From: Amyelois transitella
Lineage: Eukaryota; Arthropoda; Insecta; Lepidoptera; Pyralidae
DNA length: 64,000 bases
Reading direction: 5' to 3'
Assembly (NCBI RefSeq): GCF_032362555.1
Contig: NC_083508.1
Location: 4,431,001-4,495,000 of the forward strand
The notes under the pieces were generated by a model. That model made no database searches. It worked only from the letters and a program-made list of their open reading frames with translations, and was not told the DNA's origin. The first letter of the stretch is position 1. Every line of letters begins with the position of its first letter. This document shows, piece after piece, positions 1 to 64,000 of the stretch. Position numbers and translations under genes: made by a program.

Positions 1-2672
1 TACCTATGCAACGTTGATCAGATCTGTAGGTGTAGCCGTGGGACGGTTAGGCCTTGTACATTTTATTTTCTTTTATTAGATGCTGTAAAAATGATGCAGT
101 ATTGCTGCGCAGCCTCAATGTGATTACATATTTAATAGATTTAGGTAATATACGTAGGAAGAAGAGACGATACGATTGCTTCAAAAGTTTAATTACTCAG
201 CTCTAGCATAATTAACTTACGATTTGTGACATGTCCAAAATATAGATACAAATAACAAATAGAATATCATGCCCAAATTTAAAAATTAACATATTAATTA
301 GGATATGAAAAGAATATGTAACTGATTATGCAACTGTTCATCCGTGTCAGTAGACGATCATGTCGATTAGATAACAATCGTAACGTTGATGACAGAAACT
401 TCGCGCTATTTCGCCAACTATCTTCCTCAGTCACCATCACAAGTTATGGAGCCTCTAGAAGTTTTATACAAATACAAATTTGAACAATATCAAATATTAA
501 GAATAATTCAAAAGTAGGTAGGTAATTAGACGGGGCGTCAATTTTATGTTTTGCACCGATACAGGTACTCTTCAGTGTGGCCACCACTACTTCAGAGATA
601 TTAAAATTTCCTATATTTTGAATAGAAAACTGGCGTCTGTGAATAGTTTCGCTGCTTAGCCCTATTCTTGGGCATGAAACTTATGGAATATAACAAAAAC
701 CTGATTGTTTTTGTTTTAAGTTAAGCGGGCAAACCTGAAGTAAGTAGGTATTATCTAATTCCCGCAACGTATAGTCTGACTGAAAATACATCTTTGTTCT
801 CTCCATATTTTGTACGTTCTCATCCTAACCTGACTTTCTACTCAACCGTTAAAACTCCACAAAGCTATGTTCACGTAATTTATGTTGTCTAGAAAGTACG
901 TATTAGCAGAATAATGGCATATCTGTAGAAAAACGTAATTATTTCGAACAAATCCCTTCAATGTGACCAATCTCAGAAAACGATAGCAGTTTACTTCCAA
1001 GATGAAAGTGTTTATTGAAACACCAGAATATGAGTAAAGCTTCTTGTAATAAAATATATAACAGACCTTATAGCAGTACCTAAACTAACTACTAAACAGT
1101 TAGCTAGCTCATACTGTTATTGCATTAAGTTGATGTTATTCAAAGTCCTCGTTTAAATAGAAAGTGAGTGGTACGATTACATTTGAGATTTTAAGCTTTC
1201 GATCTCGTTTGTTTAGTTTTTGCAAATGTGTTACCTTAATTTATGGAAATTTGTTGTAAAATTACATAATTATATGTAGGTTCTCAACTAGTCAATATAT
1301 TTTTGCTAATTTATGTTTTGAGGTCTAAAGACCTAACAAAAGATGCTTAACTATCGATACCTAAATGTAGTTTTATTAACTGTTTGCTTAAATAAACGAA
1401 ACAATGTTCTACGGTGTTTGCAAAATAATTTTGTATCAACTTTTTCAGTTTGTTAGGGACTAAATGAACCTCAAGGGTCTCATCCTGAATAATTCAAGCG
1501 AAAGCAAAGAATGTGATCATTCAGGAATACGATAGATCGTATCAATCAATTTATTTGTCTTGGAATCCAATGTATATACCTACTGAATGTTTTGTTTTAA
1601 GGTATATAAGTACCAACAATTTTCTTGCCGAAGAATTCCCACAGGTGGAACTTTCGTTCGTAGGAAACAAAAAAGTGGTGCACGTTCACACGACGCATGT
1701 TGTTATTATAATACAAATAACGCTTCTTGGCACGCCACAAGACGTTAGTGTTTTTGTCATTACTGCTTTCCGTGGAAGTTATCGTCACGCGCTTTGTGAT
1801 GGGAATGAGAACTTGCATTCAAGTGCATTCAAACTAAAATCACTTATTTATGAACACGACAAAAGTTTACATAAGTTTGCACGCAAAGTCGCAAATTGAG
1901 TACACACCTAAGTACTTTCAGCTATTGAGAATACATTGATCAAAAAGTTTGTGTGAACAGTTTTTGCTTTAATTTCACTTGCAAAGAAAGTGCAAGCGTC
2001 TGCCTTTGATGACAGATTACGGTAATTGTCTCCATTTTAATTACTTTACCTCTACCTAGCTTAAGTCTATCATTATCTACCGCGAGACAAGAATAGAAAT
2101 CGTAGCCACAAATGTTTTCCGTGCACGATGTCTCTTTATCTCATTAGAAAAAACGTTTGTCGTTGCGTCCCGTCGATTTGTTAGGATCGTCGTGCGTAAC
2201 GTGCGTTTATTGCAAACTTATATCATTTTCCAGTCAATACTTTATGTTACCCATGTCTTCCCTGTGGTCCCAACTTAAGTTATAACTTAGTATAAAAAAT
2301 GGAAAATCAATTTCCAATTTATAATACATAGCTCCTTGGTGTATAAAAAGACTTTTTCTTACGGCATAATGCATATTAAACTCATCGGTTGAGTACTTAT
2401 TTAGGTACATTTAGAAAGCTTACCTATTTAGGTAGGTACAACAAATAAGCATAAGTTAACAAAATATTTCATGTTACTCTACGTAACGTGTAAAAGTCTA
2501 AATAAATCATTTAGTTCCAACATAATACTTACAAAATTATCGCAATAAAATATACCTACATATTTATACACACATACACATATAAAAATTACAACATTCA
2601 CTTAATCATTCCGCTTATTTCTCATAGCAACAAATAGAACAAGACATCAATGAAAGTGAATTACAGACAGGT
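1..2672. other. AT-rich sequence without a recognised gene
   Basis: No open frame here looks like a coding exon: the longest (about 128 codons near 1513-1899) starts on GTG, has no family resemblance and is not framed by convincing splice sites. I see no tRNA, rRNA or clear transposon ends. The right-hand end (about 2300-2672) probably holds the 3' untranslated region of the minus-strand gene that stops at 2673, but I could not identify its poly(A) signal. Confidence 0.5.
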
Positions 2673-3969
2673 TCATCCTACGTTAAGTTCATAGAGGTCA
2701 TGGACTCTGCAACATGAAAAAAAGGAGTACCTGTTATGATAAAACAAACAGTAGTTCAGATACCTGGAATGTCTTCTGTGCTTGCCGTATGCGAGATTCG
2801 CCATCATATATTCTGGGTGGTGTGGTAAAGACATACGGGACCTTGGCGGCGGAGGCATGTAGCCCGGCGGAGGCGGTATGGGACCGTAGAGATGTTCATA
2901 CAAAACTGGATGAGCTGCGTACACTGGCTCGTCGATGTACATGGATCTTCTACGTTCACCTGGTGAATAAATTTATGAAAGTTAAATAACGGTTGGTTTT
3001 TAACGAAATTACAGCAATCTTCAGGTGGCAAGACTCGTCTGAATGTAAATAATATAATCGGCCAGCTGTCCACATCTCAGGAATATCTCATCGTTGATCA
3101 AGAAATAAAAACAGATCGCCGTGGATAAACAATGAAGGAAAATTTAGGTAACAGTCTTCCAGTTTTAACCAGAAATCAGGTAAAAGAACTATCATAAGCA
3201 AGATAAGAAATTTATTATTTCCATTGATTATGTGTTAACAACCATTTCCTTATGTTATGAAGAAAACGTCGAACAAGATCGTCGCTTGACACTAAATCCC
3301 AAAAAGGATAAGATTTAAAACATACAAAATACCTGCCAAAATGCCATGAAGATGATGCTTATTAAATTGGGAGAAATAGTGTCCCTGTTTTAGTACTTTT
3401 TGTGAAAAATTTGTTAAGAGTAAATTGATACAAACATGAAGAAAACAAATGGTAAAAAAGCTTTGTCGAGGGAGTTCTATGACGTTCATTTTGTACCCAT
3501 TTTAGCAATGTTAGGAATTATTTAACAGAGTTATAGTTGAGGAATTTCCTGATAAATATAAATAAGTAACCGCAAACTTACGCATAGGGCGATCTCCATA
3601 AATAGCCATATCGTTGTGCATATCTGTAATAATTGCTCTGGATAACTTTCTTCCGTAGACAGGATAGTCCGGGGCTATAATTTCCTCTGGAGGAGTTATG
3701 TTTCTTCTCGGCGGAATAGGAGCTTCTTCATTCGAATCATAATTTTTAGTCGGAACATAATAAAAACTGGCGCTGACAGGTTCACCAACAAACGAATTTA
3801 AATTTTCTCCTTGACTGGAATCTGCTGTATCTGTCTGTAGCATCCCGTAAGCTTCGTTGTCCCAAGGATCCAAGTAGATACGCTGATTTGGCGGCGGTGT
3901 CTGTTCTTCATCACCTTCGCTATCAAAATCGACAGCGGCCCAATAGGGACTCCCTGCATGTCCCGGCAT
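2673..3969 (-). CDS. Uncharacterised acidic proline-rich protein, three exons
   Basis: I do not recognise this gene. Coding exons on the minus strand are 3582-3969, 2764-2959 and 2673-2706, giving about 205 residues. The junctions are GTAAGT to CAG and GTATCT to a strong pyrimidine-rich CAG, and phases 1 and 2 match across both introns. The ATG at 3969 was chosen because the frame upstream has a stop and only a TTG. The N-terminal half is acidic (Asp/Glu runs around residues 17-23) with several Tyr residues. After a basic ERRRS patch (131-135) comes a Pro-rich stretch with PPPPGYMPPPP at 158-168, which could be an SH3, WW or EVH1 ligand. There is no signal peptide or membrane segment. It may be a cytoplasmic adaptor-like or disordered protein. 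The last coding exon is only 34 bases. Other isoforms are possible. Confidence 0.6.
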
Positions 3970-3999
3970 CACAATAATATCACTCAACAGTCGTCGTGT

Positions 4000-4290
4000 T
4001 GATAATTAAGCACTATGAACACTGAGGTATCTTCAAGAGCATTTGGACACATCACCATTACCACACGTTTGCACGTAGCATCCACTTATGGAGTTGTTTT
4101 ATGTGCTTAGCAAGTGTTTGTTATGCTAGGCACGACAGGCGCGGACGTTCGACAAGCGAACGATGCAATCGACGGCAGACTTATGAGCTAACACGGGCGC
4201 GAGCACACTGGCCGCGGCTCCTTGCTCGTGTGTGCATAATAGCGTGGCGATGAAGAGATGCAATGCAATAGATTATAACCAGAGATATAA
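4000..4290 (-). promoter_or_regulatory. Candidate promoter/5' UTR of the minus-strand proline-rich gene
   Basis: This is a locally GC- and CpG-richer stretch (about 4130-4240) in otherwise AT-rich DNA, lying just upstream of the ATG at 3969. On the minus strand there is a TCAGTG sequence near 4018-4023 resembling the arthropod initiator. I see no TATA box at a suitable distance. The placement is inference. Confidence 0.3.
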
Positions 4291-4559
4291 GTACCTACTC
4301 ACGACTGGTTCACACGCAAACTTGGAAAGCACTTTTTTGTATCTGTATGATCTTTAGAAGTTTTAATAAAAAGTTGTTTTTCTAAACAGGGCGAATAGGC
4401 ATATTTATTTTTTTAATATTTTATTTTAGTAAACAAGTAGGTATTTTTATCAATTTCTAGTTTTTGCTTGATAGCTTCGTACTACCTAAGACTTATTAAT
4501 ACTCAAATTAACTTAATCTAAGACTCAAACTGAAATTAATCTTCATACAATGTTCTTGT

Positions 4560-4826
4560 GTGCCGTGTGGTTCCCGGCACCAATACGAAAAAGAATAGGA
4601 CCACTCCATCTCTTTCACATGGATGTCGTAAAAGGCGAGGGATAGGCTTATAAAATTGCGATCCTTTTTTTTAGGCGATGGGCTTGCAACCTGTCACTAT
4701 TTGGATCTCAATTCCATCATTAAGCAGAGCAGCTGAATGTGGCCATTCAGTCTTTTCGGGACTATTGGCTCTGTCTACCCCGCAAGGGATATAGACGTGA
4801 CTATATGTATGTATGTATGTATATGT
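4560..4826 (+). mobile_element. SINE-like element, near full-length copy
   Basis: The copy begins with the family head GTGCCGTGTGGTTCCCGGCA, runs through the conserved blocks GGCGATGGGCT and CTGTCACTATTTG, and ends with TCTACCCCGCAAGGGATATA followed by a (TATG)n tail. Near-matching flanks, ACAATGTTCTT (4547-4557) and ACAATTTTCTT (4827-4837), look like a target-site duplication with one mismatch, as expected of target-primed retrotransposition. At least a dozen copies or fragments of this family occur in the window. Confidence 0.8.
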
Positions 4827-5037
4827 ACAATTTTCTTCATGCAGGATTTGGTATATATATGTTTAGGTTTAAGGATATTCTCAAAAAAAGACAAAAAAAA
4901 TATATGCTTGACATACCTATATCCTAGGTATTTACATAATTATAAACGTAAAATAAAAGTGGAATCCGATTAGGTACCTAATAAATAGGTAGTTATAATG
5001 TACCTTCAAATTAAATATTATTTATTATTTCTATTAA

Positions 5038-5160
5038 AGCGACTTGTCATTTGAATCTCAATACCATTACTTAGCCAGTTAGCCATAAGTACATAAGCCT
5101 ATTCAAGAATCTTGGCTTTGTCAACCCCGTAAAAGAAAGTCGTAATTATATGTCATGATT
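5038..5160 (+). mobile_element. Degraded SINE-like fragment
   Basis: This is a diverged 3' half of the window's common SINE-like family: a block like CTTGTCATTTGAATCTCAAT, then GGCTTTGTCAACCCCGTAA and a decayed tail. Confidence 0.6.
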
Positions 5161-5454
5161 ACCTATATATAGGTACGGTTTTGCAGCCGGTTGACAGGTC
5201 GGTTGTTTACAAAAAGGTGTCAAATTACACCGCGTTTATCCGAGTACTTTTAAATTAATAAATAATGCAATATGTGAAAAAACGGGGAAAATTATTCATT
5301 CTTGAGGGCTTCTTTTAGGAAATTTTATGGTTCAGCAGTTCAGCTAAAGATTTAAAAACATTACTTGAAGGCTACAGCACAACATGACGTTAAAGTTCCC
5401 GCCAAAAAGTTTTTCTCACAGCCACCCATGGACGTAAAAATATCTCCAACTCCG

Positions 5455-5480
5455 TACAGCTCAGTTTTCAGTTGGCAACA
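5455..5480 (+). promoter_or_regulatory. Candidate initiator region for the MINPP1-like gene
   Basis: Two close copies of TCAGTT, a match to the arthropod initiator consensus, lie about 150 bases upstream of the ATG at 5620. There is no clear TATA box. The assignment rests only on sequence and distance. Confidence 0.25.
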
Positions 5481-5619
5481 CCGCAACACTGCATGCTGCA
5501 TGAACGTGAATGAATGAATGATATGTTTGAGTGAATGTTTAATTTTTTAATTCATCATTTGTAAACAAACATAAAAAACATAAAATGGTACATATTTACG
5601 AAATTCAAAATTAGTAAAT

Positions 5620-8600
5620 ATGAATAATTATTTATACACGATCAGTATTTTTATGCTTATTATACAATGCCATTTTAAGTGGTCATTAGCTGAATTAAAA
5701 TCTAGAAACGACGTTATAAACCACTTGGGTACCCGTACGCCATATAGATTTAGATTTAACAAACATGATGATAGAATTAAATATCCGAGTAAGTTGTATG
5801 TAAATTATTATCACAATATTCATCCCAAAGTTATTTGCTTCTCTCAGTACTAATAAACAACTTATAGTCACAAGTTACAATGGTATTGATTAAGAGATAA
5901 TTGCCTCTTGCCTCAAAGAAGAAGATATGTTGAAGTAGGTACTATGTTTTTTCTAAGCTAGGTACTAGACCAGAATACAGGAAAAAAAATTCAGTTTAGT
6001 TCTAACAATACTTTCAATTTTAAGATCTTTATGAAACCTGGGTTCCACATTAAAGACGATTTTATTTGATTTAAACTTTCAGAATGTAAAGACACGAAAA
6101 TATGGATGATAGTAAGGCATGGAACAAGATTACCAAGCGCTGAAAACATAATGGGAATGTATAATGAACTTCATGAACTAAAGAACCTTATTATACTGCA
6201 AAATAAACTGGGGAAAGGTATGTTACAAAGGGATGACACATCTAGTGCAATCCAAGACCTTGTAAGGAACCAATATGCTAAATTTCAAATAAAGAGTTTG
6301 AGCTGAGTGTTAATATATTGGTCGGCCAGTATCCTCCTTTATATATTAAACTTTGGCGTGTCCCAATTCCTGTCTTAAGAACTAACTCTATGGATCTTAG
6401 TTCTTGAATCAGGGCTTGGTATGTGCCATGGGTTAACATTACTATATAGTTATATTTATTTTTTTTACTTCATTTAATAGAAAATGGGATTTCATTATCA
6501 GGAAACTTGAATAAAGAGCAAATAAAAGGATTCAAAGACTGGTCATGTAATTTAAATGTGGAAGAAGCAAAATTCTTGACCTTAGAGGGGAAGGATGAAA
6601 TGATTTTACTGGCAGAGCGAACACGGAAAAGATTTCCTAATGCTATTAAACATAAATATGACAACAAAACTTTCTTGGTGAGTATTCACATTTTTGTTAA
6701 CCTCAACTCTATTGCAACAGTAGGTGAAGGTAATAAGTTTGAGGTCTTTAAATACCTACATACATACCATCACGCCTATCTCCCTTTGGGGTAGGCATAG
6801 ACTATATCTCCATTCAAAATTTCGGTCCATCCACCAGCTGGATAGATGTCACTCATTAATGGTAACATCTCAAATTATACAGAAAATTTCTTACAATACA
6901 TACATACATATTTATTCTTAAATTTAAACTAAAAATTCATGTTATGTAAAATGATGTGTATTCTGTCATATTATTGACTAATTTATATTGTTTTAAGACT
7001 TTTTTAAACATCCCAATTTTTAGTTAAATTACTTTCTATTTCAGTTCCGATTTACTGCAACACAAAGGGCACATCAAAGCGCACGGTATTTCACTCAAGG
7101 GTTATTTAGTCATAGTGATGCTCAGAATGTTGAATTTGCACCAGCCACCAAAGTTGATCATGTATTGAGGGTATGGTACATAAAGTATAGTAATAGTTCA
7201 TCCATAATTTGTCAAAGTTGCACCATTGGTTATTTGTACATATAATTTGATTGACTTTAATAAATACCCTAATGCCATAGATTATAAAAAGATCAACAGA
7301 TTCTTCCTAATAAGGAATATACTCACTACTATGACTCACAACTATTAACCTTTGCCAACTCTTTGGCTGTAAAACCACAGAGTATAATAGATCAACACAT
7401 TATAAAAGTTTAAGAGTAGAAAATTATTTTTGTACAGAACTCATCTTGAGTGTTGAGTGAGTTCCCTCTAGATAAACAGTAAAAAAGTATACTCATTACC
7501 TATGTTGTCAATGAAAGTCAAAAATTTATATTTTTTTAAATCTTTAAGCTTCTTCTACACTGAGTTGCCATTTTTCAGTTTTACAAACATTGTGACAAGT
7601 GGCAAAAGCAAGTTAAGAAAAACCCAGACACTTACAAGGAGCAAGTGTTGTTAGCAAACAGTAGTGAAATGAATCGCACTTTAGAATCGGTTACAAAAAG
7701 ATTGGGCCTGAGTAGACCAGTCACATTAGGTTTGTAAATTATTCAGCTTGCTTTGCTGTTTGCTACATCATCACAATATCACTTGCCATATCTATAATTT
7801 AAATTAAATGAACTATATAATGTCCCAACTATATAATCTTGATCAAATCGGGAATGTCCTGCCGAAATGTCAGGTCAAGTGATGAGCTATGAAGTGAGTG
7901 AGTGAGAGTGAGAGAGTTATGAATGTGAATGAAGCAAAAGAGGAAGGGACTGTGGAAGTGATGTAGTCTCTGTCTTCCCCTTCGGGAAAGAGACATGATA
8001 TGTATTTAGTTTTACATTTAATAGTTTTTATTATTCCTAGAAATATTTTTATCTAGGCGAGGCAAGTGTTGTTTTCTGATTTTTCAAGTTATTTTATATG
8101 AATTTCAGATGAGGTGAACCTGATGTATAAGATATGTGGCTATGAAACCTCATGGAACAAGTTCGACGTTTCACCATGGTGCTATGCTTTTGACACGGAA
8201 AGTGCAGAGGTAAAGAATGCTTAGTTCTTCTTTATTTGGCAATAAGACATTGGAGTCAGACTACTGAGCAGATGATGATTCAGAATAATGAGCTAGACTT
8301 AAAATAAATCAGAGACTAGCCTGACGAGAAACTAACTCAACTATACTATATGTTATATATGAAATAAAAATAAAAAATCTTTTTTCAGATACTAGAATAC
8401 TATCATGATCTTAAACACTACTGGATGGATGGCTATGGTCACAATCTGACGTATCGTCAAGCTTGCTTGGCATTGCAGACGATGTTCAAGATGTTCAGGT
8501 AAGTAAGAAATAATAAGACATTTTTTTATTGCTTGCATGAGTGTGTCGCTAATGAATAGAAAACACCGAGATATATTGCATCTCTTCCTCCTGCCTCTTG

Positions 8601-10295
8601 ACGTGGTTACATCCTCTGAAGGGAAGCCCAGGTTGTGCCCTTTGCAAAGTTCATCTTTATTCTGATTGTATTTTGTATCTATACTAATATTATAAAGCTG
8701 AAGAGTTTGTTTTGTTTGTTTGTTTGTTTAAACGCGCTAATCTCAGAAACTACTGAACCGATTTGAATAATTCTTTCACTGTTAGATAGTCTATTTATCG
8801 AGGAAGGAATTTCCTACGGGAAACGTCAACAATGCAGGTGAAAGTTGAATGAGTCGGCCATCTGCGAGCTTTCCACGCGAACGCTGCGCAAACCAACAAA
8901 GATATAGTAAAACAATGTACTAAAGATGTGAAGTGCTCATTTTTTGCCACAAAAAAGTCCGCGAGAGCATATATCTATCTCTTAAGGTTTACTTACAATA
9001 ACCACTTTTATGTTCATTTTTTAAGATTATTTTTTCATTATAAACATAAGGTATTTTGAAACCAATTTTCTTTAATTCAGTATTAATCCTTATCCAAATA
9101 AATATGTTTATTACTTTCGGCTTTTCATGTAGACTAAAATTGCCATTTACAGTATATAAATCAGACGAATAGGTTTTGAGATATAGTCGTTATAAGCAAT
9201 TTGCAGCGAAACATTTAATACGGCGAACCAGCGTTCTTTCTAATACGCGTGACCGCCTGACCGCCCTTTGTTGATGAGATTGTTGTTGATTATGAGTATT
9301 TAATTGTAAACACAACTGTATTTGATATCACTTAATTTCAATGAAGAAGAAGATATAACTATTTTAAAGTAAAGTAAAGTATCAGCCTGTAAGATCCCAC
9401 TACTGGGCAAAGGCCTCTCATCTCACTATACGGTCTCCGTTCCGTCGCGGGTAATGATGTGGGCCAAGTCGTCGCCAAGTCGCATAACAATTAGCAGCTA
9501 GAATTGATAAAGCCGAGGAGGATGTTTGCAAAAATAAATATGATGCCCAAAATAACTATCCCACGCGGACGAAGTCGCGGGCACAGCTAGTCAGTTGATA
9601 TGTCCGGTCTGGTCGGAATTTTAAAGTTAAAGAACCAGACATTTTAAAATTGATAATTTCTTGATTTTTCCTACTTGATAATGGTCACAAACGAACCTAG
9701 AGATCCTCTGCGACAAGCTCTGGAAGGATAATGATGGAACTAAAAGTTTTGTTTTTCCTTTAGGTCAGACCATGATCCATTTGCAACATTCCTATTTGCT
9801 CACTCTGGGACCCTGGTGAAGATCCTCACGCATTTGGAGCTGTTCAAACCGGAGCAACCTCTCACTGCTGGACTGATAGATAAGACGAGACAGTGGAAGG
9901 CATCCTACATAGACTGTTTTGCTTCTAATTTGGCGTTTGTATTGTATAAGTGAGTTACGGGTTATAAAAATTTGGCACTTGCTTTCGTTAAATTTTTCGG
10001 ATGAATTTTATTGCTCTGGATTTCGTTTACGCAGATAAATAACATGCTACCTTCTTCATTCCATTTCAAGCTTTAAATAAAGGATATAACTACATTAAAT
10101 CGTTTTCGCAGGTGTAAAGATGGCGATCATGTTCTAACGCTCTTTCAAGAGAGACCAATCAAACTTCCAATGTGCGACAAGGAATTATGTCCGTTAAAAC
10201 AATTAGAGCATTATTTTTATGATTCAATACACAAATGCAACTATGCTGATTTATGTAATCTAGATAAAGAAGAAAAAGATAAAAACAGCCAATGA
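5620..10295 (+). CDS. Multiple inositol polyphosphate phosphatase-like protein (histidine acid phosphatase clan)
   Basis: Nine exons join in frame: 5620-5788, 6083-6217, 6481-6677, 7045-7170, 7579-7729, 8109-8209, 8389-8498, 9764-9949 and 10112-10295 (about 452 residues; the human MINPP1 family member is slightly longer). The start is the first in-frame ATG and is followed by a hydrophobic signal-peptide-like stretch (about residues 4-24). The catalytic histidine motif RHGTRLPS lies at 68-75. C-terminal blocks (PLTAG, then CFASNLAFVLYKC) match the MINPP1 arrangement. The family hydrolyses inositol polyphosphates such as IP6, and 2,3-bisphosphoglycerate, in the secretory pathway or extracellularly. 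Oddities: where MINPP1 enzymes carry HAE, this protein has HSG (343-345), so the usual acid residue is missing there, and the protein ends in NSQ with no KDEL-type ER-retention signal. It may be a divergent, secreted or catalytically altered paralogue. Confidence 0.88.
6755..6870. mobile_element. Short interspersed repeat fragment in a MINPP-like intron
   Basis: The fragment has CATACATACC, then CACGCCTATCTCCC and GGGGTAGGCATAGAC. It resembles the reverse-complemented 3' tail of a second SINE/LINE family of lepidopteran genomes, distinct in its body from the main SINE-like family here. It lies inside intron 3 of the phosphatase gene. Confidence 0.4.
7845..8020 (+). repeat. Degraded repeat with GTGA-rich simple sequence and a LINE/SINE-type tail
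   Basis: A (GTGA)n/(GA)n run at about 7890-7915 is followed by TCTTCCCCTTCGGGAAAGAG and a TATGTAT tail. Related tails (CCCCTTCGGGAA with GAGGC) occur near 60800 and, more decayed, near 47935, so this is one dispersed family. It lies in intron 5 of the phosphatase gene. Confidence 0.45.
8678..9590 (+). mobile_element. Non-autonomous Helitron in intron 7 of the phosphatase gene
   Basis: The element starts TCTATACTAATATTATAAAG, preceded by A, and ends GCACAGCTAG, followed by T. These are the Helitron hallmarks: 5' TC, 3' CTRR and insertion between A and T without target duplication. A GC-rich hairpin (CGCGGAC, GAA, GTCGCG at 9564-9579) sits about 11 bases before the 3' end, as expected. There is no Rep/helicase ORF, so the element is non-autonomous. 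A nested repeat block containing ACTACTGGGCAAAGGCCTCT lies near 9400-9420. Confidence 0.8.
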
Positions 10296-12617
10296 AGGTT
10301 TTAATGAATATTTCATGACAAAAAAATTACCGCTATATTGATGGTCGGCCCTCAGCCGTAATAGTGCATCTGAATATAATGCAGTTATCATAAAACAAGT
10401 CAATCCAATAGGTATTCTTTAAACAAATCGACAACTGAAGCTACGCTGAACTACGGTTTTGCATATGATCCTGTGTTTCTGCCTTTGATACAAAATAGCA
10501 CATAAACAAAATTGTTGTTATGTAATATTACGAAGAAAAGCAGCTGCTTTCTTAAACCGTGCCGCAAATATATCTAGGCGATAGCGTTCGCCAAACTGTA
10601 CGTAATCAGCGAAGGTTAGCGAAACCCATTTGTTGGCTTCTTGACTTGATGAGTATCTAGCCAGTTCTAGGTGATAACTGTTGGCTCTATGTACCTATAT
10701 GAACTGATACGAGTTGGTCTGTGCAAGTAGAACGAATAGGTAGGTACAAGTTTTTCGCAAATCCCACGTGAACGTTTGCTGGGGTGAAAAGTACCCTATG
10801 TCCTTCTTCGGTAGATAACGCGTGAAGAGACAACAAACAAACAATTTTATTACATAGTTAATACCTTTTGCACGAAAAACTAAAACAGATGAATTTAACT
10901 AAGAGTATACCTAGATACTTGTATTACAACGATATTTGCTTGTTAATTACATAAGACAGATAATTGTTTTATAAATAAATAAATAGTTATTTCTTACATA
11001 TTCTTTTCGTATTTTATTCTTTCCTGAAAAATAGTAAAGTCAAAAACAACATCAGTATCTCAATTAAGAAAGGTTTTCCTCTCTCGAATTTTACCCACTT
11101 TCATATTTTCTTGATCTTACGAAATCAGGCTTCTTCTTTGTCGTTATCTTTTCCCACTTTTTACATGGGGTCGGCCTTCGATCAACTATAAACAACTAGA
11201 TAAACGGTTCCAAGCAAAATAAAACAAAATATTGTCCTCACCTCAATACGTAATTATTATTACGCATATTACTTCGACTATTTGACAAAATCCTATGTCC
11301 AAAAACAAGTGTATTGAAAATTGAACCTTAAATGTTTATTAATAAGGCACGCAATCCTTAAAAAACGTAGTTTGGTGTGACATGGTATTAACTCACTGTT
11401 TCATTTAGAATTTAGAACAAAGAGGTTAGTGGAGTGGCTTTGTTATTTTAAAAATTTTACCTTCACTCACTTTAACATTTTGATACGAAATGTGTTGCAA
11501 TAAAAATTGTCTATTGGATATTAGAAGGAGTTTGTTTGGGTGTATGAGTGTTTGAATGTCTGTGATTATGTGTCGATTTGGATGTAAGTAGTTTATTTTT
11601 TACTTTAAAGGTAGTTCTTTTGTTTTTTGTCGACTTCTGTGGCCTAATGATCATCTTGCCTGACTGCCAAGTCGGAGGTCTCGGGTTCGATCCCCGGTTT
11701 GGTCAATCTGGAAAATTTATTTTTTAGATGTTTGTTTGTAAGTATGTGAGGATGTTTGTTACTCAATCACGCAAATTCTACTGAACAGATTTAGATGTGA
11801 TTTGGTTTACAGGATAATTACTACCCTGTCTGTCGTATGGATGTCTGATGGAAGAAAGTGTTCAGAACATACGACGGCTCCTTTTTGTGGCTTAAAAAAC
11901 TCTTCACCTCGGTCTCTGCTATAATAGAAATCCATTCATTCCTTATTATGGCGTTCTGCGGAAAACTGACATACACGTAAATTGTATGTTATTCTGTAAG
12001 GTTTTACTTGCGACTTCGTTAGATTCGATTAGAATTTACTAGATAGTCGTGTAATTGATGTAGTATCACCCCCTTACCTACTAAATTTTACTAAATCGTT
12101 TTAACAGATACCCATGGACCTAATAATAATAACAGGACAGAGCACTTAGCAAAAATCAAAATATTTTGCTTTTGTAAAATAAACTTTAATTCAAGTATAT
12201 AAGACATAGTTTAATCTAGCACCGTTTACAGAGGCAAAACGGTCCGAGCAGGATGTAGATAACGGAGGCCGTGTGTCCCTTTCTAACACTTGCCAGACTA
12301 AAAAAGACATGGTAGTTAGTAGAAAACATGGGTAAAAAATTATAATTATCATTTCGTAAATTAATGAATTATTAATCAGAGGCAATGTGTAAGTTACTAA
12401 ATACATTAAAACTCGTTAATGACTAAATATTCCGTAACAATAAATCGTAACTATTATTTAAAATTAGATCATTTAATATTATATTATTGGAAGTATATTT
12501 TTTGATTAGGCTGTTAACACTTCGAATGTGTCATGGCGATTCGGCAAGTACCTAATGTTGATTTCCGTGTTCACATTATTTTCAAATTATCATCAGTTTA
12601 TGCCTATTTACTTCAAA
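10296..12617. other. Intergenic region between the phosphatase and THAP genes
   Basis: The first part is presumably the 3' UTR of the phosphatase gene, with an AATAAA at 10974-10979 as a possible poly(A) signal. A tRNA-headed SINE lies at about 11635-11985. No coding exon was recognised. Confidence 0.5.
11635..11985 (+). mobile_element. tRNA-headed SINE
   Basis: The head contains a pol III A-box-like TGGCCTAATGATC and a good B box GGTTCGATCCC, about 40 bases apart. A tRNA-like anticodon arm (CTGAC/GTCGG stem with a six-base loop) lies between them. No acceptor stem can be formed, so it is not a functional tRNA. The body continues with a run like TACTGAACAGATTTAGATG, common in lepidopteran non-LTR-derived tails. 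The right-hand end is approximate. Confidence 0.6.
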
Positions 12618-15600
12618 ATGGTGAAAAAATGTTGTATAAAATTTTGTAAAAGTGAATCTTATGCAGGTTGTGGGATATCGTTTCACAGGTAAGCCAATCG
12701 AAAACAATTTTAAATATTGACAAGTAGGGTGTCCCGGCGATTTATATTTTGTTTGTATTGTACCACGAAAGGCAAACAAGCTTACGAACAATAGACTGTA
12801 AATGATAATTGAGTAATTGGGACTATATCATTTAAATATTTTTAAGAACATTTCAGTAGGTACACGTTTAACTACTGACCATTGCAAACTATAAAGTAAA
12901 TGTTATAATTATTGCAATGAAATACCATGTTACCATGTTGAGTACTATTTCAAAACACATTATTACATATTATTTGTGGTCACAAGCCAGAAAAATATTT
13001 TGATTGTGTGATTATATTCCTTTCAGTTTTCCTAAAGATGGAGAAATGAAACAAAAGTGGATAGATGTTATTCCAACGTCGCAAAAAATAACGAAAAACT
13101 CCGTTGTCTGTAGCCGTCACTTCAAAAAAGAAGACTTTTATGAAGCTAACTCGCGACAGCTATTAAAAGTAGATATAATACCATCTGTATTTCCATCGGT
13201 ATGTATGCGAAGCTAATACATATTTAAGCAAGGAACGTCTACTGCTTTAACCCCCGACACAAAAAGAGGGATGTTTTAAGTTTGACCGCTAAATGTGTCT
13301 GTGGACGTGGCATCATAGCTCTTAAATGAGGAAACTGATTTAGATGCATTTTTTTTATTTGCTAGCTAATTGTTATGCAATGGTTATTAGCTATGTTTTA
13401 TCAAAATCAGTTTAAATTTAAAAAATGCGTGGAAAATATTTCATAGCCTAAATTATCTACGGTAATTGATAGATTTAAAGTAATTATTAGCTAAATTGTA
13501 GTTTATCGTGAGGCGCTTAAAAATTATACAAAAAAAGTCACAGTCGTTCCAAAGTTAAAGGGAAAAAACTGGGATTTTTAAACGTCTGCGGACGTGACAC
13601 CATAGCTCTTAAACGGGTAAACTGATTTAGATGTGTTTTTTTTTATTTACTAACAAAATTTTATGCGATGGTTCTCAAACATGTTTTATCAAAATCCTTT
13701 TAGTGTTTAAAAGTAATAGACGAAAACTGCGATTTTTAAACGTAAGCTAATCTTTGTGTTGGGGGTTTTTTTTAATTTTCAATTTATAAATTATATGCTT
13801 GTTTTATTACCTGGAACGATTTCTAAAATTATTTCTCTGTTAGAAACCTACATTATCCCTGAATGCTATACGCATATAAATAGTACTAGCGTGAGCGAAG
13901 CCTCAGGCGGAAAGCTTGTACTTTGTAAAATTATTGTTAGCATAAAAACTACTTAGTTTATTTGTTACTTACAATTAACAATTATTACAAGTAAATAATA
14001 ACAATAACATTGAATAGAAAGTCATATAGTTTGAGATTTGCACTTATTTGATACTTCTTTTGCAGGTGGAAAATAAAAATATAAATGTTCTGAGTAACAT
14101 TATTATACATCCAACATTTCAACCTATTGGAGAAAGTTCTTCAGGTACTCCAGGAACCTCAAGAGAATCTTGCAATTCTGATGTCGACACACCACCTGCT
14201 AAAAAATTCTGTGGGGACGTAAAAGAAATAGCAGTCCAGACTACCATCAACTGGAGTCCATCAAAAGATATGCTCAAGCGTAAACTAAAAGTTTTAAATC
14301 AAAAGTTGAAAAGGCGCGATATTCGTTTGGACAGTTTAAAGTCACTTCTAACAATTTTAAAAAAAAGAAGCAGCAATTTTGATGAGGTTGAACATATGTT
14401 AAAAAATAATTTTATGGAAATTCATAAGCAAATGAATAAAGATAAAAGTAACAAAGGCGTACGATATTCAAAGGAACTCAAACAGTTTGCTTTATCTTTG
14501 TACTTTTATTCTCCAAAAGCATATCTGTTTCTTAGAAATCACACCATGTTACCTCACCCTGCAACCTTACGCAAAATGTTAGCGACTCACGAGTGTAATG
14601 TAGGATTTATGGTTGAAGTTTTCGAATACTTAAAATTGTCGGTATCCGAAAATGATCTCGAAAATGTTGCTTTAATATTTGATGCCATGTCTATTAAATC
14701 AGAGGAAGTTTATGATAAACATAAAGATAAAATATGGGGTTATGTAGACTATGCTGGAATTGTACCATATGATTCTGAATGTTTAGCCACAGAGGTCCTT
14801 GTTCTTCAGATTGTGTCATTTAAACGCAAATTCAAATGTCCTATCGCTTACTTTTTTATTGACAAAATTTCAGCTTCAATACAGGCACAGTTATTAATCA
14901 CAGCAATTAACATGTTATATGATATCGGTATAACTGTTCGAAGTCTTACATGTGATGGGACTGCTAGTAACATGGCCACATATGAAAATTTGGGATGCAG
15001 TTTCAATTTTCCAGAAATTATTACAAACTTTAAACATCCAAGGAAAGAAACTAAAATTCATTGTATATTCGATCCTGTTCACATGCTCAAATTATGTCGT
15101 AATGTATTTGCGGAAAAAAACTTAAGTTCTGGAAATGGGCAAATTGAATTCAATTTTGTCAAAAAATTACATGATTTGCAAGATAAAGAGGGTTTAAAAC
15201 TTGCAAATAAAATAAACGCTGCCCATATTAACTTTATGGGTAAGAAAATGAATGTGAAACTGGCCGCTCAGACTTTGAGTGCGTCGGTTGCAAATGCTAT
15301 AGACTTCTTACGTGTTAGCAATAATGATGAATTCAAGAACAGCGAAGCTACTACTGAATTTATCAGAACTATTGATAGAGTTTTCGATGTCTTAAATGCC
15401 AAATCTCCTTTAGGAAAGGGCTTTAAGTCCCCATTGCGGCTTAATAATAAAGAATATTGGATGAGAATCTTCACTGAAACCCGAGAATACTTATCAAAGC
15501 TAAATGTAGAAAACAAATCGATTCTTTTACATCGGCGAAAAATGGGAGTTTTAGGATTCATAGTGGATACATACAGTGTTACTAACATAGCCATGGATCT

Positions 15601-16444
15601 TTTAGTTGAAAACAGTTTAAATTATTTCTTGCCTTATAAAATATCTCAAGATCAGTTGGAAATGTTCTTTTCTTGTGTCCGAATTCAAGGCGGTGGTAAC
15701 AATAACCCTAATGCCTTACAATTTAGGTTCGCTCTGAGGAAATTACTCTATCGTAATAGTATTAAGCCGAGTATGAATGCTAACTGTACTGACGATGAGT
15801 TTGAATTATCCCCAATTTTGGAATTCCGTAGTGAGAAGCGATCTGTGATTGAAGCTCAATCGTCTGATCCTCATGAAGAAGAACAATTAGATGCTTTAAT
15901 GTATTACGTTGAGTCAACTACCATTTCCGATTACAAGATGAATGTCTTGTATTATATAGCAGGTCATTTTGTAAACAAGATGTTAGATAAAATTTCATGC
16001 CAGTACTGTCACGATGCTTTAGTGATTGCTAAGGAACATTTTGATCACACATATTTCGTAGATATTACGAATTTCTCATCTTTTACAGCCTTTGTAGATA
16101 AAGGCAGCTTAAAATATGTATCTCGCTTTGCATTTGAAGTGGTAAAGAATGCTGAAAAATTGTTCCTTTCAGAAATAGCAAATGGTTCTATAAAAGATAT
16201 AAGAAAAAATAAAATTTTGATGTCTTTAAAGCAAATGTTTCTCACAAAATTTAATAATTTGTTCTTACACCCTATTGAAAATTATGAAGAACCACATGAG
16301 TTACAGCTGGTAAAAACAATAGCTAATTATTATTTAAATTTAAGAATATTTAATCATCTGAAATCGAACTCATTGAAGAATTTAGGCAGTAAGATAGGCC
16401 TGCGTCAAAAACTCCACAAAACAATTTTATTTAGTCATGTGTGA
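12618..16444 (+). CDS. THAP-domain protein with P-element/THAP9-type transposase
   Basis: Three exons, 12618-12688, 13027-13198 and 14066-16444, join in frame to about 873 residues. An N-terminal THAP zinc finger has C5, C10, C52 and H55, with FPKD and a following Trp, and it is split by intron 1. The large third exon has a basic coiled-coil-like stretch and then the P-element transposase fold. Candidate RNase H-like acidic residues are D287 (IFDAMSIKS), D378 (TCDGTASN) and E613 (SQDQLEMFF), followed by a Gly/Asn-rich segment (GGGNNNPNALQF) as in THAP9. The family binds DNA through THAP and excises or integrates DNA. The frame has no stop or frameshift. I could not find inverted terminal repeats or a target duplication, so it may be a domesticated single-copy gene or a P element whose ends I cannot see. 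The start is the first ATG and sits at the canonical THAP N-terminus. Confidence 0.85.
13249..13767. mobile_element. MITE-like element with terminal inverted repeats in intron 2 of the THAP gene
   Basis: The left end AACCCCCGACACAAAAAGA and the right end TCTTTGTGTTGGGGGTT form imperfect inverted repeats (AACCCCCRACACAAA). Inside are two diverged direct copies of a block of about 130 bases with CATAGCTCTTAAA, ACTGATTTAGATG and ATGTTTTATCAAAATC, at about 13300-13410 and 13595-13700. No transposase ORF is present. Confidence 0.6.
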
Positions 16445-16514
16445 TTTTTATAAAAATCTATGTACAATCATAGTTTTCTTTTATTCAACTTTTTTGTTCA
16501 CTATCCCTATCCTA

Positions 16515-16810
16515 TTTTACTCATACATACATACATACCATATGTATCACGTCTATATCCCTAGCGGGGTAGACAGAGCCACCAGTCTTGAAAAGACTGA
16601 TAGGCCACGCTCAGCTGTTTGGCTTAGTGATAGAATTGAGATTCAAATAGTGACAGGTTGCTAGCCCATCGCCTAAAAGACGAATCCCAAGTTTATTAGC
16701 CTATCCCTTAGTCGCCTTTTACGACATCCGTGGGAAAGAGATGGAGTGGTCCTATTCTTTTTTGTAATGGTGCCGGGAACCACACGGCACTGCCGGGAAC
16801 CACACGGCAC
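16515..16810 (-). mobile_element. SINE-like element, full-length copy
   Basis: This copy of the common family lies on the minus strand: the CATACATACATACATACC tail is on the left and the head is on the right. It starts about 70 bases after the THAP gene stop. The head is partly duplicated: TGCCGGGAACCACACGGCAC occurs twice in tandem (16771-16790 and 16791-16810). Confidence 0.8.
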
Positions 16811-17111
16811 TCTTCAATCTTTAATAAGTACATTTTTGATACCTAAATGAGTAGTCTACCTATTAAAATATAATATTATACAAATATACTTTGTTCCACG
16901 AAAAATCAATATCATGGACACTTTAATAGAAAGAAACAAATAGCCTCTGTACTACCCATCCTACTTGGACCGTCTTTTAGTCAACAGTGCTCAGTCCTGT
17001 TATTATTATTACGTCCATGCAGATACCTATTTCAGATAACATTACATATTTCCATTCACCTCATTAAATAATTAATCAACCGAACTAAATCACAAACATA
17101 AAAATAAAAAA

Positions 17112-17374
17112 GTGCCGTGTGGTTGCCGGCACCAATACAAAAAAGAATAGGACCACTCCATCTCTTTCCCATGGATGTCGTAAAAGGCGACTAAGGGATA
17201 GGCTTGCAAACTTGGGATTCTTTTTCAGGCGATGGGCTAGCAACCTGTCACTATTTGAATCTCAATTCTATCATTAAGCCAAATAGCTGAACGTGGCCAT
17301 TCAGTCTTTTCAAGACTGTTGGCTCTGTCTACCCCGCAAGGGATATAGACGTGACCATATGTATGTATGTATGT
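17112..17374 (+). mobile_element. SINE-like element with target-site duplication
   Basis: This is a full-length plus-strand copy from GTGCCGTGTGG to the (TATG)n tail. A perfect 12-base direct repeat, ATAAAAATAAAA, flanks it (17098-17109 and 17375-17386), supporting insertion by target-primed reverse transcription. Confidence 0.85.
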
Positions 17375-17386
17375 ATAAAAATAAAA

Positions 17387-18823
17387 CAAAGCGACTCCAC
17401 AACTTTATGTTCCTAGGTGAGTATCATGAAGCGCGGCGACAAAACTATATTTGTTTCGTTTACTCTTTAATATTTGTTGACCGCAAGAAAGAGATAGGCG
17501 CGGATAGTGCTAAATGCCGAGTACCGTTAAGTTTTAAATATTTAATAAAATGATTTGATAGAAAACCAACAGCTAACTTATACTATTAAGTGCGATTACT
17601 TTAAAACTGAATTGTACTTAAATGAAATAGGAAACGCCATCCTTTTGAGCGCAATTCTTGGACAATTTTTACACTTTTTAACAGAGCACTTCGTCATTGT
17701 GCGACGTTGTCACTCGTGGACGGACGAAACGAGACTAGCCGAGAACGAGAACTTTACTCACTTGAGCGTTGAGTAGAGTTTTGCCTCGGACACTTTTTTA
17801 GCGGGATTGTAAGTCTAGTTGTTTATAGTACGTCAATGGGGTCAGCACAGTTTTTTTCCAATTACTACTGTCAGTTGCCATCTCACTGGTCACTTCCTTT
17901 CTATTCATACTATCCTTTACGCCGTCCATCCGTCCATCTCTTTTTCAGTCTTATTCTTCTTAAATCTTTCACTTCTGTATTATTTATTAAGTTTTGACCT
18001 TCCTTTCTTTTCATGTGTCCGTACCAACCCAGCTTATTACCATTCATCTTTTCATTTATTGACGCTACTTTCGTACTTCCTGTTATGTACTACAAATCCA
18101 TCTTAACATTCGAATTAAATTTTCATAACATTTCATTAAATTTTGTTTATCAATTATTTCTTAAATTATCAATTTGAATCGGAATCGGAACAAAGAATAG
18201 ATCCCGACCGACAACAGAGTTTAAAAGGTAAAATGTCAAACTTATTTCGCGCCAGAAACGTGCTAAACGTCAAATTGAATTGTGTCCGTGTCAATAAAAA
18301 AAGTCGAAAAAATGTTATCTTTATATAAAGAAATATCTACTTTGTTAAATAAGAAGCCCTGTATAACTTATTATTTTTAATTTAGTTGGATATTCAGAAA
18401 AAGCAGGTAAACTGCACATCATTTGATAATTGTTTAATTTGCACTATGTACTTACATTATCGTGTCAATAAAACAAAGACGCCGACGCATTCTCTACCAG
18501 ACTGCATTCTGCATTTAACATATTAAATTTAAGTATATAACAATATTAATCTATTTCATTAATTTACTATACGTATGTACATACCGCATTTCATTTTCAC
18601 TATAGTTGTTATAATGTCAGATTGTCAGAAATTTTATAGCTATATCCAGTTCTTTTCAAAATTGTACTAACGCTATTTCTACCTAATTAGTGGCTGTGGC
18701 TACTGGCTTTGATTATTATATAGTTTGCTCGTAACATCCTTACTTATTATGGAATAGTACCCATCATACCGTACCAACGTAGTAGGTAAATGTAGTAGTT
18801 TAAAAATAATACATCTATTTCAG
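17387..18823. other. Region upstream of RIF1, probably holding its non-coding first exon
   Basis: The RIF1 ATG at 18826 lies two bases after a good acceptor (ATCTATTTCAG ending at 18823), so a non-coding 5' exon must lie upstream. I cannot place it. TCAGTT at about 17869-17874 is one initiator-like candidate. Short open frames in this stretch show no recognisable protein. Confidence 0.4.
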
Positions 18824-18825
18824 CC

Positions 18826-21800
18826 ATGCCTGAAGACATGGGTACAGAACTTAAAAAGGTTCTAGATGTCTTAGAAGATGACACATTTGACACACCAATA
18901 TTAAGACATCAGAAATACAAAGTGTTACAAAATGTATTAGACAGTGATGCAGAATTAAACTTAACTGATATACAAAGAGTGCTAGCTGTTTGCTCTCATA
19001 ACATAAAGGATGATAAGAAATATAGTGGCCATTCACTAAACATTATTTCTTCAATTCTAAAAAGAATTAAGGTGAGACGGTTGTTCTTATTAAAGCAGAT
19101 ATATGCAAGTAGTTAACAATTTTAGTTCTTATTTTTTTATTCATTTAATTGTCCACTAAATCAGGATAGATTTTGCATATTACTTACATACATAAAATTA
19201 CACCTCTTTCCTGGAGGGTTAGGTAGACACAACCTCTTTGCACTTGCCAAGATGAACACAGCATACTTTTTTTATGCTTTTTTAATATTCATAATAACTT
19301 AATTAATACTATAATGCAAGAATACTCTTTATCTCACCTTTTAGCAGGACATCTTCATTCTGCTTATTCACCTATTAATTAAATCTCACAATAATTTATC
19401 TTGGTGCAAGTTCCACCTATTTTATAAAACTTGCCTTGCATTTTCAGACAGGCCAATTTGCAACAGTACCTGATCTCTTGCCATCAGCATTAGCAATCAT
19501 TAAAATAATGAAAACCACAGTTTTGGTAAGCAAAGCTGAGTCTTTGCAGAACTTGTGCTTTGATACACTCATGTTATACCCTGATGAAATACTGGTGACT
19601 ATTGCTACTTCACACATAGCGGATGTGATTGAACTCTTTCAACTGTACTGTCATCAAAGAGTGTCTACGGATGCTAGATTGTTGGTAAGTATGCATATAA
19701 TCCCAATGTCAAAAGGTGGTGCCATAAATATATTAATCATTTTGTGCTTGAACAATAGAATATTTTCTTACCTATTTTGGATTGAAACCAGTTTGCCAGT
19801 CCAGCAAGAGTTTCGGGACAAGCACTAGTTGTGTTCATCCCAGGTTTGATAATATAATAAATAAATATAATAAATATTTCTGGTTTTTCATTTACAGCCT
19901 AGTGCTTTATTGACAAAGCTGCTTAAAATACTGCCACAAGAAAAAAGAACAATATTTGTTAAGGATAACATTGCGACTTGGTTCACAAAATTTATACCAT
20001 CAATTTTGAATTCAGAGTTGTGTGGTTTGAATAATGTTAAACATTTTGAAGCTCTGGAGTTGTTGGCAGAGGAATTGCAGCTTATTGAATATTCTGATAA
20101 CCCACACTGGTGTATACTATTTGGATGTATTTATAACCCAAAAAAGTAAGTATGTGCACCTATATTTAATTAAAGGTTCATAAAATTTGGAATTAATTAT
20201 CTGAGGTTAATAAACAAATAGTTTTTTGATAATTTCTATAGCAACAGCTAGTAAAAAATTAAAGCATGCAAGTGGTTGAGTTGGGTTTTATGGATTCTTG
20301 TTTTGTTTTAGATATCCGCTTATCATGAAAAGCCTTTTAGATGCTGGCAATCCCTATTGGAACAGATTATGGATTGCCTTTATAAAATTGTTAAAAAATC
20401 AGATCACACGTAGCAATACGCAAGGAAGCCCTATCAATGCACTTTTACCAGTTGTGGAATCGGCATTTAAAATGGATGTACCAAATAGATGCCGAGCATT
20501 TAAATGTTGGGAAGTGCTCATAGACAATTTTTCTAAAGAAACCAATGAGGTTTATATAGCCAAGAGATTAAAGCTGTTAATAATACCGCTCCATTCAAAT
20601 AACGCTAAAGTGGAGGAAACTGCAATAGCCAAATTGAACACATGGTGGCATTTGATTAGACAGTTTCAAAAGAAATTAAATAAATTTTTTGATTCTGTTG
20701 TAATAGCTTTTTTGAATTTCTGCTTTGGTAAGAATGTTGTGACACCGAAAGCTAATTTTGTACCTGGATTGATCTCGAATAAAGTTAAGAAGATGTGCAT
20801 TGAAGCTTTCATTAATATTGCTGGTCATGTGGGCTGTTCCGGATGCTGTAGTGTACCTGGATTGGATGTTAAACTGATGAATACTCAGGAGTTGGTATGT
20901 TATTGGAATAACTTTGCATACTGCCTTCGTATTGTTATAACTATAGCTGCAGATAATGCAGTTGGTGTGACAACACAACAGGTGCAATGCTTGTGGAAGT
21001 CCTTTGTGTTGACTATTGGAGAGTTGCCCGAAAACAATGTCAGAAGAGACATATTTAATGAGTTACTGTCGGTGCTGGAAAATTTGACACAGGTTAGTTA
21101 AAAGATATAACCACAGAATATATGAAAGGACTAGAAATATTATAACAGACAAAAGAATAGCATGCTATTTTTGTTTATATATAGTTGCCCATATAATAGA
21201 TAGATATATGAACCAGGTATATATTACTAGAAAGTCTTTTTCTGTGGTATGTTTATTTCATATAATAATAATAATAATAAATGTATTTATTCAAGTGACC
21301 ATTGACTCATTTTTGTTAGTCATATGCAAAGGTAAATAATTTTATGTTTTTGAGGTATGCCGTCATTGACTGATTAACATGTATCATGTTTTCCTTTTAT
21401 ATGTTTTAAATGTTTTGCTATAGTGTACTAAATGTAGCTTTCAGTGGACTTTCCGAGTCACGTGAATATCAACTTAATCTACTTCTTCAAGTATTAACAA
21501 ATTTGTTTATAATAAGCAACAAGCTTGTTTTAAAGAAATTATGCTCTTTAAATATGGTAGGTACTTATCATTTATTTATTCCAGGTTGGTCAAAATGCTG
21601 ATGATGCTGGAAACATTCAGTTGCCAAGTGTGGTACTAAATTTAATTTTTACATTATTCACTAATGACAACAAGAAAATTATGTCTCTTCTCACTTCAAT
21701 GCAAGCAAATGAGGGTCCAATGTTTAAAATTTTGTCCATAATTTTAGGACCAATATCAAAATATCTATATGATAAGTAAGTTCGTTTTATTACAATTATT

Positions 21801-24800
21801 CTTCAATTTCTTGGTATTATATATAGATAAGATAAGAATTAAAAAAACAATAATATCTTTTAACACTTACAAATGTTATATGTATAAAAAGGGAACAATT
21901 TTATGCACCAGTGCTTAAAACAATAGAATACCTATTTAGGAAAAAGAATACGACTTGGCAAACCACTTTTCTGCCTGTTTTTTTATTTGTATTTGTATAT
22001 TTTATATTCCAGGAATGATAGTGCAGGTTCAGTTAGCAAGTTGAAACCTGTTACAAATTGCATTTTGAACGAAAAAGTGTGTGATGTGAGCAATATTGTT
22101 GATGATTGGTTGATGAAGAATTTATCACCCAATGATAATACACTCACGATATGGACCGCCTTAGCTCAATCAATACACGAAAATAGTACTAAAAAAGACA
22201 CATTGAATCTGAAAAACATCTTATTGTGGCCTTTGCAAAACATGGGCAGATTAACTGATGTTAGTATGTTTATTTTATGTAGTTTATATTTTGACTAGTA
22301 AAAATTATAATTTAATGAGCCCAGACCCCAAGGCTTAATGGCAGGCGGTATAACTGGGAGCACGCCAAGATGAGAGAGATATTAGTAATATTTAATGCTG
22401 TCTAGCAGTCTATAATAAAGAATGGCACAAAGTATCCCTTTTCACTTTCATCACACATTGATATCATGAAATTTGAATTATACAAAAAAAACTTTTTGTT
22501 TGTTTAGTTGAAAACTTTTGATTGCGCAGAAAAATATGAAATCATACAAACATTCTTAAAATTGTTAAATTATAAAATATTAGTATATCAGTATTAAATT
22601 TTGTTGCGTTTATTTTATTGTGAACATATTTTTTTTTTATGTTTCAGCTCGAAATGGCATCATCGGCTTGGTATAATCTATATATTTTGGCTTATACAAA
22701 CAACAGCAGTGTCGATCACGAAATCTCGAAATTAATTAAAACCATGAAAATCACAGACAATAATAAAGTTTTTGCGCTAAATGCGTCACTAGCCATTTTG
22801 AAATTAAAATTGGTACAAAGCAATAGTGAGTTCTCTACCTTTTCTTAAATATTATTGAGAGTGTTTGACTTCGAAATGTGCAGTAAATGATTAGAAAAGG
22901 CATTCTTAAAGTAATCTATAGAAAGTTGAATAAGCATAAGACTCTACCCAAGACCCTCTCATTGTAATCTTGATGACTATAGTTGCTATCTATTGACCAT
23001 TGTAAAAACAGTGAGACAGTATTGACTTTCACAGCAAAATTATTGCATTTTAATTTGATCTATTTAAATTTAACCAGTAGTATAGAAGTTATTTTTGCTC
23101 TTTAATTTTATAAATAAAGAATTACGTTTTAATATTTTAATAATGCGATAGTTTTGTTTGGTCTTTTATAAGTCGATTTACGTTAATCTGATTTGTGAAG
23201 TTTAATTTCAGAGAATTCGTCTTATTGAATATTTAAAACTTAATGTGGCAACTTGGGTATGGCTTATCACTTTTGTAGATCTTTTGATGACTCTTTAGTA
23301 ATATGATACTGCACAAAGTTAAATAGATTTAATGTATTGTAAGGATTTAACATTTCTAATAATATTAATCATTAGTTTCAGGAAATAACTTTGAGGAAGA
23401 CATACATGTAATTAAGGATGCTATGTCAAAGTTAGAAGATTATATATGCATCGGAGAAATCCTTCTAGTTCTTGTAGATACCCTCATACTTTTAACAAGT
23501 AAAATTGCAGAAATTCCCAATGATAATGCCTCGGAACATGCACTTATAACTACAATCAAAATTTTGACTTTTTTGAAACAACAATCACCAGATGTAAGTA
23601 ATACAACTTACATACTTACATATGATCACGTCTATATCCCTTGCGGGGTAGACAGAGCCAACAGTCTTAAAAAGACTGATAGGCCACATTCAGCTGTTTG
23701 GCTTAATGATAGAATTGAGATTCAAATATGACAGGTTGTTGGCCCATCGCCTAAAAGAAGAATCTCTGGGAAAGAGATGGAGTGGTCCTATCGTTTTTCT
23801 ATTGGTGTCAGGAACCACACGGCACAGTAATACAACTTACAACTTACAGCACACAATGCTTATTAATTAATTTCTTTTAAATATTTTTGCATATTTGTTA
23901 TTATTTCTTTTTGTTCCAGGTTGTCAAAGGATTACTTCAATTTATAGAGCAAGTACACAAAAATATTCGTTCATTTCTTAAAAATACGAGTTCTTCACAA
24001 TTGAAACAAAAAATTATAAATGAATTGGTAAAATACGCAACACTTGATAGTAAACACCAGCATACAGAAATCACCCTTTTTGTTAAGTCATGTCTGGGTG
24101 AGGTAGAAGAAACTGATAAATCGTTTTACACAAGTATGGAAACAATCTTAAATAGTTTAGAAAAGCAAACAGACTTTAAGAAAAATATTAATTTTACAAC
24201 ACCAGTCACTAAAGCTATAACTAGAAAAGCAAAGAAGAGGGAAGCTAGCATAGTAAATACTGTAGTTGAGAATGGGGAAGAGTATGTTGTAGTGAAGTCA
24301 AATTGGAAATTCAATCCTAGAAAATTGACCGAAAACCAGAAGGAAAAATTACAAAGAAAAAGAGAAGATATACCAGCTCTCTATCAAGATTTATCTCAGT
24401 CTCAAGATGAGTTTAAAATGATAACATGGAAAACCGATTCCCAAGATAGCTCAACAACAAATAGTTCAAAATCAAGTTTAAAAACTGGCGAACAACCGGC
24501 TTCTATTCTTAAATTTATGCCTAGTTCGGATGTTGTCCCTAAAATAATAGAAAATATTTTCGCTGAAAGTACTCCCAAATCTGACGAGACAAATGAGACA
24601 GTTCATGAAGCTAAAAAGAAATTAGAAGAAGATAATACGCTAAAATTGAAACAAATGTTAAACAAAGATACAAAATCGCCTCGTGTAGCTTTAAAAGATA
24701 GAGTTTTTAGGAATGTGAGAAATTTAATAGAAAAATCATCACTTACATCAAATTGTAAAGATTTATCACACAGTTTAATTCAAATAGAAAACGTCCCTAA

Positions 24801-27800
24801 AACACCAGTCGCCACAGAACTAAACGTTGCTAAAGAAATTAACTCTGCTCCATCAAAAATTAACACAGAAAGACCATCCCGTGTGAAAAGAAAACCAAAA
24901 AAATTTGATGACACTGAGTTGTTTGGCTTGAAAAAACGAAGAAATTCTTCAGGTCTAAATGATTCACAAGTTACAAACGAATCTCAATCTCAATCGGACG
25001 ATGATGATGATAATGTTAAAGCCAACAAAAGTGTAGACTTAGCTTTTAATAATGAAACGCAGACAAATGATGTCAAATCTGAATTGAAAATATGTGACGA
25101 AGATTTGAATAAATCTAAAGAAGTAGTTCAGAGTGGTGTTGTCTCTTTGCATGAAAATGAGATTGGTATTAATGATTCTAATGATAATGGTAAAAATGAT
25201 CCATTTAAAATTGCAGTAACAATGATTTCCCAAACAGAAAAAGTTGATGACACAAGCTCAAAATGTGCACAGGATAAAAAATCGTTGACAACTCCAAAAT
25301 CGGTAAGGAAGAAAGATCCACAAGAGACTTCGTCTAAAAAAAACACTCTTAAGAGATCTAGAATTGAAAAGGAATTGGCAATAGATACTGTTGAAGGCCA
25401 TCCATTTTTGAAAACAAATACAGGTAAAAGATTAACTAGGAAAAATCTTATCAATTCTACCACCAGGAGAACCAGTTTAGTTGATAAAATGAATAAATCT
25501 ATTAAAACTCCTATTAAACAAGATAAGAAAAAAGATAAAGAAAAGACTAAAGATGGCTCAGAAAAAGAGAAAACTAAACACGTATCTGCTTTCGATAAAG
25601 TTGAGAATCTGCAAAATGAGAATGGAGTAGGAACAGAAAAGGAGATGATAAAAGATGATTCTCCGAAAAACAAAGAACTACCACAAGACAGAAGTGTTGA
25701 ATCCATGGAAAGTGGTCCTTGCTCAGAGGATATAATCGAAAGTTCTCAAGATTCAACAGTGACTACCATAAGTGTTAAATCAGCAAAACCAGTGAATAAG
25801 AAACCATTAGTAGTTTTAGAAAATCTTCGTTCACTTGATGAATATGTCGGGAAAGAATTAGAAACTCAAAATTTGTTGGAAGTAGATGCTCCAAATGTAA
25901 CATTTAATGAGAATAAAGAAGAAACTAAAGAGGATATAGAAATACCACAGAATAAAACTGCTGAAGAAGTTCATAACGAAATAGATTTAACTGAAACTAT
26001 GGATACAGAGCCTTTTGATAGTGAAATTGTAGATGAGATTATTGTGATACATGACGATGCCCCTATAATATCTCTAGATACAGACTTTAGTGTCGTGGGA
26101 CCAGAAACACAGGCACTTGCAGAAGCCGATACATTGCCAAATAGTATTGATGATTCTGCAGAAATTCCGACAGATAAATCTGTTGTTGAGTTAAATAGAA
26201 GTACAGTTGATAAATCAGATTTAAATAAATTGAATATGGAAAATGACATCAAAGCGCAAGTTGTTACAGAATGTAATAAAATTGATAAAGATGTAGACAT
26301 TACTGTACACGAAACAATAGAAGTACCATCAGAAAAAGATAATGACGCATCTTCTCCATTCAGAGATGATGTTCAAAGAAAACAGGATTTCTTAGATAAT
26401 ACATTTGAGATATCGCCTATCAAGACTATGAGTCCTGATAGAGATAAAAAATCACCATCGCCAGAAACCAGTAATGATTATGTTGTTATTAAGTTGTCTT
26501 CGCCAGTGCAAAGTAATGGGGAGCCATTTGAGAAGTTCGATTCGCCGGAAATATTTACTGAAGAGAAGATATCGCCAGAGAAACGGGATCAATCGCCCCC
26601 CAGAGATGCTGTGGCTGTAAATACAAGCCCGAGTTCAAGTTTATCTTTAAAGAAACATCGACCTCAAGTAAGAAGTGGCGGTCGCGCTGCGCAAATGTTG
26701 GGTCTTTGCGTGCCTGATCGATTACAGACCCTTAAAAGTTCTGAAAGGTCAGATCTTGAGGAACCTAAAAGGAATAGTAGTACATTGTCTACACCTGCAA
26801 GAAGGAATTTGAGAATGTTATACAATTCTGTCGCCGATAATGGTGAAAATTTAGAAGACAATGAAGACAGTGAGAATTTTTTGAAATTAAAAAGATCTTT
26901 GCCTACAGCAGATAGTAGCCCATCCGTACCTATACTGAAAAGGAAATTGGTTGATATTACTGACGAGGCTACAGTTTCCCCTGCCAGCAAAGTAAGTGTA
27001 TTATGTATTAAGTATAAAATTATTAGTTCTTAAAGCAAAAGATTACTTGCAGTTATTGCGATATAATTCAGTGGGAGATTTAGAATTATAAGTTGTGTTA
27101 TTCGTTAAAGCTATTCTGGCCATTGTTGCTCATGCCATCCTTCATCTCCAATTCAAAGTGAAAATGCATGAATTACTTGTGGCTAAAATATTAATTATCA
27201 AGGAGCTATTGTTTGTGTGGATATTTATCCATGTAGGTATATTTTGTGTAAATTCTGTTTTAACTTTACAGAGGAAACGAGTTAGCTTTCACGACCCTCC
27301 AGTATCAACCACAATATCGGTACATAAGTATATAGAACCCTGTGGCATTAGATCTCCGCAAAACTCTGCACTGAAGCGTCAAGAGAGACAATTGAGGTCA
27401 CAGTCTAATATGAAGTCTCAAAAAAAACTTGACTCTGTATTTAAGTTGGATACAGTTCTAAACAAGGCTGTTGAAAGTTTTGACGACTCTGAAAAGAATT
27501 TGAGCTCAGAAGATACTCAAATGACTTCTTTGGATGAAACTCCAGTGGCAGAAATAGTCAAGACCAGTGATCTTAATGATACAGACCCAATATGCCCTGA
27601 TTTAGTTCATTGTACTGACCCGATAGATGCTATCGCTTCAGAGTTATCCTCTCCAGCCACAAAGTTAATGTTTTTGAAGGAATTAGAGGGTAAAATTGTG
27701 ACAATCGGTGATCTGGCAAAGATGACCGAACTGGAAGTTAATAGGTTATGTATTAAGGCTCCTAAAGTAAAGATAGCAAAGAAGGTTTTGACTGATTATG

Positions 27801-28839
27801 CTTTGAAGATGGTTCTTGTGGATCAAGAAAAACAAATTGTACATGAAGCAATTGAAATGCAAGAACCGCCTAAAGAAATTGTACCTGAGACTCAAAGATG
27901 TGATGCTGAAATGCAAACTAATAATGTAGTGTATAGTGATACGGAAATGCAGACAGATATCAAAGACTTTGCGTCGGTGGATATGCAAACTGATAATAAA
28001 GCCACAGCACAGAGCTACACGCAAACAATACAATCTGGAAGCAATTCGACGGAATTTGTAATTGCGTCGTGTCTGACTGAAGTACGTATATTTCTAAATT
28101 TGATATATTTTTTGTAGAAATTTTGTCAAAGGGCATTGCCGATTGCATTTGCTGCCGTCATGTCGTCAGCATGTAAATGATTTCATGCTGCAAAATATTT
28201 GGCATAGTTTTAAGGTTGGCTGTTTAATGCATGAGAATTTGCAATTTGACGTTCATTGTTGAATTTTCGTTAAACCATTCCTTTCCGGAAACCGCACGGC
28301 AAAAATATACATTCAAATAGTTACATCTATCACTTGCCCACGTTCAGTTCAGCAAAAATATAGTTTAAAAATATTTTTAATTTTCTCTATTTTCACTTAC
28401 TCATTTCTTCTCTTCCTAAAAGGTCTAAGGCATCTGAAATATTCATAGATTTTTCATAGACCTGATAGCAAATTTTGATCGAATTTAGTATTGATGTCGT
28501 AGACTTGCAATTCATTCTAACGAATTTATTTTAAATTTTTATTTTATTTTTCAGCGACCAGATTTCATTGAAGAATTGAATAAAAAACTGCCAGATACAT
28601 CGAAACAGGAGATTGTAGATAGCGTATCATTCGATGTTCTCAAAAATTCATTCCTGAATAAAATCACCCACGACAATAGTTCGGGTGTAATAAATGATGT
28701 ATTAGAAAAGACTGTATCTGGTGATACAGATTTGAGGCGTTTCCAAACATATCTCAGTAAAACATATAAGCCTAGAGAACTTATCCTATTTTGCAGTGAG
28801 TTATTGCACAAGATACATGATAAATCTATGCTCAAATGA
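18826..28839 (+). CDS. Rif1: RIF1, telomere-associated protein / replication-timing factor
   Basis: The model has coding exons 18826-19071, 19448-19684, 19898-20145, 20312-21092, 21585-21775, 22013-22259, 22648-22825, 23382-23593, 23920-26991, 27272-28081 and 28555-28839, about 2168 residues, with all phases consistent. The first 780 or so residues are helical and HEAT-like. The large exon (23920-26991) is a charged, disordered region rich in SQ and SP sites. PILK (1784-1787) and RVSF (1808-1811) form a PP1-docking pair straddling the last large exon boundary. The final exon is a compact C-terminal domain (starting RPDFIEELNKKL). RIF1 recruits PP1 to counter DDK at origins and acts in break repair. 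A 21410-21556 open stretch inside intron 4 is not used in this model (see findings). A SINE occupies intron 8. Mammalian RIF1 is somewhat longer. Confidence 0.88.
21255..21285. repeat. (ATA)n microsatellite with a LINE-tail-like flank
   Basis: An ATAATAATAATAATAATAAA run in RIF1 intron 4 is followed by TGTATTTATTCAAGTGACC, which resembles the 3' tail of a non-LTR element. Confidence 0.5.
23613..23825 (-). mobile_element. SINE-like element in RIF1 intron 8 with a 16-bp target duplication
   Basis: This is a minus-strand copy, with the (TATG)n tail end on the left and the GTGCC head on the right, internally shortened relative to other copies. It is flanked by perfect direct repeats AGTAATACAACTTACA at 23597-23612 and 23826-23841. 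The left repeat starts at intron position +4, inside the GTAAGT donor that follows the exon ending at 23593. Confidence 0.9.
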
Positions 28840-30580
28840 GATACAATATTTGTATGCATATACATAGGTTTAAATGATTTATTTGAATCGTAAAGTTTAC
28901 CATTGACATATCTTTTTAAAGATGGTATTAAATATGTCATAAGGGGAAAGATCAGAAACGCCTAAATTGGATTATCCTAAAAAATACGATATTTAAAGCT
29001 TTATTCCAGTTAATTACAAATTTGTTGTACAAATTTTAACTTGTTTGATCGTCGAGTTCCAATTGCTTTATTGGAATAAATCTTGAAATATATGTATACG
29101 TACATTTTATGTTTAATCTTTAATTGTTAGCATTATTAAAGTTAATTATTTCGTAAGTAGGATTAAGAAAACAAAAACAAATGTTATCAAAAATTATTTA
29201 TTTCATAAAACAAGATCATAATATTTACAATATCAGTCATGATTCGTCGACCTTTTGGTCATACAAATTAGTTCATCCATACAAACCTCTTATTACCACG
29301 AAATGCAATGGCGATTATCCTATATTGTATGAATGAATCTCTATTGTGAAGTGGTAAAATAGTAAGTAACATTATGTCGATAGAGTCTACATGCGTGTGA
29401 ATTCTGTAATTTATTTTATAGAACGAACGAACTTACATCGAGGGTTCGTACGCAGTCAGCAGCCATTATCAGAGTTCTTTTTAAGTGTCTATTTCATGTA
29501 ATCAATATATCTAGAAATTTACCTTCACTTATTTCAAAGTGTGTCCTTGTCTTGTCTTTTGGTAATTTTTCTAAACGCAAGAATGGAAAAAGTCTTGGAA
29601 AATTTGTTTTACTTGATTAGCTCTTTTTGGAATTGCATCAGGTCTATAATAGATGAAATTTTCAACATCACCTGACGCGTGTCAATGAATCTTTATGTGA
29701 ATCTGAATTTGAATGTTGCTATCAGCGTGTAAACCCTATCAAACAAGCGAAATCACGAAATATATTTTTTACATGGCAGCAAGATATATCACACAAATAT
29801 TTACAGGAAACAACTATAGACAAGTAACCTTAAAGCTTTAATATATAACACCAAGACACTTAGCTTATGTATAACACACTTATATGTACACAATCGAAAG
29901 AAAATAACTTAAAATCAGAGTTTGTATCACACGTTCTAAAATGTTCTATAAATTATTATTATGAGATGTCAACAAAAATCTGCCAAATTTTAGTTTTAGT
30001 GTTAAGAGAACAGTCTGAAATACTTTGTAAATACAGGGCACTAAATAAGACTCAATGTTTAAATATTTGAGTAAGAATTTGTTTTTAATTGATACAACCG
30101 ATATTTGTATTTGTTTAGTAGAGTTCATTAGGAACCCAAAAAACGCCGCGTCGTAGGAACTACTAGTATTTTTTTTAATAAATTATGAAAAAGAAATTGT
30201 ATTTTATTTTATCGTTTGTTGGACATACTGCAAAAATTCATTATTAAAAAAATAATACCACGGAGTCCTATCTAAATCATATTTAATTGCTTAATCTACA
30301 CATGGATGAACGAGTAGTTCGGGACAATAGATTTTTCTAGATATTGTTCCTACATTGTTTTAATTACTAACTATGGTGGTATTCCCATGTTTACACTAAG
30401 ATTTATAAAAAACTATTTAGTTAATTTTGCATATTTGGAAAAAAATAAAGCCAGGATTCTGAAGCTAATATATAAGGATCTGTACCTGGCTTACTACATC
30501 CGAAATAACGTATACTTTGGTCCGCAACTTGAGCACATTGTTGTAGAGAGTGTAATAGCTCTCCAATAATACATACTTCG
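28840..30580. other. Intergenic region between convergent RIF1 and Patched-related genes
   Basis: RIF1 (plus) and the Patched-related gene (minus) end tail to tail here. The stretch should hold both 3' UTRs. Short open frames near 29867-30070 and 30387-30569 show no recognisable protein. Confidence 0.5.
29075..29080 (+). terminator. Candidate RIF1 poly(A) signal
   Basis: An AATAAA lies about 235 bases after the RIF1 stop codon and is followed by T-rich sequence. The assignment is by position only. Confidence 0.4.
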
Positions 30581-33500
30581 TCAAGGGAATCTCATTTCTG
30601 CGACATAATCTAAGTGCTCTAGGTTTTGGTGCGAGTTAGATCGCCGTGGTGCGCGGGGCCTGTGCAAGTTGTGGTGTGAATGTGCCCGCATTACTCTATA
30701 AGTTCCTTCACGTCGAGGCCCCAAGTCGCTTGTTTTTCTAGTCGTCACCCAGTCGTCATCCCGCGATCTGGGAGCTTTGCGGTAGTTGTCGAACACTCTA
30801 CGGTTGTCTTCATAGCGTTGTCTTTGCCAAGTTCTGTCCATCTCATGCCCGTAGAGGTCTAATTCACCTGAAGGTTGGAATTGGCTGCCGCTCTGGCAGT
30901 AGCTTGATCTTTTCCAGCCGTCTTCATATTTTTTTCGTCCAGTTTCGTCTTCTCCCAATTGTCTACGCTGCGATTGGTTGGAACTACTTTCACTTGTGTC
31001 TTCTCCAGATGTGCCTATACCTAAATCTTTATCGTCTCCATAAATCTTGTAAATTCCATTTGGATTCAAAGTCTTGCCATTGAATATTTGGTCATTTAAA
31101 ACTAATTGTGGATGAGGTATACAGTATGGATGGGGAAATTTTTCTGCTTTTCCCATTTTAATGTCTTCCTGTTTAGTGCACGATCCAGGTCCAAATAAAG
31201 ACAGAAGTACTGGTAAAAGGAAGAGGCCATGCATTGCCCCAAAGAATATAACCATGAAAACCATTTTGAAGAATACGGAAAAGATGTAACTGTCAGCTAG
31301 GAGTAAAGCTACTACTCCAAGAATAGTGCTGAAAGATCCTTGAACTATTGGAAGTCCTAAAGAGTACAGACATTCGCTAACTCTATCGTTAGGAGATTTT
31401 GCTTTCGAAGACATATATGCATAGCAAATGTGAGCAGTAAAATCTACGGAAAATCCAATACACATGATAAGGTTGATCATGGATATGGAATCGAGGTTAA
31501 TATCCCAGAGAGCCATGTAGCCAACGACACCGATTTCAATAGAGACTATGCTGAAGGCCACCCACAGTGAACATAAAATATTAGGGATAAATATGAAAGA
31601 CGTGATCATCATCATGAGTGCTCCGTAACATAGATTCTGAATGGAAGTCGGTTTCACCAGTTCGAACTGTAAAGAAAAATGTATGTTAAAGCAAAATAGA
31701 TGATAGTTACGAATTTGAGAATGAATAGATGAATAGGTACGTATGCAAATATCACTAATAACTAATGCTTTGTATTGCTTTTACTTAATACTTATTCTAT
31801 AAGTTTTCGTCATATACCTAGGTAGGTATTTGTCAGAAATAAAAATGATAATGAATATTAATAATCCTTAATCAAAATCTATTATACTAAATAATGAAGT
31901 TATACGGTAATATTAAAGGGGTTTACCTGATCAAAGAACACAAAGTAAGGATGAAAAACAGAAACATTCAGTGGAGATTCTTTAACAATATCTCTCAATA
32001 CTTTGACCATCTCCTTCTCGTGGTTGGTGCCGCTGATATTGATGGCTTGTATCAAAAACCTCGAGGCGACGATCTGATCACCAGCCTCGTTAAACTTGAC
32101 GTCTAATGAGAAAGGATTCGCAGGGAAGAGCCACAACTGTAAACGAATGAAAGTGATTAATCTACATTTAATGTTAATTCATGTCTATATCATGTCAGCA
32201 TTATGGTATGTTAGTTAATGTAGCGAATTCAAATGTCTGCAAATCTTTGTTATCGGCCATTAATTTGAAAAACACTTAATTTTTTAAGGTATTTAGTGGA
32301 ATTGTACCTCTTTTAGATTATGAATGAAGTCCTTTTCATTTTCAATTGTGACATTTAGATAGTCGTTGTTTCTGGACACGTAATCGACGAATGTTCGAAG
32401 CCAGGACTCTGTGTACAATGAATTTGATATGTACGAAGTATTCTCCAGCCTTCGTGTCAAATCTTCCACTTGGTCCTGTACTTTTGGGTCCGAGTAGTTA
32501 TATTGGCCGCTAATTACAACCTGATGGCAAAAATATTAGAATATTCATACTAATTTTCCAATCTGTGCTTAAACGCAAAACTAGATTAACTCCTCATACT
32601 TACACATCACGTGTTTAGTGCTTATGGCCAGAAAGCCATGTCTATCTGTATTGATGGTACTTAGGTATTTAGATAATAAATCTTAATAAATTTATTGATT
32701 ATTGAATTTCACGTAATAGACCTATAGATACCTCAGTTTTACTACAATCACAATAGCTAGCTTACCTACTTTTTACTTCTCTTTTAGGTATATATGTAGA
32801 ATACATATATATAATCACGCCTATATCCCTTGCTGAGTAAACAGACCCGACAGCCTTAAAAAGACCGATAGACCACGTTCAACTGTTTGGCTTAATGATA
32901 GAACATAAAATTATATAACGTAAACAGGTTTTTTATTGTCATTTCATTACCTGAATCCTGTAAGGGAATTCTCTGTAATAGAGATCTTCACGGTCGAAGA
33001 ACTCCACAGAATATGAATCTTCTTTAGACAATTTCCTTCGTTCCAGTCCTTCTTTAAGATTCGTTACGCCGTATCCTGCCCCCGCGAGGTATGCCAAAAA
33101 CACGATTAAAACAAGAGCCTTCACAGCGTTATTGTTAAGCAAATCAGCCATGGTTGTCTTGAAAAACGCCATAATGCAGTGTTCTTTATTGTCCACGGGA
33201 TTATCTGGGTCAGCCGGGTCTATGCCACCACTACAGAACACTCTGTATAGCCATGATCTCTCTTCTGTAATGAGTGAAATGAAGATTACAATACCTTGTA
33301 GAAAACATTTTTGCTTACTTTCGTTTGGAAATTTTTAACTAACTTGTTGCTAGCAATTTATCTAACGGCTTGAAGACTTGCACTCATAGAAATTTCTATG
33401 CTAGCACTGTAGACATGGATCGTATTCAATCAGATTGAATTAAGGTACATTCAGTTTATATCTATGGTTTACATCATACACTATCTTCTATTTTGGATTG

Positions 33501-36500
33501 CTTTAAGGTAAAATAAAGATTTATACCTTTTCTGGCTCTGGATTCTGGCAAAACTTTCATCATAGTGATGGTATGCCGGTTTTGTTTCTCTCGATACCCC
33601 GACACGGCGACGCAGCCCGCGAAGAAAGTCAGGTGCCAGACGAAAGTGAAGCATACCGCCAAACCTGAAATTATTTCCCTGCTACATGATGGAAGGATGG
33701 AATTGAGATTCAAAAAATGACAGGTTGCTAGGCCATCGCCTACTAGAATAATCCCAAGTTTATTATCCTTTCCCCTAGTCGCCTTTTACGTCATCCATAC
33801 TTTTACGTCATTATTACTACTAGCCTATCAGTTTTTTCAAGATGTTGGCTCTGTCTACCCCGCAAGGGTATAGACGTGATTATATGTATGTATTTATTTT
33901 TTCGTTAATATTTTAATTTGACAAGATTGCAATCATTGATGAATTCGGATAAAACAAAAAAGTTTACAGAGATCATGCCAAGTGGAAAGATTTAGTTTCT
34001 GTCAACCGCTACTGGTAAGAGGCGTATGTACTAGTTATTCTAAAGAATGTTCTCATCGATGCCAACTTCCACAATCTGGGAGCACAATGCAAAGAAAAAA
34101 AAATTTACCAGAATACATGCAGAATATTTGCACAGACGGGAACGGCGAGAAGATGCCGATGAAGAAGGACAGCATGTCCGTAACAGAAGTGATGGTGATA
34201 GAGACAGCTGCTTCAGACAACATGGCCGCCATGCGCTCGGGCACCGGCAGCTTCGGCGACGCCCGCCTCCACGCGGCTAGCATCACGAAGGTGTCGTCTA
34301 TACCGATACCTGGAAACACCGTCATATTATGAAACTAACTATCTAATTATTTTGGGAAAAGAATATAACCTAGCTATTTAAGAGGCTAATAAATAACGAA
34401 AATCAATAAATTGGTTTGGGTACTTTAGAAGTTACTTATATAAAATATCCTTAAATTCCTTCCTCTCTACTGGTCTGCCTATTATGGCATGTAAGTTAAT
34501 GTAAAGGATCCTTTGATATGATTCATACACACACAACGTTGCTTGAAGACTATACTACTGGTAATCTTCATCATACTGGCTGGTTAACCCCGTGGTCACG
34601 CGGTCAAATCGTCACCTTTTTGAGAGTAGCCATGGGTGCAACTTTTAACCAGGGTAATATTAAGACTGGTAATATTATGTTCTACGCACTAAATAAACAA
34701 ATTGGACACTTACCAATCATCAAAAACGGTGCCGCTAAATTGATACCAATGAATGAAATCCCCAAATAAATGGCGCATCCGAAAGCCGCAGCCGTTGCCA
34801 TCACAGCCGAAATGTTCCCAAGCAAACCCAACCAGGGTTTCGAGCGAACCCAGTCGCCCATCATACAGGTTAAGATCGAGAATATTCCCATTAATATGAA
34901 GGTTGAGCTGAAGAAAGGCACGACGGTTCTCGTGTTCTTTTCCAGCTCATGATCAAGAGTCCGGGACGCAAATCGTGCAACTGATATGTGTTTGAAACGA
35001 CCCGTATCTTCTGCTACTCCGACTGCGTCCAAGAAGGCGTCTTCCCACGCTGCACCTCTGAAATTTAAATTTCAAAAGGTTAGAAATTTTATCTACAGAT
35101 GTAGGTTAAAATAAGTAGATAAAATTATACTTAAAGTACCTAGTAGTACCTACATACGGAAAAAGTGTAACTTAACTATAGGTAGCTTAATTTTATATTT
35201 CACACATATTTTACTGCTTAAATGACGTGTGCGTGATTACAGTAAATCATGATTTTCCGGTAGGTAACACGCTATTTTAGCCTGAAGTAACGTAAAGATT
35301 TTATTTTACATTTTTTGAAAAGTAGGTATACGTAGTAGCAATACGATACAGGATTTTGCCACTGATATTCAGGGCAAAATCCTTGAAAGAAGACGTGTGG
35401 GGAAAAGGCGTCACCCTCAGTTAAGAAACCTCCGCAACTGGTTCAGCCAGAGTACCACCTCGCAATTAAATGGGAGTAGCTTCGAGTAAAAGCCTGACTT
35501 GCTCGCTCCAGGCTCATAGGCGGACATCGGGTTCTTCCCGTTCGGGTTAGGGTTCGGGAGTGACTGGAACTAGCCAGCCTTGCTTGAATATAAATATGGA
35601 ATTCTTGTTTCTGAATGAAAATAAATTCCTGACCGATATTACAATTAGCGCGGAAAAAGAACATCTCATACCAAGCTTACAAGGAAGCTAGTAAAAATCT
35701 TGACCCACAAAAGGAGTTTACTATGTTTTTCTAGCCAACAGACGCAGTTAGCATTCGGAGCGGTCCAAAGCGTGTCAAGATCGATCCCCATTATCTAAGT
35801 TAACGTTGTTTACGCCAAGTGCAACTGAATTAGTATGCAAAACAACAAACCACTTTTCAACAGCTTGAATTTATTGCAATCAAGATGGTTGTGGAATAAA
35901 AATCGAGAGGAATGATTAATGATTGTAATTAAGTCCGATTTATTCGTTTATCCATAGCCTATATTTAAGCCTAAATGATTCTTATTAAGTGTAGGTACCA
36001 ACCGACATTCTCTTTTTTTGTAACTAAGTATTTTACGAGTACATATTATAACCAATCGCACCTATGGACTTCCCCGAATTGCGTGTATGCAGTTATTACT
36101 GATATACAGATTTATAATTCTGTTTTTGCGGATATCCTCTGCTTACCAATTAAACGAAAGATAACTGTTTGACCGTGAACGCCGTTTGTTTTGTGATCTT
36201 TTGCTTACAACCCAATCTATTAGTGTATTGGAGTTAGAAATTTCATATTAATATTTAAAGGAATTGTTTTTTGGAATCGATAATTTTTTGTTAATTGAAT
36301 TAACTATTTATCAATTAAATAGTATAAAATATGGACCTTAATGCTAATAACATACTTTGATAATCCTTGATCAACCTAAACAATGTTTCAAATATGGCAT
36401 CTGCTTATATCTATAGGTAAGTCAAGTAGACTATAGTTGTCAATTATTCATGAAAGGTCCATATGATGACACACTTGGTTGTGAGGTGTCATGCGTGAAT

Positions 36501-39500
36501 ATAAACATTGCCCTGTTCTGGCTAGCTGCGTTAGGTTAGGTTCGTATTACTTATTAAGCAGGTACGGTTTTTACATTGAAAGCTTTTATCTTATTACATA
36601 CATACATATAATCGCGTCTATATCCATTGCGGGGTAGATAGAGCCAACAGGTTTGAAGACTGTGAAGAACTTCACGATCAGCTGTATGGCTTAATGATAG
36701 AATCGAGATTCAAATAATGACAGGTTGCCATCGCCTTAAAGAAGAACCCCAAGTTTATAAGCCTATCCCTTAGTCACCTTTTATGACATCTATAGGAACA
36801 AGCTGAAGTGGTCCTATTATTCTTTTATTGGTGCCGGGAACCACACCGCACATTAAAAATAATGCACATAAACACACACAATTTATAAAACTTGGTAAAA
36901 TGTACCTTAAATGTTAACATACCGTTGTTGCTGCACTTTGGTGTCGGTTCTGACAAACCAGACGAGCTGGACGGCTGGCACGGACACGATGATGTCATCC
37001 ACGACCTTGGACCCCCCGAAGAAGACTGGGAAGGCGTGGGCCTCCCAGGTCACTGGGTTGAACATGATGGGGAACGTCAGGTTTAGTTCACCACGCTCCA
37101 CCTGTTAAAGCGTAGGAATTAATAAAAAAAAATAGATATTTTTATTTGAGGGCTCTTCATATGAAGATGGATTTCTCGGAATGTTAATCCAACAAAGATG
37201 ACAAGTTTACTCATTTAATACAATTTTAAAAGACAATTAAACATCTTCACCTTTATAAGCTAGGATTGTCATAGATTATGTTAAAATTAAACATCACAAT
37301 CTGGATGAACTCTGTTGTAATTAATAATAAGGTACAATTAGTAGTCAATGAAATAATTATTAATTGAAAGTGGCGGTCTTTTTCTTTGGAACCCACATGA
37401 CTGAAAAACATCAAAAACCTAAATGATAAAAAATTGTGAATCATTCAATCACTTCGATCAATTCTCATGAGGTCACAGTTGACACTAACAGAAGATAAAC
37501 AAAATATTGACAAATAGTAATAACATCAGTGCCTCCGGCCGTATAAAATCAATTGATTGTCTTCCTATAAGGTAGTTTGAGCATTGTTAGTAAATAAACT
37601 ATCTATTGTCTATAGCTCTGGTAATTTGATAGCGAATCAAAGTCGACGGAGAACCATTGATTTGCTTGCGCTCAAACAATGTATGCGGAATTTGATTCGT
37701 AATGGAGCTCTCGGCGATGTATTGTGGAGGAATTCTACTTACTATGGACAATGTACTGTTTAATAGTTGGCTGGCTATAACGAGAACTTGCAAAAGTAAA
37801 AAGAGTTCTATTGTAGCTAAGGTGACATTTTTTGCTAGTTCCGAAGCAAAGATATTGATCATAGCAAGTTTGAAACTAACATGCACTGGAGTGCACAATT
37901 AAGGGTGACAAAAGGATTAATTTGTTGATGAAGTCAGCCAATAGGTATGACTTGTTTGCTAGTTTCAAAACAAAGATAATGTTAAAGTAAGTTTAAAACT
38001 AACATGCGCTGGAGTGCGCTAATAACAAATGTATTTGTTTTTTAAGCTGGGTAAATAATATCCTTAAGAATTTTCACTGCAAAATAATTCTCAAGAAAGT
38101 GAAAAGAAAACGAAAGCAGATTGACGATGTTTTAAATAATGTATGCGACATACTTGAGTGGGTGTTTCGTTTTACGTGACACAGAAAAAATGTAAATGTC
38201 CAACAACGTTTCTTTGTGTTGACTAGTGGTCACGGTTGTGTTGGCTGTATCAATAAATATCTTATGAAATTCATTTCTTAGCAAATCTATAGATTTTTAA
38301 CACCTTTCAATTTATATTTAGAGAAAAAACTGGTTTGAGTAAGCTGATAAACTAACTAGTACTAAGTAAAAAGAGATAAGGCAGTAAGTAAAACACAATT
38401 CTAAAAAAGTTACACAATACCACATTATCATCGCTTTATATGGGATCACTAAGTAGGTAAAACGAAAGATTATGCATCTGTTGCTTTTCCTTTGTCAACT
38501 AAACGATAACATCGTATTGCATACACTCTATACTTTTTCTTATTTCATTGTTATTTTTAAAATGGAGAAGATTTGCATTATGTTTTTGATGTTGATGATA
38601 TAAACTCTAAAACATGAAAATCATAACTTTATTCCCGGAAAATTCCACAGGAGCGAAGTTCCTTTCAAAGTTTAGTTCCTTATGTCTTAATTACTATCCT
38701 GAGTATTTTTATTCCTGCGGGAATTATAGTAAACCAACTCTTATATAGTTTCTAAATAATAGAATCTAAATACCAAATTTCAAATCACGAGACCCAGCGA
38801 TTGGGCTGTACGTTCATTTATCAGTCAATCAGTTAGTCAGTGTTCTCTTAATATGTTTAGAAAATGTGTCGAACTAACCTCGCCAATAATCTTGTCCAGG
38901 TTCAGTATATCGTTGACGAAGCACTGGCCCTCCCACCTCGCGCACTCCTCCCTGTAGGTGAAGGTCTCTCCAGAAGGCAGGGTGACCGTCGTGTTCTGCA
39001 CCAGCTCATCCAACTGCCGTAGTTCCTCCCACACCTCAGTTCGCAGCATGTTCGTGTTGTTGTCTTTCGGTACGACTATCACGCGGCCGAATCTGCCTGT
39101 TGATTGAATAAATTAATTAGAAGAAAATAAGTAGAATTCGGATTCTTATAACTGAAGTCAGAGGTATAAATTAGTTTTACTGTGCTTTACCATATACTGC
39201 TCAATTCAATGTAAGGGTGATTAAAAGAAGTATTTTTTAAATTTTATTTCCTTTATAAATATATTCATTATAATGTATTTTTATTTTGAGCATTCAACGA
39301 TTCAGGTATAGAAATGTATTTTTTTTAAATAGTAGTTTCGGACTTGCGCTACTGTATTGCAATCTATGGAAATAAAAACATACCTGCGGTTTACTCCTTA
39401 TCAAAATACAATGAGCACTTAATTAATGGATGAGTCAATAAAGCGGCCAACCAGAATAGGTAATTATTATTTATTGGCCAACTGAATTAGTGCGAGTATT

Positions 39501-40166
39501 TTAAAAGAGTATTTAATTATTTTCAAGATAGATAATTATCTTGTTAAGTATATGTTTAAAGGGTTTTAAGACGGGAGACCTATATCTTAAAAATTGCTTA
39601 GTGGTTAAATTGTTTCCACATAAAATTACCATAAGCTTGAGAAAATTTAAACAAATAATAATCACAAAGACTAAGTGTGAAAAGTTGCAATTACTTTTTG
39701 CGTTAGACTTGGGCGTCAGTGATTTATTTTATTCAAAATGCCAAGAAATGACAGAATCCTTGAGGAAAATGGGGAGATTAGTTATAGAGTTTTTGCTCAT
39801 TTACATTTGTTTTCTTGGTATGTCTACGAACAAAAATATCAATTTCTTTCCCTTTCGTACAAAATTTTCATGCAATTTTGTAATCTTACCCGGCCTTGTA
39901 ATCCTCCCAACATTGAATCTGTGACTATAATTAACTTTGAAATGCTCTTCAACAATTCTTCTTTCCAACTTGCCCTGGCCTCTGACTGGTGAAAACAAGT
40001 ACTCTGGATCCATCTCATAGTAAACCCTCTGATAACCGGTGATCATCAGCAGGGTTAAGAGCACTGGTATGATGATGAAGTAGCCGGGCTGTCTTCCTAC
40101 TATGAGGCCCAGTTTGTAGAAGGATTTGTTCAGGATGTCATCGACGAATGTTAGTTTGCAACCCAT
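30581..40166 (-). CDS. Patched-related (Patched domain-containing) RND-type membrane protein
   Basis: Ten minus-strand coding exons join in frame: 39890-40166, 38879-39096, 36923-37101, 34714-35057, 34109-34309, 33527-33664, 32951-33264, 32308-32520, 31927-32136 and 30581-31666 (about 1059 residues). The N-terminus (MGCKLTFVDDILNKSFYKLG) and first hydrophobic segment match Patched-related proteins. The sterol-sensing/RND core has GIGIDDTF at 340-347, and the second half has the matching GFSVDF at 769-774; these acidic residues in TM4 and TM10 are typical of RND proton- or cation-coupled transport. Two extracellular loops separate the membrane blocks. The final 190 or so residues form a basic, Arg/Ser-rich cytoplasmic tail. 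Drosophila Ptr is the closest family I recognise; a PTCHD-like orthologue is also possible. The ATG at 40166 directly follows an acceptor-like TTTCAG, so an upstream non-coding exon is expected. Confidence 0.9.
32800..32900 (-). mobile_element. Truncated SINE-like fragment in a Patched-related intron
   Basis: Only the 3' part of the common family is present: ATCACGCCTATATCCCTTGC, then diverged GTAAACAGACCCGACAG, ending near TTAATGATAGAA. It lies in the intron between exons 32951-33264 and 32308-32520. Confidence 0.7.
33692..33895. mobile_element. SINE-like copy with an inverted 5' part
   Basis: The left part (about 33692-33795) is the central/5' portion of the family in minus orientation (GAATTGAGATTC, GACAGGTTGCTAG, GTCGCCTTTTACG). 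The right part (about 33820-33895) is the 3' portion in plus orientation (GTTGGCTCTGTCTACCCCGC, then GACGTGATTATATGTATGTA). A single plus-strand element with its 5' section inverted explains this order. It lies in an intron of the Patched-related gene. Confidence 0.75.
35340..35540 (+). mobile_element. Non-LTR retrotransposon fragment (reverse transcriptase C-terminus)
   Basis: A short plus-strand frame reads ERRRVGKRRHPQLRNLRNWF and then STTSQL before a stop. This resembles the C-terminal end of RTE-like LINE reverse transcriptases, which have a basic run followed by a LRNLRxWF motif. It is heavily truncated and lies antisense in the intron upstream of exon 34714-35057. Confidence 0.45.
36593..36852 (-). 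mobile_element. SINE-like element, nearly full-length
   Basis: This minus-strand copy runs from ACATACATACATATAATCG with GGGGTAGATAGAGCCAACAG to the head TGCCGGGAACCACACCGCAC. It lies in the intron 3' of exon 36923-37101 of the Patched-related gene. No target duplication was evident to me. Confidence 0.8.
37828..38030. repeat. Diverged tandem duplication with short palindromes
   Basis: Two similar blocks lie about 130 bases apart. Each carries TTTGCTAGTT, CAAAGATA and then AAACTAACATGC, and ends in a near-palindrome (GCACTGGAGTGC in the first, GCGCTGGAGTGCGC in the second). They lie in an intron of the Patched-related gene. Confidence 0.5.
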
Positions 40167-40289
40167 CTGAAACAATTTATAGTGCTATAGTTTTTTCACT
40201 TAAATATTTCTGTACACTGTTCTTTTTGTCATAGACAACAGAGCTGTATAAGTACGAGTAAGTACATCTGTCTCGTAGTTACAGCGTGA

Positions 40290-40432
40290 TGTTATATAGC
40301 CTAAAGCCTTCCTCGATAAATGGTATTCGAGTATTCAACGCAAAAAGAATTTTTCAATTCAAACCAGTAGTTCCTATGATTAGCGCTTCAAACAAACAAA
40401 CAAACTCTTCAGCTTTATAATATTAGTATAGA
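40290..40432 (-). mobile_element. Helitron 5'-end fragment
   Basis: Read on the minus strand it starts TCTATACTAATATTATAAAG preceded by A, then GTTTGTTTGTTTG, and continues with the same sequence as the 5' end of the Helitron at 8678-9590, including TTTATCGAGGAAGG. The 3' part of the element is absent. Confidence 0.75.
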
Positions 40433-41278
40433 TATTAAGTAATTATTTATCTGTACGTATCAATCACCATGTTTATAAAATTATGCGGTAAAACTAACTT
40501 ATCCTTTGAGAACGGAATCCTAAAAAAAATTTACTATTTTACTGCAGATTAACAGCTTTTCAAATGCTATTCTCAAATGGTAAATATCTTTCATTCTTTC
40601 ATAACTTGCTTGAAGTTAAGCGTCTTTCATAGTAAGTTAAAGTTATACAAATTTAAAGTTAATCATTCAATTTTAAATTTGTTACATGGTAATAAATATA
40701 TGTGTACCTACCTAATAATTAATCATATGCTTAGCCCGTAGTTCTAGTCTCCCTTGAACTCACTAGGTATGTTCATATATAAGTAACTAACTGCTATTTT
40801 TAGTTTTTCCACTAAAATAATATAGCTATTTATTGTTTTTACTTTTACACTTTGAAGGTGTAGATATTATATTTTATTTCTTGATTTCGGGATTTATAGA
40901 GGCTTTCTAAGATACTTATTCACGTAATCTCAAAATTATGTAGTTAGTACCTTCAATAGCTTGAAGCAATCATACTATATGTTACGTATTGCTAATATGC
41001 GCTCGCGCACGCTTATGTCCAAGTTAGCGGTCTGTTGGCCCCGTTTCAACATGTCTTAACTCGGTGACTGGTTAGCCTGCTGATTTCAAGGAAAATCAGA
41101 AAAACTATTTGAAACAACCATCGATAATTCAAAGGTGTCTAGTTAATTGCCTTGACCAATTTCGTTATTAATAATTTTATCTTTAACAAGCTTTAGTTAG
41201 TTAATATAACCTAAGGCTCTGACTACCCATTAGTGTTTAAACAAGGTAGGATTTGGGTTTCATAAAAGCCTACTGCCA

Positions 41279-41740
41279 GAATATGTACACGGGAGGTCTG
41301 TGGACTAGTCATACTAAAAAATCACTGGACGCCTTACGTGTTTAATATAACAATGTTTTTCGGATGTTGTTGGGACTGCCCCGTTACTGTAGCGCATCGG
41401 CGATGTTCGCTGAATATCAAGTAGATGGTTTTCCTGCAATTATACGGAAGAAGACCACATCGCTGATCCGCAGGGTGCGGAGTAGTCCGAATAGCATACT
41501 GACAACGTTGGCAGATAGGTATACGTCTCCTATATGGGTCTGCCTAGTGAGGAGATTGATTAGGGAAACGCACACGCCTTTGTAATCGCTCTCGCACTTT
41601 TATTGTTTCTATTTAATTTTCATTTTATGTTTCATGTCTCTGTCGGATTTACTAACTTAGGTTAAGTTTTACTAACAAATCTATGGACTTTTGTTGTCTG
41701 AAAATAAACGATTTTTATTTTTATTTTATTTATTTTTTAT
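41279..41740 (+). pseudogene. 5'-truncated LINE with the end of its reverse transcriptase
   Basis: The plus-strand frame reads GGLWTSHTKKSLDALRV, an in-frame TAA where a Gln would be expected, then YNNVFRMLLGLPRYCSASAM and further conserved residues (residue run RRVRSSPNSIL) to a stop near 41584. This is the C-terminal tail typical of lepidopteran non-LTR reverse transcriptases. The following roughly 150 bases of 3' UTR end in AATAAACGATTTTTATTTTT. It is a dead, truncated copy. Confidence 0.8.
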
Positions 41741-43039
41741 AAAGTAGGTATGTAACAACAATCTTTTCAAGCATTATTTTAGTTTTAACGTAATTGAAAA
41801 AGAAATAAAAAAATATTAATTTTTTTTCCAGATATTAAATTGGAGTTAGTATCTATATTTTTACTTATTATTATTGAAAATTACTATCTACCAATAGACT
41901 ATATGTTTAAGACACACACACACAGACAGATACTTTGTACTTATTTATTTTATTTTAAAACACATAATTATTCCTATTTACACTTACGTAAGCAAGTGCT
42001 GTTCATTTTTTCGATTTACGTTACGGCCTTATTGAGTAAATAGCATTTTAAGTACTTATGCGTGGTGACCTTGATTGCGACTATAAATATAAAATGCTTT
42101 GTTATTGATATTGTAAAATAGGAGGCACTTTTTATGCAAGTGCAGAGCATAACTATTCACCTTTACACAGACTAACACAGATTCAATAATAGAACAGAGT
42201 AACTTCAAATTAAATAAAGTATAGGTTTATTGAAATTTGTTCAGTGTAATGTATTGATTCACCACTTATAAGAATTCAAATTAAATTAAAAATAACTATG
42301 AAGATTAGGTTCCCTTGCAAAGATTACAGGGGTAAGACCTTTATACCCAGTCCAGGTTCGTGGCCATATTCTGAACCTCCAGAGAATTTAGGATGCAAAC
42401 GGGACTAACGCCAGGAAGAAGAAGAATATTATATTGACAATTGAGTTTGAATGATGAGCGGATAAACGATAATACACTTGAAATCTTGAACCATGCGCAT
42501 TACAGGCAAACCGCTGCGCCGCGGAGGTCGGCTTTGAATGTAATAAAGTTCTATCTTTCCTTAGTTGAAATTCGTGATACATATATGATATGTGTATCAT
42601 TTAAAATAAAAATAATTGAACTACATATATTCCAATTAACCAGATCACGACAACAATCGACCTTTGTTTTACTTAAGTATGTGGGCTTTGCACGGGGAAA
42701 TCTAATCTATTATTACTATAAACTTATTTTTAACTGTATGCTGTGGATCGTAGGAGGCAAACAAAGGGCAAAGAAATGACCACCTGTGAACTTTGATACA
42801 ATTTGTGCCATGCTTTTGTTGGATTATAAGATAAACATACGTATTGGTTTGCCAGATACACATAAGATCATATAAATCAATATGAAAAGTCGAACGCAAG
42901 ACAGAAAGTTTTAATTCAAATATACTGTGTCTTTTTTAATGTCTTGTAAACTAAATTGACAGAAATAAGCTATTAAATCATTTATTAAAATAATCATAAA
43001 CATAGCAAGTAATAAGTCCAGTGGAGTAATAGTAGTACG

Positions 43040-44208
43040 AGATCCGGCTGCAAAATCACTACGTTCATCGCGTAGTTAATCAAACTCACATTTTAACATA
43101 CATTTATGAATAGGATAATACATAGATAATAGGGTGCCAGTCAATAAGTGGCCGCAAGTAATTTTAATTAAATTAATGTTAATTAATTTTCCAAAAAAAA
43201 TTTCGTTCACTTGTTTTTTAAATAAAATATCATCCACATCATAGAAATGTATGTAAAGAATTCGAAAATCAATGGGTGCCGTTACACACTCGGCCGCAAC
43301 TACTACGCAGCCAGGTGTAAACAGGTAATATTTTGGTCTATTTATACGTTCATGTCGTACACGCATGTTTTTTATATCAAATTAAAGCTAATTTTTTTTT
43401 TAATATGATGATATATCGCTGCCTGTGAATAAATGGCCGCAAATTAAGGTTGCTAGCTGTTAAAAACTCGAGGTATCCGAGATAAAGTGAAAGAGAGTTA
43501 GCGCGTAACGCCACTTGTTAGACAAGGATGGCGAGTACCAGCTGTGCGAGTATTTGAAGCCATTGCGCACGCGTATAGATAGGGTTCTCAACAGTGCAGC
43601 TAAATTATTCTTATATACTAACCTTCTTTTTGAGCTCGTTATACACAACGTTGTTGATATCATTTATTTATTGAACTTGAAAGTGTTATTACGTTGATAA
43701 AAGTAATATTAACATTTTAGAAAAATGAAAAAGTGTTTTTTGTGTAGTAAAACTCTTTCACTTTATCTCGGATACCTCGAGTTTTTAACAGCTAGCAACC
43801 TTAATTTGCGGCCATTTATTCACAGGCAGCGATATATCATCATATTAAAAAAAAAATTAGCTTTAATTTGATATAAAAAACATGCGTGTACGACATGAAC
43901 GTATAAATAGACCAAAATATTACCTGTTTACACCTGGCTGCGTAGTAGTTGCGGCCGAGTGTGTAACGGCACCCATTGATTTTCGAATTCTTTACATACA
44001 TTTCTATGATGTGGATGATATTTTATTTAAAAAACAAGTGAACGAAATTTTTTTTGGAAAATTAATTAACATTAATTTAATTAAAATTACTTGCGGCCAC
44101 TTATTGACTGGCACCCTATTATCTATGTATTATCCTATTCATAAATGTATGTTAAAATGTGAGTTTGATTAACTACGCGATGAACGTAGTGATTTTGCAG
44201 CCGGATCT
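43040..44208. mobile_element. Fold-back element with 456-bp inverted arms
   Basis: The left arm (43040-43495) and right arm (43753-44208) are inverted copies that look identical by eye, separated by a 257-bp unique loop. The ends are AGATCCGGCTGCAAAATCAC and its reverse complement. Imperfect pairing may extend outward to about 43033 and 44215 (TAGT...ACTA), flanked by TAG on both sides, but a target duplication is not certain. Each arm contains the same 96-codon open frame (43076-43366 minus, 43882-44172 plus). Its translation overlaps the repeated DNA motif and resembles no protein I know, so I do not call it a gene. No transposase is present, so it is presumably a non-autonomous long-TIR or fold-back transposon. 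Confidence 0.85.
43132..43442. repeat. Three evenly spaced copies of a 26-bp motif in each arm of the fold-back element
   Basis: Motif starts in the left arm are at 43132, 43274 and 43417, 142 and 143 bases apart. Each has the pattern of GTGCC or CTGCC, a variable stretch, then GGCCGCAA. Mirror copies lie in the right arm. The sequence between copies is not obviously related, so this looks like spaced binding sites rather than a simple tandem array. Confidence 0.75.
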
Positions 44209-46324
44209 TAGACTATAGCTGTCATCGGCAGACCACAACCGCAGTGCTTTAGGTTTTACAATACTATAATTTAGCAAATTAGGTATCATGGCTTACTCTA
44301 TTACAGCAAGCTGCTGTTTTATGATCCATTGAAATACATATGCCACCTCTGAAATAATTATACTAATAAAATTAAAGTTAAAGTCCATCAACGATTATCT
44401 AAATATTGGTCGAATAATGTACGCCGGCGGAGAGAGAATCGACAGATAATTTATTTATTTCAGCAAGACTCCGTGATAAATATTGAGCGCACGTGGCAAA
44501 AGAGTAAATGAAACGGTTTCTTATGGTGTCTGTAGTCGTTAACATAATGAAATATTGTGCTTTATATAATCTTCAATTACAATAAGTCGATTTCAAAGAC
44601 AGTCTGACTAAAATTGACCCTTGATTTTAATAAATACAGATGAATTGGTGTTATCTAACTAGGTCCATATCTGTGGTAAATACCGGGCTATGAGTTGGTA
44701 TTTGAGTTAACAGCTCAATCGTCCCAAAGCCAATAAAAGCAAGAAAACAGTTACCGTTACAGAGTTAGCAAAAAGTGGTTAATCACCCGCTGTTTGTGCC
44801 AAAGGCCGTGCCTTGGCTTTCTTTATCCGATCTCTTGCGAAATCTTTCAATGCATATTTAACATACTTTAATTTATTGGCTATTTTAAGCCTTCAAGTAT
44901 TTATGCAAAATACACAAGGTTTATTAATGGTAATTATGGTAGTTTAATATCTGCACTAAGGACGCGTGATGATAGAAGGTCTAGACTGTTATATATTTTG
45001 TGTTTGAAGCCAAATCTCTTTTTAAATGCATAATTGTGAAAAAATATTGTATTCTGACATTTGATTACAATCTGAATCGACATCGAATCATTAACAGGTG
45101 AGATGTTTTACAAATTCAAATTATTATATTGGATAATGTTACTCGATATTTTTCGACATATCTCTTAAATAGAAGATTATTAAGAAAATGCTAATTTGTT
45201 CAACAGTTATCATTAAAAATGCATTTTTATAACAAATTATTTCAGTTATTCCTCCTGTAGGACATAATTGCCTACAAACAAAACAACAGTCTATGCGTGA
45301 TGAGGCCACAGATTTGGACCACCCACCATAAATGATGTAGGAGTACCTACCGCAGTTCCCGGACCCACATTCCTTCCCCTAATTTTAAAGTATAGACATA
45401 CGAAACACTTTGAATTTTCTAGAAACAATAGAGTGTAGAATAATAATTAAACCTATAGAAAAAAACTGGTGGTTCCCGGCTCCACATTATATTTAAAAAG
45501 AAAAAGGTACTAATAGGGACAACTTAATGTTTTAAACTGATATTCAGATTTAAAATATAAAATACATAATTTGCTTTTTAAATTAAAACTATGACTTCAT
45601 GATAAAACTCATTAATATATAAAGGTCGTACTCACTTAGGTAATAATAAATCTTGATAAAATAATTATTTTGTAAGATTTTTTTTTAATTGGAATGATAA
45701 CACTCTTTTACGAAACCTTGTACGAAAAGTACCTACTTTTTATTAACACTTGCAGACGATGTAAGTATAGCTTAAGCGCGGCGCAGCATACCAATGGATG
45801 TGCGCCTTTACAGTTAATTAATATCTATGTCGATGGTCCATCTACACCAGCAGAACTCCTTGACCGGCTGTCCGTAGACTCGTGCCTTTCACTACCACTT
45901 TACCTGACGTTTTCTAACTATAACAGGAAAATTCTAGAAGCTTTTAGTAGAAATTATCCAAGAACTTACTGAATTTATGTTACAAAGTATTAAAATTAAA
46001 GTTGATCTAAATATATCTCATTTAAAGAATATGCTATCTTTGGTTTATAATTTTTTATAATGCCACTGAATTATATTTTATCTTTATTTTCTGTGCTGGT
46101 GGAAATCAATCTATTATTCGTAATACTTAACTAAATATTATTTATCTTCATACTAAAGGATCGACATAGATTGATAATTATGTAGTTGACGAAACATACA
46201 TATGTGAATAAACAATTCTCGTCCCTAATTATCTATGCTGATGCATTTACGTAAAAGAAAAGCTAAAAAAGCATCCCGGAAAATAAAGATGATGACGTCT
46301 GCTAAGGAAGGATTTTTTGTTAAT

Positions 46325-46480
46325 TATCAATAAACTTGGGATTCTTCTTTAAGGCGATGGGCTGGCAATCTGCCTCTATTTGAATCTCAATTCCATCTTG
46401 GCCTTTCAGCTAACATGGCCTTTCAGTCTTTTCAACTGTTAGCTCTGTTTGAGAAAAAGCCGTGATATGTTTTGTTGTAT
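46325..46480 (+). mobile_element. SINE-like element, 5'-truncated copy
   Basis: It runs from AAACTTGGGATTCTTCTTTA through GGCGATGGGCTGGCAA and TTTGAATCTCAATTCCATC to a decayed tail. The TCTACCCCGCAAGGG block is lost. Confidence 0.7.
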
Positions 46481-46892
46481 GTAGGTACTTATATTTAGTT
46501 CTGGAACTAAAGATGATTTATTTGTTCTTCCAAAGCCAGGTCACTTTAGCAACTTGCAAAATACTCATACAGCACCGTTACGCAACTATCTAGTAAGAAG
46601 TTAGTAAACCTGTGAAAGTAAACACACCGGTCACTGACTTAGTGCAAATGAGAACCGCTGCTATTGACCGCAGCCTGCACTTTATTGCAATTTGCAAACG
46701 CTACGTGACTTTTTGGTCAGTGATGAATGCAACTGCGAAGCAATTTGTTCATTTGTGTCCTCAACAGAAACAGAAGAAACGTAAACGCGTCAATAGACTT
46801 TATCGTGTTGTTCGCGACAATTTAATGTAGGAACACTCCATTTCTTTAAAATGTTTGTCGTATAAACTTATATACTGGTCTGGTTTCTACAA

Positions 46893-47075
46893 CCATACAT
46901 ACATATAATCACGTCTATAAACCTTAAGGAGTAAACAGAGCCAATACTCTCGCAAAGACTGAAAGACCAAGAATTGAGATTCAAACAATGACAGGTTGCT
47001 AGCCCATCGTCTAAAAGAAGAATCCCATCGCCTTAAAGAAGAAACAGAAGTTTATAAGGCCGATCTGGTTTCAGC
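46893..47075 (-). mobile_element. SINE-like element, truncated copy
   Basis: It starts at the tail end (ACATACATATAATCACGTC), then diverged AAGGAGTAAACAGAGCC, ATTGAGATTCAAACAATGAC and CCCATCG. A short internal duplication repeats a block like CATCGCCTTAAAGAAG. Confidence 0.7.
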
Positions 47076-47124
47076 AGCGTGTAACATTTGCGCTAATCCC
47101 TGTGCTTGTAAGCGTAAGTGAATC

Positions 47125-47275
47125 AAACTAAAAACTTGAAATTCTTATTTTAGGTGATGCAATAGCAACTTGTCATTATTTACCATTATATCTAAATCAC
47201 TATTTACATGGCCGATGACTCTTGGGACTAATGTCTCTGTCTACTCTGTAAGGGATAAAGAAGTGATATGTATAT
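47125..47275 (+). mobile_element. SINE-like element, degraded copy
   Basis: A diverged plus-strand copy: CTTGAAATTCTTATTTTAGG, AGCAACTTGTCATTATTT, then TCTGTCTACTCTGTAAGGGA and GTGATATGTATATG. Together with the preceding minus-strand copy it forms an imperfect inverted pair. Confidence 0.65.
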
Positions 47276-49659
47276 GTGTATTAAAATCATATCCATAAGA
47301 TGTGTGTGTATGTGATTTTGATTTTGCATACTTATTCGATAAAGCAATAATATTCATATGGAAGAATAAATAATATCAACATAAAACATACTTAAGTCAA
47401 AGCAGTAATCAATTTTTTTTGAATTACCTAATAAGTAGGTAGGTATACTATATTTAAGACAAATGTAGCATTGGCCCAGTTTATATATTTTACATTTAAG
47501 CCTATCATTACACGTAATTGTACAAATTAAGTCCTGATTGCTGTTTTAATTTATGTATTGAAATCTAAGGGTTTATAGACATAAATTCTAAAACATTGTT
47601 GCTACGACCTTGGTTCAGGCTGTTCAGTTAATAAACTTGAACTCTAGAAATTTCGACACAATTTAGTGGGTAGATGTCGCAAGAAAACATTATCAGTTGC
47701 AGTTATTGTAAAAATAAGTGTCTATTTTAGAGAATTATCACCTTAACAGTTACATCAAAAATTGCTTAACCGTGTTAATGTTAATCAAGTAACAACTTAA
47801 CTGAGGGTTAGGTTTAGGTCGTTGGATATGAATGTCAGAATTATTTCTAAATTTTTAACTTTGTTTGCAGTTTATCACTTTTGTATTATGTGACATCATA
47901 AAATCTTAATAAAAAGAAAGATGTACTTAGTGTCCCCCTTCCGGGAAAAAGGCGTGATTTTATGTATGTAAATTAAAGAAATCATTAACATATAATATGT
48001 ACATCGCAAAATGTGTAAGTGACGATTACAGGAACAAATATTAAATTCATAAATCTGAACAATATAAATTTTAAACATAGTTTACTAACATATTATGAGT
48101 CCTGGTTACTTAAATAAATACTATTTCATTCATTAATTTCATTCATAGAAATCAACAAGCAAGCATACTTTCTGTATTTATTTTATATCGAAAATATCTA
48201 AACCAATCATCATCAACAATTATAAGCTTTGAAATTTATACATGTTTGGTTTTAATCATTAAATTGTACACAGTTAAGAATCACGCATAAACTAGATGTT
48301 AAAGTCAATTGTGTTAATTACCTACACTTATCCGTGTACTTTGAAAGAAAACAAAATTGAGGTTGAGCCAACAAACATAATAAACATCTCAGTGCAGTAG
48401 TACTGATTGCATAGAAGTACTAAAACTCAATTAGGTTGCAATTATAGATATAATTGTAAGTAAATGATACGTCATTTTTATAATAAGTTAACAACTACGG
48501 AGTTACGCAACTGTATTTATGGTTTTCGAGAGTCGTAATGTCACCGTCTATAATAATAATTTAACTATGATCTAATAATAGTTCTTACGTCAAAGAAGAA
48601 CTTAAGCTTAATAGCATAATAATTAAGTTTTTTACAAAAATTAAATTATTTAAATGTAAACAAATTAGAGCTATGTTTAAAGTAAATTAAACTTGTAGTC
48701 AAGTTTGTCATTAAACATGCACTTAGCTAAAATACTATAGTTAGTTCTAGTGAATATCATATTTTTTTCGAGATGACGATAGCGAACTTACAGAATAAAG
48801 GTAATATTATGTGTAAAAGACGAAACCTTGTTATCTCAGAGGTACAAAATGTATTATGCTGTATGTAGTTAGTGCCTATGCGAATATTTTTACCCGACTA
48901 AAAGAAAAAGACCAAATATAATCAAAATAGTGACTATTAAAATAAGAAGGAAATATATACATTTAAAAAAAGATTCAGACCTTTTTAAATTTAAATAAAC
49001 TTAAGTAGGTCATGGGCATATATTCGAGTTTGTTAATTATTCATAATTTATTGATTGGGATTATTTAGATAGGATACGATATGATGATTTGACTGAAGTA
49101 AAGAAATATTTTCTTCCTTTTAATTTAGTTTACGTTGATAGTATGCAGCCTTGCTTTGTCCTACAGCGTTTTTAAATGTTCTTAATATGTGCCATTAATT
49201 ACTGGCACGCCATGTTAGGAAATATGTTTGGCACGCAACTGTGATGCACGTTGGCTCCTTTATTCATTTTAATGCTAGCACGTAGTTACCTGAAACAATG
49301 TTAAAAACATTGTAAGTAGGTTTTAAAATATAGAATCCTACAATTGGCAACCTTGAAATATAATGGAACATATAGGAACATAAACCTAACAGAATATCTT
49401 AAACAAAAACCTGAAGGTTTTCATAAGCATACTGGAAGGCGACGTACAGTGACAGATTGCTAGCCCAACAAAATAATCCCAATTTCATTTGCCTAAAATT
49501 GTTTTATTTTAGGCTATGCGTGTGGCATATCTGTATTATTGTTTAAAGTAACTCGGTCTTCTTCTAGGAAATATATAGAGATATAATCATGTTTTTAGAT
49601 TACATTAATCTGTTATCTTTAAACAATCAGGATCAATAACTTTATTAAGGTGTCTCAGA

Positions 49660-49840
49660 CTATAGTACCTACGAGGTCAAGCCCAAGGCTGGGTCGTGGG
49701 TAAGGCAAGTAGAGAGAAGTACGAGGTTCCTCCAAGGCTGGGACACAGTGGGCTTTCCTCATGCCATTTCCGCACCTTTAATTCGCTATTATTATGCGTT
49801 AGATGTGAGAGGACCTGTGGCCTCATAGGGACTGTCTATA
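49660..49840. repeat. Possible degraded LINE-derived fragment
   Basis: A relatively GC-rich patch has two related blocks, CCCAAGGCTGGGTCGTGG and CTCCAAGGCTGGGACACAG, followed by GGACCTGTGGCCTCATAGGG. It is compositionally unlike its surroundings, and the origin is a guess. Confidence 0.3.
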
Positions 49841-50479
49841 TAATATGAATATTCGTATCTAACTTTGATTTTTATTAATTTTATTGATATTTGAATAATT
49901 GATCAAATAAAATGTATACACGCCTCGTTTTTACTTCCCCAAATATTTATTTGAAAGTTTCAATTTAAACCAATTTTCTCTCTTATATGTGTTTGTTGTA
50001 ATTATACCAACACAATAAAAAAATATTTGTTTATTCTAAGTAACCGTTACTTTAAATAACTATATACTGAAGAAGTGTTTTCAAACATTAAGATGAAAAC
50101 CTAACACATATTGCCAAATGATTCTCATAAACTAAGTAACCAATTGCTAAGGTCATGAATGACTTAAAGTTAGTAATAGTAAATTACAAAATATGTCTAT
50201 CATCGTTGCAAGAAATTGTTCTTACTTAATTTATTACAGTCCGTTTTTCTCTGCAAGTTCCTTTTGAGAGGTGGATAGTGACCTTGATTTTTTTGGACCT
50301 AAGTATCCATTAGTGGGCCAAGGGTCTAAAAAGTGATTAGTATAAGGTTTAAAACTGAACTGTTCGACCACAACGTGAATCGAATTAAAAGTACTACAAC
50401 GATTGCGTATAAAACTATTTTTTTTTCAATTAATAAATAGTACTGTTTATTTATTTTATGTATTCATTTAGGGTTGGGT

Positions 50480-50605
50480 TAGAAACTTGTCATTATGTGA
50501 ACCTTAATTTCATTATGAAGCCGTATAGTTGAACTGGCCCTTCAGCCTTTTCGAAACTGTTCGCACTATGTCTACCCCGTGGGTGTTTACTCGTCATTAT
50601 ATTAT
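50480..50605 (+). mobile_element. SINE-like element, degraded copy
   Basis: It shows ACTTGTCATTATGTGAACCT, GGCCCTTCAGCCTTTTCG and TGTCTACCCCGTGGG, an older 3' portion of the common family. Confidence 0.6.
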
Positions 50606-52060
50606 TGTATAAAAGTAATGATCTAAAAATATATAAATATAATCATTTCACATAGGAGTGGGACTAAGGAACGTTTATTCACTTTTTAGTATTAAGTCCA
50701 CTGAAATTTTTAACTTAAGCAAGCAATGAGTGTATTTTTACACAAAATTGTTAAAAAACAATTTAAATTGTGTACTTAGAACATTTTTGTTAAATTTTGA
50801 TCATAACCAAAACAGTCACCAGATTTGCTTGGGAATTGCTCATTACACAATCGTCCGTGTGAATGTTGTGATTGTGAATAGGAAATGATGTAACTTTTTA
50901 AATTGAGCTCCAGATCCAGACTACGGTCACGAGAACATCAGCCTAGACTATACTAAATTACTTTTATTCAATCTCAATTATTATATAGTTAAATGATTAT
51001 TTACAAGTATCGAAGCAGACACACTCAAGAGTTTCACTAATCGCAAACAAAATCACCTCTAGGTAAAGAAAACCTGCTTTAGCCACTGACAACAAAAAAA
51101 ATATTGAGTAAATCATGCACTCAATAGCCAAAGATTTTTTTTGCAGATAATTTGATCTGTATTAAAGCCCTATTTTAATCATAACTTTGATATCACCTTC
51201 AATTGTCTGTGCGATATCATAGCAGGAAGCCGTTCATGTCACGAATGCAGCGCTTCTTAATTGCGCCCGCGCATGGCGTGTCGGTATTGCGCGTTGGCGT
51301 GCTCTGCTTGTCGCTTTCTACCCCCAGTGTTACTTGTGTTACCATAAATTGCTATAACAAGGTGCCAATTATTGTCATTGCCCCTGTGATTGTATTTTGA
51401 GAGGGACTGCTGAATTATACCTGTATACGAGTATCTAAATTCTTCATTACATTAACATTTGGAATAGTTTGGAAGTTTCGAGTCGCTTTCAAAATTTATC
51501 CTTGTTTCACAAAATTTTCATTTGAACCTTTGGTGATATCTAACAGCATTTGATATTGTCGCAATGTCATCATTTACGTGGGAAGTTTTAATTGTAAGAA
51601 GAGTCATTATGCAAATAAGTAAATTAGTTTAAAAATAATTAGATAGGACAGTAGATTACGATGTATAACGTATACCGAAATATTAGCACATTGTTTTGCC
51701 TTCATATTCATTAAAGAATTATTACTTTTATGAGCTAAAAAAGCATTGATAGCTACAATTGTCTTAGATGTCACAGTTATGAAAGACGTTACGATTGAGG
51801 AGTTAATTCTTAGTAGTTGTCGAGTTGCGTGGCCGTTACGACAGCTGATGACTATCGGAGTCAGTAAAAGTTACCCATCAGATTCGAATGATCCACTTGT
51901 CGGACACCAAACTCGTTTTGTAGAAAATTACCTACCACAACAACATTTCGGCAGGTACGATTTCTCTAATTCTTTATCATACACAATGCAAACGAAGCAA
52001 TAACAAATAGTACTTTTTTAGAATTTACGTATCTCTGAATAATATTTGATTTGTTAAGAA

Positions 52061-52133
52061 GTACAGTGGGCTTAGGAGATCTCGCCTTGGATGGTGCACA
52101 GGAGGTGACCCAGGTCTCCTAAGCCCACTATAC
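52061..52133. repeat. Perfect-stem hairpin, 19-bp arms with a 35-nt loop
   Basis: GTACAGTGGGCTTAGGAGA (52061-52079) and TCTCCTAAGCCCACTATAC (52115-52133) are inverted copies with one mismatch. The loop is GC-richer than the flanking DNA. It may be a small RNA precursor, a rearranged repeat or a chance remnant of an inverted insertion. Confidence 0.7.
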
Positions 52134-52849
52134 TAAAATCTTTCCCATAATGTCGTAGGGGGGGATTAAAATATAAAAGGTGCGGACAGAGCTAAAAGTC
52201 ATAAGATTTAAAGACCACTTTACACGGAATTTGAGTTTTCCCTGAGAACTTACTTCTTGCACACTTCTTCACACATTTCTTGCACACAGAAGCAGTTTAC
52301 ACACACAATTTTTTTGTGACATGGAATCAATTTCCGAACTTGAAATGCTTAGAATGCTCAAAGAATAAAGAAGTATTGAAACGTCTATAAAATGTTGAAT
52401 ATACGTAAATTTCACTTTTCAGTACACCTATTGAAAACGCACACAAATCTACTGTTTACATTTACAGTATATTTCTCTCTCACAATAAAACTTGTTATAA
52501 AATTTTATATTTACTAGGTGCCGCGGATTTCAACGCATAACTACAAACTAACAGGCGTAGGTAATTAATGTACGATTACAATTCAACCTGCCAAACGACC
52601 TTCGAAATCCAGTTGCACTATTAACTGATCATTGGTTAATTAAGCCTTATTTACTTAGGTTCTTAAAATGTTACAGTGAAGGGCCCAGTAATCCGGACCC
52701 CCTTGAGTTGGCTGCTATCATAATTATTATAACTTACACATTTGCTGGTAGGTAGTTGTTCAAAAATGAAGTAAAATATTGATACAATTATAATCATATC
52801 ACACAAATGAACCTGTCGTAAAATAATTTTATTGAACAATATTTTTACT

Positions 52850-52960
52850 TTGATGACATCGTTCTTATTAAAATTGAAAGAACAAATTTATTGTTATAAT
52901 TTGATGTGCAATAAAGAATATTCTATCTATTTATCTTTATCCACCAGCTATTTACACATG
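52850..52960 (+). repeat. Possible LINE 3' tail
   Basis: GATGTGCAATAAAGAATATT followed by a (TATC)n-like run resembles the 3' end of lepidopteran non-LTR elements. A similar TGTGCAATAAAGATATTACA followed by (CAAA)n lies at about 53798-53830. Confidence 0.4.
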
Positions 52961-53729
52961 TATTTGTGTTTCGTTAACCGTCATTCATTTGTTTTTATTT
53001 CTTCTGATTTTTGTGTTTGCGTCACTCAGTTTACAAAATGGAAAACTTGAAATATCGCGTTATTAACAAGTACGAGTTCCACCGTGGCATCAGTGCTGCG
53101 GAGATATACTTAGGATATTTAGGTAGGTATCATACTTATAAAGATTTTATCTGTTTATGACTAAGTTAGGTTAGTAAAGTTTATATAATTGGATTGTTTT
53201 AGCACGCTATGGTAATCACTAATAATTATGCAGACAGAAATATATTTTATTCATTTATAAACAATAAAATACAAAATCTATATACATAAAAAACTGTTCT
53301 GTTACTGAGTGTCGCCAGATAACGCACAGCCCAAACCACTGGGTTTAGAAATTTGACATGAAGATTACGTATGTATGGTATGGTCTAGGGTGCACTTAGA
53401 GAGCATTTTCCGTAATTCTCGCAGAATCCGCGGCCGAACTAAAGTGTAAGATAAAATGGTTAAGTCAACCAAGTTTTAAAGATACTTTCGTTTTCTGTTA
53501 TGATATCAACTGTTCGCAATGTATAGTGTTGTAAGTATTAAAAGGACTTCCGTAGATGATGCACGTTATGGAAATGACAAGGTTTCTGTGTAAAACTTCA
53601 TAGTATGCAGTATATGCATCAATATTACTTCCTCACAATATTACCATCGTTTGGTTGATATACCTACCATTAATTAATGCCGGAGTAATTAGAAGCCATC
53701 GAAAGAGAAAAAGAATATTATGCTATTAT

Positions 53730-53777
53730 ACATAGTTATAAAAGCATAATATTATTATTATGCTTTCATAACTATGT
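53730..53777. repeat. Hairpin with 21-bp arms and a 6-nt loop
   Basis: ACATAGTTATAAAAGCATAA and its partner TATGCTTTCATAACTATGT pair across 53730-53750 and 53757-53777 with one mismatch and the loop ATTATT. It lies just upstream of a LINE-tail-like TGTGCAATAAAG with (CAAA)n. Confidence 0.7.
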
Positions 53778-53904
53778 ACTTACTATTTTCTTATTACTGT
53801 GCAATAAAGATATTACAAACAAACAAACAAGTATTTTAGTACTTTTTATGACCACTGTTAACTCTTTATTTGGATTAGAAATATTGTCTATCTGTTTCTG
53901 TATA

Positions 53905-54150
53905 TCTGTAACAACCTGTCACTATTTGAATCTCAGATCCATCAATGAGCCAGGAAACTTGATGTGTAACCATATCCAATACGTGTTTAGATTCCCCTGC
54001 AATGGTTGCGGAGGTCGGCTCACGTGTCACTTCACATAAAACCCTGACTCAGCAAATCCAGATCCACGGTCAAGGGTGTACCCCGGGCTTCTCTCCAGTG
54101 AAAAGAGTATATAACCGGGACTATAGCCATGACTAACTTGATTTAACTAA
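53905..54150. mobile_element. Composite of SINE-family fragments
   Basis: The left part (about 53905-53965) matches the common family (CAACCTGTCACTATTTGAAT, then TCAATGAGCCAG). The right part contains GATTCCCCTGCAATGGTTGC and GGAGGTCGG, a block I associate with another lepidopteran tRNA-related SINE. A similar GCGGAGGTCGG lies near 42520-42530. The limits are approximate. Confidence 0.4.
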
Positions 54151-56539
54151 TGATAAAATACGCTTTGCACTTAATTGTATATTATTTTTATCGTAGTAAT
54201 GGTATAAAAATTCGATGTTATCAACAACCTTACGCCTCTCGATTATATGTGTCGTGTTGCGGCAACACTGCAACACAGACGATTACAGCACTACCACTGT
54301 TTCCGCTTGTTGTAACGTCTCCAATTTCCGTCGCCGCAGTCGCAGGAATACGAAATTATAGTCGTTAACACGTCGCGATTGTAAGTTGTTTACAATACAA
54401 GTATTTTATAGTTTAACTCTATCCTTGTTTAAATCGCAGTCTACGCAAGTATCGCGGGTCGCTTTAACGCATAACGTTATTTTGTTTTTAAAGAGTTCGA
54501 TTAAGCAGCGGTAATAGATCATTTCTTTCGGGAGATTATTATTATGTCTGTTAATCTAAGATTATTAGAATTCTTGGGAAATGTATAAGAGATGCACGTA
54601 TAGTGACGAAAACAATGATGAAAAAATTGTACACATTCTGGCAAACTAAATCGAGATGAAATTTTAAATACGTGTACTTACATAAATAAACAACGCAAAG
54701 TTTATTTTATATATAAGTTTATTTCACGGTCAAGTAAAAGAAAAGGGTGTATTAATAGATGATGATTGTTTCGAGATGATTTTGTCTGAAAATTAACTGG
54801 AGTTTATTAGATATGTGATAAGAATAGCGAGTGTACCGAGTCTTCTTTATAAAAATAAACTATTCGACTAAACCGTTCTTTCGCCAAGCCAACTGGACCA
54901 AGACCACCGGTTCTCAATCGCACAATTATGCGTTCTACATACAAATTACTTTTAATTGGTTATTCATGACTGGGCGAAGTGGAGTGTAACGCACGTGCTC
55001 ATTTTAAGGGCTAACGCGAAGGGTGGGAGGTTTACTAGGAAGGTCATCAGAAGTGGGAGGTTAATGAATGTGTCGCAACAGTTTTACGACGCAGTTGCTT
55101 GCGACACAGTGACGTAACGTGGACGATACAAATACGATTACTTCGCTACCAGTAGTAGGGTTCGCTGGTTATATGATAATTATTTTTCTAATTGTTTTTG
55201 ATGTTTAAATACAGTGTTTACAAACAATGTTATAAGAGGATTATTTTGAACTATTATTGAGTTAGGGTTATTGATATGCATTTTAATGAAATGTTTATTT
55301 GCTACTTGGTCCAACATTTGTCGATATAAGAAGTAACTTTTGGAAAATAATACTTAAATGAACGCTATAAATTATCAACGTTATGAATTTCTATGTATAT
55401 TCATTGATTGATAGTTTGCTAAAGTGTGGACTACAAAAACGGCGCAGTAATGAAGAAAACGAGTATTATAAACGCATGAAATATTCAAATACTTCAGCGA
55501 ATCGATTTAGGTAATTACGCACAATTATAAGGATAAAGTTTATGCTTGTCGACCGTTCACTTGAATTTTAAAATATAATTTGTTTTGCCTTAAAACTGGC
55601 TTGAATGGTAATAAAATATAGCCAAGTTAGTTACAAGAAGTCCTTGCGCAGCTTTGAAAGTGTATATTATGTCATTCGTCAAGTGCTTTACTGGCTCATT
55701 AATGATGAATTTGTACCAAATACATAAATGTATCGCCAATATAGGATATTTTTATTTTATTAATTAGAAAAGGATTTTTTTTTGTAAAAGCATTTATTAT
55801 TTTAAAAGTTTCTACTGATTTTTTTCGGGTTTGCGATAACGTGAAATTAACGAGACAATCATATTTGTATAAGAAAATTTATGATGTCATTATAATTTTC
55901 TACAAAGACGTGATATACGTGATGACAGTTAATATTTTTTTTCATATCTTTTACCTTTTACGTATGAAATTCAAAAACGACATAGGTAACTTACCCCCAC
56001 TTTATTTTCAATTATATAGTTGTATGTTAGGAACTTACACATACAAATGTTTTGCGGAAGTCTGTGTACTATCTAAATGCGATCTGTCATTGTGATTCAA
56101 GCTAATCTTCTGATCCACTATGGAGTAAGCGACCGTGAAATTGAGGTATAATTATTGTATTTTTGAGTTTGCTCAAATAATGTTCGTACATCTTTCGCAT
56201 CATATTTATAAATTCGTTAAATATAATTTGCATGTATACTTTATGGCATATTTATTGACAGAATGAGCTCAACTGTTGTTTCTTTAGATCGAAAAGAAAG
56301 GCGACTAATATTTAAAACGAAACAATTAGTGTTTTAAAAATCCCACGGCTGCAGTAAAAAATGTCTATACGATTTTTGGCGAGATGTATTACAGATCCAC
56401 AAATATAGTTATTGTCTAATAATCTGTCTTCCACAGCCATCTTACAATTTTAGAGTATTTTCAAATGTTTTCATAAATTAACTAAAAACCAAATATTTTT
56501 AACATTAAAAAACTTATTTACAGCTTTCTACAGCAAATC

Positions 56540-56612
56540 TTACAGCTGACTGTGGCTATTCAGTCTTTTTGAGATTGTTGAAGATGTGATTATACCTAAA
56601 GTATGTACGTAC
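56540..56612 (+). mobile_element. SINE-like 3' fragment
   Basis: CAGCTGACTGTGGCTATTCA, TTTTTGAGATTGTTG and a decayed GTGATTATACC tail mark a short remnant of the common family. Confidence 0.5.
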
Positions 56613-57334
56613 AGCAATACTTTATATGAATTAGGTATTTTCACATATGCGTGCAAATGGGCTTTAAATTTAATAAGCGTAAAACCTTACCCATATGCCC
56701 CAATGCTAAGAGAACCGTAGCGAATATTTTTTTAATGATAAAGCGAATGACTGCAGCCTTTTGAATGGCTGTTACATTTTTTTATTAACCTTGAAACATT
56801 AAAAATTTTGTCTAAAGAATTCAGACCGATGTAAAACTTTGTTTAAATATATGTAATAATAAGAAATATGCCAAACGAAATCAATCTGAGCTGCCTGAGA
56901 TGAAAGTACCATTGAAACTCGACTTTATTGACTAGAATCATCAAAATAGTAAAAAGGGCATGGCGTTGTAGACTCAAAAGAAAATAATACGAAAAGCTTA
57001 TAATTAAGATATATCTTTATATCATATCTTTAATCTTTAATATTGGACAACTATGTTATTTTTGTCGAAATATACGAAACTGTACAACGTGACTTTGACA
57101 TTTGACATTAACATGAAAAGTTACGTATATTTATGCAGAAAAATGTTATTATCACATAGCATTTGTAAACATACAGAAACTCCGACAGCGTAGATTGAAG
57201 AAAAAATGGCATAAAATAGAAATATCGCATGAAAGAAATTTAAAATGTAAATTTTTGTAAAATATTTTTGATAAATAGTAATAATAACGTTCTTTTAGAC
57301 GAGCAATCTGATACTATTTTCCATCAAGCTTAAG

Positions 57335-57385
57335 CTGACGTCTACCCCGTGAGGCATATAGACGTGACTATTGTATTTATGTTTG
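57335..57385 (+). mobile_element. SINE-like 3' tail fragment
   Basis: GACGTCTACCCCGTGAGGCA followed by TATAGACGTGACTATTGTAT is the last part of the common family. Confidence 0.55.
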
Positions 57386-57727
57386 TTTGATATCTGTCCC
57401 ACAGTCACTGGTTCTTTCCCACATATTTATACACATTACTCATGTATATCATGTTTTTACAAAAAAACTACGTAAGCACCTACCTACCGCAGTTTATTTT
57501 TTTAACAAGCCGAAAGTAGTTTACCTTCAAGTGCAGTGCACGTCAAGAGCGTAAAATAAATTTATATGAGACTGGTGATTATTTCCTAGTGACAATAGTT
57601 CCTGCTTCGTATACCACAGCCTTTTGCTGTGCGGATGTTATCTGACGTCACACTGACCAGTAATTAATTTTTACGAATCAACAGGTTTCATGCACTGAGC
57701 CCCTTTGATAGTATAACGCTTAAATTA

Positions 57728-57905
57728 CGAATTTATCCCTTACGGGGTAGACAGGGCTAGCAGTCTCGAATAGTCTGAAAGGCTAAGTTTAGCATGGCTT
57801 AATAATGAAATAAGATTCCAATAGCCATTAATGGCTGGCCCATCGCTTAAAAAAAGAATTTCAATTTATGAGCCATTCCTTTGATTGACTTTTACAAACT
57901 ACACT
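57728..57905 (-). mobile_element. SINE-like element, degraded copy
   Basis: A minus-strand copy: TATCCCTTACGGGGTAGACA, GTCTGAAAGGCT, GGCTTAATAATGA, GGCTGGCCCATCGCTTAAAA and diverged TTGATTGACTTTTAC. The head is missing. Confidence 0.7.
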
Positions 57906-58519
57906 GGAAGAGAAGAAGATGACACACTGGTTTTTTCTTCACTACTGTACCAACATGGATCCATAAATATTTTTTATTTTAATCCATACTCCATGGGTTT
58001 ATGGGAAAGTAAGTATATTAATCTGCGTTTTTTACGCGCTTTATTCACTTGATGAATTTCATAAAATTAGTTACGCACATAATTAGGAATAGCAGTTTTG
58101 ATTCTGCGTAGGTAAACAATGAGCCATTTGAGAGCGTACTCGTATTTCTACGGATTAAGAAAACAACAGAATATTATATTACACACTAAAGAAATCTTTG
58201 CGCGCCCTATTCAAAACCTACCCACGTATAATAAATGTAATGAGAAATCAGAAAAATCTCACTAAACCTTGATCTATAATGTGAGTTTTCGAAACGGCGC
58301 GCGTCACCTCAGCCAGCTCCCATAAACCAAACGTCGGTACATTATGCAAAACTACGTGACGAGAGATCTAATGGGGTATACACAGTATTGTTCCTTGATA
58401 ATAGTGCGTTGTAGTAATGTAAAATGATTCCATCCTGATCTGGCAGCGAAGTAAGCACATAGTTTATACGAGCTGCTTTTCTTCAAGTGTAGAATGTAAA
58501 AGTCAATTAAGAGAAGTGG

Positions 58520-58685
58520 GATACTTGGGATTCAATTTTTCGGCGATGGGCTAGCAACTTGACACACAAACACAACAACAAACACCTTTATCTGAATGTC
58601 AATTCCACCATAAGGTCATACAGCTCTACGAGACCGATGCCTCTGTCTAGTCTGTAACGGATAAAGACGTGATATGTATGTATTA
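58520..58685 (+). mobile_element. SINE-like element, degraded copy with a short insertion
   Basis: GGCGATGGGCTAGCAACTTG is followed by an (ACA)-rich insertion (CACAAACACAACAACAAACA), then TCTGAATGTCAATTCCACC and CCTCTGTCTAGTCTGTAACG with a GTGATATGTATG tail. Confidence 0.65.
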
Positions 58686-58740
58686 AATGACAAGTAAGTC
58701 TAAGTTTAATTAATATTGTGAAGTTGACGTTGTTGAAGAA

Positions 58741-58925
58741 AATGCTGCAGTGCAGTTTGTTACCGCTTCTTCTGCACTGACGCCTTGGAAGCGGCAGTAA
58801 GCTTAGTATTTAAGTTTGACGTCAACCAATGTTGTTAAACCATACGTTTTGACAATTATTAAGCGATGTATAGTATCCTATAGTAATGAATAAAAAAAAA
58901 TTGAATTTTGAATTTTTTGAATTTT
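58741..58925 (+). mobile_element. LINE 3'-end fragment
   Basis: TTGTTACCGCTTCTTCTGCA, TGGAAGCGGCAGTAAG and TTTGACGTCAACCA lead into AATGAATAAAAAAAAATTGA and an A/T-rich tail with repeats of TTGAATTT. This is the layout of a lepidopteran non-LTR 3' UTR; no coding part remains. Confidence 0.55.
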
Positions 58926-60764
58926 GAAGTAGGTACTTGCTTGCAATCTGGACAGCATGGTCTTTACGTATTAACATAGTTTTTCGATAAAAAGAAAGAG
59001 TACGAGGCATAATATGCAAATTAAGGAGTACTACAAGCAGACATCGCTGATGACAGAGAGAGAAAGTATTTCATCTAAATCGATTCAGCTGTTTTGTACT
59101 TAAATATGCCAACGTTAGGATATCGACTGGTAAAAATCGACCAAAGTAACATTACTATTAAAAAAATAATGGCAGGTAAAGCCACCTGTTATGTATAAAA
59201 AGAGCAGGTAGACGGGTATTGTGGTAGTTCCACGAGGGATGAAATCCAAAAATAGTAGTTATATACATATGATTCTTCAAGTAAAAACCCTCACAGTTCA
59301 CGGTTGCGCGAAGCTTCGTTATCGTGATAATTTCCAGAAAATAGCAATATGTTATTTTCTAGAGGTACAATAGATATGTATGCCAGATCCAATATTTTTT
59401 GACTTCATTCATTCATTACATACAAAAATACAGATTTTTTCTTTATAATACGTTTAATATGAAGTCATTTCATAGGATTACGTCTAGTACCGTAGCGCAA
59501 AAATCCGCCTAAATCGTTAGTCTATTTTATATAACCTATCGCCCACTGTGCTGGGATTTATTTCACATCCGCCGCGGATTTAGTTTGCATGTGCTGCGTC
59601 CCGACACAGTATGCTATAGCAAGCGGATTGGAGATAACGTGTTTTTTTAATGAAGTAATTGATAAACTGGTTCAGGAGTTATCCGAAAGTATCCCGAGAA
59701 CTATTTTTGTCTGCTAAAAGATCGATGAAAAGATGATATGATATTCGCCGAATATTTTTCCCCGCTACGCTACGCGCCTCTGCGGCCCGCCACAATGTGC
59801 GCCTACCTTAAATTTAAAAACAAAAAGTCAACCACCTCCAAAATGAATCATAAAGTCGTCGACCGATAATAGTTTACCTCGAATGCTGTATTTACGAAAG
59901 CTTTGGAGAGTCAGGTTTTCTTACCAACTATTACCTACCTACTTTCACTAAGATATAGGTGGGATAAAATGCATCATTTGTATCGTTGCAACTGTAATAC
60001 ACGAGATTGTGTTTATGTTTTGGCCCACACAATCTTGTCTTTTAACGTGGCCCATAAAATATACAGTTTATTGCTGTTATATGTTATTTAAGTTAGTTTA
60101 TAAAAGTATGTAGCTTAAGTAAAAGAAAGTAATACTGAACTATAAAAAACAAATGTTTGCTAAAAAAAATTAAAGAGAGGGTGAAAAATATGTATTAATT
60201 TAGGAATTAATTCCTGTTTGGTTTAAAGCTGCGTGCTTAAATTTATTTTTGTGACTTAATATTTATACTACGACACAAGAAATATTCATTAATCAAAATA
60301 CTTTGATAAAATTGATTTCTAATAAAAATAATCAAACAATAATGAAATCGTTCGTTTTCGTTTTTATCAGATATTTGTGTTATATAAAAACAAAGATTTC
60401 TGTTTCGGGCCACAAACGAAATAACCGATGAGCATTGCGCATGATTGTCGCTGCATTCTTAAGCACGCTCTTACTTGATATCGTTAAACGTAAAGGAAAG
60501 CGGTTTATCACGAAAGCAATACTACATTTGACTTGCATGTTTAGATTATAAACAGCTGGTGATGGTTAGATAAATCATAAGATTGTTGCATCAAATATAA
60601 CGCCATTCATAAAACAATTTAGAAAACGAAACGCGATTGATACGAATTTTCTGGTAATAGAAAGTAAACATCACTGTCAGTAAAAGAAAATTATTTTGCT
60701 GCCTCGCAATATACCATATAATACCTACATTGTCATTTCCACCGATATCAGATGTGTATGAAAC

Positions 60765-60830
60765 GAGAGAAGTATGTAGAGATGGTGGCAAGATCTGCCT
60801 ACCCCTTCGGGAACGAGGCATTTCTATTAT
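60765..60830 (+). mobile_element. Short interspersed repeat tail
   Basis: The block GATCTGCCTACCCCTTCGGG with AACGAGGC matches the family tail seen near 7975 and, more decayed, near 47935. Confidence 0.4.
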
Positions 60831-60984
60831 ACCTTGTTCATCATCGAATTGTTCTGGCGTTGGCTTGGTTGCTTGCCATGACATGCTTCAAGCTAAACCA
60901 TGATCCGAGGGAGTGTAACTAAGATAACCAATCTAATGCAGGTACTTAAGTTAATTATTATTCTAATAAAACTTTGATGTATTT

Positions 60985-61375
60985 TTAGGGTTCCGGAACT
61001 AAAAGGTAAAAATGGGACCCTATTCACTAAGCCTCCGCTGTCAGTTTGTCCGTCTGCCACCAGGCTACTATCTTATAAACCGTGATAGCTTGAAAGCTAA
61101 AATTTTTACATATTATGTACATATTTACATTACCGATATAAAAACATCTACACAAACTAAAAATGAAAGAATTAAGGGATCTCCATACAATAAACGTATT
61201 TTTTTGCTCATAATTATTAAGGTTCACGTTTAAAAATTTCCCAGAATACTAAGTTGTATGTTAACTTTCAAAAAAATTAATTAGAATAAAGAGAGGAAAA
61301 ATTAGTTGTATCACAATATTTTTTTTTTATTGATAACGGTACCGAACATCCCGTGCGCGAGTCCAACTCGGTTTT
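60985..61375. mobile_element. MITE-like lepidopteran repeat
   Basis: The left end TAGGGTTCCGGAACTAAAAG and the right end GGTACCGAACATCCC are loosely inverted (GGGTTCCG.. / ..CGGAACCC type). The interior has GGGACCCTATTCACTAAG, CTGTCAGTTTGTCCG and AACCGTGATAGCTTGAAAG. The right end continues with GTGCGCGAGTCCAACTCGG, a motif whose reverse complement begins the fragment near 63575. Confidence 0.55.
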
Positions 61376-62539
61376 TAAAAAAGATATTTTAAACATATTC
61401 TCGATCAAAACTATTTTAAATATAAGGTGTTACTGCTTGGGTTGAACAAGAAAGAATGATGAAGCACATAGGATGTCCGTTGTTACACAAAAAATGTACA
61501 AACACAGTCTAATAATGTACACTTGCCTTGTTTAAATAACAAATCTTGACAAGACTTTGAAGAATAATTTGAAGCATGTGAACTTATCAACTATGTAATT
61601 TTTGTAATACATTTACCTGCTTTAATAGTTTAATTAGTCGATTACGTCATATTTCTTTCTTTGTAAATATTTACGCTAATTAGAAGTCAAATCTTTAACT
61701 CAATTAAGTCATGACATCTGCTAAAGCAATTTAAAACCAAATTAAAAGTGTATACTCGTTAATAAAAATATAATGAATGGATTTTCATGTAAGTATTACA
61801 TTCAACTTTTAAAACTGACCCGTCAATTTTAATACATAAAGTTTAAACACATAATGTTAAATTTATTTACTGAAAATTATAAATTAATATTCCGATAAGG
61901 CTGTTAGTCCAAACTTAGGTACTTAAAAATTTAATAGATACCGTAACCACAAATTTTTGTACTCTGTAACTGTCCAACCTTCGGAGTCCGTGAATAGTAT
62001 TTTTACTTTCAAAAATATTAACACTACGGAAAAAATCAAAATACATAACAATAAGAATTTAAACTATAAGAAACTTAACGACGAATTTGCAAATTCCATT
62101 TAATATTAATACATAAAGTTTTAACAAGAATATATTTTCACGCTTTTTATCAAATTTTTCAATACAACAGCTATTCAAACCATGACAATAAACATTAGAG
62201 CTCTGGTTATTTATATAACAATATACTGAATTTTTCAATTGAATTGCTAAATGTTCAATTCTATACGTCAACGTGAAATTAATTTCGTTTCGTCTTTTGA
62301 GTTATGTTTTTCTACCTGCTTGCTGTCTCTTTATTTGAATCTTTAAAAGATTTGACAAAAGATTGTATATATGTCGTAATTCTTAGACAACAGTACCAGA
62401 GAATCACCTATTTTTTTTATTGTATACGCTATGTGTAAATACTATTGAAAGTTATTTTTCATGAAAATACTTTTCTTTACGAGTAGGTATATGTCTTACA
62501 GAAAATATTAAAATATGAATTCAAATATAAAATAAAAAC

Positions 62540-62645
62540 AGTCCCGCACGATACGGGATTAAAAAATGGGTGAAATTTTATGGCGTATCTTTATAATCTA
62601 AAATAAATTTGCGCGGGCGAAGCCGCGGGCAAAAGCAAGTATATT
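62540..62645 (+). mobile_element. Helitron-like 3'-end fragment
   Basis: GCGCGGGCGAAGCCGCGGGC is a GC-rich hairpin followed by AAAAGCAAGT, similar in layout to the 3' end of the Helitron at 8678-9590 but with a changed terminus. Confidence 0.4.
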
Positions 62646-62951
62646 ATATACTCTGGTAGTATATGTATTGCACAAGCAGAGTTAAAATGCACATTAATAT
62701 TCATTATTGAAGGCTGCGCTTGTCTTGAATGTCATGAAGTTTCTAGTTTCCCAATTATTTATCTTTCAATATTAGAAATTTCAGTTTTCAATAAAGTTCA
62801 TGAAATACTAGTTATAACTTCTACGAAAGTAGTTACGACCGACAGCAACGTATGTCGTAATTGGGGTACAGCTACGAAACTGCACCTTGCAATAAGTCGC
62901 CGCGACGCCTGTAGCAACGCGTGAAAACCAAAATATTCAATAGAAAATTAC

Positions 62952-63190
62952 CTTTAAATTTTGGGTGGGGTTTTGTTGGTGGCACAAATCCTTCACAATA
63001 AAATGTGTTCCGAAGCACTCACTAACACAAAGTTAATTTCACCTGAGCACTGTATTCGCAAACATTTTAAATTTCAAAAATCGATCGTGTTCGAAAGTCG
63101 GTTGCGCGAGCGCAGCAAGCGTGCCGTTACGGTCCGAGGTAGAACGGATAGTGCTGCGCCGGACCACCCCACTCCGCTGCTCTGTTGAAA
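62952..63190 (-). other. Candidate non-coding first exon and promoter, possibly of the Patched-related gene
   Basis: On the minus strand a TATATTAAA (63206-63214) lies about 25-30 bases upstream of TTTCAACAG, a weak initiator near 63185. A GC- and CpG-rich leader follows, with one short upstream ORF near 63100. A plausible donor TTTAAAG/GTAATT closes the exon at 62952. The nearest minus-strand coding exon with an unfilled acceptor is at 40166. Linking the two is inference. Confidence 0.35.
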
Positions 63191-63564
63191 CTACCAGTGC
63201 CAGGCATTTAATATACAAAAGTGTCAGTCGAGATAAGGACCACATCACTTCCCGCTGCGAGGGCCCTAGGCCCTAACCCTTTATGTGTAGTACATTAACG
63301 TTGTCACATTTTTTTATCAGCATTGTCAGAATTCTCAAACCGTTCTGAATAACTTAAGTGACCGTTACAACATGGTTCATTCTTTTTATACCATTTCTAA
63401 ACGTGGTTTAAACATAAGTTAATAATTACAGCATTCTTATTAGAAATAAAAATAATGTCACTGGACTGTGTAGCGATAAGATGTTGGAATGTAATGCATT
63501 TTTCTCTCGCTTTGTGATCTTACGAAATAAAATAAGAAAGGTATATATAGAATGACATGTTCTC

Positions 63565-63720
63565 ATTTGAGTTTAAGCCAAGTGCGAGTCGGATTCGCGC
63601 ACAGAGGGTTCCGTACCATATTCACGTTTTTGCCTGTTTATTGAAATCGACTAAAAATTGCCTCAGAATATGAAGAAATGCCATGCAATTTCTTAGGTTT
63701 TAATAACAACGTCACCTAGC
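63565..63720. mobile_element. Fragment of the same MITE-like repeat family as at 61 kb
   Basis: GCCAAGTGCGAGTCGGATTC, then GCGCACAGAGGGTTCCGTAC, is a widespread lepidopteran repeat end. Here it is in opposite orientation to the copy at 60985-61375. The rest of the element is diverged and its right end uncertain. Confidence 0.5.
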
Positions 63721-63865
63721 GCAAATCGGTAGAACTACAACGCGCTCAATACATACCAAGTTGCATGTCCACTCCCAATAATTAATTAAAAAGAGAAATT
63801 AATAAGAAGGTGCTGTCGATAAACAATACGTTTGTTGTAAGGGAGCATCACATAACATACCGTAT

Positions 63866-64000
63866 AATCATGTATACATATAACCCTTGCGGGGTAGCAA
63901 GAGCCAAAAGTCATCAAAAGACTGAAAGGCTACGTTCAGCTGTTTGGCTTAATGATAGAATTGAGATTCAAATAGTGACAGGTTGCTAGCCCGTCGCTCG
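63866..64000 (-). mobile_element. SINE-like element cut by the window end
   Basis: A minus-strand copy: AACCCTTGCGGGGTAGCAAG, AAGACTGAAAGGC, GTTCAGCTGTTTGGCTTAAT and GTGACAGGTTGCTAGCCC. The head would lie beyond position 64000. Confidence 0.8.

Follow-up and report, generated by a model that had tools for sequence, protein, structure and literature searches.

Two Drosophila elements with long inverted arms provide the closest described parallels to the locus reported here: Galileo, a foldback-like member of the P superfamily, and Tetris of Drosophila virilis, which its authors placed in Mutator (PMC4079207). For Galileo, chimeric copies with non-matching flanks are on record (PMC3573991). Non-autonomous elements of insects are also catalogued in iMITEdb, which dropped consensus sequences longer than 800 bp (PMC5199201); a family of 1.1-1.3-kb copies would therefore have fallen outside its rules.

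Here we describe a palindromic element located within the window, i.e., the whole 64-kb stretch of DNA that was analysed. Our results indicate that it is very probably a non-autonomous 1183-bp cut-and-paste DNA transposon with terminal inverted repeats (TIRs) and long, foldback-like arms, belonging to a family that has spread recently. The family was not met under any name in our literature search; Repbase and Dfam were outside that search, so we do not claim that it is undescribed.

Structure of the element

Direct comparison and BLAST showed that the segments 43040-43495 and 43753-44208 are inverted repeats identical at 456 of 456 bases without a gap. The first-pass annotation had described 456-bp inverted arms around a 257-bp loop and recommended aligning the arms and searching the ends against the rest of the genome; its description of the arms was exact. 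Its bounds (43040-44208) were right for the arms and missed 7 extra bases at each end, a 3-bp target-site duplication and three sites in each arm. The whole element extends from 43033 to 44215, begins with TAGTACG and finishes with TAGACTA, and the 7 bases beyond each arm (43033-43039 and 44209-44215) are not alike between the two ends. Its features are as follows:

43030..43032, no strand: left target-site duplication TAG, the same TAG being present at the right end
43033..43039, plus strand: left terminal heptamer TAGTACG, the true left end (heptamer pair common to 50 of 52 copies)
43040..43495, plus strand: left arm, 456 bp (arm comparison, BLAST)
43076-43381, minus strand, and 43867-44172, plus strand: two copies of a 101-residue stop-to-stop frame
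43496..43752, no strand: loop, 257 bp, holding the rest of a longer arm and the leader of a source reading frame
43725..43754, plus strand: first ten codons of the source frame (MKKCFLCSKT), cut by a deletion (longer versions in L053, L075 and L049)
43753..44208, minus strand: right arm, 456 bp, matching the inverted left arm at 100% identity (arm comparison, BLAST)
44209..44215, plus strand: right terminal heptamer TAGACTA, the true right end (heptamer comparison across copies)
44216..44218, no strand: right target-site duplication TAG (triplet comparison across copies)

BLAST found no further copy of the element within the 64-kb window, and scans of the window for Rfam families (gathering threshold) and tRNAs were empty. 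Five reading frames of the arms and loop gave no Pfam match above threshold, the single match (E 0.07) falling under its cut-off. A transcript of the element is predicted to fold, in a calculation run without shuffled sequences, into one long near-perfect hairpin of -847 kcal/mol.

The 96-residue translation that had been noticed in both arms is indeed present in each, as the ATG-started part of the 101-residue frame, and it spans two of the three sites in the arm. Using 97 arms (5 rearranged arms were dropped), we counted 56 non-synonymous, 14 synonymous and 3 stop changes among distinct variants, while all possible single changes in the frame stand at 685:186:47 in the same order. This ratio looks neutral and gives no sign of selection, and the frame was not supported as a gene. 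As a counter-point, a 90-aa predicted protein encoded on a 1277-bp contig is 89% identical to the 96-residue frame and is probably the trace of a related element from a different sample.

Other elements in the window

An uninterrupted 798-residue frame of P-element type lies at 14048-16444 (plus strand) and contains Tnp_P_element, TNP-like RNase H and GTP-binding domains. When its ends were searched for inverted repeats, none of the 25 longest of 35 pairs was convincing. A 270-bp repeat occurs in inverted orientation at 16515-16790 and 17111-17376 (93% identity), and further full or partial copies near 4560, 23606, 36584, 46330, 57734 and 63846 mark it as a common interspersed repeat. The segment 20298-28117 (plus strand) begins with a Rif1_N domain (20298-21101) followed by large frames. 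Among these, the 1048-residue frame at 23887-27030, downstream of Rif1_N, had 35 matches, few of them named and one named Rif1; its named relatives above 6% query coverage come from Iphiclides, Pieris, Colias and Spodoptera (butterflies and a moth), and the host is accordingly probably lepidopteran.

Copies across the genome

The window's own assembly (327 Mb, 33 contigs) was searched with positions 43041-43500, a 460-base stretch that takes in the left arm plus five bases of the loop, which matched 41 places at 99-100% identity, the window's two arms counted, with the best 40 of 123 candidates scored. The outer 24 bases of the element occurred 61 times in forward and 60 times in reverse orientation, i.e., at 121 places, against 0 and 0 for a reversed-pattern control. 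We read 59 copies, namely the window copy and 58 loci (L039-L096), which comprise the copies with an end among the 100 listed of these 121 places and three from the 460-base search; the family thus comprises at least these 59 and includes more. Both ends, scored as the outer 20 bases with at most 2 mismatches per end, were present in 52 of the 59 (the exceptions being L062, L078, L081, L087, L091, L092 and L095). In 50 of these 52, the heptamers TAGTACG and TAGTCTA (read inwards) sit on opposite ends; L058 has TAGTCTA at both ends, and L060 has TAGTACA. Terminal inverted repeats with constant ends are thus found in many dispersed copies, as in a TIR transposon.

In all, the family numbers some sixty copies, almost identical to one another and scattered over many contigs. 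The possibility, raised by the first-pass annotation, that the element occurs only once is excluded by copies on different contigs, while its suggestion of a recent insertion is borne out by target duplications and genome-wide copies, which show a mobile family. The end sequence had no match in collections of viral contigs and genome contigs.

Insertion sites

An exact duplication of fixed length, 3 bp, flanks 46 of the 52 two-ended copies. The matching triplets are TAA in 17 copies, TTA in 6, TAT in 4 and others in fewer; of the 46, T stands first in 38 and A stands third in 35, revealing a T-W-A preference. The remaining six copies (L049, L063, L071, L082, L089 and L093) have unlike triplets and may have arisen when elements recombined ectopically.

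When the flanks of each copy were joined, they aligned across the insertion point to other copies of a repeat in 5 of 52 cases (L040, L064, L082, L093 and L094). Among three such junctions inspected, that of L094 against L107 was gap-free with a single triplet. Small gaps lie exactly at the junction when L040 is compared with L106, and the joined flanks of L093 aligned but this copy lacks a matching triplet.

These flanks bear directly on whether the palindrome could be an inverted duplication that occurs only once or, as the first-pass annotation had cautioned, a misassembly in which one arm was read through. We found no support for this reading. It is contradicted by dozens of copies that lie on different contigs between different flanks, a separate triplet duplication being present in 46 of 52, and also by the unequal ends and by centres that differ between copies. 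Because copies have their own triplet duplications and joined-flank alignments, misassembly is excluded as the cause, and we regard the probability of either variant as negligible.

Age of the family and copying between arms

The multiple alignment of the arms was noisy inward of a poly-T run and in rearranged arms, and divergence was recounted pairwise over arm positions 8-340 (333 bp). Over the 52 copies, mean divergence from the arm of the window copy was about 0.29%, a slight underestimate, since this stretch is incompletely covered by a few rearranged arms. Variants were confined to a single arm in 88 cases and shared by both arms in 6 (L050 twice, 16 bp apart, and L063, L070, L071 and L077 once each); those of L070 and L077 recur in one arm of another copy.

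The first-pass annotation had attributed the identity of the arms to a very recent insertion or ongoing gene conversion. The counts of 88 single-arm and 6 both-arm variants indicate that recency explains most of the arm identity, and the perfect match in the window copy therefore mostly reflects youth. Conversion receives weaker backing. If arm identity were upheld mainly by continuing gene conversion or hairpin-templated repair, the six both-arm variants, hardly expected from independent mutation, and the single heptamer type at both ends of L058 would be accounted for; however, 88 variants confined to one arm in the same 52 copies and heptamers that keep their usual difference in 50 of them largely refute conversion as the main cause, making it quite improbable. 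Arm-to-arm copying is real but rare, unless a source copy was already so changed, and since the end heptamers remain different, such copying rarely reaches the ends.

A longer source element

Arms reach about 535-549 bp (ungapped count) in other copies, and the loop of the window copy holds the remainder of this longer arm on one side. At their centres, the copies represent various internal deletions of a single longer sequence, which carries an ATG frame (MKKCFLCSKTQNVLDFNEITFKKCFSMLMFRRNKKYKYCDIILTVESTNDFGYHRECMKKITV...) on its 5' side, beginning MKKCFLCSK, and AATAAA motifs on its 3' side. The two sides of the loop are unequal in the window copy because of such an internal deletion, the joint of which shows, by eye, a 3-base microhomology (CTC). 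L040 is identical to the window copy at 1179 of 1183 bases and has the same length and centre at another site, with TAA rather than TAG as its duplication; therefore, the deleted palindromic form itself moved or was copied.

A 170-bp piece of the source reading frame was found at 7 places in the genome, six of which were read in short or partial copies, the seventh (L104) being a truncated copy. Its protein matched those 7 places and 4 distant relatives at 36-39%. The 3' piece was found at 36 places: 33 lie inside copies that we read, C32:1304357 is a short copy too, and at two places that were not read (C32:8046357 and C30:2942554) the adjoining loop matches are spaced as in short copies. No complete source with a transposase was present among the frame-piece and 3'-piece places read. 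Furthermore, over its first 63-76 residues the source frame had no Pfam match above threshold, and the reading-frame piece had no relative in viral contigs. The remark that no transposase is visible is right for the window copy, yet the loop retains the first ten codons of a longer frame. The window copy, which has no transposase of its own, derives from a longer coding element, the frame of which would be the transposase.

Several loci were considered as the source and rejected. The 5.9-kb pair at L039 is a family copy with a DDE_1 transposon nested in its right arm. This 4.6-kb element (L039:2131-6786) carries a 653-residue DDE_1 transposase frame, and its ends read either AGGTCAACC.../...GGTTGACCT with TA as the flanking bases, or GGTCAACC with TTAA. 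L105 is a family copy holding a 3-kb Harbinger-type element in its left arm (L105:762-3781; ends GGCCTCGGTCTCGAA, duplication TTA), in which one frame is of DDE_Tnp_4 and another of MADF/BESS type. Only an arm, or a partial arm and a centre, was found at L104 and L106, and L108, beside a 3'-piece place without a loop match, is a short copy.

A decayed gene at L107:21-4242 (minus strand), one of the 4 distant relatives matched by the frame's protein, belongs to an arthropod repeat protein family and has a C-x2-C..H-x3-C finger at its head. Matches lie at three places on contig C32; its named homologues come from two beetles, a moth, a wasp and two spiders, and no Pfam domain scored above threshold. 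Its possible distant relationship to the source frame (64 residues, E 0.002) is a lead only.

Evenly spaced inner sites

The window contains six copies of the bipartite motif TGCC-N11-GGCCGCAA, always within the arms, with three sites per arm placed 142 and 143 bp apart (shuffle mean 0.00). Together with the terminal half-sites, they are:

43046..43053, plus strand: left terminal half-site GGCTGCAA, agreeing with the inner box GGCCGCAA at 7 of 8 bases (box search)
43135..43157, plus strand: bipartite site 1, TGCC-N11-GGCCGCAA (motif search)
43277..43299, plus strand: bipartite site 2 (motif search)
43420..43442, plus strand: bipartite site 3 (motif search)
43806..43828, minus strand: bipartite site 3' (motif search)
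43949..43971, minus strand: bipartite site 2' (motif search)
44091..44113, minus strand: bipartite site 1' (motif search)
44195..44202, minus strand: right terminal half-site GGCTGCAA (box search)

With at most one mismatch, GGCCGCAA is found at element positions 14 (as GGCTGCAA), 118, 260 and 403 in each arm and is absent from the rest of the element; such boxes number 27 in the window as a whole. The bipartite motif occurs 371 times genome-wide (183 and 188 on the two strands), against 2 and 0 for the reversed pattern, and among the 100 places listed of the 371, 96 have family spacers, either exact or changed at one base, and the other 4 lack them. We overlaid the three sites of the left arm of the window copy with 60 bases on each side. 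The motif columns agreed at 12 of 12; outside the motif, agreement extended to 16 of 131 columns, among them 3 of the 11 spacer columns, and the sites therefore share little besides the motif.

Counted as events, variants at motif positions made up 2 of 99 over positions 8-340 (p 0.023) and 7 of 209 over positions 8-456 (p 0.005); counted as distinct variants, they made up 2 of 84 (p 0.053) and 7 of 117 (p 0.27), respectively. Depletion of variants from the motif is thus weak, and unclear when distinct variants are counted. The boxes, one terminal and three inner per arm, are putative docking sites for the transposase, and by analogy with Galileo the inner sites may be bound by it. Arms of hundreds of bp, repeated inner sites and a small centre together give the element its foldback-like form.

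Proposed mechanism

A transposase acting in trans, encoded by a source element outside what was found in this assembly, would recognise the TAGT ends and four GGCYGCAA boxes per arm, three of them as full TGCC-N11-GGCCGCAA sites, then excise the element and reinsert it. Interrupted gap repair, hairpin template switching and short microhomologies could produce the variable central deletions and occasionally copy one arm onto the other. Each element thus offers a testable set of eight candidate docking boxes. Long perfect arms on many contigs would lend themselves to ectopic recombination that causes inversions, and may likewise be a natural source of double-stranded RNA and hence, as the first-pass annotation proposed, a candidate source of siRNA.

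Superfamily and comparison with known systems

Because its transposase is unseen, we did not file the family under any superfamily; Harbinger-, Academ-, Zator- and CACTA-like assignments and an undescribed one are all in play. Harbinger elements prefer T-W-A target triplets, and the T-W-A preference observed here leans towards them. The family would then consist of PIF/Harbinger MITEs moved by a Harbinger transposase that this genome itself encodes, as suggested by the 3-bp TWA-type duplication (TAA in 17 and TTA in 6 of 46 matching copies) and by the element nested in L105, which combines a TTA duplication with MADF/BESS and DDE_Tnp_4 frames (the latter at E 8.6e-28). A Harbinger source element would be expected to encode both a DDE_Tnp_4 transposase and a Myb/MADF protein. 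However, that nested element has quite different ends (GGCCTCGG...), Harbinger elements do not usually start with TAGT, and the start of the source frame, judged on its first 63-76 residues only, had no Pfam match above threshold, which leaves this origin possible but rather doubtful. Mobilisation by another superfamily that makes 3-bp duplications, such as Academ, Zator or CACTA/EnSpm (PMC5199201, PMC10045372, PMC12730594), is a serious candidate if still an unlikely one: no transposase domain was seen, and EnSpm families are described as ending in CAC..GTG (PMC12730594), against TAGT..ACTA here.

We consider it improbable, on present comparisons, that the family represents an undescribed animal superfamily, with a zinc-finger-headed, Pfam-less transposase akin to the L107 protein, 3-bp duplications, a TAGT start and phased docking at TGCC-N11-GGCCGCAA; if it did, this would be a superfamily whose own arms have turned into a near-perfect palindrome that still transposes. 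A Galileo-like foldback of the P superfamily, moved by the P transposase encoded at 14048-16444, is suggested by that long frame in the same window and by the resemblance of long arms with repeated inner sites to Galileo (PMC3688188). This origin is nevertheless very remote, since duplications measure 7 bp in Galileo (PMC3573991) and 7-8 bp in P elements (PMC5199201), against 3 bp here.

The preferred reading, a non-autonomous TIR transposon with foldback-like arms, can thus be set beside the described systems. Galileo differs from the present family in its 7-bp duplication (PMC3573991); here, in addition, the inner sites share little beyond 12 bases and form no long tandem unit, and no THAP/P transposase is linked. 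Like Tetris, for which a coding copy was not found (PMC4079207), the family has long arms with repeats and no coding copy among the places read. In contrast to its 3-bp duplications, those of Tetris are 8-10 bp long, and the Tetris tandem repeats of about 220 bp turned into satellite (PMC4079207); more generally, a Mutator-like foldback would be flanked by about 8-10 bp rather than the 3 bp found here. Insect MITEs in iMITEdb are likewise non-autonomous, with terminal inverted repeats and target duplications. PIF/Harbinger elements have the 3-bp duplication in common with the family, whose ends are unlike those of the one Harbinger-type element seen in this genome. Therefore, as far as the cited papers describe them, the P- and Mutator-type foldbacks are set apart by duplication length from this young foldback-like family with its 3-bp duplication.
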